Assembly: GCA_004764695.1 (NCBI GenBank)
Contig: SMSO01000035.1
Span: 4,531,040 to 4,595,039, forward strand
Length of the DNA: 64,000 bases
Reading direction: 5' to 3'
Origin: Schizochytrium sp. TIO01
Lineage: Eukaryota; Sar; Bigyra; Thraustochytrida; Thraustochytriidae
Shown: positions 1-64,000 of the stretch, one piece after another
Position numbering within the stretch: position 1 is the stretch's first letter
How the letters are laid out: every line of letters begins with the position of its first letter
Made by a program: the position numbers and the translations under genes
The notes under the pieces: generated by a model
The model's database searches: none
Seen by the model: the letters and a program-made list of their open reading frames with translations, nothing else
Told to the model about the DNA's origin: nothing

Positions 1-601
1 CTGCTTAATTATGTTTTCCAACAATCCATCGACATTGTGAGTTGTCCTTAAAGGTCTAATTCAATCCGAAGGCTTCCCCTGGACATTTGGTACTGCTCTG
101 CTGTGGCCCACCTGCCGTGTTATGTCTTTTCTTTGAGGGCTCATACGTAGCTATTTGCATAGGGGGGTGGATGCCAAACTACTTCTCCAACATACAAGCC
201 CTACCATACTGAGGAGTTCTCATTCTAGATTGACCATTGGCCTGTATGTTTTCATCTTATCTTTCAATTTGCTTGCCTCCAAGGAAAATAAGAGTACTTT
301 GATTGAAGGGAGCGCTCAATCTTTGTCTGTGAAGAAGTGAATTCTGATTCACCTGCTTTATTACTAGTATAATGAGCTAACGGATTTATTTGGTTTTCAT
401 TTTTTTTTCAAAAGAAAGAGTCCCTGCCGTACATACTAGTAGTAGTCAAATATATAAGATTGAACTCAAGACAGGTGAGCCCCTCACTATAGCTAGCTAG
501 CTAGCTACACAAGCTAAGAGATTTGAGAAACACACGGAAGCGACTGAGCGCAGCCAAAAGTCATTCATAGACGTTCCTCGTTGGGTGGAGTCGTCGGCGA
601 G
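1..601. other. Left flank, no gene recognised
   Basis: There is no credible coding frame here; the longest open stretches are under 70 codons and resemble nothing known. The last ~120 bases before the kinesin start carry a short GCTA repeat (about 491-506) and are the likely promoter and 5' leader. No TATA-like or other named element can be assigned with confidence. Confidence 0.6.
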
Positions 602-3600
602 ATGGCCACCACCTCGGATTCTCACATTGTTGTAGGCTGCCGTGTACGACCTCTCAACGAACAAGAGCTTTCCCTTGGCAATGAAAGTGTATGGACGTGC
701 TCCGCTGAGAAAAGTCGCATTTGGCATGACCCCAAGACACCATATAGCTATGATCATGTCTTTGATGAGGGCGAGGACAATGACAATGTATATGAAAAAC
801 TAGGTCAACCAATTATTTCTGGAGTTCTTGATGGGTTTCACGGTACAATCTTTGCATATGGGCAAACTAGCTCCGGGAAAACCCATACGTTGCTCGGTAC
901 GGCTGAGGAAATGGGCGTGATTGTGCACAGTGTGCATGATATATTTGAGTTTGTGTGTCGCGCGCCACCCGAAATGGAATTTCTCATTCGCGTGAGTTAT
1001 CTTGAAATTTACAATGAGGAGGTGAAAGATTTACTTGGTGGAACTACAGAAGCTGGTGGGCTCCGCATCATAGATGATCCCAAAAAGGGATGTCATGTTC
1101 GTGGGCTAAAAGAGGTAGTGGTTCTGTCCCCTGACCACGTTTTTGAGCTTCTGAAAGCGGGTGAAGAAAAACGCCATTACGGTACAACCAAGATGAATTA
1201 TACAAGCTCACGAAGTCACACCTTATTTCGAATGATCGTTGAGAGTCGAATGGAGGGCACAGTAGAAGAAGCAAAGCAAGTAGGCGATGACGATGATGAT
1301 GATGATGATGATGATGAAGATGATGATGTAGCTGATTTGAAAATGGAAACAATCTCTAGATCTCTGAAATCCGCGAAAAACGCTTCACGAAAAAACCAAC
1401 ACCCAGGCAAGGTTGTCCAAGTATCCCAGTTGAATCTTGTGGACTTAGCAGGCTCTGAGCGAGTTTCTAAGACAGAGGCAACCGGCGCCAGACTTAAAGA
1501 AGGAGCAGCCATCAACAAATCCTTACTGGTACTCGGGACGGTAATCAATAAGCTCGCAGAAGGCCACAAAGGACACATCCCATTCAGGGACTCAAAACTC
1601 ACACGATTATTAAGCAATTCCTTGGGTGGAAATGCAAAAACAGCAGTGATTTGCACTTTATCTCCTGCACAAAGAAACTTTGAGGAAAGCAAAAGCACGT
1701 TGCATTTTGCTTCGAGAGCCAAAACAATTGTAAATCGAGCAGTGAAGAACCACATATTAGATAAGTCAGCATTATTGGACCAATACAAACAAGAAATTGT
1801 GCAGCTTAAGCTCCAACTTGCATCCGGAAAATCTGTAGTGGATTTACCAGAGCTGTCACAGGTGCGTCAAAAGCTTCGCGAGGAGGAATCCAAGCGTCAA
1901 GAGCTCGAAGAGCAAAGTGTACAAGACAAAGCCGCACTACAAGAAATGCGCAAACTCGTTATGCTTACATCAAAGCTTGCTGCAAACCCTTCTGTTTCAG
2001 GTCAGCTTCAGGAAAAACTCAAGGCACTTGGGGAGGGCATAGAACAGCCTAAAAGGTCCTTGAAGACGTGGAAGAACTTATGCGTGTAGCAGAAAAAGAA
2101 CAGCGCGTAGAGGATGGTGTCGGAGAAGATGAAAAGCTGACCTTCGAACAACTTTCTAAAATCCTCAATCTCAAGCGTACAAAACGGAGGCGGCGCCGGC
2201 TCAGCTCATTGTGCCAAAATATCGTTACTTCTATGGCAGAACAGCGTAAGACAGAAGAACTTCAAGAAACAAGACAACTCCTGAAAGACCACCTAAATTC
2301 GCGGCTTCAAAATATCGAAGCTGAGTTAAGTGAAACTCAACAAAAGCTCGATGAAGCAGTTAACGCGCGACATCAAGCGGAGCAAAAGGCCACCAATTCT
2401 ATTGCTCAACTGCAGTCCTCTACAGAGCAACTTCAAGAGCTCACTGCTTGTCTTGTCGAGCGGAATGAACAGCTGGAAGCATTAAAGCAACAACTCAACG
2501 AAGCCCGAAGTCAAGCAGAGACTCTGCAGACTGATCTAGATCAGTCTCAAGAGACTGTAGAGACCCAGCATAAAGAAATTTCACAACTCAGAGAAGATAT
2601 AGCAACCCAAAAGAATTCTTTGTCTGAGTATGAGAAACGCCTTGAGCGTGCTGCCGAACAACAAGCAAAGCTAGAAAAAGATCTTAATGAACACAAGATG
2701 GTGCAGTCCAAAAATGATCTCTTATTCAAACAGGAGCTTTCTGAAAAAGAGGCAAGCTGGGCTCAAGTTCAGACACAACTTGAATCTTTGCAGCTGGAAA
2801 ACAGTTCTCTTGCCGCAGATTTACAGATAGCAAACGAGGGGAAGCAACAAAATTTGGAGATTCATGAACAAGAACTTTTAGCACAAAATAGTCGAATTGA
2901 AGATCTTAGTAAGCAATTGAGCAGAAGTGAAAGCCAAGCCAGCAAATTTCAAGAAGCTTTACGGGAAGCTCAGCATGAACTGAAAAGCTTAGAAAGTGCC
3001 AATACAGACCTGATTCGGGAGCGGGAGCAGTTGCACAGAGCAAACCTAACTGCTGTTGAAGAGCAAGAGACCCAGTTGCAAGGCTTACTTGTTCGTCTCG
3101 AAACCCAGCAATCACGCTCGCGAGCCCAAATAGTGACCCAAGAGAGTCAGTTGTCGGCTCTTCAAAAGCAGGTATCCGCATATGAAACAAAAATAAAACT
3201 ACTACAGAGCCAGGATACCAAACGATTAGAATATGCACACCGCCAGCACCTGTCTCAAGAAATTCAGGTCCGAGCAGTTTTGCTTGAATTTGCAGATGGG
3301 CTGGAAAAACAAATCCAAGATTTCACAAGACAAACTTCTCAAGCTTTCTCCAGACAGACTGTCAAGCTAGATGTGCTCGCTCGTTATATTCCCTGCCTCC
3401 TCCAGAAGCCAGAAGAGGCTGATGCACTGCGTGGTGAGCTAGATCGTGTCACGCAAATGTGCCGTGTGGCTCAAAATCAGGTAGCAATATTACAAGAGCG
3501 ACAACGGCAGACGTCGTCACAGTCACTAATTGATTTTGAAGAAAAAAGGCCATCACATTTACAGCAGCGCCGAGAGCAAAGCCTTGTCCGGGAAATTGAG

Positions 3601-4527
3601 GACCTGAAAGCTCGTCTGAATCAAAAAGAGCGCGACTTGCAAGGACCTATGATGATGAAATTAACAGCGCAGTTTGCAGAAGAGATGGAAGCTCTCGAAA
3701 AGGAACTTGCACGTGCAATTGATCAAGCTAAAGTTGCGGAAGAAAATCAAAGTCTTCTACAAGAAAGGTGTATAGAACTCCAGCTCGAGTCAGATCGTAA
3801 AGATGCAGAGTTAGACCGATCTTCACGTAAACTTCAGGAGCTCAGACAGGAGGTGAATTCGAAGTTAACGGAAGTAAGTCATGCTTGGGAAAATTCGTGT
3901 GTTGAGAACAGGCGTCTTGTACGCCAATTATCAGATATGCATTCGCATTGTCAAGAGCTCGAAGAAAGCATGCAAAATGCGCACAAGGAGGCCGAGCAGG
4001 CAACAGAAACGTTTTTAGCTTACCAACGTGGTGCAGAAGGAAGAGAAGCGCATCTTACTAATCTGCTAAGACAGCAGCAACAACTCCAAAACACTTTTGC
4101 TCATCGAAATGGCTCATTTGATAAAGACGATTCAGAAACCTCGGGGTCAAATCTTTCTACACTTGATGAAAAGGTATCTGCGGCACGCACGGCATTAAAA
4201 TCCTACACAAGCTCAAATCGGGAAGTTAAACGTGCAATACCTGCAAGAGATAACAAGATGTACAGCCCGCATTCTTCAAACAGAGGTTCGCAGAATAACA
4301 AGTCTGCCAGAGAAATTGAAACGCTGCGGCGTCAGCTGGATGCTGCGCACGACGAGCTGGATGTATTTCAGCGTCTTGATGTATATTCAACGTCTTTAAA
4401 GCGAGGCTTGCATTCATATCGTCGAGATTCAAAATTTAAAGAGTCGTCTCGTGCGGATTCAACTTATCCCACACCAAACCGGGCTAAAACAGATAGACTC
4501 TTGCGTATCTTGCAAGAACAAGATTAA
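602..4527 (+). CDS. Kinesin-7 (CENP-E-like) motor protein, tail in shifted frame
   Basis: Plus-end-directed microtubule motor. The N-terminal motor domain (residues ~8-380) shows the P-loop GQTSSGKT (87-94), switch I NYTSSRSH (199-206) and switch II DLAGSE (281-286). The neck region with the spaced ALLDQYKQEI..LKLQL pattern is typical of kinesin-7. An acidic insert, including ten consecutive Asp (229-238), separates switch I and II. The ATG at 602 (GAG-ATG context) is preferred over an upstream in-frame TTG. The first frame stops at 2087-2089. A second frame, open from 2053 to 4527, continues as ~820 residues of Gln/Glu-rich coiled coil, so the intended product is ~1300 residues. The switch near 2050-2089 could be a single-base indel (an AAAA run lies there), a short intron, or a real break. 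Family assignment is firm; the exact join is unresolved. The gene converges with the PARN-like gene, 213 bases away. Confidence 0.9.
1286..1327 (+). repeat. GAT trinucleotide run encoding poly-Asp
   Basis: A (GAT/GAC)n run in frame inside the kinesin motor domain encodes ten Asp followed by Glu-Asp-Asp-Asp. Such a run is prone to length change by replication slippage. It lies in the loop between switch I and switch II, where other kinesins have a short connection, so length variation could be tolerated. Confidence 0.9.
2050..2089 (+). other. Frame junction within the kinesin gene
   Basis: Upstream coding uses the frame of the ATG at 602 and ends at the TAG at 2087-2089. The tail frame has a stop at 2050-2052 and is open from 2053 onward, so the two frames can be joined only within 2053-2087. 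One extra A in the AAAA run at 2051-2054 would fuse them seamlessly. A 62-base intron at 1994-2055 (GTTTCA...AAAAG) also restores frame, but it would remove sequence that looks like coiled coil and has a poor donor. Confidence 0.75.
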
Positions 4528-4740
4528 ACTTACAAGATTCTGTATTCTATTGTTGTAACAATATCCATAGCATCTAGTTGTTTTAGGAATGTAAGATCCC
4601 AGGTTTATCGAAACAAGAGGGTGACCAATTTTAGAAATTGATATAGCATAAACGAAGTGCCCGGGAGTATAAGGTTGGAAGGCAATAGCAAAAATTAATA
4701 GAGAGGAACAAGAAAATAAACAAACAAGCACAAATGATTT

Positions 4741-6615
4741 TTACATAATTTGGCAAGTCTTGCCACTGCTTGAATAATCCTCCGTGCGAGATCTTTTTCC
4801 ATCGGGGCTTGGGCTCGACACGATTTCTTGATCATCGCGGGGGCGCTTTTGTCCCAAGGATTCTGAAGCAGCTCCATAAGGCAGAATTTCGAGGTCTGAC
4901 ATCTCGAATGAATCATCTCCCTCAGACTTTGATACAGACGCGTTCTTACGGGCCGATGCATTTGCCGAAATCAAAGTGTTTCGCGCAGTGTTTGAAGCTG
5001 CCTTGTAATAAGCGCTGGTATCCGTTTCCCAAATGACTCGCACATAAGATACTCCAAGCGCCTTTTTAATTACGTTTTGAAGATGATGAGACTTTGTTGA
5101 AGGGGGAAAGTTGCACAGACGCACCACCAAAGACCGATCGATTTCCTCGATTGGGCTGTCTAAACGAAAACGACCGTCTGAGTTCGCGAGGCAAATCTCA
5201 TTGACATCTACGCGGGCAGAAAACTGGGGGTTCACGGGCAAGCCGAGAGCAGTCCAAGCACGTCCGAAAATGATTCCTGTCATGTAAGCATCATACCCAG
5301 CTTCATGATGAAACTCCTCCCCGGCACCAGCGTAGCGTTCAAAGCCTGTTGCAAGGGTCACATTCGGGTTTGTTGCCATAAAGGGTCGAGACTCTTCGGT
5401 AATCTTAAAGGCCTCTCCCAATTGCGTGTTGGAGACAAGGCTGCTGAGGAGATCATTAGTCTGGAACATAAATTTTGTGTCGACCACGATTGGGAAAGCC
5501 TCATGCAGCTGCGCACGATAATCCTCTACTGCCAAAGGAGGCTTGGCGATGAATTTAGCAAATGTATGGGCCATATCTAGAAAACAGTTGTGCGCGACCA
5601 CGGGCTTCTGAGCATCACGAATGAACTTGATGACATTAGAGAAGCCAACATTAGCTTCTACAATGGCGCGATCTTTCGCCATTGACTCTTGCAAGCGCTC
5701 GCGCTCTGTCTCTGCGGCCTGTGTCGCGGACTTTGTATACGTGAGTCGAAGGGCTTCAAATCGTTGCTTTCCGGGAGGGTTGTCCTCTTGAAACTTCCCA
5801 ACATGGATGCTGGGGTACATGCGTGGAATTTCCTCGTATAAGCAGCGTCTGCAAAAGGCATTCAGTTTTTCCAGCACGACATAGGGCTGGTCTTGAGCAT
5901 CACGCTTATACATATCGGGTGCATCGGGCTCGGGGTTGGTTACGTAAGCGTTCAGAGTCGAGGCTTCTGCTATGGCACGTTTGACTGCATTGCGAAGTCC
6001 CTCGTTATTAATGTCGGAAAGCTTGAGAGCAGGTTTACTCTTTGATCCTGACTCATTTGACACTGTAGTATTCTGGCTAGCCAGCTTTTCTGCAAACCGA
6101 GCCTCGAGGTTCTCGTAAGCCTTTTTGGATGCAGCATCATCCATGTATGAAATGCCATGGCCAAAGGTCTTATTAAAGTCAAAGCCTTGGGAAGAAAGGA
6201 ACGCAATCGAGCTGCATTGCATGAGCAGACGGACGTCTTCAGTCATTCCCTCGGCATGTTGAGGAAAAATATAAAAGTTAAAGGGCGTGGCTTTGAGCGA
6301 CCAAGTGCGATCCGGCTTCTCATGGTTGTTGAGAAGTTTTTCTTCGGCGTCCTCCTCCTTAATTTGCTCGTCTGCATCACTGGGAGGCTTTTCCCATTTG
6401 AACGCGCATACTCCGAATTGAAGAACTGCTAGTTTGGTTGCTGCATCACGGGTTGACTCCCAACGTTGTTGCATAGAGTCCATGAAGTGTGGCTGCTGGC
6501 CTGAACTTGCGTGCAGGCCTGCCATTTCTAGGTCAATGGCCACGAAGTCACATGATTCCACCGCAGCCTTTACGGCCGGCAAAACCTCAGCAAAGTTCTC
6601 GCGAGTCACATCCAT
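4741..6615 (-). CDS. PARN-like poly(A)-specific 3'-exoribonuclease
   Basis: DEDD-family deadenylase that removes poly(A) tails from mRNA or trims small RNAs. The 624-residue protein opens with the family N-terminus; catalytic Asp28 and Glu30 (in AIDLEMAG) fall at the same positions as in human PARN. The third Asp is in HNCFLDMAH (Asp347), and the last His/Asp pair is in HHEAGYDAY (His437, Asp442), so all four acidic residues are present. An R3H-like segment lies around 200-300 and an RRM-like domain around 493-535 (VVRLCNFPP). The tail has two basic clusters (KRPR, KRSR) that could be nuclear signals, then ends in CQIM, which fits a CaaX prenylation box. The start is an ATG matching the family start. 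The gene is intronless and A/T-rich in codon choice. Function is well supported; PARN versus its close relative PNLDC1 cannot be separated by eye. Confidence 0.92.
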   Translation of the reverse strand: MDVTRENFAEVLPAVKAAVESCDFVAIDLEMAGLHASSGQQPHFMDSMQQRWESTRDAATKLAVLQFGVCAFKWEKPPSDADEQIKEEDAEEKLLNNHEKPDRTWSLKATPFNFYIFPQHAEGMTEDVRLLMQCSSIAFLSSQGFDFNKTFGHGISYMDDAASKKAYENLEARFAEKLASQNTTVSNESGSKSKPALKLSDINNEGLRNAVKRAIAEASTLNAYVTNPEPDAPDMYKRDAQDQPYVVLEKLNAFCRRCLYEEIPRMYPSIHVGKFQEDNPPGKQRFEALRLTYTKSATQAAETERERLQESMAKDRAIVEANVGFSNVIKFIRDAQKPVVAHNCFLDMAHTFAKFIAKPPLAVEDYRAQLHEAFPIVVDTKFMFQTNDLLSSLVSNTQLGEAFKITEESRPFMATNPNVTLATGFERYAGAGEEFHHEAGYDAYMTGIIFGRAWTALGLPVNPQFSARVDVNEICLANSDGRFRLDSPIEEIDRSLVVRLCNFPPSTKSHHLQNVIKKALGVSYVRVIWETDTSAYYKAASNTARNTLISANASARKNASVSKSEGDDSFEMSDLEILPYGAASESLGQKRPRDDQEIVSSPSPDGKRSRTEDYSSSGKTCQIM

Positions 6616-9127
6616 GGCGCAACGTCTCGTACGCCTTGCGCGTTGTTTTCGCTTTTTCCTCTGCTCGTTTTCCTATTCTGCCAATCATTATTTTCTTTGT
6701 TTTTATGTTATTGCTAGTTGACTCGTACCGGCACTCTACCAATTAATCCACCTAGGAGGAGCTCTCTGTTTGTAGGTCTACCGACTTTGTTGCTTTGGTT
6801 GTTGAACAAGACATCCATGCAGAGATGGACTTTCCAAAGCAGGGAACGCCGTAGGTAATTTACTCACAACACCTGCTCTCAGTGGCATTCACGAAGCTCG
6901 ACCTGTCCTCTTACGCCGCTCTTGTTCAAGTTCTATATCTCTTTCCTCAAGGTATGCTCAGGTAGTCAGAACGAGGTGACTAGCTGTATTATGGCTATTT
7001 CACTCCAGAGCAAACTGAGCTCAGACTTGAGAGCAGTGCAAGTGAAAAGATAAACACCAGCGACTGATGCAGCACAAACACGCCGAGCTTCGGTAGATTG
7101 ACAAACTTATCAACAACGCACCACAGTAGAGTAGTGGACACACGCCTTCCTCACCCTGTGAGACAGGCTCTGCGATGATAGCTTTGTATATCCAATTTCT
7201 CCCAAAGCCCGAATGAAAAGCTTGGAATAGCTTCAAAGGTTGCTTGCAGGGTATATAGTACACACGACTGTATCAATATGTAATCTAGAGAAAACCTTGC
7301 AGCCATTGACTGTTTGCATCATTTCTGTATCACTATGCAATGCCGATTCACCAGTTAGGCTTCATTCCTTCGTATCACAACTGCAAAGTCAGGAAGCATC
7401 AGAAGAAGGGATGCACACGAAGTAGACCATCTACCTCTAGAGGAAGGTGGATAGCTTGGCTACGCCCAATCTCTTAGTAGAGAGGTTTTGAAAAGCATGG
7501 TTTAAAGTGCCATGACGTAAACAAGATTCCTCTGTTTGCTGGTGACCCAGGCCTGCTTCAATGTTTCCAAGTTATTCCCGACACCCCCTTGTCGACTTGG
7601 TGACTTTGTACATGGGACAAACCAATGAGATACTGCGTAGTAGGAGAACTACGAACCTTCGCAGCTCGTCTTATTATTTGCGGAGGACTCCGTTGAGAAG
7701 ATACCGAAATTGAGGGCGGTTAGTCTGCAGTAGATCGCAGCAGCCAAGTTCGAAGGGGTCTTCATTGAAGTTTGCTGTCGTCGGGAGCTCTCTACACCAA
7801 CCTAGATTTAAGTGGCGTGCTCTGCTGGCAATACGTAACGCTGTGCGGTCTAAGCAACGCAGGACACGGCGCGTATCGAAGTGCAGATTTGCACCCTTCG
7901 TTGAAGCTGGTAACGCAAACACTGCGATGGTTACAAATCACAGCACTGTTTGCTCCTCTTCCTGCATGAGTAGTTGAGCCATTTGCGTAACCGTGTCAGT
8001 ATACCATGCTCGCTCGCCGAGAGGAGGATATCCAAAACTGCAGCATAGTCACTGGAGATAGAAACTTCAATCGCGCTTGCAACTCCAACACGCTGGCCGT
8101 GACCTCCTTCGCAAACACAAGTCTTGACTTGATTTGATTGCGGGTGAACAAGGCCCAACAGCGCTCTTCTATCCAGGTTGCTGCGATATCTGCGGAGCTG
8201 AAGGCTTAATTAACTAAGCTCCCGCTTCGATCGAGCAGACATCACATCTGCAGCAAGCAAAGTGAAATTTCAAAGCGCTCAATTCATAGATTGAAAGAGC
8301 CTAAGCATGGAAAATCTACTCCTCTTCGCTTCCTTTCCCTTGGAAGTTCTAACGGGATCCATATTAGGCGCCCCTAATGGGCCCTACTGGTACGACTGAC
8401 CCACTTTCTTTGGTGGGAAGAAGTTGTGCCTAGGAGGTGGTACTGCTACATACCACTTACTTACCATCTCTTCGTTTCTCACGTTTTGAGTAGATATTGG
8501 CATGAGGGTTAGGACCCGCTACGTATCACACTAAGCTGAGGAACCAGAAATGCAATAGGCGAGAAAGAAGTGGAGGCATTTTTTAATTGATTATCGATAG
8601 GAGGTCGCTAGGAGGATCTATACTCGAGGAGACCAGACAGACAGACAGACAGACTTCTCAGGTGGGAAGAAGGTTAGAGCTTTGGGCTTTTACACCCTTT
8701 TACAGAGAGATGAGACTCAGGTTTTGAGCTCCTTCGCTGACCGGGCTCGGCTTCCATCTCTTTGCGATTCGTGTTGCGGCGCTCAATAGGTCACTTTGTT
8801 GTGAGGGTAAGATAGGAATTCGGACAATTGAAAGAAAACCTCGGTAGAAAGCAGAAAATCGAAAGCGAAAGCAAACACGGAACGCTGCTCCTCAGAGCTC
8901 TTTGGAAATATAAAGTCTACTGCTCCCGGAGACTGGGGCATATCTGCACGGCTATTAAGTGAGCACAGGCCGTTTTCAGTTCTGCACAATCTTCTCAGCT
9001 TGCATTGGCAAGCAGAATCTTATTAGTAGAGCTTGATCCCTTTCAAGCTGCGCTGTACTATTGCTGAGAGCAAGATCCAAGTGCTAAGAGTTGCTTTGAA
9101 ACAAACTTGTAGATTCATATCGCCAAG
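6616..9127. other. Intergenic, no gene recognised
   Basis: About 2.5 kb lies between the divergent PARN-like and first methyltransferase genes. Only short frames of under 85 codons occur, with no recognisable domain. A (CAGA)5 microsatellite sits at 8634-8654. The segments next to each gene start presumably hold both promoters. No other structure was identified. Confidence 0.6.
8634..8654. repeat. (CAGA)n microsatellite
   Basis: Five tandem copies of CAGA in the intergenic region upstream of the first methyltransferase gene. Confidence 0.9.
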
Positions 9128-10024
9128 ATGTCGCAGTCTTTGGCAGCCTCAGAGGATACCAAAATAGTTGATGGCAAGAGCTATACAATCAACCAAAGCA
9201 TGCTCAGAGCAAGCACTATGGAGCCTAAGGGCAATTCCACACAGGCTCTACTGGCAGCCTCATGGGCCGCAGGAATGGTTTTTTCACCAAAGGTACGCTC
9301 CCTCACTGGGGTTGCAGCATTGGGATCAGTCACTGCAGTAGGACTTTTGTACGTTGCAATGCGATCCTCAAAAACGATCAGTGCCTCTGTGACCTCGAGA
9401 ATTTTGCCCCCGATCTTGGAGGATCTTGACAACGAGGTTGGTGAAGTCAGGACCGAGTTGCTGAAAGATATGAAGGGCAAGGTATTGGATTTTGGAGCTG
9501 GAGATGGACATTACCTCCGCTACGTTGCTAAGCGTAAGGATCAGGTGGAGTCTGTGACCTGCCTTGAGCCGCTCAAGGCACTCCATCCATCAATTAAGCA
9601 ACGGGCTGCAGACCTTGACCTTTCCAAGGTTGAGATCTATGGAGGGTTTTCTTCTGACCTGCTGAAAGAACGTGGTCCAGGCCAGTATGACTTTGTCATT
9701 ATTGGCAATGTTCTCTGTGAGGTTCCCGATCAAGATGCTGTGGTCAACGACATCTATGAACTTCTTCGCCCGGGCGGAAAAGTTTTCTATATCGAGCACG
9801 TTGCCAGCCACGAAGGAACGTTCAACAATAAATTGCAGCGGTTCATCAATCCCTTGTGGAAGGTAATCAGTGGTGGCTGCAACTGCGATCGACACAGCAT
9901 GCGTGCTCTCAAGGCGGTGCCCTGGAAAATGTACGAATGGGAGCTGCAAATGAGTTTCCCCTTGACCGAGCGTATGGTGATGGGACTTGCTATCAAGCCT
10001 ACAGGAACCGCGGAAGACCATTAG
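9128..10024 (+). CDS. TMT1/METTL7-like membrane-anchored SAM methyltransferase, copy A
   Basis: Class I S-adenosylmethionine-dependent methyltransferase of 298 residues. A hydrophobic segment around residues 40-80 suggests a membrane anchor. Motif I VLDFGAGDGHY begins near residue 119. The post-core pattern NVLCEVPDQ, LLRPGGKVFYIEHVASHEGT, then NPLWKVISGGCNCDRHS, matches the METTL7/TMT1 family, whose animal members methylate thiols at the ER and lipid droplets. The substrate here is unknown. The ATG lies in a good AAG-ATG context, and the N-terminus aligns with copy B from the DGKSYT motif onward. A close paralogue lies 2 kb downstream in the same orientation, a tandem duplication. A family match is likely; thiol-methylating activity is only inferred. 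Confidence 0.85.
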   Translation: MSQSLAASEDTKIVDGKSYTINQSMLRASTMEPKGNSTQALLAASWAAGMVFSPKVRSLTGVAALGSVTAVGLLYVAMRSSKTISASVTSRILPPILEDLDNEVGEVRTELLKDMKGKVLDFGAGDGHYLRYVAKRKDQVESVTCLEPLKALHPSIKQRAADLDLSKVEIYGGFSSDLLKERGPGQYDFVIIGNVLCEVPDQDAVVNDIYELLRPGGKVFYIEHVASHEGTFNNKLQRFINPLWKVISGGCNCDRHSMRALKAVPWKMYEWELQMSFPLTERMVMGLAIKPTGTAEDH

Positions 10025-12072
10025 GCTTGGTCGCCGCTTCTTGGTCGTAAGCGTTCATATTTTCATGAGTGTTTGAGCAAGCATTCATCTGAAACGAAAG
10101 AAACGCTTCGACCAACACAATTAGTCTGCTAGTGTACTCAAGCTGTGCACCATCTCGCTAAACACCATACAAGCTTTAAAACCCCTTCATCATGACTACC
10201 ATGTCTTTTTCTTCTTCTATGATCCTAATTATTAAAATTCGTGTTGGTGCATTGGATCGTATCCAAGTTTGTGCTCACGGACAATGAGTGCTTGATTGTT
10301 TTAGCTTGATTGTTTTGGCCCAACCAGCTCCAAGAGTTTCATTCACTACCTCTAACTACTAAGAGCGGATCATCTATGCGCTGCGGAGACCTCCCAACCT
10401 CCTTCCGTGCGGCTCACAAGTACATCTGTGCGGTGCTAGTCCTTATCTGCGCGTATCTCGCACTGCTCTCCCGCACCCCACACTTGCGTGCAGCGATGCG
10501 ATCGTAGTTGGGACCAGTGCATGTGCCATTGCGCGCTGCAGGCTCGTAAAAGCCCGTAATCCTTTGTGTGTACTCCGTCGCCTCCAAGATACTCGGCTCT
10601 TCGGCGTTGACAACGCTGACGCTGACCGGGAGGCTGGCTGCCTCGTAATAGGCAGCGACCTCCAGCTTTCAGATTGTGCGTCGCGAGCTTGCGCCGGGAG
10701 TAATCTGAGCTGCACATGTCGAGCCAGCTGCCAAGAACAAACGCCCTGATGTCGTGGTGCATTGATTGCTCTGCCGCCACTGGTATGATCATGTGCCGAT
10801 GAGCCGCATCGCTTATGGACCTATCTGTCTGTCCGTGCCAATCTGTCTACGCCTATCATCCGCATTTGCGAGTAAAGACGCCTTCTCAGTCCATGTGAAA
10901 GGAGACACGAAATGGTTGCGATGAGTACTCGGAATCAGAGGGCTTCGGGAGGTGGGCAGAGTACCGCCGCGACGAGTGCATTTCGCTGGTTTGCAGAGGA
11001 GTCTTCGCGAGGAACTGCGAAGCTTCCTTCGCTACGGAGTGAACGCGGCGACGAAAGTAGCAAAGGCAGCGAAAGGAGCCGAAGTAGTGAAAGAAAGTAC
11101 TCGCTTCCTTGCGGCCGTGGGTGGTCAGCGAGAAGGGTCTGAAGACTCGCTTTCGATTTCACAGCGGCGCCACAGGCTTTCGCAGGCGAGGAGGAGGCCA
11201 CTTGACTGCTGTGCGAGTCAGCTCGTTGAGAACGACGCGGATGGGTCTGTCGGGAAGAGAGAAACTTGAAGGGACCAAATCATGTTGACTCATCCTTTGC
11301 AATATCGTCATCGTTACCCTCGTGAAAGGAAGGTAAACTGTGCTGCTTCAGTTATGGTACGGATACCGCGTCGCTTTTGAGCAGCCCCGACTACGAGTGG
11401 ATGATGCACGGCACAGATTGTCAGAGGTTCTAGCATCAAGTTCTACGCAACTTGAGTCAACTTGACTCTTGGACGTTCAAGTTGGAGGGCTTTGCGAAGA
11501 CTCCATTGCCTTCAAGATTGCGAGAACTGCTGCAAAATAAAGTGCTCCAGAGAACACAAAAAGGAAGGGAACGAAAAGTTCTTAGTGAATGAAATGTAGA
11601 CCGACGCAACGCAACTTAGGAGGTCTAAAATAAACTGTCTCTGATTAACCATTATTCTCTTTTTTTAAAAAATATTTTTTAAAGAAGAAGAAGAAGAAGA
11701 AGAAGAAAGAATCAATGTTTTACTGGGCATTAGTACTACCTAGGAAGTAACAAGGGTCCGGGTACCTCGGTTCGGAAAGGTTCGTCATAATGGCTGTACT
11801 AGGTAGTATCTTCCTTCCCAATCAGATTCCCAAGATACATATTTGGAGTATCCTAAGTGAGCAATCACCAAATGGCCCGCTCCACTCGGTGCTAAGAAGG
11901 TTCGAGCGATAAAAGGATTTGGCTGTTGTTACTTGGCTGGTATCGCTGCTGGAGAGCTATCAAGCACAAAACAGACAAGCATACTTGTAAAGAGTGGTTC
12001 TTGGTGCGTTGGTTCCGAGTCGACTCGACAGGGGCTGCTGTAGGTGCCAGCATAAGAAACCCTTCAAAGAAA
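10025..12072. other. Spacer between tandem methyltransferase genes
   Basis: About 2 kb without a recognisable gene. The middle part (about 10,360-11,270) is GC-rich and has several overlapping short frames on both strands, with basic, low-complexity translations that look like chance. An (AAG)n run lies at 11,682-11,708 just after an A/T-rich stretch. An ATG at 11,926 is in frame with copy B, but the intervening 49 codons have no counterpart in copy A. Confidence 0.55.
11682..11708. repeat. (AAG)n microsatellite
   Basis: Roughly eight tandem AAG triplets follow an A/T homopolymer-rich stretch upstream of methyltransferase copy B. Confidence 0.9.
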
Positions 12073-12960
12073 ATGTCTGAGAAACCCTTAACAGGAGAAA
12101 CGAAGCTTGTTGATGGCAAAAGCTACACGGTAAATCAAGCCATGCTGAGAAGTAGCCATGAAACACGCAGCCCAATTGCCAAAGCTGCAAAGGTGCTGCT
12201 CGCAGCATCTTGGGCTGCAGGTATGATCTTATCACCCAAAGTACGCTCTTTAAGTGGAGCTACAACTTTAGCATCTGCAACAGCTATTGGTATCTTGTAT
12301 ATTGCGATGAGCTCTTCAAAGACCATCAGTGCTTCTGTGACGTCCAAACTCCTGCCTGCACTTCTGCAGGATCTTGATAACGAGATGGGTGAAATCAGGA
12401 CGGAATTGCTTAAAGATATGAAGGGCAAAGTTCTTGACTTCGGAGCTGGAGACGGTCACTATTTAGCTTATATTGCGAAATACAAGGACCAGGTAGAATC
12501 GGTCACCAGCCTTGAACCTCTACAGGCACTCCATCCATTGATTGAGAAACGTGCTGCAAAGCTCGACCTTCCTGAGATGGAAATCTATGGTAAATTTTCC
12601 TCAGATTTGCTGCGTGAACGCGGTCCTAATCAGTATGATTTCATCATTCTTGGTAACGTTCTTTGCGAAGTTCCAGATCAAAGCGCCGTCCTTCAAGATA
12701 TCTACGAACTACTCCGCCCTGGGGGCAAAATTTTCTACATGGAGCACGTGGCTAGCCACGAGGGTACTCTTACCAATAAACTTCAACGTCTTATCAATCC
12801 TTTGTGGAAGGTCATAAGTGGAGGCTGCAATTGCAATCGCCATAGCTTGCGCTCTCTTGAAGCGATGCCGTGGAAAATGCACGAATGGGAACTGAGGATG
12901 AGCTTTCCACTGATCGAGCGCATGGTGATGGGAATTGCCATCAAATCTACGAACGTTTAG
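12073..12960 (+). CDS. TMT1/METTL7-like membrane-anchored SAM methyltransferase, copy B
   Basis: Paralogue of the gene at 9128, 295 residues, nearly collinear and by eye about three-quarters identical from the anchor segment onward. It keeps motif I (VLDFGAGDGHY), NVLCEVPDQ, the LLRPGGK / EHVASHEGT block and the SGGCNCNRHS block, so both copies look functional. The most variable part is the first ~40 residues before the hydrophobic anchor. The ATG at 12,073 is chosen because the protein from there matches copy A (MS..TKLVDGKSYT); an ATG at 11,926 would add 49 unrelated residues. Silent differences are abundant, with A/T-ending codons more frequent here than in copy A, so the duplication is not very recent. 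The gene converges with the pentaspan gene. Confidence 0.85.
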   Translation: MSEKPLTGETKLVDGKSYTVNQAMLRSSHETRSPIAKAAKVLLAASWAAGMILSPKVRSLSGATTLASATAIGILYIAMSSSKTISASVTSKLLPALLQDLDNEMGEIRTELLKDMKGKVLDFGAGDGHYLAYIAKYKDQVESVTSLEPLQALHPLIEKRAAKLDLPEMEIYGKFSSDLLRERGPNQYDFIILGNVLCEVPDQSAVLQDIYELLRPGGKIFYMEHVASHEGTLTNKLQRLINPLWKVISGGCNCNRHSLRSLEAMPWKMHEWELRMSFPLIERMVMGIAIKSTNV

Positions 12961-13264
12961 TGCTGGAGTCCGATCAAAACTCACTTCCTTCTGCGCATAA
13001 TTTACCTATCTATTCTTTCAAATGGCACAAAATAAAGGTAAAGAAAAACAAGCAATTTCTTACTCAAAGGTATTTTGCGACTCTCAAACGCTAGTAAAAA
13101 TGAAGCTAATATCCACCAATACTTTGTTAACTTTATTCAAATTAATTTCAACTCTATGCGAGTGCACATCTGAAAAGAAAAGAGACATACGCAGGCTTGA
13201 AGGGTTGTTCAATATCAACTTCGTCCCTTTAAATTGAAGAAGTAAAATACTAGCATGTTCAATA
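12961..13264. other. Convergent intergenic spacer
   Basis: About 300 A/T-rich bases lie between the stop codons of two convergent genes. They presumably hold both 3' ends; AATAAA at about 13,030 could be a polyadenylation signal for methyltransferase copy B. Nothing else is seen. Confidence 0.5.
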
Positions 13265-16200
13265 TCAATACAAATGGACGGTGTTGTTGTCTGAACTCAG
13301 GGAGCGCAAAACCGTACGCAGCACTATTGAGGAATCCTCCAATGGGATGGGTGATGATAGCGTGCTAGGTCCTGGATAAGCGTCTACACGAAAGGAGCCA
13401 GGTGGAGCTTTGTTAGTTGCGCACACATTAGAAGATGCTTTAAAGGACTCAAGTCCAACCGTTCTCAGTTGAGGCCTTGGGCGATATTGGTCAAGGCATA
13501 GTAGAGCCGGAGCGAGAGCAATGAGTATACCGAGCGCAAATGTAGTCCAGGGCACTACAAGCCAAAATATTGCGTCTGTTAAATCACAGCACAGGGGTTC
13601 TTTGATAGTTTTGAACATGGAAGAAAAGGCTTGACAGTCAAAGGTGTCCTTCATTTCAGCAATGGCGTGCTGAGTGGCTGTAAGAACTTCATCTAGAAGT
13701 TGATCAGCAGGCATGTCAAACTCGATTCCCATCAACGTTGTTTGATTATTGCCCAAGTATGGTAAAATCGCATCCTCCAAGAGACTGGTGATTGCACCTT
13801 CCAAGCTATTCCATAGCTGTGCAATTGGTTCTTGGCGCAGCAACCTACTATCATTGATATCCTCAGATGTAATGTTCATGTTTGCAAAGCTTGACCCCAT
13901 GCATGGTACCAGTACGGAACGTAGTAACTGGTCAAAATCAAAGTCTAGAGTTTGCCCTGTTTCACTGAGTTGCCAAGAACATACTAAACTGTTGTCTTCC
14001 TTCTGAGTGATATTCATCCCTAGTTGTAGACAAATCATTGGCTCAATATGTTTGACAGACAATTCAAGCATAGGTTCAACAAAAGTACAGAAATCACTCA
14101 TGACGAGCAATGCAGGGATGCCAACTGCTGCTACACCGAGCATAATTGGGGCGATGAGACAACCCAAAGTTATGAACGGCACAGTCATACGCTGTCCCAT
14201 AGCAGAGCAACCTAGAGCCAGGCCTGCAAAACTGACAAGAATTATGGGAAGAACATACAGTCCTTTATAAATCTGTTCGAAGCTTGGGTAGCCGTTTCGA
14301 AGAGACTTGGTGTTAAGCATCTCAATAGTATTCACGAGGCATTCATCCATAAGGCAAATCGAATTGTCTTCATAAAAGGTCAATATGTCTCCTGTTCTTC
14401 CATCCATTATGCCTTGTACTCCCATGAGTAAATTTTCACTAGCATGTGCTGCAAATTTGTCAAACATGGTTACATTTGTCCAACCTCGAGGAATATTGAA
14501 TAACTGACTTGCAATATTTAACAAGTAAAACAAGGCTCCTCGTGAATATGTTTGAGCGCTGTTGTCGCCTTGTAGCGCGACTTCGAGAGCTCCGAGCAGA
14601 GCACTTGAGTTAGTAATTAAGGATCCAAATATAGCTGTGCTTAGCTGCCTTGATAAGCGTTGATTCTCGTTTTGCTCTTTATTAGAAGCGTCGAGCACCT
14701 TATGTTTTGACTTCGACGAAGGTTGAATAATACCTTTTGTAATACCTCCGATACTCTCGTCATTGTTTTCAGCTGGCACAGTTGTGGGGAACTCCTCTGC
14801 TAGTGTTTGAGCAAGCTTCGCAGCAGTCTCGCTTACTTCACGGTACATGTTTGGGTTGTCTCCGAATGCGAGCCCAAGCTTTTGTACTAATGCGTGCGCC
14901 TGTTGAATGTCATTCATTACTGCCTCTCTTGCAGCAAGAGCAGCAGTGTAACGATTGTAGAGGCTCATTGATGTTTGCTCTGGGTGATTGAGCATGCCGA
15001 GGAGTAATTCCGTTCCATTTGGTTGCCCAGATTCAAAATCTGGTATCCCTGACAAAATACCTTGCACATTTCTTTCTTTGAACGAATTGTATTTTGTGAC
15101 TGCTATATGCGCCTTTTGTACACACCAATTAAGATTTGAATGATTGCAAACACTAGCAGATGCTGAACTGTTTGATGAAAGGCAAATGTCAATAGCATTG
15201 GAAACTTTTTGGAGCTTCTCAATCATATCCGACCAAAACTAATATCATCATGGTTGCCATGCCGTGTGGTATTCCAGGTCACAGATGTTTTTTCGCGAGG
15301 CTTTGACCACTCTTGCCTAGGAGTGGACAGCTCTTGTTTTGATGTTACAAACCCTGAAAGCATGGTTTCTAAGCTTAGAAGGTGCTGTCCAATCCCTTGA
15401 ATTTTATGAAGCAACGTTAATAAAAGATGCATGCTAATCTTCCCAGAAGATCCCGTGTTGTCCATCTCTACGTCCAAGTCTTCTTGTGAGCAAGACTGTG
15501 ATATCTCTTTCCACTTGAGACCATCATCAAACAATTTTATTGTGGGCCTAGCTTCGTGTAGTCGCCCCATATTGTGGAGAGCCCAGTCTATGAAATCTGC
15601 ACTATTCTCAAGGTAATCTCGACTGTAGGAGAAGCTGTATTGGTGTTGCGACTGAATGGGTTGGATGCTCGCAATTTCCCGATTGTACTCTACCGTAGTC
15701 GGTTCAAACCCTAAGTAGTGGCGGATTTGGCGTCTCAAAGACCGCATCGAGGCCCTGTCTACCTTTTTCAGCATCTTAATACGTTGTAGGGAGGTTGTCA
15801 GCGCTAATGTGCTACCTTTTCCACTCCACATCAGTTTCTCTGGCAAGGTAGTAACATTCTCAGGCGGAGAAAGAGATGCCATTAAACTATGTTGGTGTTG
15901 GATGAAATCTGAAATGCTGATTGGAGGGTGTATCTTAAATTGGTCATCAAGCATTTCTAGATACCCTAGCACGCGGGTTGTCATGTTAGCATCAGCAATA
16001 CTCAGGAGCTGGTCCATGCAATGAAAAGCATGACTGACCTCCCAAAGCTCAAAGCTTTCGTCTGAAGAATCTATAGTTGCTTTGAGAGAACGGCGGCCTC
16101 CAACCGTAACAAGAGCCACCCGTAAAATTTCTGGCATTGACTCAAATACTTCTGCTGTGCCACTGGGAAATACCAAGACCAGATTTTTCTGTGCTTCGAT

Positions 16201-16995
16201 AAATCTTTGAAAATCGCCACGATCGCCAAGTGTGACCATAGTGAGGAAGAGGACGATAAAGACACCAATGATGATGAAACCAGAAAGATACGCCACAAAG
16301 CTACACTGCGTCATGCCAAGCTCTGTTAGCAACACATGTACAGCTCCAGCTTCAGACTTGATTTCCTGTTTGCCAATCTTTTCTAATTTGGCATCTGAAT
16401 TAGTTGTGCGATGTTCGGTGTCATCAAAGCGTGACTTTCTACCTGAACACACGCGTCTGTGAAAGCACTGATGGTATACATACACGACAAGGAAGAATAT
16501 GCACATAATAGCAACCCCGATAAAAAGCGCTGCGTAAATTGCGTAAGATTGTGCAATCCTTCCCCAAATCGTGTCATCATCATTTGTAATGTAGATAAAG
16601 CTCCAATCAACGGAGTCATCTTCACTTGCTGCGCCCAGTAAATCTAAGAAAGGTTCGATGCAAATATATGAAGAAGTGGAAGAATCATTCTTCATGGAGG
16701 CTATATCTAATGTGGAGTCTTGTAGTTCCTTCGCAAAGAAGATGTCCAGCGATTCAGCAAGTTTTTGGTTACACGGTATTATAATTCTTTCAGCATGTGA
16801 CCAGTTTCGGTCAATATAGCTTATGGATGCATCAACACGTGGCAGCTTTTGAATAATTCCAGGTACAGCACAGCTTCCTCCTGCTGCATCATCGCTCATG
16901 GTGGAAGCTCGGGCAAACGATAGCGATTTGCTGCTCGATAGTTCTTCAAAAGATATGCGTTCATGAGTTTGTTCGGTATGGAGACCCTCAATCAT
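13265..16995 (-). CDS. Pentaspan (prominin-like) membrane protein, two overlapping frames
   Basis: Two consecutive minus-strand frames overlap by ATGA at 15,223-15,226: 590 codons (16,995-15,223), then 653 codons (15,226-13,265). Together they give five hydrophobic helices: two in the first part (residues ~151-175 and 232-255, the first followed by a Cys-containing cytosolic loop), two close together in the second part (~321-343, 350-376), and one near its end (~552-577) before a short polar tail. Large Cys-containing loops lie between helices 2-3 and 4-5. This order matches prominins, which mark membrane protrusions and cilia in animals, though the loop lengths differ and no prominin signature was verified. 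A 110-base GTAACA...TTAG intron (15,239-15,348) would join the frames in phase. Two separate proteins or a frameshift are alternatives. No clear signal peptide is visible at the chosen ATG. Confidence 0.6.
15239..15348 (-). other. Candidate phase-0 intron in pentaspan gene
   Basis: On the minus strand a GT donor (TTT|GTAACA at 15,348-15,347) and an AG acceptor (ATTAG|TTTTGG ending at 15,239) bound 110 bases. Removing them joins the upstream codon TTT to TTT-TGG-TCG-GAT-ATG and continues into the second frame. The removed translation is Ser/Thr/Lys-rich, unlike the flanking helical sequence. A 44-base alternative starts at GTGACC with the same acceptor. Confidence 0.45.
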
Positions 16996-17550
16996 CTATC
17001 TTAACGGCTTCAAGTTTATCTGGGGCCATGGCCTCGGGCTCTATGATTGGGACTTGACCAAATTAATGTCCCATAACTTTATTATTTAAAAAAAAAAAAA
17101 GGAAGGAAAAATTAATTAAAAATCACTGACATTTTTGTTGTTGGTTTTCTTCAAAGTTAGCAGTAACATCAGTTCGAGGCGGACCAGTCTCGTTGTTCAG
17201 AACCAAAATTTGAAAAATCAAGTACACTGCTAGCAGCGAGGTTTTGAAGGACTCGCAACTATATTGAACTCAGTCGCTTTATTAGAAAATACAACCAGAA
17301 GAAGGAAACAAAAAGTATAAAGAGCGATTTTAGTCCAAATAATTCAGGATACGGGATAATGACACTAGGGACCTAGCTCTTGTATCACAGAATGCCGATA
17401 TATGCTTATCATTGTCCCAAATGATTTAAAAAAAAACACGAAAGTACAGGTTTATCTGCATATGGGTCGTACCAGATAGAGTTAGTGCAAAAAGTGAATA
17501 TGAAATAAAGCATATTTAGCAAGACAAGAACTAGGGCCAGTGAATTCACT
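16996..17550. other. Intergenic between pentaspan and TIR/TPR genes
   Basis: A/T-rich spacer of about 550 bases containing a poly-A run near 17,088-17,101. No coding frame is supported. It should contain the pentaspan promoter and the 3' end of the TIR/TPR gene. Confidence 0.55.
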
Positions 17551-19131
17551 TCAAGACTCGTAAGATGATATTGCTTTTGCCATGTCTTCCTGTACTCTTT
17601 TCGTAGTAACATGGTCTGGTCCAAGAGAATGAAGACAAATATCCTCTGCTTGATGGTACACCTCAATGGCTCGCTCAAAGTCTCCTTGTTTCATGTATGT
17701 GCTTGCTAGTCCTAACAACGTGAGTGCCACAGCTGGGTCTCGGGAACCAAAAGCAGTTTCTTGATCACGCAAAGCTCGATGGTAGAATGTGAGTGCCATG
17801 TCAAAACGTTCTTGTTTGGTATAAACACATGCCATTCTTCTCAAAGTACGATGAACTTCTGGGTTACCAGGCCCTAAGTTATCCAATGCAATTGACAGAG
17901 CCTCTTCATAGGATAAGAGTGCTTGTCTAAATTTGCCTTGGCTTTCGAAAACAACGCCAGTTTCATATGAAGTCATGGCAAGCAAAGGATTGTTGGGGTC
18001 TAGAATCTCACGTTGGATCTCATGAGCTTCTTGAAAAAAACCTAATGCTTCTCGCGTTTCACCCTTACGGTGAAGGAGGAAGGCAGCAGCAGCGAGAGTA
18101 CCAGAAAGCTGCAAGTTATCGTGTCCTTCTCGAGCTTCGTGAACAGCTGGAAGAGTGTATGGGAGATACCAATGACCAACTAGTTCTTCAAGCATTGCAT
18201 CAAGGTCCTCGACATTAGTGTCCAGAGTTCTAGCAATAGCGGCACTCAGAATATGAGAATCATAGGGATCAGAGCACTGCGCAGTGAACGTATGCACGAC
18301 GTTACGTAACACAGCAATTATGTTTCCTGCGTTCTGTCGAAGTTGCGATGCATAGGCCTCTTTTTGACCTTGAGCAAAAAGAGCTGGGGCTGCGAGCCCA
18401 AAACGAAGAAATCCCCAAATTTCCCAAATACACCAAAGTCGATCCAGCGGGGCAGGCACATCCCACCTGTCGATAAAGATCACGTGGGACTCAAAACTAG
18501 AAATAATTTCATGGAGTTCTTCTGTGAGTGATGTTTCGTACACGTCGCTACCTCGATCTGTTCTGAGTAGAACTTGATTTGCGCAAAACACATCAAGCCA
18601 TACAAAACTCTCGCTTGGATCAGTATCTGCAAAAAACTCCCCAAGTGCCTCGATGAGATCAGAAAATCTTGATTGATGAGCGTGGCATACAAAAACACCT
18701 TGGTGTGCATCCCCAATATATTGATCATTGAGGAAGTTAAGGTAAATGTGAGGCATCCCTTCCTGACATTCTGCTGGAAGCACCATATGAGCTAGTAAGT
18801 CTGCTGTAGACCACTCCTGGCGACTTTTCTCGTTTGCATTCTCTCCAGGTACAAAAATCACATCGTATTCATCGTCACCAAATATCGCTAGGCCGCGCAT
18901 GGCTACTACTTCGTCATTTTCATCATCACTGTTCTCTACTGGACCAACAAGTCGAATAGTTGAACCTGTTGGAACCTTTTCATGTAAATCTTCGGTTGTC
19001 ACATACAACTGGACATCCTCTGCAAGCTCGTTTTCCAAAAAAGCCTGATAGATACCCTCCAAGCCGCGTAAGCTCAGGGAGCGATGATCCAGCAAGGGCT
19101 CTGATTCTGTACCCTCCTCCTGATCACTCAT
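17551..19131 (-). CDS. TIR-like domain plus TPR (kinesin-light-chain-type) repeat protein
   Basis: A 526-residue protein starting at the ATG at 19,131; a longer frame begins only at a TTG. After an acidic N-terminus, residues ~145-245 resemble a TIR-type fold: a first strand VFVCHAHQ, then FVWLDVFCANQ, then SHVIFIDRWDVPAPLDRLWCIWEIW. The WCxWE element (233-237) places a Glu where plant and animal TIR NADases have their catalytic Glu. Residues ~341-510 hold about four ~42-residue TPRs of the kinesin-light-chain type, with A..L...G.F..AL..Y..A spacing and NP/DP turns. Automated annotation often labels such proteins kinesin light chain, but there is no KLC heptad N-terminus. A role in signalling or immunity is an inference, and NADase activity is untested. 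No neighbour suggests a shared operon-like unit. Confidence 0.7.
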   Translation of the reverse strand: MSDQEEGTESEPLLDHRSLSLRGLEGIYQAFLENELAEDVQLYVTTEDLHEKVPTGSTIRLVGPVENSDDENDEVVAMRGLAIFGDDEYDVIFVPGENANEKSRQEWSTADLLAHMVLPAECQEGMPHIYLNFLNDQYIGDAHQGVFVCHAHQSRFSDLIEALGEFFADTDPSESFVWLDVFCANQVLLRTDRGSDVYETSLTEELHEIISSFESHVIFIDRWDVPAPLDRLWCIWEIWGFLRFGLAAPALFAQGQKEAYASQLRQNAGNIIAVLRNVVHTFTAQCSDPYDSHILSAAIARTLDTNVEDLDAMLEELVGHWYLPYTLPAVHEAREGHDNLQLSGTLAAAAFLLHRKGETREALGFFQEAHEIQREILDPNNPLLAMTSYETGVVFESQGKFRQALLSYEEALSIALDNLGPGNPEVHRTLRRMACVYTKQERFDMALTFYHRALRDQETAFGSRDPAVALTLLGLASTYMKQGDFERAIEVYHQAEDICLHSLGPDHVTTKRVQEDMAKAISSYES

Positions 19132-19646
19132 GGACTTGTTGCCCTTGCTTAAGTTGCAAGCTATATTAGCTCTACTAGATAGAGCTGATCTCGTGCCACG
19201 ATACTCCACGCAGTTTAGCTTTCGTTGCAGCAACGATCAAAGAGCACTGTTAAATGATGTTTTTGTGAAATGTTGTGATTGGTATATGATGTTGTGCACA
19301 AGTGGCATGCTGCTTCAGACCTGCGCTGATTTTGACTCGCTTAATATTATCTAGCAAGCAGCATATATTCGAAGTTCGAGGAGGGGTCTTGCCTGAAATT
19401 TGTAGGACGCTAGCAGCAGTCAGCCAGCTCCAACCTTCGAATTGAAGACCTGAGGAAACAAGAAGGAGGTTTCTCTGTACGCGCTGCGATCGCTGACGTA
19501 CTTCAAGGATGACTCAAAGAATCTGGTTACCACCTACCACTAGTATTAGCTAATGAGTTATTTATTACTACTACTACTAAACTACTACTAGTAACTTCAA
19601 TATTATCATAAATAGTCACAACTTAGTCACATAGATTAGCATTATA

Positions 19647-19700
19647 TAGTAGTAGTAGTAGTAGTAATAATAATAATAATAGTAGTAGTAATAATAATAG
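19647..19700. repeat. (TAG/TAA)n microsatellite
   Basis: Interleaved TAG and TAA triplets run for about 54 bases, preceded at 19,560-19,595 by a related (TAC)n stretch with ACT triplets. Confidence 0.9.
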
Positions 19701-21039
19701 TGTTGTTTTTTGATCAGTAATACCTTCAGGGTCAAAGATTCCAATCGTGATACGAAAAAATCATGTATCTGAACATAGATATGATTTGGGCGAAGGAATC
19801 ATTTTGAACCTATGTCGTAATTCTCTATTCTTTCTCTCAACTACTGTGCGATAATATGTTGAAATTCTTGTGATAGTATTGTAGAAGGGTATAGAGACAG
19901 TTCTACTTGTACTACTTTCATCAAGCGGCCTTACTGTATGTGGAGAGAAAAACTGTAACAAAATAGTACTGGGCCTAAAGGAGTGCACTATGTGCTATAC
20001 AGAATATGGATGCAACAAAGGTGTTCCAATAAGCTTTGGGGTGACGACAGTAAGCACTTCAATCGAGCGTTCATTAGTGAACCACAAGATATTGAAATCA
20101 CTCTTGAGCTTTTCTAGATCCGGAAGTCCTCACAATGAGCTTCACATTAAGGTTTGACATGATCTTATCATCCTTTAGAAGGATTATCTGCATTCTGTAA
20201 TATCTTGACCTAATTTTCATTTTCTTTACTTCTCCTTCCTCTTCTTCTCTGCGTTGTATTGCATTAAAGATAAAAGCCATATACGGGTTCTCTGCGTGCG
20301 CTTCAGTTACGAACTTTTTAAAACGAGGTATCCAGGTACGAGGCAGCGCAAATGGAGATCAACAACTCTCTTTGAGGATGTGAACGAAAACTTATTGATT
20401 CGGTATTTCTGTACTTTTAGATAGCAGCTAGCGCTCATTTACACTGCGTTATTTAGACCAAGCTTGATGAAGACCAAGCCTGCTTTGTGAAGCAACACTG
20501 AATCGTATATTTCTCCTTTTGTGTTTTCCCCTTTCCTTTCTGTTGGAGATGAAACTTGAACAAAACATAGAGAAACCAGTAACTGTAGAGTCCTGAATGA
20601 CTTGAATCTTGAGGCATAAAAAGGTAAGACTATCTTTAGAAGATAAGAGTACTAAATATAATGCTCATTCGAAATGACAACCTCTTAAGCCTCTCATAGT
20701 TTCATTATTTTCTAACTCTAGAGGTATAGGCTTAGATGCTTCATGGTCACGGGGTTTGCGATCTTATGAAGCTGCCTAATATATCTTGATAATGAGTTGA
20801 AGTACAAGTTGGTTTCCGTAATTCCGAAGGCTTCCATGAGAATGTTACGCTCTTCCGAGTCTCTTCCAAGTCACAAGTTTTTAAATTCACATTCCTAATT
20901 TGACTTTTGCTACTTTGCTGAAACTGTAGACTTTAAAATATTTCTTACTATTAAAAAGTTTATACCGAAATTGTTTTTAGAGAGATTTAAAAGGCTAATC
21001 AGGTCATATCAGTAACAAGTTACGTCAGCTTTAAAACGC

Positions 21040-21066
21040 TTTTTTTTTTTTTTTTTTTTAAAAAAA
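21040..21066. repeat. Poly-T/poly-A homopolymer junction
   Basis: About twenty T bases are followed immediately by seven A bases. It is a likely slippage site, and the assembled length may not be exact. Confidence 0.85.
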
Positions 21067-24000
21067 TGTTAGTTTCTAGTGTTTCTACCCTGTTCTTTAT
21101 GGTGGATTAATTTGTCAACGCAAAAGATTGAAATAAAACTCCGGCCAACCGCAAAAGACGTCAATGCCTTGCATCCCTCGCTCATGAGCAATGGCATAGC
21201 CATGCTAATGCGAGTGCTCGTCAAGCCGATTTAGCTTCCTCGTTCCACTCTGTGCTGTTAAGGCTAAGCCAAGAGAGTCTCACAGCGGTGTAGAAGCCAG
21301 GCTACTAGTGTCCAGGTTCACGAATATCTCGCAGCCTCAGGTTTAGAGCATGGGGAAGAAAAAAATGCTTTTAAAAACGTTTTTCAAATACTTAGTAAAC
21401 TTTAATTTTAAAAGATCAAAGCAAAAAGAAGGAAGAGGAGGAACTATTAGTGGTAAGTACTAGTTGCTAAATAACACTCGGTCCGTGAAATAAAAGATAA
21501 AAATAGTTTCGTTTGCGCTCCTAGCAATTGCGAGATTGCGGCCAAATAGTCTCCCCGAAATTTGATTGAATTTATCTACTGTGCAGATAAATGCCTCACA
21601 TACTGCCAGAGGGTACCCACTATAATGTTATCAGAGAGAGCAACACCTGGATCGCACTCAGGGATCTTATACTCTGTGCAAGTTTGAAAAGACGATTTGG
21701 AGTGAAGTCATGAATGTTTCCGTGAGCCTAGCCCCATTGATTATTCGGGTGTACAAATATAATTGTGGACACGAACGAGCGCTTATCAAGTCGATTCTGC
21801 TGGGAGTAAACTTTTTGACAATAAAAGAAAGTAGTCAGTATAGTACATTGATTTTGTTTGTTCTCACCAAATAAGAAGAAAGTGAGGGCATAAATTTACC
21901 TTCTGTATATAGTTGGAGAGATTCTAAGTCCTAAGCAAACAACTAAAACCAAAAGGAGTGTCAATAATGCGACATTCTAAAATCTGAGATCTTACATGTT
22001 ATTAAAGCATAGAACAAAACGGAATTGCAGCTTACCTATAATAAAATAATCCTCTGGGACTAAGAGAATCCTAGCAGATGAAAGAAAAACAAGAACTAGC
22101 GAACAAGTTGGAGAACCAATTGAACGCTGACATATTCCCTTATGCAGAGATCAAGAAAGGCTCCAGCTTGATACAACTCAAAAGAAGGCATCTAGTTGCA
22201 CTCTGTATAATATAGTTATCCAGATTAGGATCATAAGTTCCACATAAGTTTGGCGTAGTGGATATGCGAGGGGAAAAGGAGATCAATTCTTTGTCTCAAA
22301 GTCTGATTAGCAGTGAGGAAAGAAGAAAGAGGTTTATAAAATTTTGTACAGGCACGTGTGTCAGAATGCATTCTCAACTTCTCGATGCATAGTAGCCTAT
22401 AGTTATATGGCACTATCCCGTGATCTATATTTATATCCCTTGTAGACTCTACATGGTGGTAAACTTTAACTAAATCTCTCCTTTGACTCCTTCACGGTGT
22501 CGAAGGAGAGTTCACATTTCTACATGTCCATCATAGTTGAAGCAATGTGTCAAACGAGAGTCACAAACGTTCTCTAAATCTTTTACTATGACTTGAGGGG
22601 ATTCTTATTCTAGCAAAACTTCTGCGTATTCTATGGGGATCTCCTGGAAGAAAACCCCTAACTTCTCCTTAGAGATGTATTAGCAAAAGGTCAAGCACGA
22701 CTTAAAGCCAGCGAAGTACATGTTTTTGTCTTTAAAATAAAAAAGAAGAAAAATAGAGACTTATACGTTTAGCATTTGGGGAAACGCTTGTGAAGTTTAA
22801 CGAACCCCACCGATTTGTTATTGCAAGCTCGACTACCTATGCGTATCTCTTGTTTTTCATGAATTGTGTAATCATGCGCCATCATAGCCTGTAAAAAGTA
22901 TCGTCTAAGAGACTTGCCCATGATATCGAACTTTTAACATGAAGGCTGACTGGAATAAGGACATTTTTTTGGTTCATGATGGTGAACTCTTTAAAAGATA
23001 AAGATACAAAGAAGAGAAACCCAACAACAGGATAAACTGCAGTTTGTGAGTATTTCTTTACAGAGATCTTCATACTTATGACATTTTCCATGAACTCTGC
23101 TCAAACCCAGTATAAACCAGGTGCTATGGCTTCAGGTCCCTGGTTTTGTTCTTAAGTTCAGGCGGCTTCTTTTAGCTTGCGACCCACCAGCTTCAAATGA
23201 GTTTATGACTTTAAGGAGCCAGCCTCCAAGTATAATCTAAGGCCAATGCTAAGTTTTATCGAGTCGTTTTACTAAATGACCCTCAAGGTCTTCTTCTTCT
23301 TGATCATGTAATTTGGGGAAAGCACAAGCGATTTACTTGTATTTATGAAAGTTAAGTAAGTACGAAATTATGACTATCTCATGAAGCGGAATCAACCTGG
23401 ACGAATATGATATATCGACCAGTTGACACAGGTAGCTGAGCAGTAGAAGTAAGGTGGGTTCTGCAAATGTCTTTCATAATACTTGAACACTGCTTATTGC
23501 ACCAAACATTCGGATGCTTTTCTCCAGAGTCCTTGTCAAGCTTATCAACCCCGTCAGCATTCTCAGCTTGCACAAAGTCTCTCAGCTTGGCTGATTCTTT
23601 GCCTGGTCATAACCACATAGCAACAGGCTCAACTCATTAAATCCTTGGACAGGCGGCAAGGACTCCTCCTCCTCCTAATTTCTATTAGCATTAGTTTAAG
23701 TACTAACAGCTCTCACCAAGTTTTAGTGCTTCTCAGCCAGTTGCTGGTGGCTGCTCGTGGACGGTCTGCTCTGCGTTATAGCAGAGTGCTCGCGCAGTCC
23801 CCATTCTCAGCGATTCCCGCCTCGGCGCGGGGTGAACGCACATTTCTCCTTGTCTCCGGGCTCCGAGCAGGCAGCTGCTCCGCTGGACCGCCAACTCGTG
23901 CTCAATGTTGGTGGTGCTGTCGTCATGGGCTTCGCAGTATTTGCGACCCATAGAAAGAGCACCACACTAGTGCCAGCACTGCTAGTGTAAACCATAGCCG

Positions 24001-26390
24001 CATCGTCAACTAGCCAGCTACCTACCCTCTCTTCAATTCTATTTACAATTTATTATTTTATGTTTTAATTAATTAACTATTAAGAAATTATTACAAACAA
24101 AAATAAAAACAAGAAGCGCACCATGATACCTTGCCATGGAAAGGTTGCTCGATTACAATAGAACTGTTATTTTGAAAGGCTACTCGGGTATGGCATCTCT
24201 CAGTGGTCCTTTTTCAGTGGAGTGCTCAGCTACCAAGTGTGAGGTTGCTCTTATTCTTCGTTGGGAAAGAAACAGGAAAATTGATCCTTCTCATCATGAG
24301 AAAATAAAAAAGAGTGAATGAAAGCATGCTGATGATTGCGGGTTGTGATTGCGGTTGAGAAAAGATCGGTTGAGGCTAGCTGAAGAGGTCTGCATGCGAG
24401 GTGGTATGTAGTAAGGTTGTTATGAAGACTCCGAGGAAAGGGAGAGGAAGAGCCACACAGCCATCAGACAGCCGACCTGGGAAAAGAGGACATTGCTAAG
24501 ATAACTTGAAGTATTTGTTTGATCTTATTGTTTTTATTTTTCATTTTTACATGAAATTATTATTTTTAAAATGTATAGGGCCTATATCATTTGATTTATT
24601 TCATTTGAAAATAAAATTAAAATTAAAATCGGCCAAGATATGTCAGAGTGCCACTGTAAGAAAAAGCTTAACTCCTTGTTGACTATTTGTCTGTCAAGCT
24701 GCAAGAACTGCTCAGAGTTAGCGTTTCTGCGCCTGGCATAAATTCGTGCATTGTGTTGTTTTTCATTTATGAGTCTAGGTTGTTTTGTTTACTGATATCC
24801 CTGTGTCTAGCCAGCTATACAACACAAACTTGAACCATACGATGATACTGACGCCATAGACCAAAAGAATGCTTCTTCACGAAAAACTCGAGCCCAAAAT
24901 GGTTTACCGAAAGATAGTACAATCTGCACGCAGGGTTGTCGCAGAATACCTTATCAGTAGACTGTATTTCACAAGACGCATTGCAATGTAATTTAAATTA
25001 AATACAATGCAAAGCTAACTTGAATTGTGGTTGAAAAGGCACAACACAGATCCCTGGCACTTGTCCATTGCTACACAGCTTTGTCTGTCGTAGCGAAATG
25101 TCATTTGTGTGGCAAACAGTCAGCACTTAAATATTCATCTCATGAGACCAAGATAACGAGGTGCTCGGATGCCGTATGAGCAAAGCCGGTGCTTTGCCCA
25201 CTGCACACCGAATAGAACGCACGGGTACCTGGACCCATATATGTATGGACTATAGTGATATTCAGAGCTCAATTTTGCAAAAGCTGCAGACTCGAAGGAC
25301 TAATAAGTAGTAAAAGGATGCGGTCCCAGGCCAGCTAACTGTAACGCCTACGCCTATCTACTTACTCTACGTGCTTACGCCGACTCTGCTCGCGTGTCAG
25401 AATGTGGTGGAGGAGCCGCCTGTAACCCCACAAATAAAAAAAGACCAACCACAACTCTGTTAATTCTATCTTCGCACCGATGGTCTGTCCTCTGCTTAAG
25501 CAGTTCCTGACAGGTGATGATTTTCCAGGATGGGACTAAAAAGCCTCGATTTCATTCGATCTTTCCGTTCAAACGACGGAAAGGCCTTGAAGATTAACCC
25601 TCTTTTTACTTTACTTCTTTCTCTCTCGCCCAAAGTAGAAAGTGGAACTTCAACAACTTTTATAAATCCAAAAAGTGTTTTCTTTCAAGCAAAGTTCAAC
25701 GATGGGAGACATCGAATTACTGCCGCAGAGCTTCGCGCAGAGGTGCTTTGTGCTCGAGATTGGGTCAGCTTCTTGATTCAACAGCACTCGGCACGGCCCA
25801 ACATTCTCAAGTTGGCTGGTCCCATCCATGCACACGCAGCGACGGAGCTCAGGGATGCTGCCCACGGCGCATCAAAGCGCATCAACGACAGCCAACCGAG
25901 AGACCAGTGCTTTGGATGAATGAATGCTCAAATACAATGCGCCATTATCATCACAAAGATTGACCGCAGAACTCATCATCAGAGGTCATGATCGATGATG
26001 GACGATCTTTACGATACGATCCGATTCGATTGGTTGATGATGGCGTCAGAGCCTGTCCACCAACATCCGCACGGAGAGCTACAGCCGCCTGCTTTTGCCT
26101 CTTCGCAGCAATCGTGGACCTCGAGGTCGCTGCGATGTTCGTTCAATCCGCCGTCCACGATTGTGACGAAGTTGGCGATAGGATCCATGTTCATGAGAAG
26201 ATGCGCGAGGCTTAGTACGAATCCGTGGGAAACCAAGCACGCCAGAGCGGTCGAGGCACGAGTTCACTGGCCTCGATCCGAATCGCCTCGAGAGTGTGGC
26301 GTTGCCTGGTTGCGAGGCTGGCGGCAGCTAACTAGCATTTATTAATTGATTCATTTGTTGATCGATTTGTTGATTGAATGATTGATTGAT

Positions 26391-26420
26391 TTGTCTGTTT
26401 GTTTGTTTGTTTGTTTGTTT
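26391..26420. repeat. (TTTG)n microsatellite
   Basis: Tandem GTTT units follow a related stretch of TTGATTGA-type words. Similar TTTG arrays recur near 42,030 and 62,530. Confidence 0.9.
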
Positions 26421-27950
26421 AAGTTGGCTCATTGAGCGCACTCGATCAATTGGTCTCTTGTTTTGCGCAACAGAAGTTGTGGGAAGAAGAGCAGTCGAAG
26501 GAACTTGAGAGGAAGAAGAAGGGAATAATGGAAGATAGGTAACTTTTCAAGTTATCCATTCTTTGTTTAAAGAAGAAAAGAAAGAAAGAAAAAAGCTTTA
26601 TTTACTTTAGGGGTTGAAAACAAAACATCATTGCATTGTTGAAGCATTGCAGAATGGTCATATGATGATGATAAATATAAGAAAGAAGAAGGCTGCTCTT
26701 GCTCTGTGCTCTTTGCTCTGGACGAACGGCCACGAATTGCAATCGTAAACCATGAACCATGAATCGTGAACCATGAAGCATGAAAATGAATGGGTCCCAT
26801 GGCTTGCCAGTGTTTGGCCAAAACAGCGCCTTCTCAGGGTAGCAGAAGCACGAGGGATTGGCGCTGATGATCATGATTGAAAACTTGGGAGGAGGTTCGT
26901 TGAATCAGTGCGGAGATTCATTGATTTATTCATTCATGATGATGAGGACTTACTTCCTGACTGAGTGTGGTGTGAAGGCTGTCTGTCCAGGGCAAGCAGA
27001 GTGGAGAAAAGAAAAGCATTTGGCAGGAAAAGGAAGGCGAGCGGAACTGCTTTGGGGCCTTCTGGCTACGAAGCGGCGCCGCTGTTTCCTTTTACTTCTG
27101 CTCGCAGCTTTCGCTCATCTTCCTGCTCAGCACAGATGATAGATATATATATATATCAATTGGCTCTTTAAAATCGCGTTTCTTTCTTTCTAGCATTTTT
27201 TGTTGTAGAAATAAAATGAAGAATAAATTTTGTCAGTATTATTTATTTATTGGTTTATTTATTCTTCACGGTAAATAGCCGTAAGTTCAAAAGAATATTT
27301 TAAACAAAAACTTCTTACAATATTAATGATAATAGACTGAGGCAAGTCCTGCTGCGGACGACGCTCTTCAACACAAGAAATGCGCTGGCCCTGGTGAAAT
27401 TGAATTCATCGATAATTTTCGACTGAGCCCAACGCGACACCGTTCCTGTCATTCGAGCTCTCCTGATTGTTTCACTCATGTCTAAACTTGCAGTTTCTTC
27501 TGAAAGGTATCCAAATTCACGAACTTTTAATTTACTCAAGCTAATTGTTTAATTTTTATTTTTTTAAATTTGTTTTTAAATAAATTGAAATAAATTAGAA
27601 AGCACAATGTCACATATTCTCGCTGATCTGAGCATGCATGCTCAGAGTGCAGAGCAAAGCAGAGCAGAGCAGAACAGAGCAGTACCTATGTAGATGAAGA
27701 AGGATGTCAGCGAGCAAGCACGCAATAAGCATTTGCGAAGTCTTTTTCAGCACTACTACGACCAATACTTCCGTCACCTCGCCACCTCAGAACCGTGCGT
27801 TCCTTCCTTTCGGGGTGTTCTTTCAATTTCTGTTTACACTTGTTTTCTTTTTGTTTCTTTTAAAAACTCTTTTAAAAGTGACCTTCAAAACAAAATAACC
27901 TTTGTAAAAGATCCCTTGAATCCACTCCAACAGACAGGACAGGAGCGCAG

Positions 27951-27979
27951 CAAACCCCAAACCCAAACCCCAAACCAAG
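27951..27979 (+). promoter_or_regulatory. AAACCC(C) repeats in the aldehyde dehydrogenase leader
   Basis: Four AAACCC-type units in a row lie 44-72 bases before the start codon. They are C/A-rich and lack upstream ATGs, which fits an unstructured 5' leader of a well-translated mRNA. A transcription-factor or telobox-like role is only a guess. Confidence 0.3.
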
Positions 27980-28022
27980 CAAAGCAACACCTGCGCAGAC
28001 ACCGAGTCGCCAAGCTAGCAAG

Positions 28023-29525
28023 ATGGCGTCCAAGTTCAAGCTCCCCGCCCACTGGCCGTCGACCCTTCAGTCCTGGGTTGGCGGCTCCTTCAAGCCCGCT
28101 CGTGGTGCTGCTGGCAGGACCATCCCCTTGCAGTGCTCCGCTGTAGGCGAGCCCATCTGCAACTACGAGGTTGCCGGTGAGACCGACATTGACGAGGCCG
28201 TCGCTATTGCCGCCGAGGCACAGCGCGAGTGGGCCAAGGTCTGCCCCACCGACCGTGGCCGGATCCTCCGCAAGGCCGCCGATATCCTCACCGCCCGCAA
28301 CGATGAGCTCTCCGCTCTCGAGGCCTACGATACCTCGCGCCCTCTCCAGGAGACCCTCTACGTTGACATCGTCTCCGCCCGCGACGCCTTCGAGTACTAC
28401 GGTGGTATCGCCCCTACCATCGGTGGCGAGATGATCCACCAGCCCAACCGTAGCTGGGCCTACACCATTCGCGAACCCCTTGGTGTCACCTGCGGAATTG
28501 GTGCCTGGAACTACCCTATCCAGGGCGCAGGCTGGAAAGCCGCCCCCGCTTTGGCCTGCGGTAACGCCATCCTCTTCAAGCCCTCTGAGGATACCCCGCT
28601 CACTGCCCTCGCCCTCGGTGAGGTCCTCAAGGAGGCTGGAGTGCCCGACGGTCTTTACAACGTTATCCTCGGCGCTCGCGAGACTGGCCAAGCCCTCTCC
28701 AAGCACCCGGGCATCTCCAAGGTTTCCTTCACGGGTTCCATGCCCACCGGAAAGGCCATTTGCAGAGACGCAGCTGACACCCTCAAGAAGGTTCAGATGG
28801 AGCTTGGTGGCAAGTCACCGCTCATGATCTTCGAAGATGCTGACATCAACGAGGCAGTCTCCGCTGCTATGCTTGCCAACTGGTACTCCAACGGAGAGGT
28901 TTGCTCCAACGGAACCCGCATCTTTGTTCAGTCTTCCATCAAGGAGAAGTTCGTCGCCGAGTTCGTACGCCGTACTAAGCTGCTCAAGCTCGGCGACCCG
29001 CTCGACATGGACACTCAGGTCAGTTCTCTCATCAACAAGGCACACTTTGACAAGGTTATGGGCTACATTGAGAAGGGTAAGGCCGAGGGTGCTGACCTTC
29101 TCTGCGGTGGTGAGGCAGTCAAGCTTGGGGGCGACATGTCCAAGGGCCTCTTTGTCACTCCGGCTATCTTTGATAACTGCACTGATGATATGACTATCGT
29201 GCGTGAGGAAATCTTCGGCCCCGTGGCTTCTATCCTTTCCTTCGAGACTGAGGAGGAGGTCGTGCGCCGCGCCAACGACACTGAGTACGGTCTCTCCGCC
29301 GGTGTCTTCACCAAGGACATCCAGCGCGCCCACCGTGTCGTCCGCGACGTCGATGCCGGCACCACCTGGATCAACAACTACAACCTTGCCCCTGCTGAGC
29401 TCCCGTGGTCTGGCCACAAGAACTCCGGCATTGGCGTTTCTAACGGCACCTATGGTGTTGATGACTGGACTCAGATCAAGTCCGTCTACGTTGAGATGGA
29501 CAAGGTTGCCTGCCCCTACGAGTAA
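28023..29525 (+). CDS. Betaine aldehyde dehydrogenase (ALDH9/BetB type)
   Basis: NAD(P)-dependent oxidation of betaine aldehyde to glycine betaine, an osmoprotectant; related aminoaldehydes are alternative substrates. The 500-residue length is normal for the family. Visible motifs are the cofactor-binding region ending in GVTCGIGAWNYP, FTGS (Rossmann turn), the general-base Glu260 in MELGGKSP and the nucleophile Cys294 in GEVCSNGTR, a BetB/ALDH9-type context. The C-terminal part has EEIFGPV and the usual PWSGHKNSGIG. There is no targeting peptide, so it is probably cytosolic. The ATG has a strong CAAG-ATG-GC context. Codons are strongly C-ending, unlike most neighbours, which suggests high expression. 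Betaine synthesis would suit a marine organism, but substrate choice within ALDH9-like enzymes cannot be proved from sequence. Confidence 0.9.
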   Translation: MASKFKLPAHWPSTLQSWVGGSFKPARGAAGRTIPLQCSAVGEPICNYEVAGETDIDEAVAIAAEAQREWAKVCPTDRGRILRKAADILTARNDELSALEAYDTSRPLQETLYVDIVSARDAFEYYGGIAPTIGGEMIHQPNRSWAYTIREPLGVTCGIGAWNYPIQGAGWKAAPALACGNAILFKPSEDTPLTALALGEVLKEAGVPDGLYNVILGARETGQALSKHPGISKVSFTGSMPTGKAICRDAADTLKKVQMELGGKSPLMIFEDADINEAVSAAMLANWYSNGEVCSNGTRIFVQSSIKEKFVAEFVRRTKLLKLGDPLDMDTQVSSLINKAHFDKVMGYIEKGKAEGADLLCGGEAVKLGGDMSKGLFVTPAIFDNCTDDMTIVREEIFGPVASILSFETEEEVVRRANDTEYGLSAGVFTKDIQRAHRVVRDVDAGTTWINNYNLAPAELPWSGHKNSGIGVSNGTYGVDDWTQIKSVYVEMDKVACPYE

Positions 29526-31743
29526 ATCTTGTCCTAGGCTCAGCCTATCTCAGTTCGTAGGCGGGTTTGATCAATTGCATCTGCACTATGCTCATTACTT
29601 TGTCTGACGAACTGGCCATTACTGCAGGATAACCTCAAACGGACAGGAGTATGCCGCTGTTTAATCTAGAGACCTTTTGATCCAACTGTTCCCTGCACTG
29701 AAATTTATTGCGATTGGAAAGCATGCATACGTACACATTCACTCCAGCAATATCCTCTTTGGTTATTTTTGGCAGTGACCTGGAAGCTGAAGCGAGAGAG
29801 AGATAGTTCACCTCGATGACTCTTTCGTGAAAAGATTTCCTGTGGTTGTTAGTGTTAGCCCCGCAATTCTCCCTCATACTGACTATGCGTTAATTAAAAA
29901 CCTTCCCTTTCGTTGTGTTCAACGCAATTGTGCTCTCAAGCCGTCAAACACACATACGCACAACTCATTATCTTTCTCCGCACCATGGTGTAATTGAGCA
30001 AGGAATGAATATGTTTCTAATACATTCACATACATTTTCATCTTTTTTTGTTTCATCATCCTGAAACGCTTCCTTTCCTCTTGATATTGAAAACTCCAAA
30101 ACATGATATGCAGCCATGTATGGATTTCTTGGTTCATAGTATATCTTGTCCGGTCCCTTCGAGTTTTCAGAATAGTTTTCCCATTGTATCATGCAAGTAT
30201 TTTAACATGTACACGAAAACAGCTAATCATTATATTTTAGAAAGTAAAAACTCCCTTTTAATATGCAAAAGCATAAATTCCTCGTGAGAAATACATACTA
30301 CAACGAAGGTTTCGAAAACCGTGTAAACTTCGAGCCAGGAGGAAAGTGCAGTCTTACGAGATGTTGATGGGGTTTACAAGTTCTCTTTGAGGAGTAGATG
30401 GAATATCAGATTGATACCCTTCTAAGTATTACTAAGATCAAGTCGGGGAATGAATAAATCCTTAGGTTGGCGGCACTTATCCTGAGCCATAGTATGGATG
30501 AGAGTTCTGATACAAAACTATACCAGTCGCGCTATAACTCTTTAATTTCTGGGGTTAAGATATAGTGAATATCAAATCAGAATATAGATACGACCATAGG
30601 TTGAGAACGCCTGAATAGCTGTTCCTTATAAATCTGCACTTGACCAGCTACTCCCAACGTATAAAACGTGATTGTTTAATGACAGTGTCCAATTCTGCTA
30701 GTTCTCTTAAGAAAGCGATATCGGAAATTCAGGAGTTTTACCACGAAACGATGTTAGAAATGTTTCTTTTCATTTTTAGTGTTCCAGGCCAGACACTTGC
30801 AATCCTGGTATTGGTCTTAGAAAATATCACCCAATGTCAGGGACATCGGCATTATGTACCTTTACAAGTAATTTCAAAAAAGACAATCCTGAATGGCCTG
30901 AGTGGTATTTGTTTTGCCAATTTTATGAACATTTCCAAAGAACAGATTTCCATAATGGAAACTTATGGAATAATTAGAACAAAGGCCACCAGGTTCTTTT
31001 GAAGATGTTTCCCTGCAACAGAGCTGTGGAGGTCTGACATTACCGTACCAATTCGAAAAAGGTTTCTGAATATTGATAACGGGACCAAGTTTGCCTAGAC
31101 TACAACAGCAAGGGACTTTGATACATCTTAAGAGGTATGTATTCGAACAAGACTAGTTTTCTTGTTTTCTTTCCTAAACGCTGCGGTATGAATTGATGCT
31201 ATAGATGCACCGGGCATGTTCTGCCGCTTATTGCTCAATTCTAAACAACAATTTTAAGATCAACGGGCTGCTATTATGCATAATTTGCAGGTAAAGAAAA
31301 CCTGATCCATGAAAAAGTTGAGCAAAACAAACAAACTAGCTGATGCGAACGGAAATATTCCCTCTTTATGTTGTTGCGATGAAGGAGAACATCTAAACAA
31401 GAAGAAGACGCTCAAGGACTTTATTTATTTTTTAATTGAAAGACGTCTTAATTCAAGCCATTCTTGTCGGTTCAAAACTAGATGCAGATGAGATACAAGG
31501 TCCGTCTTCAACTAGCTTCCCTAAGTGACAGGCCAAAAGAACCTTCAGAAAGAATGTATTTCTTCAAGTTCAAAGTTCATTAAGCAAACAGGAGATCAAC
31601 TCAAAATAATAGTTTCCTCCGAAAAAAATTGAGCGTGCCTCCGCAGGTAAAACAGACTCATGAATCACAACTATCAAGGACTAACAGCACAAGTAATAAA
31701 GAGGATCGGGGGTTAAAGCCTTTGTGGTTTATAAAGTTTAGTC
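29526..31743. other. Convergent intergenic region
   Basis: About 2.2 kb of A/T-rich sequence between the convergent aldehyde dehydrogenase and RPS2 genes. Frames are short and mostly without ATG starts. A frame at 30,640-31,002 opens with a TTG and has no domain, so it is not called. No repeats of note were seen. Confidence 0.55.
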
Positions 31744-32541
31744 TCAAGCCTTAAGGGTAGCGGTCTTCTTGAGGAAGTCAGAGTGCTCCTGGAAGGGGCT
31801 GCGGCCGAGAGCGCGGGGGGCCCAGAGGTCCGGGCTGAGGAAGCCGTAGGACTTAACGAGTGCCTGGTAGAGGGCCTTGACGAAGTTGGTGGTGGTACGG
31901 GTGTGGCCGGAAGAGGAGGTGTAGACATCCTGGATACCGGCCATGGAGAGAAGCTTACGGGCCACGGGGGAGGCACAGAGACCGGTACCACGGGGGGCCG
32001 GGATAAGGCGAGTGCGGACGGAAGAGCACTTGCCGGTGAGCTTGCAGGAAACAGTGTGGGGCTTGCCGACCTTGTTACCCCAGTAGCCACGGCGAATAGG
32101 GGCGACGTTGACCTTGGCGTTCTTGAGGGCACCCTGGATGGCGTTGGCAACCTCAGAGGCGACCTTGGAGCCGAGACCGATGTGGCCGTTGCCATCACCG
32201 ACAGCGACGAAGGCCTTGAAGCGAGTGCGCTGACCGGCGGTGGTCTGCTTCTGGACAGGGACAATCTTCATGACCTCGTCCTTGAGGGAGTCCTCCGGGA
32301 AGAAGGCCTCAATGATTTCAGGCTCCTTGACGGGGAGGGAGAACAAGAAGATCTCCTCGATCGACTTGAACTTGCCCTCCTTTACCAAGCGGCCGAGCTT
32401 GGTGACGGGGACCCATGCCTCCTTGTCACCACGGCGACCACGGCCACGGCCACGACCGCGACCACGGCCACGACCACGTCCGCGACCACGGCCGAAGCCA
32501 CCACGGCCGCGAGGAGCTTCAGCACCTGCACCTGCCTCCAT
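31744..32541 (-). CDS. RPS2: 40S ribosomal protein uS5 (RPS2)
   Basis: Structural protein of the small ribosomal subunit near the mRNA entry channel, important for decoding accuracy. The 265-residue product starts with a Gly/Arg-rich tail (residues ~11-35, RG dipeptide repeats, a typical arginine-methylation substrate). [11 protein letters not shown], the S5 double-stranded-RNA-binding fold ([20 protein letters not shown]) and the C-terminal S5 domain ([30 protein letters not shown]) follow. The ATG at 32,541 in CAAG-ATG context is chosen; the open frame extends upstream only to a GTG. Codons are strongly C/G-ending, as expected for a ribosomal protein, so it is a useful reference for highly expressed genes here. 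Confidence 0.97.
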
Positions 32542-33256
32542 CTTGACAAATTGACTTTCCACGAGTCAAGCAAGCACTACCTGTATTTTAATAATGCAAT
32601 GATGAAATCAAAATATTGATTGCAATTTGCACACCAAAGTATTATTCAATCAAAACAGAAATAAAAGTTAGTTTCTCCGTCACCACTCAATTCCCTTCAA
32701 ATATAAGGTCTCTCAGAGAACGATACAGACACAACTTGGTACTCTCAATAATCAACAGTTGATTGATGCGCTCTGCAATAAAAACAAGGTGATCAACAGA
32801 TAACACGATGATGTCATTTTCCCTGACCAGGCATGCTGCATTGAAGATCCCAACATCTCCATATATCAGTAGATTGGCCGTTCACTCTTAACGATGTTGT
32901 TGCCCATGGTTTTCTTGGTTAGCTCGTAAAGCCACACGAAGATACCAGAGACCTCAAGCATCGCTCGAGAAATGTGAAAGGGGAAAATGCTGCGAGTGCC
33001 AAGCCAACAAGCAAGCCACCCAGGTCGTTCATGCGTGCATCCGCTCATCCATCTTGCTCCATGCCGCCACACAACCTCAGCCGAGTGCTAGAGGAATATT
33101 CCAAGGGCCTATGAGGCTTATCCACCAGCCCGCAGGCTGGCACCTGCTCAGCCAGCACCGTCCTTCGTCGCCCTCGCGACGCCACCGTCGCCTCTACGTA
33201 CGCTGCGATTCTGCCGCTGCCTCGAATGCCCTTCGCGCAGGCGCCCTCAATTTGCT

Positions 33257-33421
33257 CCCCGTATTCCCCCATATTATCTCTGCTTCTCTCCAAGCGAAAT
33301 ATTCCCCGCATTCCCCGTTGCTTGTGCTGCCTTTGTTTTCTGTGCACCACTCGATTGATTCCCTGTATTCCCCATAATCACACAATGGAGCACCAATGAT
33401 CCCTGTGTTCCCTGTAATAAT
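33257..33421. repeat. Dispersed degenerate TATTCCCC repeats
   Basis: At least five copies are visible: GTATTCCCC at 33,260, ATATTCCCC at 33,300, GCATTCCCC at 33,308, GTATTCCCC at 33,365, and a variant GTGTTCCC at 33,405. They often pair with a downstream TAAT or ATAAT. Spacing is irregular, so this is not a clean tandem array. Confidence 0.6.
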
Positions 33422-33466
33422 CATTAAGTTTACTTACTAAGGGGTGAAAAGGCGCCGAAGGAAGGT

Positions 33467-33482
33467 AAAACCCTAACCCTAT
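33467..33482 (+). promoter_or_regulatory. Telobox-like AAACCCTAACCCTA
   Basis: Two CCCTAA-type units sit about 390 bases before the MetF-like gene. In plants the AAACCCTAA telobox is a promoter element of translation-related genes. Here it could equally be a tiny interstitial telomeric repeat, and no function is shown. Confidence 0.35.
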
Positions 33483-33868
33483 TAGTGGAGGAGGGACCAC
33501 GAGGGCCGCGAGGACTGGGTGTGCGAAATGAGAATAGGTGTGTTCGGGGACAGTCAATGGCGTACCGTCGGGTTCTGCGGGGACGCAGGAACTGGTAGTT
33601 GGGATTGGAGTCTTAGGAGTTGGGCGTAGGATAGTGAGGGTACCTATGAGAAGTATTGTTTGGGATAGAGATCAAGAAACATGAGCAGAAAAGATATATA
33701 GAGCGAGAAGAACGATCAGCAAAACGACAACAAGAAGAAGAGCTGGACGCAGGCTCCAGCATAAGGTTGTTCTGATCCAAGGACGATTGCTTTAGCTGAT
33801 TTCGAAGGGTCAGAGAGAGTGAGGAACTTGTTGCACTTTGAAGAAAGTTTGTGAAAATCCTAAATACC

Positions 33869-34753
33869 ATGAGCATCGCCGCCTCGAAGAACGTGCTGCG
33901 CCGCGTGCGACTTGAGGTCACTCCACGCTGGGTTTTGAGAGCTCGGACACCTGAGGAAGGCGAGTTCGAGACTATTGTCAAGGACCATAAGTTTAGCATT
34001 GCATACATTCCGCCTCGTAAGGATGAGACAGCTGCCCAGGCCAGGGACAGGATCTTGCAATCCTGCGAGGCCCTCGTTAAAGCCCAGGCTGCAGATGTCT
34101 GCTGTCATGTGCCTGCACGACGCTTTGCAAGTCGCTCTGAAATGGCAGATTTTGGCAGAGCACTTGCTGATATTGGAGTCACAGAGGTCCTCGCTCTAGG
34201 TGGGGATGGAACCGTGTTTAGCCCAGACTGCGAGCAAGCCACAGACGTTTTAGAAACTCTGCTGGCTGAGCCCAAAGCGCATGGTGCACTTACCAACATT
34301 GGACTTGCCGCATACCCAGATGGGCATGCACTTGTCAATGATGACGGTTTTCTGGCGTCTATGGAACGCAAGGCTACAATTCTGCAGGAGGGCAAGCGGG
34401 ACCCTGCAAAAGATATTTTTCTAGCTACGCAGCTTGGACTCAGTGCGGAGAACTGGCTCGCATGGCGTCAGAGATTGCATACCCGTGTGCCATTTTTCCG
34501 CGACGTTGAAATCTGCACAGGTGTATTTGGGCTAATTGAGGCCTCCATGACTCGTCGCATTGCTGCCCGGCTCGGTTTTGGCAAGTACTTGCTAGATGAG
34601 GTAGAAAAAATGCCAGCAGACGCCTTAATGAATCATTACTCTGCGGATTTTTGCAAGGCTTGCGAGCCTGCTTCTTCCTCACTCTATGTATCAGCCTTTG
34701 ACACAAAGGTCCTGGAAGCGCTCGAATATTACAAACATATGCAGCTTAAGTGA
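33869..34753 (+). CDS. MetF/MTHFR-superfamily protein lacking the catalytic Glu
   Basis: A 294-residue TIM-barrel protein resembling the catalytic half of methylenetetrahydrofolate reductase. It has an N-terminal strand FSIAYIPPRKDET, a HVPARRFASRSEM helix region, a flavin-loop-like EVLALGGDG, NIGLAAYPDGH, then DIFLATQLGLS and a C-terminal FFRDVEICTGVFG segment. Canonical enzymes have EFFPP at the first strand with the Glu acting as proton donor; here the block reads AYIPP (45-49), so that Glu is absent. It may bind a flavin or folate with altered chemistry, for example as a C1-transfer or demethylase-associated MetF-like protein. It lacks the SAM-binding regulatory half of eukaryotic MTHFR. 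The start is the ATG at 33,869; the frame upstream reaches only a GTG. Superfamily placement is by motif order and needs a profile search. Confidence 0.65.
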   Translation: MSIAASKNVLRRVRLEVTPRWVLRARTPEEGEFETIVKDHKFSIAYIPPRKDETAAQARDRILQSCEALVKAQAADVCCHVPARRFASRSEMADFGRALADIGVTEVLALGGDGTVFSPDCEQATDVLETLLAEPKAHGALTNIGLAAYPDGHALVNDDGFLASMERKATILQEGKRDPAKDIFLATQLGLSAENWLAWRQRLHTRVPFFRDVEICTGVFGLIEASMTRRIAARLGFGKYLLDEVEKMPADALMNHYSADFCKACEPASSSLYVSAFDTKVLEALEYYKHMQLK

Positions 34754-37700
34754 ACTCTTCCGGGTTTATAAACCTCAGCTGCAAAGCTATTAGTCTATAC
34801 TTTTGTACATCATGCATTATTTTCTTTTTGTAGCCATGGTTATCGCTGGAACTACCCTAGACCCATATTTCTCTCGGCAATTATAACCGTTAGACCAAAT
34901 ACCTAAACCATCTTTGTTGTATCTACTTTCTCAATTCACGCACTTTGAATGTTTAATTTGCTACCATGGCATCGACGCTGCTACCTATACCTTTTTACTT
35001 ATTCGATGAATTACAGAACCTATTGCGTAGGTATCACTCTTAAGAGGTAGCCTCCTTGTTTAGTAGTTTGTTATCAATCTATTTGTTTCTTGTTGTCTTC
35101 CTTTTTGGAGTGTTCGTGTTATTTCGTGAAGTCTTATGTTCAAAAAAGTGAAATCCGAGACAATGACAGGCACAACAATCTGAACTTATGATTCCTCGCC
35201 CGACACGTTTTTTGAAACAAACCAGGAAACCAAGCTGGCCTCAAATCGAATTGGTTTTTTAAACAAAATGAAACGTGTTAATACAAAAGAGCTACGAAAA
35301 CGACGCAATTAAAGTGTGTAGGCTCAGTTTCAAAACAACTAAGAGCTCCACCGGATTAAACTACATTCTGCTTTTTAAGCATACTATATTAAACATAGGT
35401 TTGCCAACCCGTGCAAATTCTGCATGCTTAAAAGTACAATCGAAGAGGTCACAGGAAGCATCACCTACGCAAAGCATATCTGACAGTTTGCGAGTCAATA
35501 CGCCCGCGTTAATTTCGCCTCCGTTCCCTTTCTAACCCCTGAATGCCTTGTTTGCTTTCAAAAGTACCCAAACGTCACACGCAAAAGATATTTTCTTTCT
35601 TGTTCCTTTCCTCTATTTTCTGATAATTTCAAAAGATCGTGCTTTGACCATTGCAATGACGCGCATTTACTTTAGTCACAAGGAGTCATGTTTTGAATCA
35701 GTTTGCAATAAACAAGCAAGCGCAAACAACGAAAAGAAAAGTAGGTATATCTCGAACGACCCTAAATAGTAGGGGTTCCATACTTAGGGGTTCCATACTT
35801 TTCGTCATATTACTCTGCTTTGCAGAACCGTGCTATGAACACTCTCGGTTCTCTTCTACGAGGTTATTGCAGGCCAACCATCATGACATCCAGTCTCAGG
35901 CATGTGTGTGGCTAAGCAGAAGTACTATATTATCCCTGGTCAGCTGGAAAAATCAAGTTGGAAAGAAACCTCTGCGTCTCCAGTGCTAACGTTTGTCAAA
36001 GCTGTTGAGTTTTTGGTGATCTCTTTAAATTAAACGAAATCTCACTCGGTTGCCTTTCATTATACCTGAGTCAAACGTGACTCTACTACCCCGTGAAAGC
36101 AGACATTTCCTTTAAACTGAGATTTTATTCATATCATAGCATTGCGCATACGATCTTGAGACTAGTGATTCCTCCTCATGCCATATCTTTTGATTTAAGG
36201 TGTTGCCTAGAAATTCTTAATGGTTTTCAACCCACGAGTCCATTTCTTGTCTTTTGCAGATTTTAACCTCTTGATTCTCTTTTAGCTAGCTATCGATGAG
36301 AGGCGGAACTGTTAGCAGACTCTATGCTGAGAGCGCAAATGCCAAAAATGGATTCAAGGAGTCGACCCAAGCGGCCCTACGCGTGTACAAGGTCTTAGTA
36401 ATTGGTTGCATAGAAGGCCTTGAATGGGGCAACTGCAACTATTTAGTGAATACGTAGATGAGGATAAGTCGCTTGTAAATAGCCTTTTTGCTTTGAGCAT
36501 GGGCAAGTAGTATTGAAAGCCTGAAATATGTCCCATTGTGTAAACGTCACGTCAGTAAGCAAGGTACTTGTGTTTGCTCCATATATACACACTATTGAGT
36601 TAAGGCCGTCTTTACGAGTTCAGTGAACGATATATTTCGTACAAGTATATAAATGTTGCCTTTCATGGAGTGATCGTGCGAAGTGGTAGAGGAAGACTTG
36701 CAATTTCATCATGATTACCATGACTGGAGAGGCAACCAGAAGGACACTGAAGCCATACTTTGGGAGGGGAAGGAGGGCTCATCTACGGGTAAACCCTTTT
36801 ATGAAACATTGTACACAATACATGCTCAAGAGACGCCGCAACAGATCGGCGAACTAGACCTGGATACCATTTGACCATGATATGCAATCCTAAAACCTCA
36901 GCGAAAACAATAAGGCCACAATGCTGGCAATGAGCCCTACTTTACTATTAAATCTGTTTGACGTTCTCTAGCTCGCTACTGAGTTTGCACAACCACGATT
37001 AAATAGTGGTCATGCAACGAACAAGAATGATAGCTTACAGCTGATACCTTCCTAATTTTGGAAAAGCAACGCAAGAGGAAGGAAATCTTATCGTCAAAGG
37101 CTATACACGTTTCCAAACCTCAGTAGGGGAGACACACGTTATGAGCTGAGATTTTAAGGGTTTTCTATTCCTATTTTTTCAACCTCCGCTCGTAGCGTTC
37201 TGCTTAGTACGTAATATTCTCGTGTTTTGTCTCGTGATAATGACTGGTGTGAGAACGGTGCATGAGTGAAGTTTTAGCCAGGGAAAAGGTCCAGGCAATG
37301 TTGTGTTGTGAGGATCAGAGTGGTTCGATAGAATCATATGTTTTTTCTGTCTTGCATTTGATTTCATTCTATCCAAAGGTATTTTCTATAGTCATCTATT
37401 GTTCATTGAAGGAGTTGTTATGAATTTAATTTAGTGTGAGAAATAAAGGGTGAAATGTCTTGAGGGCACGGGATAGCCGAATAGATTAATTTTCATTCAT
37501 AATTGCGTCAACGAGTCAATGAAACAACATGATCAGTGTTTTGTAGTTAGAAAGATAGATAGTAGTTCTCTTAACCTCGGTACTAGCTTACTGAAAGTTG
37601 ATACCTGTCAACCGCAAGGATGATTGACTCAGATAGATGATGATCCTAGAATCATTGGTGCTATTGAAAAGACATAAAGTGAGGCAAAGAAATCGGGCTA

Positions 37701-40700
37701 AAGAGCCAGCATTTAGATTCTCGAGTCTATCATGATCTGTACTTTTATATGTGAAGTCTAACTTACCTATGACTTACGGATATCTAAGACATCATATGTA
37801 CTCACAAAGATCTTCTTCACCTATCAGTTTGTGTTTCATCTATTACAATCTATTGCAGAATTACACGAGTGTGCTAGTCATCCGTTGTAAGTCCTGATAG
37901 TCACCAATCGGAACGCTCAAGCACTCCCTAATTGTACTAATTATTGTCGTCCTACGTCTTATAGAAGAGACTGTGAAAGACTGTAGCTGCATCACCGCTG
38001 AGAGACGAATCTGGTTAGCTGGAGGATGAGGATGAGAAGGCTTCACAATGGCCCAAAGAAGGTTTAAGAAGGCAGGATAATATGTGGTTTTTACGAGTTA
38101 GAATTGGAGTAAGATTTCAAATGGAGCCTGATTTATATTGTAATTAGAAGACTAAGACATGCTTGAAATGTGCTAGACACAATTAACGAGGTTAGGTTAG
38201 CTCGTCTCTTTATCCAACAATTCAGCTTCCACCATACTTATTCCTAGGGAATGTCTATGCATACATTTAGTGGTTGACTTCTCAACCACGCAAGCCTGGT
38301 TGTCTAGTTCTTTTCTGTTGCAAGCCCTCTACAGGTCTCACAACGGGTACCTAGAACTCTGGCAATGTCCTGTCAGCTAGTTCCTTCGATTGGAGATCCC
38401 AATTATCACTTTTGCTTGCATTATTGCTACACGATCTCAGTTTAGCAGGCTAAATACTGATCACTCCTTTCATATGGTACACAATATCTGCAGCTTGTTC
38501 ACACAAGAAAGAGAACTTTTTAGTAAGTTCTTTCATTCTAGGTGCTTTGTGTTAATTACTAAGCTCTTTATCGAGCTTGGAGAGATACTCCTATTCTTGG
38601 ATATTTTTCACAATCGCCTTCTCTGATCGGCAGGTTCGTTGTTGAGCTTTTAGAAAGCCCCTTCCGTTGCTGGTCTTCATCGCGACCTTTGAATTTCCCT
38701 TTTGATCGTGCAACCTTTCTAATAAACTCCCAGCGTACAGGAACACCGTGGCATCACTTCTGACTCGTCCTGTAAGACCAGCAGTTTCAAGGGTTTCTTC
38801 AGTCTTTGCTATTCGAAAAGAAGGTGCACAAGCAGTGGAATATTTGATGTGCCAAAGAGCTTCTCCTTGGTCAAAGTATTCTTGGTCATAGTGCTGGCAG
38901 ATACTTTAAGACTCAGCGAAGCTTGCGTGCATGTTGAAAGTCCAGCACCTGCATACGGAAGTTTTTCTTGGCTATAAAAATGAAGGGTTGATGTAGAGTA
39001 GAACTCTGGTAGAGACGATAATTCAAAGGCTGGTACTTTGACATTCCTTATATTTCTACCCAGCGCGATCTGGTGAACTAAAAACGGCACACTCAACTAT
39101 AATACTAGCCTCAGGACAATCCATGCTTCTGTTTATAAAGCATTTAGAACAAAGCTTGTGTATAGCCCCATTTGAATTTGCATGGTGATCCCCAATGAGT
39201 CCTTTCGAACCAAAATGTAAATTTGGGACTGGGTGGATCATTGATACATCCATAAGTCCCGTGCTCAAAGAGTCCGCCCAGAACTTGAAGAAAATGCGGT
39301 GTCAGAGCCATCACTTGCTACCACGGGGAAAACACTTGACGGTTCAAGTTTGGCTCGGGTGGTGCCATCCTAGTTTGTTCCCAACCAAAGAACCTGAAGC
39401 CTATATTTTCCTGAGGGTCCTGCATTAATTTTGTCCAGAGGCTGCTTAGCATTGATTCGGGTCCATCCTGGCAAAAGACTATAAAGATTTGAATCCTTTG
39501 CGACATTAATTCTCCATCGGCTCGGGACCCGACATCTTCAGTAGATAAACTACAGTCCCGTGGGGGAATTCAAAAGTGTCATTAACGGGGGTACACCTTG
39601 CACTGTAGCTTATTATCTCCTGTATCAGCGGGCGCGTCCCATACGTGATAGTGCATTATGAAGGAGATTTCTGAAATTCAAGTTGGGGAAACCATCACAG
39701 CCATTTGATTCATCAAAGTGCTCAAAATTTTATACCTTGGTAGACGAATCAATGGGATTATCACAAGCTGCCTCCGGGAGCTTCTTTTCGCCCTGTGTCT
39801 CAAAGGTTTGTTGTTTCGCTTGTGCAATAACAACCTGTCATTTCTTGATTTCGACGAGACTAAGTAGCACATTTTATACCCTTTGGATGGGTGGTATTAT
39901 GAAGAATAGCAGCCTTCCCAGCGCCAAATTGCGCTTGCTTAAATAAGAACTTTAGCTACCCTTCTTTCAAGATTTATAAAGTTGTTTTGGCCTTGTCCAT
40001 TTGCTTGTGATTCTGTCAACCTTTGAAATTTTGATGCTGCTAGATCTTAAGTTGATTGATCTGTTGCTAAAAAGAGTTCTTAAACTTGCAAAACACTAAT
40101 AAGCACAGGGTCTTACACGATTTAAAAAAGAACAAAACAGGCAATTCTGCTGTTTCTTTTCACTGATTAAGTCAGATATAGTTTTTATTCGAAATTGAGC
40201 AATTATATTTGCAAATTCTTATCCTCTTTGATGCTCTGCGTGTCAGTAATAGCAAATACTCGCAAGAAATTCATCATTTAGCTCAAACTGACCATACCAT
40301 GATGAAGTCAAATGCCAGTTTGATCTGAAGACATTTATACATCCTGCCATTGAAACCTCACAGGTAGGCCATCATCTCGCCACGGTTGCGGACTCCATTC
40401 CCAAATGCATGCGTGGGCTTGACAAAACACCCAAATTCAGGAGACGAAGAAGTAATTCGGACTGCTCTTAGGTAGTCAGATTATCCCTGATGGGTCAACA
40501 CAGGTTTTCGTATCACATACTGCCTACCGGAAGACCACTCTCAACTCTACAGCCCCATTCTCACAACTCCAGTAAGCCTCGTCTTTGCAACAGAGTTGAC
40601 CGGAGAGACCACGGAGATTGGAGATTTGGCCATAGTCCACGGTTACCATAACCTAATCGACTGCTACATACTACCTCCTTTAGTTGTGAAGCAAAGCGGC

Positions 40701-40949
40701 GTCCCTTTCAACCGCTTCCTCCGCTTCATAATTACGTGCTTCCTACCCCTTTAATGGCGCCCTCCCATGTGAATATAGCTGGTGCCCTGCGTCGCAATAG
40801 GGGTACAATGGGATATATCACTATCCGGAAGTTTGCCTGCAAACCTTCACACTGAGTGCTCGGCGAAAATAATACCAAGGCGTATTAAAATCATCTCAAG
40901 GCGTCCTAAATAACTTGAACATTTTTTTACTTCCCCTTCCTGAACATTA
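34754..40949. other. Gene-free A/T-rich block
   Basis: About 6.2 kb with no frame over 100 codons and no recognisable domain on either strand. A perfect 15-bp direct repeat lies at 35,770-35,799. No transposon termini or structured RNAs were identified. It could contain lncRNA or decayed repeats, but nothing in the sequence shows this. Confidence 0.5.
35770..35799. repeat. 15-bp perfect tandem duplication
   Basis: Two adjacent identical copies of TAGGGGTTCCATACT, probably a recent slippage duplication. Confidence 0.9.
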
Positions 40950-42291
40950 TAAAGTTTAATTGAAAAGAAAAGGGAGGAAGTGCCAGTGATAGTAACAAAA
41001 AAAATAAAAAATAAAAATAGCAAACTATTTCTCCGAACCGACATAGCAGTAGTTATTACCTCAATAAGCTCCCAGTATCGGAGAAACTGTAGAGCTTCCG
41101 CCGCTATGTATGAAGGCGTAGAGAGCATACAGGGACAGGATGGTTATGTATTTGGCTGTTTCATGGGGCTCTCACGGGCAGACTCGGTCCTTCCGAAGCA
41201 TTGCTCTACAGCACGTTCCGCATTCGAGGGTCTTCAGCGCCGTAGGAGGAGGGCTTGGAGGCCGTGTCGTCTGAGCCAAGGCGGTTTTCCAGAGCAAGCC
41301 ACCACCACTCAAACTGGGTACATTCTTCGAAGAAGCATCAGAGTTGGCGACTTCTCGCGGAATCTTGGATGCTGACGATGACGCAATACTACTGATTACG
41401 TAAGACTAACTTGGAGGGTCCCACAGATCTTTGGAAACTAATAACTCCAAGTCTTAGGTCCTGTGCCATATGCCGGAAAGTCAGACACCTCGCGGCCTCG
41501 GACGTCGATGACTTCTCTTGACTTCAAGTCAGCGGCTCGAGACCAATCTCTTCGTAGGACCAAAGTCAGTCAGCTCATTGATAGGCCGCGACTTCTGCGA
41601 GGTACCGTACCACGATTCCATGGTTCTTGCAGCTCACCGAGTTCCTACTGCATTCAATAAGCGCACGCTAGGGTACCTTGCACTGGCAGATATTGGCAGG
41701 AATTGCAAGAGATCACCCATCTTGTCCGGTTGAAAAGCTCAAAGAAGTTGCCGTCGCTCAAGGCACGGGCCCCGCAATGGTATGGGTGGACAGCCAGCTC
41801 GAGATCTCCAAAGTCCCGTCCTCAAGCGCATTTGGTGCGGGGACCTGCGGCCTTTTCGGGCTTCGTGACCCCAAACCTGAACTACTCCAAGGTGCCGGAT
41901 CTCCATTCTTGCGCAACCCATTTTCTGCTGTGAATAACCAACTATTCCCTAAGTAGGTACGTGCCGCCTTGAACTGGTGAGGAGTACGAGGAAGAATCTA
42001 CGTAGCTGCTCTGTTCGTGTGAGTTTGTTTGATTGTTTGTTTGTTCATTCAAGTTTGTTCGTTCAAGTTGGTTTGTTTGTTCGTCTGTCTGCACCTGCTA
42101 CTGCTGCCGTGGTGGCCTCAAGCTGAGCATCGAAGACAGCACTTGGGCGTTGAATCGGTTTCTCAACGCCATTCTCACACTCGCATCTAAGCAGGCAGTG
42201 CTGCCAATGAATCCAGGTTTTCCATAGCAGTAGCACCGCCTAGCGACTGTTAGTTAGCATGGAACCCAAGGCGATTCAAGATCCAAAGGAT

Positions 42292-42326
<35 letters not shown>

Positions 42327-42540
42327 CAGAATGGCCGTCCGCAATTCTCCGCTTTTCCATCAATCGAGGGACTGTCCAATGGGCGACTGGCTGCCTTCTG
42401 TCTGTCTGACGGGCGTAGGGGCGGTCAGGATCCTGCCTCCAGAGCCTCGATCAGGCCCCGCCGCGAGCCTCTGCCTGCCTTCGCTCTGCTGCTGTCTGTG
42501 TCAGAAGGGGTTTTACGACTTTAGTTGAAGCGGTACGTGG
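40950..42540. other. GC-rich gene-free island I
   Basis: Base composition rises relative to the flanks, and several overlapping frames appear on the plus strand between 40,980 and 41,956 (up to 131 codons). They use changing frames and show no recognisable domain, so they may be chance or a decayed gene. Near 42,030 there are TTTG/TTCG words, and at 42,292-42,326 a (GAAA)n run. Confidence 0.45.
42292..42326. repeat. (GAAA)n microsatellite
   Basis: About eight to nine tandem GAAA units. Confidence 0.92.
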
Positions 42541-42840
42541 TTCCTAGGCAGCACTAGACCTCTGCATAGACTGCAAATTAAATACGCTCGAATAAAATAC
42601 GGCGGCGAAAGAATGGGATCAATTAATTTTAGTTTTGATTATCTATTTTAGGATAAAATAATTTTAATCAAATCAAAAACACCCCGGACACAGCGAAGCT
42701 GACCACTCCTAATGAAGTGCTATGCTGACTTAGCGGAAGAAGTGCGTCAGCTACATGACTCGAGCAGAAATCTGTCCCCCAAAGGTAGCTAATATTTAGA
42801 CAAGTTTATATTGTGTAACATATTAATTTGTATGAGTTGC

Positions 42841-43094
42841 ATGGAGGGGCTCACTCACGGCCTGTGTCCCCAAAGGGGACCCCTCAGGTGTATACCGTCC
42901 TCGAGCGTACCCTAATAGAGAGACTAGCTATCTTAAAGGCTAGAGTGTGGGAGGTACTGGGTAGATTTCCCGTCACTAAGACCACTCATGAGGTTTGCTA
43001 GTGTCCGGATAAACCTGTGTCAACTTCGGGCAATCTGGAGCTCCTCCCTGCACCTCGTAACTATGGGGTGACTTTGGGGTATCTATCTATCTAT
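42841..43094. other. Hairpin-rich non-coding segment
   Basis: This segment has no coding frame but several local inverted repeats. The best is GTCCCC-AAA-GGGGAC (42,866-42,880), flanked by an outer CCTG/CAGG pair (42,861-42,864 with 42,885-42,888). A CTAGC...GCTAG stem lies at 42,924-42,943. It ends in an (ATCT)n run (43,081-43,094). It may be a small structured RNA or a repeat remnant; no known RNA family was recognised. Confidence 0.25.
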
Positions 43095-45089
43095 TAGCAT
43101 CGCAGTTTTACAGTATAAAGAAACAATGAAATCAAATCGAAATAAACTTATCGTGATCAAAGGTGAACGCCAATATTTCCAACTGGCACCGGAAAGGTGC
43201 AGATTGTTCGAGGGTTATTCGAGGATGATGCGTATGTTTGCTCATCCCTCGATCTCCGCTCGGGTAGGTACCCTCTGTTCCAGTCAGCCGCCCGTCCTCA
43301 TCTCTATATTCTCCTTCTATTTCCCGCTCGACGCGTGAGTCAAATCGAGGCATGAGATGAATCTGCTGCTGCTGCTTAACTGCCGCCCCAAATTACCAAC
43401 AGGTAGCACTTGCTAGGCACCCGCTAGCGACTCCAGGGCGTGCGCGAAATGGGTTGCGCAGATCCTAGGCAGCTGGCTAGGCACTGCTATGCATGCAGCA
43501 GCCTAGTGCCAGCTACTGCTTAGTTTAGTTCCATTTATAGTTTCCTTTTCCTTCTGTTCAACTTTATAGCAATCAAATGATAACTCGAAAAGTAATCATT
43601 AGCAAAGCGAACAAAGAATAGAAACGAAGAAAGCAGAGCAGAGCCGTTCGAAGGGCGTCGCAAGCCGAGGGCAGGCAGGCTCTGTGCGGAACTGGAGCGG
43701 CTTCGAGTTCGGCCTCGGTGGGCCCATTCCACGGCCAGCGAAGCCACCCGAGAAGGCATGCCAGCAGGCTAGTCGCCAGCTAGCGCCACGCCACGCCACG
43801 CCGCGATCGATCGATCGATCGAGAGAGAGAGCTCGATCTCCATCCTGGTCCATGGAACTCATTGCCCCATAGCAGCGCCATGGCTTTCCCAAAGGATAGG
43901 ACACGGAAAGGTGTGTACCGCATTTAACAGCTGCTTAATGAGATTATGGCACAGCCTGAGAGAGAGGGAAAGATAGACCTCTTTCTTGGCTCCTTCTTTC
44001 ACTCCTGAACAGAACCAACTCGAAGCGCAGTCGTGAGGTTGAGGCGCCGATGTGATCTGTGGCCACCGTAGCGGCGACCCGTATCGCGGCAGTCAGCGCA
44101 GTGCGTTCGCGAGGGCGAAGCGGACTTTGCAGCAAGGAACTTGGCAAAGAAGTTTGAAAGCACATCTTCGAGTCCGCCGGCTGGGACTTGGGAAAGCGCT
44201 GAGCGAGATCTCGCAGACGGGAAGAACCGCACGGTCGAAGAAGACGGACATCCAGAGGCCCAGGGGATGAGACGGACGGTGCCAGGGTCAGCGGCCGAGG
44301 TGTCTCAGGCTCGGACTGTCTCCGCGGCTTCAAGGGTTTAGAGATTGTGCTCAGATTTTCAAGATCCAAGCTCTCCGAAGGGCTCCGCAGTCACGATTTC
44401 ATGTGTACTGTACCTTCCTACTGTAGCCTAGATGGTACTTAGGAGTCAATGAGATCCTGCTTTGCCCTAAATTAATTTTTTTTTTTCTTAAAAATAATTC
44501 ATGATTTTATAAAAAGTTAAAAACTATAATTTTCTTTAAAAGTAAAAAAAGATCGTTTCCTCCAACTAGTGACCCGAGGGATGGCACTCCTATGAATGTG
44601 CTACAGAAACGGGTAGGAGGCGCCGGCGAGCACCCTTAGCACCCACCTAGGCTGCAGCGTAGCAATCCGCGGCCGTAGCTGAGTGGTAGGTAGAGAGCTG
44701 AGTGGTAGGGGGCCGTTCCAAAGGAGGAGAACAGGTGGAACATGTGGAACAGAGTCGTTAAACTTGTATGCGATTGTGCAGAGCAAAGCACTGCGCGAGT
44801 CGTTCCGTCCGCGGCGCTGAAAGGAGCGAAGGGGGGGTCTTGAGTTGGGGTAGCACCTATGGGAATAAGGAGAAAACAGGAACAAAAGTGAATAAAATAC
44901 GCCACGAAAGAAATGGGAAACTCGAAGAGAGAGAACTGAAAGAAAAACGATGCGAAGGAGGAGCAGGCAGGCGAGCGTAGGGGTGGATAGGGCCGTGCTA
45001 GGGCGGGGGAAATGAAAAGGAGACTGCGAGTAATCGACTCCTAGACCTACAGCTAGGAGGCGCCTAGGTAGGTACGCGAAAGGAGCAAT

Positions 45090-45091
45090 GA

Positions 45092-45163
<72 letters not shown>

Positions 45164-45164
45164 G
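45090..45164. repeat. (GAAA)n/(GA)n tract
   Basis: About fourteen tandem AAAG units change into a (GA)n run. Similar GAAA-rich sequence continues more loosely to about 45,260. Confidence 0.93.
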
Positions 45165-45530
45165 GAAATGAGGTTTCTCCGAGAGGAAAGAAGGGAAGAA
45201 AGAAAGAGAGAGACTATGAGAGAAGAGAGAAAGGGAAAAAGGCAGGAAGAAAGAAAGACTCGTGCTTCTCTTTCACTTGTCTTCGGTCGGCTAGGGGTTG
45301 CTAGCGGGTGGTAGGTGAGTTCTAGAAACGCAGGAAGGGGTGAAATGAGGAGTGTTTTATTAGCGCGGCAGGCGAGTAGGAGTGTGCTAGGCGGCGGTAG
45401 GCTGTTTTCATCAACTTGAAAAATATCAAGTAATTAAAATAAATGGAAATACGATAGTCCTGAATTAGATTTTTATAAAAAAGTAAGTAAAATAAAATAC
45501 CTTTGAGGAACATACGAAAACAGACGACAT

Positions 45531-45596
45531 GAAATGACATGAAATGACATGAAATGACATGAAATGATATGGAATGACATGAAATGATATGGAATG
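45531..45596. repeat. 10-bp minisatellite, GAAATGACAT unit
   Basis: Nearly seven consecutive 10-base units. Three at the start are identical GAAATGACAT, then variants (GAAATGATAT, GGAATGACAT) alternate. The period is close to one DNA helical turn. Confidence 0.93.
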
Positions 45597-46603
45597 CAGA
45601 AGCGCCATGAGATTCGACGATCCAGAATGAATGAGTGACTGACTGACTGACTGATCAGCCAGAGCGAAGAGTGCAAGCGAGTTTGGTGATCTGGCCGGCC
45701 GAAGACCCGGCAAAGACGCGTAGAAACGGCCAAGCACCGGCCTCCGCGAGTACCGGAGAGCGCCTCAAAGCCACGCGTCGTCGAGGCCAAAGGTTTTCAG
45801 GAAAGGGACAGTCGGTAGCTGAGCGGTAGGAGGGCCTAGCAGAAGGCCTATCTTCCCAATCATAGTTCAATGGGGCTTAAGAAGAAACAGAGTTTTGGCG
45901 ACTATCGAGGAGTAGGCAGGTGCTAGGGAGGCAGAGGTGGTAGATCGTGTATTTTATTTTATCGATCTTGGTACAGACTGTCTTTGAGTGCATGTATATT
46001 TATGTATATATATATATATATATATACATCTGTGTCTGCTGAGGCGATAAAATTCTGTTTCAGGTCTCGAAAAGACACTAGGCGAGGCAGTAGTAGGCAG
46101 TAGGCATTCATTCGCTCATTTAGGTTGAAAAGCTTTTAGGCACATGAAATAAAATACCTTTTAATTTGAAAAGTTACCTTCTCAGCTCATTCCGCTTTCT
46201 TCTTCGACATTGTGAACAGCTTAAAGATGGCTTAAATGGTGTATTTTATTTGGGCAGTGAAAGTAATAAATAATGTGTAATAATAGGTAATAAAAATATT
46301 AATAAAAATAATAAAAATAAGTAGTAGTAGTAGTAGTAGGGAGTAGTAAGAGAGAGCTGCACGAGGACAAGAAGAGCGGCGCGAGGGAGAGCAGTGCCGC
46401 AATCGATCGCAAGGCAGAAGCGCCCCGCTCGCACCGTCGCTTGCTCCGGAAGCAGACCGTCAGCAGAGGCACCGCCTCAGCAGCGCGTAACACGCAGAGC
46501 AACAGGTTTAAGACGCACACGCAGCCGAGCCTCACCGAGGAGCGGATCGTGCGGCTGCCAGCTATCGTTTGCCACCTCTCGTTCACTGAGCGAGCAAATT
46601 AAT

Positions 46604-46621
46604 TATATATATATATATATT
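46604..46621. repeat. (AT)n tract in the ALAS upstream region
   Basis: An AT dinucleotide run ends about 50 bases before the ALAS start codon. It might serve as a TATA-like or nucleosome-excluding element, but it is also an ordinary microsatellite; similar tracts occur at 46,014-46,026. Confidence 0.6.
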
Positions 46622-46671
46622 CCTCCTCGGAATCTGGACCATCGTGAAGAAATAAAAGTCAATTCGGCACC

Positions 46672-48354
46672 ATGCAGCGCGCAGCTAAGCAGGTGATGAC
46701 CAAGTGCCCGTTCATCAAGAGCGGCGCCTTGAGTGAGAAGACCATCAAGAACCAGGATGTCATGCGTGGCGCCGCAGCTCTCTGCCCGCACATGAACAAG
46801 GTCATGGCCAGTGGCCAGCCCGCCGTCGAGGCCGACGTCCTTGCCCAGCCCTGCGAGGGATGCCCCTGCAACCAGAACAAGGCTGGTGCGTGCACCCAGC
46901 ACAACGTGAACTCCGTCATCAAGAGCGCTCAGGAGCAGCAGCCCCAGCAGGAGGAGCCCGCCAAGCCCAAGGCCCAGACCCCGCGTGAGAGGTACAACGA
47001 CCTCTTTGCTGGCGAGGTCGACAAGGTCAAGCGCGAGGGTAGATACCGCGTCTTCGCTGACCTTGAGCGCAAGGCTGGCCAGTTCCCTGTGGCGACCTGC
47101 CACAACGCCAAGACCGGTGAGCCGATGACCATCACCGGCTGGTGCAGCAATGACTACCTCGCTATGGGCCAGCACCCCAAGGTTGTGGAGTCCATGGTTA
47201 AGGCAGCTCGCGAGTGTGGTACCGGCGCTGGAGGCACTCGTAACATTAGCGGCACCAACCACTACCACGTCCTGCTCGAGGAGGAGCTGGCAGCACTGCA
47301 CAACAAGGAGGCAGCACTCGTGTTCTCGAGCTGCTTTGTGGCCAACGAAACAACACTCACTACCATGTCCAAGATGCTCCCGGACTCGATCCTCCTTTCG
47401 GATCAATTCAACCACGCATCCATGATCCAGGGTATTCGCAACGGATCCTGGGAGCGTAAGATCTACCGCCACAACGATCTCGATCACCTCGAGACCCTCC
47501 TGCGTCAGCAGCCCCTCGAGCGGAACAAGGTCATTGCCTTTGAGAGTGTCAACTCCATGGAGGGAACCGTTGCCCCCATGGAAGACCTCGCCTTCCTCGC
47601 GGAGAAGTACAACGCGCTCACTTTTAACGACGAAGTCCACGCTGTTGGCATGTACGGAAAGCAGGGTGGTGGTGTAGCCCAGAGAGACAATGTCGAGGAC
47701 CGCATCGACATTATCTCAGGCACCCTTGGAAAGGCCTTTGGAGTTGTTGGAGGATACGTCGCTGGATCTGCATCCTTCATCGATGCCATGAGATCCGTCT
47801 GCCCTGGATTTATCTTTACCACCGCCATCCCCCCGGCGGTCGCGGCTGCGGCTCTCACTTCCATCAAGCACCTTCGTGAGTCCAACGAGGAGCGCGTGGC
47901 TATGCACAAGAACGCTCGCATGTTCCAGGCCAGACTCCGTGAGAATGGATTCCCCATGCTCCCCACCGTGTCTCATGTCACCCCGGTGCTCGTTGGAGAC
48001 TCTGTCAAGGTCAAGCAGGTCACTGACAAACTTCTTCATGAATACGGCATTTATTTGCAGCCCATCAACTACCCTACTGTTCCCCGTGGCACTGAGCGTC
48101 TCCGCATTACGCCCGCGCCCGTTCATACCCCGGAGATGATGGACCAGCTCATTTTTGCACTCAACAACATCTGGAACGAGCTTGAACTGCCCCGTTCCTA
48201 CATGCCTGTTGACTTTGATGAGCCTGCTGCCCGTGGTGAGATGGATGTTCCTCTTGAGGACTACTCCGTTGGATCTTCCTCTTGCTACGACTTTTTCCTT
48301 GAGAACCCTTCTCTTGGATCCCTCCCGGTTGAGCCTGCCTCTGCCACCGCTTAA
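46672..48354 (+). CDS. ALAS: 5-aminolevulinate synthase (Shemin pathway)
   Basis: PLP enzyme condensing glycine with succinyl-CoA to give 5-aminolevulinate, the first step of haem synthesis in mitochondria. Of its 560 residues, ~1-105 are a presequence-like region with three Cys-Pro haem-regulatory-type motifs (Cys12-Pro13 in KCPF, Cys38-Pro39 in LCPH, Cys64-Pro65 in GCPC), spaced 26 residues apart. The catalytic core starts near 107 (RYNDLF). It shows [32 protein letters not shown] and the Schiff-base Lys354 in SGTLGKAFG, then RLRITPAP. The C-terminus extends ~40 residues past the core. C/G-ending codons suggest strong expression. Feedback by haem on import or stability is known for CP motifs in animals and is inferred here. 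The presence of ALAS argues for a non-photosynthetic eukaryote. Confidence 0.96.
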
Positions 48355-49567
48355 GGCCGCGAATACGACAACTCAAGCCTGAGCTTGGTCGAGCAGAATA
48401 ATGAAAAGTGGTGCACAGGCTAGGTCAGAGGAAGAGGGAGCAAATGTTTTCTCCTTCTACTTTTTCTTCTTCCGCTTTTTGAGCGCGTTAATTTACATCC
48501 ATCCCTTCAACGACTCATGCAGAAACGTTGCTTTCTGTACCATCCATACTCGATTCTGAAACCTTGGTTCGGCTTACGCACGGATCTAACCTTCTCTTAT
48601 GTAGATCTCCCGCTCCTCTTCCCTCTTGTGATATTTGTGCAACAGCATGAAGCAGCAATGGATGTGAGCGGCAGGCGGTCTCTACTTGCAGTTGGTGATT
48701 CATGTATGAAGCTGGAGCTTCGGTTCATGATTCTTGACAAATGTCTTCTTCTCAAATGGTGTTTTGTCCTGTCCTGTCCTGTTCTTCTTATTCTCTCGAA
48801 TGTTTCTCTAAACCGTGGTCGTACCCACCTTTTCTTTAAATAATTGTCTCTACCAGGATAAAAGCTACGGTGGCCGTCGAGACCTTTCCTCTCTGATACT
48901 TTCTCTTAAAAGTTTTCAAGTTGCAAGAATTCCGGCTGATTGTCGCTTACTTTTTTCCCCTACCACCTCGTAAATATAAATGTCCTGAAAATCATTGTCA
49001 CGTCTTTTTCCCTCAGCACGGGTTTACTCAGTCTGTTGCTTTTCATCCTGCTTCTGCTCAGGTGAAACAATTGCTCTTGTCAGTCACTCGCTTCAAAAAA
49101 CGATCTCCAGCGAGAAAAATTTGGTTCCAATAACAACGCTGCGCTTTTCTTTTTGTTTTTTCTGGTTTATTGGTACCTGCGATCGTTTGACTTGAACTTC
49201 AAACTCAAATGAAAGGATTGATTGGGAATGTCCATTGCCAATTTTAATCTTCTAAAAATATACTACGAAAGTCTTATATGATCCTATTTAAGTTCTTAAT
49301 TAACTAAATACTACTGCTAGGGGCAAGAAAAGAATATAGGCCTTTTTCTCTGCAGAACTAAATGGCCGAACGGTCCCAAGACAGAATTGAGGAATAGACC
49401 CCACGATTGACAACTCTGAAGACAAACTGCGCAGAATTGAGGATAAGAGTGGTGGCGTCACAGGCCGAAAAAGAAAACAGGCCTGCTTGCAAAAGAAGCA
49501 AGCGAGCACTGCAAACGTAGACAAACACGTACACTCACAAGCGACTTGTGTCAAGCTTTTATGCAAC
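48355..49567. other. Intergenic, no gene recognised
   Basis: About 1.2 kb between ALAS and the dynein light intermediate chain gene. Only short frames occur, without domains. It must contain the ALAS 3' end and the promoter of the next gene. Pyrimidine-rich stretches are frequent, but no clear element was found. Confidence 0.55.
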
Positions 49568-50803
49568 ATGGGTCGATCAGACAGCAAGAGCGGCAGTAGC
49601 GCCAGCAAAACACCGGACATCTGGGATCATATCGAACGTCTTGAAGCAACTCTTGCAAAGGCCAAGGAACGTGCAAATGAAGAGGCAAAGTCGAAGAAAC
49701 AAACACGACAGACGGAGTCTAAAAACGAGGACTCACGTGAGGACGACGCCTCAAAAGATGAAGGCAACGAAACGAAGGCCGAGGATGGCAAAGAAGGAGG
49801 CACCGACCAGAACACAGAAAAGGCCTCTCTTATTCAGGAGAAGGATGAACTTAGTCCCGAGCAGCAGCTAACAGCAAAAATTAGCGAATTAATTGTCAAC
49901 GCCGCCGACATTGCCCCCCGGAAAACCTGGATGCTTTTCGTTGGTCCAAGAGCGGTGGGCAAGACGAGCATGATCTCGCAATTTCTGACTCCTGGTAAAT
50001 CTGACGACCGACCCAAACCCACTGTGGCGCTAGAGTACACATTTGGTCGCCGCTCAAACGCCTCTGGGGAACGAAAGGACCTTTGCGAAGTGTGGGAACT
50101 CGGTGGTGGCGATAAACTTCTTGGGCTTGCAGATATTGTGCTTCAGCAGCAGTTCCCTGGACTGGTCGTGGTCTGTGTAGACTTGTCTGCACCGGAAGAT
50201 GCTTTTGAAGAAGCCACGTCATGGATGAACGCTGTTAGGAAGCGCCGTCGAGATATTCCCCTCATGCTTGTGGCTACTAAACACGATCGTTTCGAAAACG
50301 AAGATGGTCTCAAGCGCAAGGCTCTTGCTCAAGCTCTTCGCTATGCTGCCTGTGTTCGCAAGGCAGGACTTATCTTCGTTAGTAAGAAGGATAAAGCAGC
50401 GCTGACATATTACCGTGCACTCCTGAATCAATACGCTTTCGAGGGAGAAAAGAAGAAAACAGCCCACGTAGATCCCAACAAGCCTATCATTGTTGCACCC
50501 GGTAGGGACTCTCTTTCTAAGATCGGTCTGCCCCCTGGTGTGACCGAGAAGTCACCACAAACAGATATCGAGGAAGCGTGGCGTACTCTGTTACAAGATT
50601 ATTTTCCGCGCAAGCAACCTGAATCAAAACATGATGCTGCAGAGGACGAGGACACGGACATACAGGAAAGGGAGAGTGAAAACCTCACGCATACCTTAAA
50701 TTTGGAAACGGAACCTATTGTAGACAAGCATCGCATGGACAAGGACAAAGAGTTGCAAAGATATCGAGCCCGGGCTTCATCAAGTCGTATAAGTGGAAGA
50801 TAG
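49568..50803 (+). CDS. DYNC2LI1: Cytoplasmic dynein-2 light intermediate chain
   Basis: Subunit of the dynein-2 motor that drives retrograde intraflagellar transport; it stabilises the heavy chain. The 411-residue protein starts at the ATG at 49,568 (the frame extends upstream only to a TTG). A short DIWDHIE segment is followed by a long Lys/Glu/Asp-rich low-complexity insert (~30-95). The Ras-like domain follows: P-loop GPRAVGKT (126-133), TVALEYTFGRR, VWELGGGDKLLGL, then TKHDRFE and the LRYAAC..AGLIFVSKKD..LLNQYAFEG / VDPNKPIIVAPGRDSL series that marks DYNC2LI1 rather than dynein-1 LIC. The tail is acidic. The gene implies a ciliated stage, such as a biflagellate zoospore. Identification is strong on motif order and spacing. 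Confidence 0.9.
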   Translation: MGRSDSKSGSSASKTPDIWDHIERLEATLAKAKERANEEAKSKKQTRQTESKNEDSREDDASKDEGNETKAEDGKEGGTDQNTEKASLIQEKDELSPEQQLTAKISELIVNAADIAPRKTWMLFVGPRAVGKTSMISQFLTPGKSDDRPKPTVALEYTFGRRSNASGERKDLCEVWELGGGDKLLGLADIVLQQQFPGLVVVCVDLSAPEDAFEEATSWMNAVRKRRRDIPLMLVATKHDRFENEDGLKRKALAQALRYAACVRKAGLIFVSKKDKAALTYYRALLNQYAFEGEKKKTAHVDPNKPIIVAPGRDSLSKIGLPPGVTEKSPQTDIEEAWRTLLQDYFPRKQPESKHDAAEDEDTDIQERESENLTHTLNLETEPIVDKHRMDKDKELQRYRARASSSRISGR

Positions 50804-51636
50804 GCTTTGCTTTTTCCATATGTTCGAAGATATGATATCAAGAATGTTTTCAATTTAAAGCGTGCTCAGAGTGATATTATTCATATTTTGACGTACAGCA
50901 GATATCTTGACACATCTTGCGTTAAACTAAAGTAGTCGGTTGAACTTTGCATGCACAAGGCTACGTTAATCTCTAAATCCAAAACCTCCTTTTTAAAAAT
51001 CTTGCCGATTCTTTTCACAATGCTTGAAAGTTGTTTTCATAAAATCTGTAAGAAACATCGGCTATCTTTACTTGTCTGACAATGCAGTCTCTTTTTCGAC
51101 GAGTAGAATGGAGTAAACATGCTCCTACCACCAACACCAAGGAAAATCAAATTCCATCAGAATGAGTTTGATCTCGACGAGACATTGACTGTGTATACGA
51201 GATGCTATTAGTTTCCTTCGGAAACCTACGTAAGCCTGACTATGCATGGTCATGCGTGGGTGGTCTAGACAACCTGAGGAATAGTGGGCAACTAGTGTCA
51301 ATATTTAAAAATAAAAAATTGTAGAAGCATTCAATAGAATTAGCTAGCTAATACCAGAGTTGATAGTTGAGGATCAGCATGAAAGCTCAAGTTCTGTAGA
51401 TGTATACATAGGACATTCAGCATCTGGCAAAGCTTACATGATGGCGAGTCCGTGGACTACCTCTCAAACCCAATTTCAGAGCTGCCACATCGTTGACTCA
51501 CATTGTGAAGACTGAACACTTTTTCATGCAAATAGAGCTACATGCTGGACCTCATATAAAGAGTGATAATATTATTGGAAACTTGCCCAGATATATCAAT
51601 GTCGCATCTCTTCCCCTACAAGTATGGGCAATTTCC
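50804..51636. other. Convergent intergenic spacer
   Basis: About 830 bases of A/T-rich sequence between the convergent dynein LIC and channel genes. It presumably holds both 3' UTRs. No coding frame or repeat of note. Confidence 0.55.
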
Positions 51637-53961
51637 CTACTGCATTATTTTTGTATCGGAAGGATTGCCTTCTACAGTAAGATTATCTTGAGCAAGCTCA
51701 GCTTGGGCAGCTTCTCTAGCATCTGGTGTTGAAGCTGGCAAAGTATTTCCCACAACTTCACTTGTAAAAATAGAAGGCACAGTGTCCATAGTATCACTTA
51801 TGAGATTGGGGGGTGGATCTTCTTTCTTTACATCCCGCGCAGACTCGGATTGAATAGCTTGTGTAAGAGCAGCAAGCTCTTTTGCTTGAGACTGTAGAAT
51901 GGATTTCAGTGCGGCAATGTCGGCAGCGAAGGTGGCGCCTCCTGGCGAGGTCTCTGAGTGCGCACCCTCTACAAATTGTACATTATTGGCGGGAAAGTTT
52001 GTGTTGCTCTGAATCCCCAGCGAGCTATATGACCCAAGAGACCCATTGTTGTCATAGTGAGACGGGAGAATAGAACTTCCAGTTGTAGCCGGCATGTGAG
52101 ACATATTGTTGGGTAAGGAGCTCGTGGAGCCAACTTTAGAACGATCTTCGAAGCGAATCGGGCCTGATCCAGTCTGACGTTTTGCACTCGCAGAATCAAA
52201 AAATTGCAAAGCACCTGTGGACGCAGTTCGTGATGTAGCGGCATCCTCCACCATATCGGACTGGGGACGGGGTTTAGCAATGCTACCAGTTGGGTTATCT
52301 GGTATCATGTGAAAGTGGTTTTCTTTACTACCTGTTGTTACTTTCCGGGCCTTCCGTTGCGTTCGAAGGTTTTTAGCTACAGTCTTGCGACGCTCAGTGA
52401 TTTCATATAATTTCTGTGCAACTTCTGGAAAGTTTCTCGAGACTTCGGCAACATCATTTTTAGAAAACGAGAATAAATCGCAGTATGTTAAAGCTCTCAC
52501 TGATGCTGCACGGCGCTCCTCGATATCGGAATCCACATAGGTAATCTCACCAAAGTGACTACCTTGAGAAAGTCTAGAGTACACAACTCCGTTCTGCGCA
52601 AGCACCTCTACAGTTCCACGAACAATAAGGTACATTTCTAGAGCGAGATCTCCCTCGCGAATAATATAGTCTCCTGGGGCAGCAGAAAAAGGTTTCAGCA
52701 TTGTCACAATTGCTGACATGAAAGAAGGATTCTCAATGTCTTTGAAAATATGAATATTTCTCAAAACATCTCGCGTCAGATACATACTCAACTCAACCTT
52801 TAGGCCATGCGTGAGATCATTTAGAATCTGAGACTCGTCAAAGATCATTTTTCGACCAATATAGTATCTGAAAAACCTTCGAATACGCTTCTGAAGTGGA
52901 CCTGGGACCTTGCGATATTTAAGGTATGCATTAATAGAGTCCATTTTGCGATGGAATTGAAACGAGATTTGGTTAAGGTCAGCAACCATCGAGCTCATTT
53001 GACCAATGACATATCCAAAAACTGTTGCACCTGCCCAGCATGCAATTGTAGCTACAAATCGCTCCGCATTATTCTGCGGTTTGATATCACCAAATCCGAC
53101 TGATGTCAGGGTACTAACACTCCAATATAAGGATGCCATGTAGAGAGATGCAAAATCTTTAGCCTCGTATTCCTCAGAAAAAGATTCCATAATCCATGTT
53201 GACACATTATCTGCATTCGCGTTTCGGACTGTAACCGATGTAAAGTACCACGTACATGCTGTTAAATGGGAAACAACAAAAGTAAGAACGGCTGTCTCCA
53301 TTAGTCTACGAACGCCGGGGTTAATATCGAAAATTCCAAGGCGATCTTCCATACCGCTCATGAGTTGACGTAGCTTGCTGACTTTGATAAGCTTGGTTAC
53401 GCGCATGAACCTAAAGGCTTTGAATAGCTTTGTAAAAAGTAAGTTTTCATCAGATCCGCCAATTACGACAATGAGATCAAACGGGATTGCTGCTACGAGA
53501 TCCACCAAAAACCAAGTGCGCAGATATGTCCTCACAATAACCCGACGATCGAATTCGTATTCGTCGAGGTTACCCGGCTTTTTGATGGCAAGCCTCGTCT
53601 GAATGTACATGTCCGTGCAAAAGAACAAGTCTACCAAAAGGTCGATCCAGAGAGCAGCTGATGTTGCGTCGATGCCAACCTCAAAACAAATACGTATGGG
53701 AACCATCAAGGTAGCGTAAAAAATTAGGAAACTAACGAGTAAGCTCCAGTACATGAAAAACGTTGATTCCGGATGGATAATGAAATGATGATCGTTCTCA
53801 CCAATCTCAGTTGGACCACGAATGCTATTTTTCACATATTTTAAGCGCCGTGGATCAAGCCGCGACTTTTCTCTTGGCCATGGTGTTGTAGGGTCGTCGT
53901 TTAAGGCTGAATTGAAGTTGTCCCTCGTTGCTGCAGCGCCAGCAGGGGTTACTTGCGCCAT
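51637..53961 (-). CDS. Voltage-gated K+ channel with cyclic-nucleotide-binding domain (EAG/HCN/CNG superfamily)
   Basis: A 774-residue six-helix channel subunit. S1 lies near 68-87 and S4 at ~178-197 (KLFKAFRFMRVTKLIKVSKLR, basic every third or fourth residue). The pore helix and filter are at ~274-292 with SVGFGD (287-292), the GFG-type filter of potassium-selective EAG and HCN channels, and S6 is at ~303-325. A C-linker (326-404) leads to a cyclic-nucleotide-binding domain (~405-515). It keeps GDYIIREGD, HFGEI and ERRAASVRA, the Arg-containing phosphate-binding cassette, so cAMP or cGMP binding is plausible. The remaining ~250 residues are polar, low complexity, probably disordered. There is no N-terminal PAS domain, arguing against a classic EAG subtype. 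Likely location: plasma or ciliary membrane. The exact subfamily is unresolved. Confidence 0.9.
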   Translation of the reverse strand: MAQVTPAGAAATRDNFNSALNDDPTTPWPREKSRLDPRRLKYVKNSIRGPTEIGENDHHFIIHPESTFFMYWSLLVSFLIFYATLMVPIRICFEVGIDATSAALWIDLLVDLFFCTDMYIQTRLAIKKPGNLDEYEFDRRVIVRTYLRTWFLVDLVAAIPFDLIVVIGGSDENLLFTKLFKAFRFMRVTKLIKVSKLRQLMSGMEDRLGIFDINPGVRRLMETAVLTFVVSHLTACTWYFTSVTVRNANADNVSTWIMESFSEEYEAKDFASLYMASLYWSVSTLTSVGFGDIKPQNNAERFVATIACWAGATVFGYVIGQMSSMVADLNQISFQFHRKMDSINAYLKYRKVPGPLQKRIRRFFRYYIGRKMIFDESQILNDLTHGLKVELSMYLTRDVLRNIHIFKDIENPSFMSAIVTMLKPFSAAPGDYIIREGDLALEMYLIVRGTVEVLAQNGVVYSRLSQGSHFGEITYVDSDIEERRAASVRALTYCDLFSFSKNDVAEVSRNFPEVAQKLYEITERRKTVAKNLRTQRKARKVTTGSKENHFHMIPDNPTGSIAKPRPQSDMVEDAATSRTASTGALQFFDSASAKRQTGSGPIRFEDRSKVGSTSSLPNNMSHMPATTGSSILPSHYDNNGSLGSYSSLGIQSNTNFPANNVQFVEGAHSETSPGGATFAADIAALKSILQSQAKELAALTQAIQSESARDVKKEDPPPNLISDTMDTVPSIFTSEVVGNTLPASTPDAREAAQAELAQDNLTVEGNPSDTKIMQ

Positions 53962-54570
53962 GGTCCCCCCAAGCCACCGCGGCGGCTCGCACCGCGGAGG
54001 CTGCTACTGTGTACGGTAGCGTCAGCCTTTCAGCTGCGCTCTCCCGAAGGACGCACACAACTTATCCTTGGTTGTTGCCAAGGAAAGTATCTGCTGACAG
54101 CGTCACCTTGGAGGAGACTTAATGCTACTAGCAAGCCTAAACCACTGCGAAGGATCCGGTATTCTACACTAACGAAGGGGAATAATAGTTGTTGCTGCGC
54201 ACAGCTTTCATTTAAGCCGATGACGACACTAGAATGGAAGATGATACTAGGAACTGTTCCTTTCTACATAGCTAGAGTACTACTCCAGGCTTCACTATGG
54301 TCCTTTCCTTCAGTCGAGAAATAGAATCTTTGTCACTTGTAGAAAGAAAGGATGAGTTGTGTACTCTGCCATATATCAAGCACCTCATGTAGCGTAAGTG
54401 TAACAATTCTGGACAAAACTTAACTTTAGCTTCTTATTGCTTGTTGCATCTTAATCTGTCCGTTCATGACTCTCTGTGCTTTTAACAACCATTTCCAATC
54501 GAGGGGTGCACAAACGCATCAATGAATAATTATAAATTTAGTGTAATTATGCCTTCTCTTGACCAAACAT
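53962..54570. other. Channel gene upstream region
   Basis: About 600 bases that probably include the channel promoter and the 3' end of the small frame upstream. Short frames overlapping the channel start are shadows. No specific element was identified. Confidence 0.5.
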
Positions 54571-55032
54571 TCAACCTTTCTTCCATTTACTACGTTCTAA
54601 TCTCCGCCACTGCGCACTTGCCGGCCGCATATTAGGATTGTCTGTATAAATAAGACGAAGGAGGGAAACAGTAGGTGCCAAAATGAAAATTGCATGTGGA
54701 CACACTGGTAGTGTCCCACCAAGACTCAACGGATCTGATTGAATAGAATAAAGCAAGTAGCGTGTGGGTATTAGCGTAGCGAGCAAGTGCAAGACATGTA
54801 CCACTGTGAGCCAGTCAGTTTCTTTGGTATGTATACCTCCAGGCTGAATTCGTTGGGGAATAGTATCTCTTTGAGAGAACACCGAGCTGTATTCATTGTT
54901 GCAGAAAGTTAGCGGCATTGCTGGAATGAGAGAGAGTGACCAGAACAGCCGACATGTAACTTTACCACGATGGGTTTTCTTCAAGCTATTGTGTAGACAA
55001 AACGATCTCTTTCGCCTTCCTTCCTTGGTCAT
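54571..55032 (-). CDS. Possible small membrane protein, unknown function
   Basis: A 153-codon frame with an ATG start and a codon mix like its neighbours. The N-terminus is basic (TKEGRRKR), a Cys-containing middle follows, then two hydrophobic stretches (about residues 74-95 and 107-125) separated by a polar turn. The tail is strongly basic and Trp-containing (AQWRRLERSKWKKG). No family was recognised. It may be a complete small membrane protein or the last exon of a longer gene. Chance cannot be excluded, since the evidence is only the open frame, its start codon and its plausible topology. Confidence 0.35.
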   Translation of the reverse strand: MTKEGRRKRSFCLHNSLKKTHRGKVTCRLFWSLSLIPAMPLTFCNNEYSSVFSQRDTIPQRIQPGGIHTKETDWLTVVHVLHLLATLIPTRYLLYSIQSDPLSLGGTLPVCPHAIFILAPTVSLLRLIYTDNPNMRPASAQWRRLERSKWKKG

Positions 55033-56009
55033 TCGTTTGGTAGGTACTTATAGCAGTTTCATCAAAAATCATATAATTAAAAAAAGAAGATGGAGAAGGA
55101 AATGAGTGTTTCTTAAACAAAACAAAAAAACTTCCATAAGCGCAAGCAAGCCTACAACTTGGACATCACTTCAAATCAAACCTTCGCAAGCATTGCAGGC
55201 CTCCTGTTGCGAAGGAAAAGTGAAATATTTTAGCTAATGCCTGTGCAAAAAGTGCGTATTTACTATAAGGCTTATCAGGCGGTATTACCACTTGTCTTGA
55301 GCGTCCAAGCTAGACTTAAGCAGCCAAGGTAGCTTTTCATTTGTACTATAGATGGCACACAGTTTTAGTTTTCGGCAGCTTGGAGAAGAAACTGTTAAAG
55401 TTGTAACCTTGGTTCTTGAGACATCATTCTAGCGAGTGGGTTTACATATATAGCAAAAGAGCGGGCAAGAGATTGAAAGATAGAAACCAGGAACTTGCAT
55501 CTACTTAACGGCATCGCACTTCTTAGGGTATTATAAGAAATTACGGAACCAAGCCGGGAAGTTTTTATTTCTTCGAAGAATGTAAACGTGCACTTTTTTT
55601 TTTTTTTTGCAAGTCTTGAGTTATGAATAGCACCACCGGCCGTTGCGTGCAATGCAAAAGCCAAAACATTGAGTATTAAAATTTTAATCAACTGAAGGGC
55701 AAAGAATTCCAAGAAAGAAAAGAAATGAAATGCGCAGCATATACGACACTCCAAAATAAGGTTCTGGTCTAATCAAGGAACAATCCAAATTTGATTAAGA
55801 TAATATATGCTTCCCACACCTGAACCATGCATGGCCTCGGAAAAATAGAATATAGAATCCTCCAACCTCAGGAAAAACAATCAACTTGAATGTCTCACTA
55901 GTATCTATCTATTGAAATGATGAAGCTAAAGAATCGATTAGATTTTAAGAGGGTATGTACGTAGATCTTTTATGATTTTCTATAATGAAAAGAAAAAAAA
56001 GTTGATTGA
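55033..56009. other. Intergenic, no gene recognised
   Basis: About 1 kb, A/T-rich, with a poly-T run at about 55,595-55,609. Frames here are short or open through homopolymers and show no domain. Confidence 0.55.
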
Positions 56010-57563
56010 TCAATCAGTCTCTGGCAAGACCTTGCCAGGGTTCATAATATGCATAGGATCGAACAGATTTTTGACCTGGCGCATGGCTTTAAGCGTCGGT
56101 TCAGAATTACTAATGTGCATTTTGCTGGCCTTGAGAATTCCGATACCGTGTTCCGCGCTGATGCTGCCACGATGGGCAGCGAGGTACTTATAAAGCTCAT
56201 CTTCCAGAGAATCCTTGATCTTTTGGTCAAAAGCAGGAGCCCACACGTTAAGGTGGACGTTGCCATCTCCAATATGGCCATATTGAACAACCTCAACCTC
56301 CTTAGACACAGTTGCAAGGCGCTCACGGACAGCAGTTGTGAGTTCGTTAAAGAGTGGGATGGGTACAGAGACGTCATACTTGAAGTTGTAGCCATCTTTG
56401 TGACGCAGAGCCACAGGGCAGTTTTCACGAATCTTCCAAAGCGCTTGGGCTTGAGACTCGTCCATAGCGAGTACACCTGCCTCATAACCGTCGAGAAAGT
56501 TCTCCATTTTGGCCATGTCATGTTCTGAGTTGCTACCGGCAGCTTCGACAAGCATGTAGAATGGGTAGCCTGCCTCTATCGGTCGTGGGCCTACGACATC
56601 TGGAAGCACCTCGAACACTAAGTCCATACTCTTAGAATCCCAAAATTCTGCAGCATTAATGACTTCCCCGAGGCAGCTGCGAGCCTTTTGCAGCGTCTCC
56701 AACACTTCTTCAAAGCTGTTGAGTGCCAGAAGCGCCACTTGGCTAGAAGCAGGTTTGGGAGGAGTGATGAGTGCTGCAGCCGTGATGACGCCCAGTGTGC
56801 CTTCGGACCCAACGAAGAGCTGTTTAAGGTCATACCCAGTGTTGTCCTTGCGAAGAGTATTCATCATGTCGAGTACTGTACCATCAGGTAGAACAACTTC
56901 AAGGCCCAATACGTTGGAACGAAGCGATCCGTAGCGAATCAGGTGAATTCCACCTGCATTTGTGGCAAGATTGCCTCCAATCATACAGCTTCCAGATGCG
57001 CCAAGATCCAGTGGCATGACAAATCCTGACTTGGACACGTGTGTCTCAAGATCGTCTAGGATACAGCCTGCCTGACAGCAAAGCACACCACTTACATCAT
57101 CAAAATTCAAGACTTTGTTCATGCGTGCAAGACTGAGCACAACCTCGTCTCCTCGAGAAGGTACGCTACCGCCCACCAAGCCGGTGTTGCCGCCCTGGGG
57201 CACCACTGCAATCTTGTTTTGCGAGCAGAACTTAAGGATCTGTGAAACCTGCTCAGTGGAGTCTGGTCGAAGTACAAATCGTGGGGTGCGATCTCCATCG
57301 AGTTCAGGGCCTCGAAATTGGCCGAGCCAATCAACACGATGCGAATCAACAGCATCTGGATCACGCTGGAGAGCCTCTTCAGGTAGAATCTTGGCGAACT
57401 CCGCCTCGAGTTCACTTGAGCTCATGCTGGCAAGACCACGTCGAGAACCGATGCCCAAACTCATCCCAGAGACAGTCTTCAGGCTCCTTCGAGGCCGGGC
57501 CAGAGCAACCATCGACTTCGAAGCTGCAGTGCTCATGCTCAGACCAATGCCGGAGAGCGCCAT
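56010..57563 (-). CDS. D2HGDH: Mitochondrial D-2-hydroxyglutarate dehydrogenase
   Basis: FAD enzyme oxidising D-2-hydroxyglutarate to 2-oxoglutarate in mitochondria, passing electrons to an acceptor such as ETF; a related D-lactate or glycolate dehydrogenase role is less likely. The 517-residue length is close to the human enzyme. The first ~45 residues are Ser/Arg/Ala-rich without acidic residues, a mitochondrial presequence. The FAD-binding PCMH domain has PQGGNTGLVGGS (~122-133), GGNLATNAGG and VGSEGTLG. The C-terminal domain carries the metal and substrate residues in YGHIGDGNVHLN (His430, His437) and SAEHGIG (Glu471), then NPGKVLP. The ATG at 57,563 is used; an upstream in-frame GTG adds three residues. 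Motifs are complete and no break was seen. Confidence 0.92.
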   Translation of the reverse strand: MALSGIGLSMSTAASKSMVALARPRRSLKTVSGMSLGIGSRRGLASMSSSELEAEFAKILPEEALQRDPDAVDSHRVDWLGQFRGPELDGDRTPRFVLRPDSTEQVSQILKFCSQNKIAVVPQGGNTGLVGGSVPSRGDEVVLSLARMNKVLNFDDVSGVLCCQAGCILDDLETHVSKSGFVMPLDLGASGSCMIGGNLATNAGGIHLIRYGSLRSNVLGLEVVLPDGTVLDMMNTLRKDNTGYDLKQLFVGSEGTLGVITAAALITPPKPASSQVALLALNSFEEVLETLQKARSCLGEVINAAEFWDSKSMDLVFEVLPDVVGPRPIEAGYPFYMLVEAAGSNSEHDMAKMENFLDGYEAGVLAMDESQAQALWKIRENCPVALRHKDGYNFKYDVSVPIPLFNELTTAVRERLATVSKEVEVVQYGHIGDGNVHLNVWAPAFDQKIKDSLEDELYKYLAAHRGSISAEHGIGILKASKMHISNSEPTLKAMRQVKNLFDPMHIMNPGKVLPETD

Positions 57564-59828
57564 CTTTTTCACCCGAACGAATCGCAGTCCGCCAACTCAC
57601 GGACGCAAACAAATGACGTGGGCAGAAAACTTTGGTCCTTAGTTGGGGCAAGTGTTGAGTTTGAAAAGGAGCCGAGGCTGCCTTTAAGGTCTGCTGGAGA
57701 TTAATCTTGTCTCCGCGTGAGTCTGAGGGCGCAATTGATCGAATGATATAAGGAATTAAAACACTGCTGACTTTCCCAAATCTATCTACATTCCTAAAGA
57801 AACAAATATATGAAATGAATCTGCCATAGGAGCTTTGGCGCCCGTACTTAACCATCTTAGGCAGGCGGCAGTTGAATTCGGTGGTCTCAGTTGTAAACAG
57901 CTCCAATATGTTTCTCGTGAGGTCGGATTGTGCGAACGTGAAAACAATTCTGGGAATAGTTTTCATTACTATCAAACATTGAGGGTATCTGAAACAACAT
58001 TGCCATGCCGCCCCTGAGGCCTTTTTTCTTCTTTTTTTACAATGGCAGCTCCGATAAAATACGAAGTAGTCTGATCGATTGATTTTCATGCTTGGAAAGA
58101 ACGCCACATCCACAATGATCGCCATCACTGGCAGTATTTTGTTGGAGTTCTTCAAATCGCTTTCAAAGCCTTTCTCGCTGTCTTTCATATATAAAAAGTA
58201 TCGAGGTCTCCCCTAAGTAATGCTACTATAGATGGTAGCCAACACGAAGAGACTTTGATAGAAAAAAATAGAGGAGACACCTATAAGGTGTCGTCCACTA
58301 GAAATGGCGCAGTTTTGGCACATACCCGGGAGCGACCTGGGTACAACATCATATTGTCGGGTTGAAATTCTTGTTAGATTGACTAATTTGGAGAAGCCTC
58401 GGGACGATTGAAAATAGAGACAAAAGTGTTATGTTAATATTCAGTGATCTTTTTGTGCATATAGCCGCCAAAGGAGAATTACCTGTGTGACTATTATACC
58501 TCTGTATCTTGGCTGAGAGGTCAGTGATAAGTGAAGATGGAACGATCAATAGGGTTTGCAAAGGTTCAAGCGATCGCATACCCTTTATTTTGTGAAAACT
58601 TGCGAGACATTGCGCAACTACAATTACTAAAATATATACCTTGAAGATTATCTTTCTAAGATCAGGTCTGGAATAGAACCACTCCTAGGTTTATAAAGAG
58701 AGGCTTGTTTACTATTAAAATTCACAGTACTTGATGGATAACAGAAAACGCATAAAACTAAGAGGGGAGTTTCTATTGAACCATGCTTTGTTCCTGAGGT
58801 AAATGAGCTTTCATTTTAATTGACCATGTATTCAATCATCTATCTTTTAGTTCTTGTCAATGCCACTTGTGCAACTGTTTATCACTATCACGATACCTAT
58901 GATTATTTTAAATTCAATATTCAATTCTTCCCAATCCTCTTAGTACCGATAGTTATAAGTTTTGATCGCCTAAAAAGGCAAGACAGTAGGTTGCAAGTAT
59001 ATATTTCTCATGCGAGCTTCAGCTCACTGGCTTTAGTCTGGAGCAGTAACACTTCTTGCCATTTGAGAGAGAAACTTGACACAAGCTATTGATTTTGGTG
59101 CATAACCCTTTCTGTGTCCAATTAGTTTCACATTCTGAGACTTTCTATAGGATTCTGTGCTGGCTGCATCTGCAGCTTCGTCGTGCTGGTTGAAATCAGA
59201 GAATATTTCAGGATCGATAGGGTAGTGTTTGCTAATCCTCCCGTTACAGTCCTTATGGTCCTCGTGTGTCAGGTTTACCATTCCCCAATCTATCAGAGCT
59301 TTTGTATTAACCCTGTCACACGCTTTTTTTTATTTTTTTGCACGCAGTCAGAATGCCGAACAATCTATTCATTGTCATCAGCTGTCATGAAGAATATTGA
59401 AGCGCGCTGGAGAGCAATAAGACTTTGCGGTGCTCCTTTGTTTGAATATGTTGACATTTTAATGGGGATAAGAATACCTCGATATTACTGTGGGTGGCAA
59501 GCAATGCGACCACCTTTTCAAGATAAAACTATTTTCTTCATTTTGCCCAAAGAAAGCTTCCCAACTTGCCGAATTCATACTTGCTTAAACATTTGCAACC
59601 GGTGCCAGCAATTTCATCAAGCGTTTGTAGCTTGCAACAGCAAACGTAACACATTTATCGCATAGTGTCATTCGCTGATTCTAAATATAGAAATTGTTAG
59701 GGCGCAGCTGCTACTCCTAGTGCTGATGTATCTATGAATAGTAAGCTCATGCAGAAACATCACAACGAAAGAAGAAGATTACCTACTATGTCAGTGGTAA
59801 GCAGTTTGCAGATCCATATTCCCCAATC
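57564..59828. other. Intergenic between divergent D2HGDH and small membrane protein genes
   Basis: About 2.3 kb. A 258-codon minus-strand ATG frame (58,188-57,412) runs through the D2HGDH promoter and into its 5' coding part out of phase; its Cys/Phe/Ile/Arg-rich translation matches nothing known. On the plus strand a frame at 59,183-59,665 starts with GTG, with an internal ATG at 59,387. Neither is called a gene. No repeats stand out. Confidence 0.45.
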
Positions 59829-60185
59829 ATGTTTGCGCCGTTTCGCAACTTGAGCAACAAAGGCACGGCCGTGGCTGTGGTCGCCTGCGTGGTGCTGAGT
59901 GGTACGTTTGAGGCGTTGATTTCCTTTCTTTGAGGGCTTGCATCTTGAAGAGTTGAACACATGTGCTGACCTCACCGTTCTTTGTTGTCGTCTTGGCGAT
60001 CACCAACTTTCCTGACCGCGTTGACGCTATCAATTGAATTGATATCAGGCGTGCTTTATAAGCTTGAGGAGCACGAGAAAGCGCACCCGGAACAGTTCCG
60101 AAAGAAAGAAGACCTTCCTTGGCGCAAAGAAAAAGCCAAGGACAAGGAGAACGACAAGGACAAGGAAAACGAAGAGGAACAATAA
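59829..60185 (+). CDS. Two-exon gene for a 69-residue single-pass membrane protein
   Basis: Exon 1 (59,829-59,901) encodes MFAPFRNLSNKG followed by the start of a hydrophobic helix (TAVAVVACVVLSG). Exon 2 (60,049-60,185) finishes with VLYKLEEHEKAHPEQ, a tryptophan-containing basic segment (LPWRKEK), and a Lys/Asp/Glu-rich tail ending at TAA. The split Gly codon (G|GC) joins the frames cleanly. The topology (short basic N-terminus, one helix at about 13-28, charged C-terminus) resembles small mitochondrial inner-membrane assembly factors, but no family was recognised. It ends 21 bases before the PIG-L-like start codon, so the two may share a transcript or the second promoter lies inside this gene. 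Confidence 0.65.
59902..60048 (+). other. Spliceosomal intron, 147 bases, phase 1
   Basis: Donor GTACGT and acceptor GATATCAG, with CTGAC and TTGAC branch-like words 25-40 bases before the acceptor. Splicing joins AGT-G to GC-GTG-CTT and removes a stretch with in-frame stops. It is the best-supported intron in the window. Confidence 0.7.
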
Positions 60186-60206
60186 GCCTATCCAAAGAAG
60201 ACTCGG

Positions 60207-61070
60207 ATGGGCCAGACGCGGGAGTGGGATTGGGACTTATTTGTGGGGAATGTGAAGATGGCAGCGACAGGGGTCTCGCTGATGTTTGTTTTAGCTCTTG
60301 TAGCAGCGGTGCTGCTATCCATTGTCTTTGCAGTTGCACTCTTACAGGTTCGAAAAATTCGTAGCGTGCGAAGAGAGGAACATCTTGTCCTTGTCACAGC
60401 ACACCCGGATGACGAAAGCATGTTCTTTGTGCCGACAATCCGTGCGTTTCGACCAGACCGTGTAACTATATTATGTCTCTCGACGGGCAATTTTGATGGA
60501 ATTGGTTTGCGACGCAAGCATGAGCTTCTATATTGCTGTACCAAATTTTTTGGCCTAAAGGAGGAGAGTGTACGCATCGAGGACCACCCTGAGATGCAAG
60601 ATGATCCACGTAGGGTTTGGGCACCTAGTGTTGTAGCCGATTTCATTGAGGAAAAGCTGAAGGAACTTGCAATTTTACCAGCCAAAACTGATACAATGGT
60701 TGTATCGTTTGATGAAGAAGGCGTCTCAGGTCACCTTAATCATGTTGCAGTGTCTCTAGGTATTGCCAAGCTCGCGGCTCGTCGTCAGACTGATCCACAC
60801 CTCTCTTTCTACAGCCTTGAATCTCTCCAATTGCCTGCTAAATATCTTGGTCCAGCTACTGCGTGGGAATGGTATTCGAAGAATCCACAGGCTGCTCTGC
60901 AATTCTACAATGGGGACATGAACCTAAGTTATGCTGCTATGTCAGCACATGCGTCACAGTTTGTGTGGTACCGTCGACTGTTTGTTATTTTTTCGTGCTA
61001 CACATTTTGCAATCGCCTGCGTCCCCTTTTCCCTAACCGCTGTCTCGTTGGCGCAAAGAAGGTCGATTAG
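60207..61070 (+). CDS. PIGL: PIG-L-like GlcNAc-PI de-N-acetylase
   Basis: Second enzyme of GPI-anchor synthesis, removing acetate from N-acetylglucosaminyl-phosphatidylinositol on the cytosolic face of the ER. The 287-residue protein has an N-terminal membrane anchor (~20-47, Leu/Val/Ala-rich) and the LmbE/PIG-L zinc hydrolase domain: AHPDDES (65-71, zinc ligands His and Asp with the catalytic Asp), LSTGNFDGIG (91-100), RRKHEL and the third zinc ligand region SGHLNHV (174-180). It ends in FCNRLRPLFPNR with a basic tail. The start is the first ATG; an alternative in-frame Met at residue 18 lies just before the anchor. It sits only 21 bases after the preceding small gene. Family assignment is strong. 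Confidence 0.92.
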   Translation: MGQTREWDWDLFVGNVKMAATGVSLMFVLALVAAVLLSIVFAVALLQVRKIRSVRREEHLVLVTAHPDDESMFFVPTIRAFRPDRVTILCLSTGNFDGIGLRRKHELLYCCTKFFGLKEESVRIEDHPEMQDDPRRVWAPSVVADFIEEKLKELAILPAKTDTMVVSFDEEGVSGHLNHVAVSLGIAKLAARRQTDPHLSFYSLESLQLPAKYLGPATAWEWYSKNPQAALQFYNGDMNLSYAAMSAHASQFVWYRRLFVIFSCYTFCNRLRPLFPNRCLVGAKKVD

Positions 61071-63019
61071 AAGGATTTTAATTCTTCTGTATGGTCGACT
61101 CATTTTTCAAGTTACCTCTCTGTTTCTTTCTCTATTACCTACTATAAACTTCCTCCCCCCCCTCCCCCTTCTATCTTTTATGAACTCTTGCTATCTTTCC
61201 AACAAGTAGTATTCAACGCCAATACCTTTTCAATTATTCATTGATAGGCAGCACTTTCTTTTCTTGATGTACAGCAAACAGACCATGGTTTCAGTATTAA
61301 TTGCTAACGCTCTCCATGTCTGTTTCTTATCATTATATCAGTGGTTGATGAGATGCTTTGACTGCTTGAGTCGCAGATAGTAAATTTACCCTTATTACTG
61401 ATGCCAAAGTCGAGGTCAATCTGCATAGGTTGACTAGAGGCTCATTTGTGGTCCGTAACTTGTCAAATGATCCTCTTGTACCCAAAGTAGTGCGATTAAA
61501 CCTATAACTAGCTAGCAGTGGTATATTTGGCAGATAATCTCCGAGCAGTTTCTGCTGTTTCTACATTCTCGGCACTCCGCTCGTTTCTGTGACGAGGTTC
61601 AAGAACGTTGCAAATAGTCTTAGCCTTGTTAGTATTTACAACTATAGAGCTCTCTTCTATTTGTTCATCGTTTATTCTCTCCACAAATACACCATTGCCT
61701 ATAATTCTCATCTTGGCATGCACAGCAAGCAAGGCAATCTGAACATTGACCCAGCGCGTGGCATAAAGGAAATCATTTCCAAATAGATATACGACTCGAG
61801 CCCATCACTGACAGTCGTGAATCATGGCTTATGACGCATTCATTTTTGTGCATCTGTTCCCTCCATAGAGATCGATTCACTAGCAGGTTTCTGATAAGCT
61901 TTATTTATGAGCGTTTAATTCATTCCTTTCAAGGCTTTACATACTCTTGCTATTCATTCGATTCATGAAAATCGGAATCCAAGACTTCTCCTTCATCTCA
62001 AGAACAGAAGGCTTGGAATCTTGAGGTGATGGTGCTTGTTCTCCGATTGATCCTACAAGCTTTAATCATGGCTTGAATCATCGCCCGCTTGATCTTTCGT
62101 TCTGGCCACGCAGCCTCTTGCATCCATCTCAACTCTTCGCTTGTTCTAGCGATCTAGATACCGAATAGTTTTTCATTTTGATCAAGATGAAAAGGGTTAA
62201 GAATCATCGCTTTTCTGAGAACGGTGCTCGGTGTGCCTACATACCAGACAAGACGTATTCAGGTCGGGACCCATGAGTTGCTAGCATATGGAGGAAGCTG
62301 GTTAGAGCGTCTGGGTTGTGTGGCTGGGCCGAGGCAGCAACGCGATAGGAAGCTACAGCGATTGTTCTTGAGATGAAGTCAAGTTGGCTTGAGCTTGAAG
62401 ACGTGTTGTGCAGAAGGCTCCTCCTTCCTGGACAATCTCTGCAGCAGGTCTGGGAACGCTGACAGTGAGCGTCGCGAGCGTAGTTAATTCTAATTCTCAT
62501 CTTATATATTTATTTATTCGCTTGTTTGTTTGTTTGTTTGTTTGTTTGTTTCTGTTGCCGCAGGTAGTTGTATTTCCTATTTATTTGATAGTTTGCCATT
62601 CTGATGTGTATTTTTCTTTATAGAATAAGTTTCAAGTTTACTGTATCATTCTCAAACCAAACAGCACTTGGCAGCACTTTAGAAGCCTCGTCTCCAAGTG
62701 CTACTTTGCAAGTGAAGAATGGAGAGCTTACAGTGGAGTATAAAGTGCAATTACAGTAGAGTATATTCCAGGCTGAGCGATGGCAAAGAGGTCTTTCTGC
62801 GAATGTAGTGTTGCTGTATGCAGACACTAGTAGTGCTGCCTCTAATTGTGTGATTATTGAGATTACATGAGTGAATGAATGAGTGATCCAAGCAGATTGA
62901 GAGTTTGACGCAGCAGAGCCCAATTGGCCCAGAAGCGTCTGCGCCTAGCGCTGTGTTGTGTGTGGCTGCACTCGTGTATAGGTTGTAGTTGTGGTGTATA
63001 CTCACTTTCGTGCCTGACG
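61071..63019. other. Intergenic upstream of HIS7
   Basis: About 1.95 kb with short frames only. A pyrimidine tract (C8 at about 61,154-61,161) follows PIG-L and a (TTTG)n run lies at 62,522-62,551. The final ~200 bases should contain the HIS7 promoter; no firm element was identified. Confidence 0.55.
62522..62551. repeat. (TTTG)n microsatellite
   Basis: About seven tandem TTTG units about 470 bases before the HIS7 start. Confidence 0.92.
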
Positions 63020-64000
63020 ATGTCTTCCCCTTCATCTGACAACAAGGTCGTGCATTTGCTCGACTACGGTGCGGGCAATGTCCGCAGCGTTGAGAATGCC
63101 ATCGCTGCTTGCGGCTATGAGGTGAAGACCATCGTGCGCCCCGAGGAGATCCTCGAGGCTGGACGCCTTGTCTTCCCTGGTGTTGGCAGCTTTGGTAACG
63201 CCATGCGCCGTCTCCAAGAGAAGGGCTTTGAAGAGCCCCTCAAGGCCTACCTCGCCGCTGACCGGCCTTTCTTCGGTATCTGCCTCGGTATGCAGACCCT
63301 GTTTGAGGGTTCCGAGGAGGAGCCTGGCTTGCCTGGTCTTGGTGTAATCCCGGGTTTGGTTCGCAACTTTGAGAACGTGGAGGGATTCAAGGCTGAAGGC
63401 AATGAGGGCCTCACCGTGCCCCACATTGGCTGGAACGGCGTGCGATGCCTCAAGCCGTCGCGTTTGTTCGCCAACGTGCCAGGTGGCATGGATGACAAGC
63501 GCGTGTACTTTGTGCACAGCTTTGCCGCAGTCCAGACTGAGGAGAACAAGGACTGGATTCTCTGCACTACGCGTTACGGTGTCGACTTTGTTGCCGCCGT
63601 TCAGAAGGGCAACGTCATGGCCACACAGTTTCACCCTGAGAAGTCTGGCGGACTCGGACTCGAGATCCTCAAGGGTTTCCTCAGTCAAGATACCGATCCA
63701 GAGACCCCCGCTACCAGCGCCGATGCCCCCTGCCTTGGTCTCAGCCGTCGCATTATCGCCTGTCTCGATGTGCGCAAGAACGATGCTGGAGACCTTGTTG
63801 TCACCAAGGGCGACGGCTACGACGTTCGCGAGAAGAAGTCCGACGCTGAGACCACCGAGGAGGGTGAGCAAACAGCAGAGGACGGCGAACCTCCCTCGAA
63901 GAAGGGTAAGGTTCGCAACTTTGGCAAGCCCGCAGAATTGGCCAAGAGGTATTACGAGGACGGAGCTGATGAGGTCACTTTTCTGAACATTACCCAGTTC
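63020..64000 (+). CDS. HIS7: Imidazole glycerol phosphate synthase HisHF, 3' truncated by window
   Basis: Bifunctional histidine (and AICAR-producing) enzyme: an N-terminal glutaminase supplies ammonia to a C-terminal cyclase. The 327 codons present cover the glutaminase (to about residue 225) and the start of the HisF barrel. Glutaminase motifs are LLDYGAGN, FPGVGSFG, the nucleophile Cys88 in GICLGMQ, and the His205/Glu207 pair in QFHPEKSG. The HisF part begins RRIIACLDVR with the catalytic Asp, then VVTKGDGYDVRE, an acidic insert, and GADEVTFLNITQF at the edge. This fused form is typical of fungi, plants and several protist groups. C/G-ending codons are frequent, like ALAS and RPS2. No frameshift was seen; the missing part is expected to be about 250 residues. 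Confidence 0.95.
   Translation, partial: MSSPSSDNKVVHLLDYGAGNVRSVENAIAACGYEVKTIVRPEEILEAGRLVFPGVGSFGNAMRRLQEKGFEEPLKAYLAADRPFFGICLGMQTLFEGSEEEPGLPGLGVIPGLVRNFENVEGFKAEGNEGLTVPHIGWNGVRCLKPSRLFANVPGGMDDKRVYFVHSFAAVQTEENKDWILCTTRYGVDFVAAVQKGNVMATQFHPEKSGGLGLEILKGFLSQDTDPETPATSADAPCLGLSRRIIACLDVRKNDAGDLVVTKGDGYDVREKKSDAETTEEGEQTAEDGEPPSKKGKVRNFGKPAELAKRYYEDGADEVTFLNITQF

Follow-up and report, generated by a model that had tools for sequence, protein, structure and literature searches.

A candidate TIR-like domain joined to kinesin-light-chain-type TPRs in a diverged protein family of Schizochytrium sp. TIO01 that Pfam TIR models miss

This study examined a 64,000-nucleotide stretch of DNA from Schizochytrium sp. 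TIO01 (the window) and identified a gene whose product is predicted to combine an SH3-like barrel, a TIR-like domain, and an array of TPRs in a single open frame (Table 1). The gene belongs to a family in which most members keep a glutamate at the place of the catalytic glutamate of TIR NADases. The reading we prefer, that the protein is a TPR-controlled TIR-like effector whose substrate is likely NAD or a related nucleotide, is in our judgment evenly poised. The broader proposal, that approximately thirty genes form a Pfam-invisible family of SH3-like, TIR, and TPR enzymes and thereby a second TIR repertoire that senses through TPRs without an NTPase switch, is possible and is put forward tentatively.

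Table 1. Features of the TIR-like gene, in window positions
Feature	Position	Strand	Residues	Remarks
Gene with SH3-like, TIR-like, and TPR parts, single open frame	17551..19131	minus		526 aa
SH3-like barrel (predicted)	18820..19023	minus	37-104	18/21 members aligned over the N-terminal domain
TIR-like domain	18145..18705	minus	143-329	range taken from alignment with the best TIR rows; predicted model, fold and profile comparison
Trp178, WLD element at strand B	18598..18600	minus	178	21/21 family members
WCIWE, helix C	18421..18435	minus	233-237	Glu237 codon 18421-18423, 21/21
Four kinesin-light-chain-type TPRs	17611..18087	minus	349-507	Pfam and PDB sequence matches

The open reading frame starts with an ATG at 19131, ends with a stop at 17551, and contains no internal stops, in agreement with an earlier reading made from the letters alone (the sequence-only reading). 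That reading had also proposed approximately four C-terminal TPRs, and the Pfam scan recovered four TPR_10 stretches and three TPR_12 stretches (E 1.6e-30) in this part of the protein. All Pfam matches of the window protein were TPR models or fell within the TPR part, and a PADLOC scan of the protein returned TPR models only (best E 2.1e-5). The top PDB sequence match of the TPRs was the engineered TPR protein 9qhb (E 3.5e-28), followed by kinesin light chain 1 (7ai4, E 8.7e-24). The rank of 7ai4, directly after an engineered protein, would suit an ordinary kinesin light chain or a generic TPR adaptor without TIR function. True kinesin light chains, however, bind kinesin heavy chain through an N-terminal heptad coiled coil, whereas residues 10-345 of the window protein were predicted as a barrel (residues 10-140) and an alpha/beta domain (residues 124-345), the latter containing the most strongly conserved positions of the aligned domain. 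The protein shares its TPR type with kinesin light chain and differs in the predicted folds of its N-terminal two thirds, and we consider the kinesin light chain explanation highly improbable. The predicted SH3-like domain was a part absent from the sequence-only reading; its alignment omitted L047, L048, and L050, which were not alignable.

We used the window protein as a tblastn query against the 64.06 Mb assembly (37 contigs) and obtained 72 pieces at E ≤ 1, among which those touching the TIR-like domain marked 30 loci (weakest E 0.0024). The paralogue L048 as query added three loci, and a third query, L067, added none; the paralogue count, a check proposed in the sequence-only reading, accordingly stands at 33 loci as a lower bound. 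Twenty-one of these were aligned, 11 were fetched later, and L046 was read separately. When 28 frames were searched with the family profile A1, all 11 of the later-fetched members matched it with E-values no higher than 1.2e-9. L046 (C36:2867500-2873000) is split into two overlapping frames (1613-2200 and 2166-2705), and this split may reflect a pseudogene, an intron, or an assembly error.

In the 21-member alignment, the other 20 TIR-like domains were 15-37% identical to that of the window protein. Pairwise identity among the 18 members in which the N-terminal domain could be aligned was 15-49% (153 pairs), which indicates an old, diverged family with no recent burst. Contig C24 carries four family loci inside 18 kb. 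A recent tandem burst was rejected because these four copies did not form one clade in a FastTree analysis of the 18 members; L036a and L036b, 49% identical, were the only sister pair among them. Hypervariable recent repeats were likewise rejected, as Tandem Repeats Finder found no array over the TPRs at three places tested: it reported two short-period rows outside the TPRs in L031, none in L036, and nothing but an upstream TAG-type repeat in window 17001-19800.

Among nine full frames from the 33 loci that were scanned against Pfam, six had TPRs over the cut-offs (in L031, TPR_12 down to E 9.9e-159), L047 had sub-threshold TPR matches only, and no TPR match was obtained for L048 or L050, which belong to a second subfamily. 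NTPase models were absent among the matches listed for the nine frames (for L031, the best 25 of 40). The second subfamily (L048, L050, L062, and relatives, on C30 and C31) carries the TIR-like domain within frames that are 885 to 1404 aa long. Pfam gave no match for three of these frames, of which one is partial.

The predicted model of the TIR-like domain, built from an input of 21 sequences, had a pLDDT of 86.4 and a pTM of 0.83. It comprised the elements E23-26, H33-43, E54-56, H63-70/72-88, E92-97, H109-120, and E127-129, and placed Glu237 (E114 in model numbering) inside H109-120, that is, helix C. DSSP assigned four strands to the model, whereas the canonical TIR sheet has five parallel strands. 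In the VIA fold comparison, 48 of the 50 matches listed were TIR or TIR-bearing chains, led by RPP1 and SARM1 and including ThsB and some SPARTA rows that we take to be TIR-bearing; all matches had Z below 8 and were graded middling by VIA. Foldseek ranked plant TIRs first to eighth, with TM-scores of 0.08-0.43 and rmsd of at least 11.6 Å for the TIR matches, and returned no match at E ≤ 0.001. From rank 9 on, it listed the SIS-type proteins DiaA and GmhA.

These results revealed that, by computation, the TIR fold is the best structural match of the predicted domain. The sequence-only reading had noted a TIR-like strand pattern and had named comparison with SARM1 and plant TIRs as a check; the model and both comparisons bore the pattern out, the best matches being TIRs, and a non-TIR fold was not found. 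We regard a TIR-like fold as very probable for the modeled domain, with our confidence lowered because the Foldseek TM-scores are low.

At the sequence level, no Pfam TIR-clan profile matched any of the 21 members, the window protein included, at E up to 10, a threshold at which the HMMER filters discard most matches above approximately 0.1. The scan yielded 11 families, each from one member (best E 0.0064) and none of them TIR; DUF4062, the profile of which we take to be part of the library scanned, was not among them. Profile A1 also had no match among PDB sequences at E up to 10. The same genome nonetheless holds a large canonical TIR repertoire: the curated cut-offs were exceeded by 33 of its 34 matches to TIR_2 and by 8 of its 10 matches to TIR; among 14 control genomes, TIR_2 exceeded its cut-off in four and TIR in one. 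The canonical TIR_2 matches are spread over contigs C3 to C36, and a number of them lie in open frames of approximately 850 aa.

We compared the family with a canonical TIR profile (A4) comprising nine sequences of this genome; all of the five that were rescanned exceeded the TIR_2 cut-off, and the profile matched the PDB TIRs AbTir, Cat1, SARM1, and plant resistance proteins. Local hhalign paired FVCH with FLSH, WLD with WLD, and WCIWE with FCRAE. With 21 family sequences, the alignment had a P of 0.018 (probability 2.6%); one of 200 column shuffles reached the real score, and the reversed profile scored 11.6, below the real one. With 28 sequences (the 21 and seven of the eleven fetched later, omitting L063, L065, L068, and L069), P was 0.0012 (probability 19.7%), and none of 100 shuffles reached the real score, the best coming near it (27.2 vs 28.2). 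Pooled over both tests, which are related to each other rather than independent, the real score lay above 299 of 300 shuffles. A control with the HAW-type subset alone (nine sequences) gave a P of 0.0095. In global mode, the motif register was not reproduced, and other, out-of-register columns were aligned. The distance from the strand-A Phe to the strand-B Trp is 31 residues in both sets (F147-W178 here, F42-W73 canonical), and that from Trp to Glu is 59 residues in the window family vs 52 in the canonical set. The local alignments tie the family to TIR in the expected register, but weakly.

The low TM-scores and weak E-values of Foldseek, the position of DiaA and GmhA right after the TIRs, and a TIR sequence link of only P 0.018 to 0.0012 would be compatible with convergence, in which a different Rossmann-like or nucleotide-handling fold, such as a nucleoside-deoxyribosyltransferase-like or SIS-like one, has come to resemble TIR. 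The dominance of TIRs in the VIA matches and in the Foldseek top eight argues against such a fold, as does a motif register that matches the one in this genome's canonical TIRs and exceeds nearly all shuffles; we consider convergence quite improbable.

Trp178 and Glu237 were the only invariant positions in the 21-member alignment, and D180, W223, R231, W233, and C234 were each kept in 20 of 21 members. The sequence-only reading had numbered Glu237 correctly, and its placement of this residue where TIR NADases have their catalytic glutamate agrees with its predicted position in helix C, in register with the canonical TIRs in the local alignment. Across the 33 loci, the glutamate was kept in 30, lost in two, and ambiguous in one. 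It stands in a WCxxE element in eight of the 12 loci outside the alignment, and the frame-shifted L046 retains WCVWE. The two losses, L063 and L068, are neighbors on C30 (near 5538000 and 5545000) whose frames are stop-free over the stretch fetched; their strand-B WLD reads WLE or WIE, and their sequences make inactive copies possible. L049 has the same strand-B Asp change and keeps the glutamate. In L065/L073, a glutamate can be recognized only through a by-eye alignment of FVCELY, and W and C are lost.

The TIRs of Toll-like receptors self-associate into signaling complexes, and the WCxxE motif also occurs in those that act as scaffolds; a conserved glutamate is therefore no proof of catalysis. 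The domain might be an enzymatically inactive, TIR-like scaffold that builds signaling complexes through self-association, with Glu, Trp, and Cys in structural roles. The conservation of W178 and of the five residues listed above, almost like that of Glu237, would fit such a scaffold, and so would the absence of the glutamate from two stop-free loci. Nevertheless, a polar residue was retained in 30 of 33 loci despite identities of only 15-49% among the members compared pairwise, and the two loci that lost it are also changed at the strand-B Asp, as lost active sites might be; yet L049, with that same change, keeps its Glu. Taken together, we regard the scaffold explanation as rather unlikely.

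If the preferred reading of a TPR-controlled effector is correct, the TIR-like effector domain would sit beside its TPR array in one protein, and the TPR superhelix and the SH3-like barrel would bind a partner or ligand and govern self-assembly of the TIR-like domain. Once assembled, the domains would rely on Glu237 to cleave NAD+ or a related nucleotide or to cyclise it, and this turnover would yield a signal or NAD loss. We infer NAD as the substrate and the TPRs as the regulator; the protein may also have a role in defence or stress signaling.

Like the TIR NADases SARM1, plant RPP1/RUN1 TIR, and bacterial ThsB, which supply the best fold matches, the family has a helix-C Glu and a WLD-type strand-B element. 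Unlike them, it lacks a Pfam TIR or TIR_2 match, has four predicted strands, and carries WLDxFCANQ after strand B and a signature of its own, DxWxxPxPLxRxWCxWE (consensus). A pairing of a TIR-like region with TPRs is also suggested by PDB 9m0n (824 aa), TPR-bearing by its name, "Tetratricopeptide repeat protein"; its residues 4-102 matched the canonical profile A4 (E 0.0062), whereas the window family gave no match to it.

The sequence-only reading had called the protein NLR-like. The likeness to NLRs (TIR-NB-ARC-repeat) stands insofar as an effector domain is followed by a C-terminal repeat array. In the strict sense the term is not supported, because the TPRs directly adjoin the TIR-like domain, with no NTPase module between them, and Pfam gave no NB-ARC or NACHT match in the window protein. 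This NTPase-free layout of effector and repeats offers a comparison case for NLRs. Elsewhere in the genome, L060 (175-3402; C36:3123300-3126900) is a 1075-aa ORF whose above-cut-off match to NB-ARC (E 2.4e-7) and C-terminal TPRs make it, judged by profile matches, NLR-like in layout. The NB-ARC model also matched 13 of the 14 control genomes and exceeded its cut-off in four.

No relative was confirmed among GTDB species genomes (two scans, 29 pattern matches each), IMG/VR (four scans with 29, 81, 7, and 6 pattern matches), or plasmid and phage collections, in scans with short patterns or tblastn that reach close relatives best. Similar "FVSHAW ... WCLYE" proteins presumably occur in other protists. 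We found no description of the window family in our searches of the open-licence PMC literature.

In a 2026 preprint, DUF4062 is shown to be a TIR-like NADase family (Swarozyc, TEP1), recognized by structure and a conserved Glu (PMC13174449). The window family resembles it in having a predicted TIR-like fold and a conserved Glu fused to accessory domains, and differs in its partner domains. In a second preprint, an atlas of eukaryotic TIRs was built from Pfam STIR-clan models and reports undescribed clades (PMC13142454); like these uncharacterized clades, the window family would represent highly diverged eukaryotic TIRs without known function. In the main text of the atlas, a word search for stramenopile, TPR, kinesin, thraustochytr, labyrinth, and chromist returned nothing (PMC13142454). 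If a large family that retains the Glu escapes Pfam models of the kind from which the atlas was grown, current counts of eukaryotic TIRs may be too low. In that case, some proteins that owe their names to kinesin-light-chain-type TPRs may be signaling enzymes.

Six other ORFs of the window were scanned: one encodes a CAF1-type nuclease, two encode methyltransferases, one encodes an MTHFR-like protein, and the remaining two gave no match; no link of these six to the TIR-like gene was seen. The CAF1-type nuclease, together with a kinesin motor recognized by eye, fits a eukaryotic gene content. The methyltransferase ORFs form a tandem pair of similar sequences on the plus strand (9128-10024 and 11926-12960). 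On the minus strand, 13265-16995 holds two adjacent ORFs with a four-base overlap, hydrophobic segments, and no Pfam match, which may be one gene and which we take to be prominin-like from their appearance. By eye, an ORF at 46672-48354 on the plus strand resembles 5-aminolevulinate synthase.
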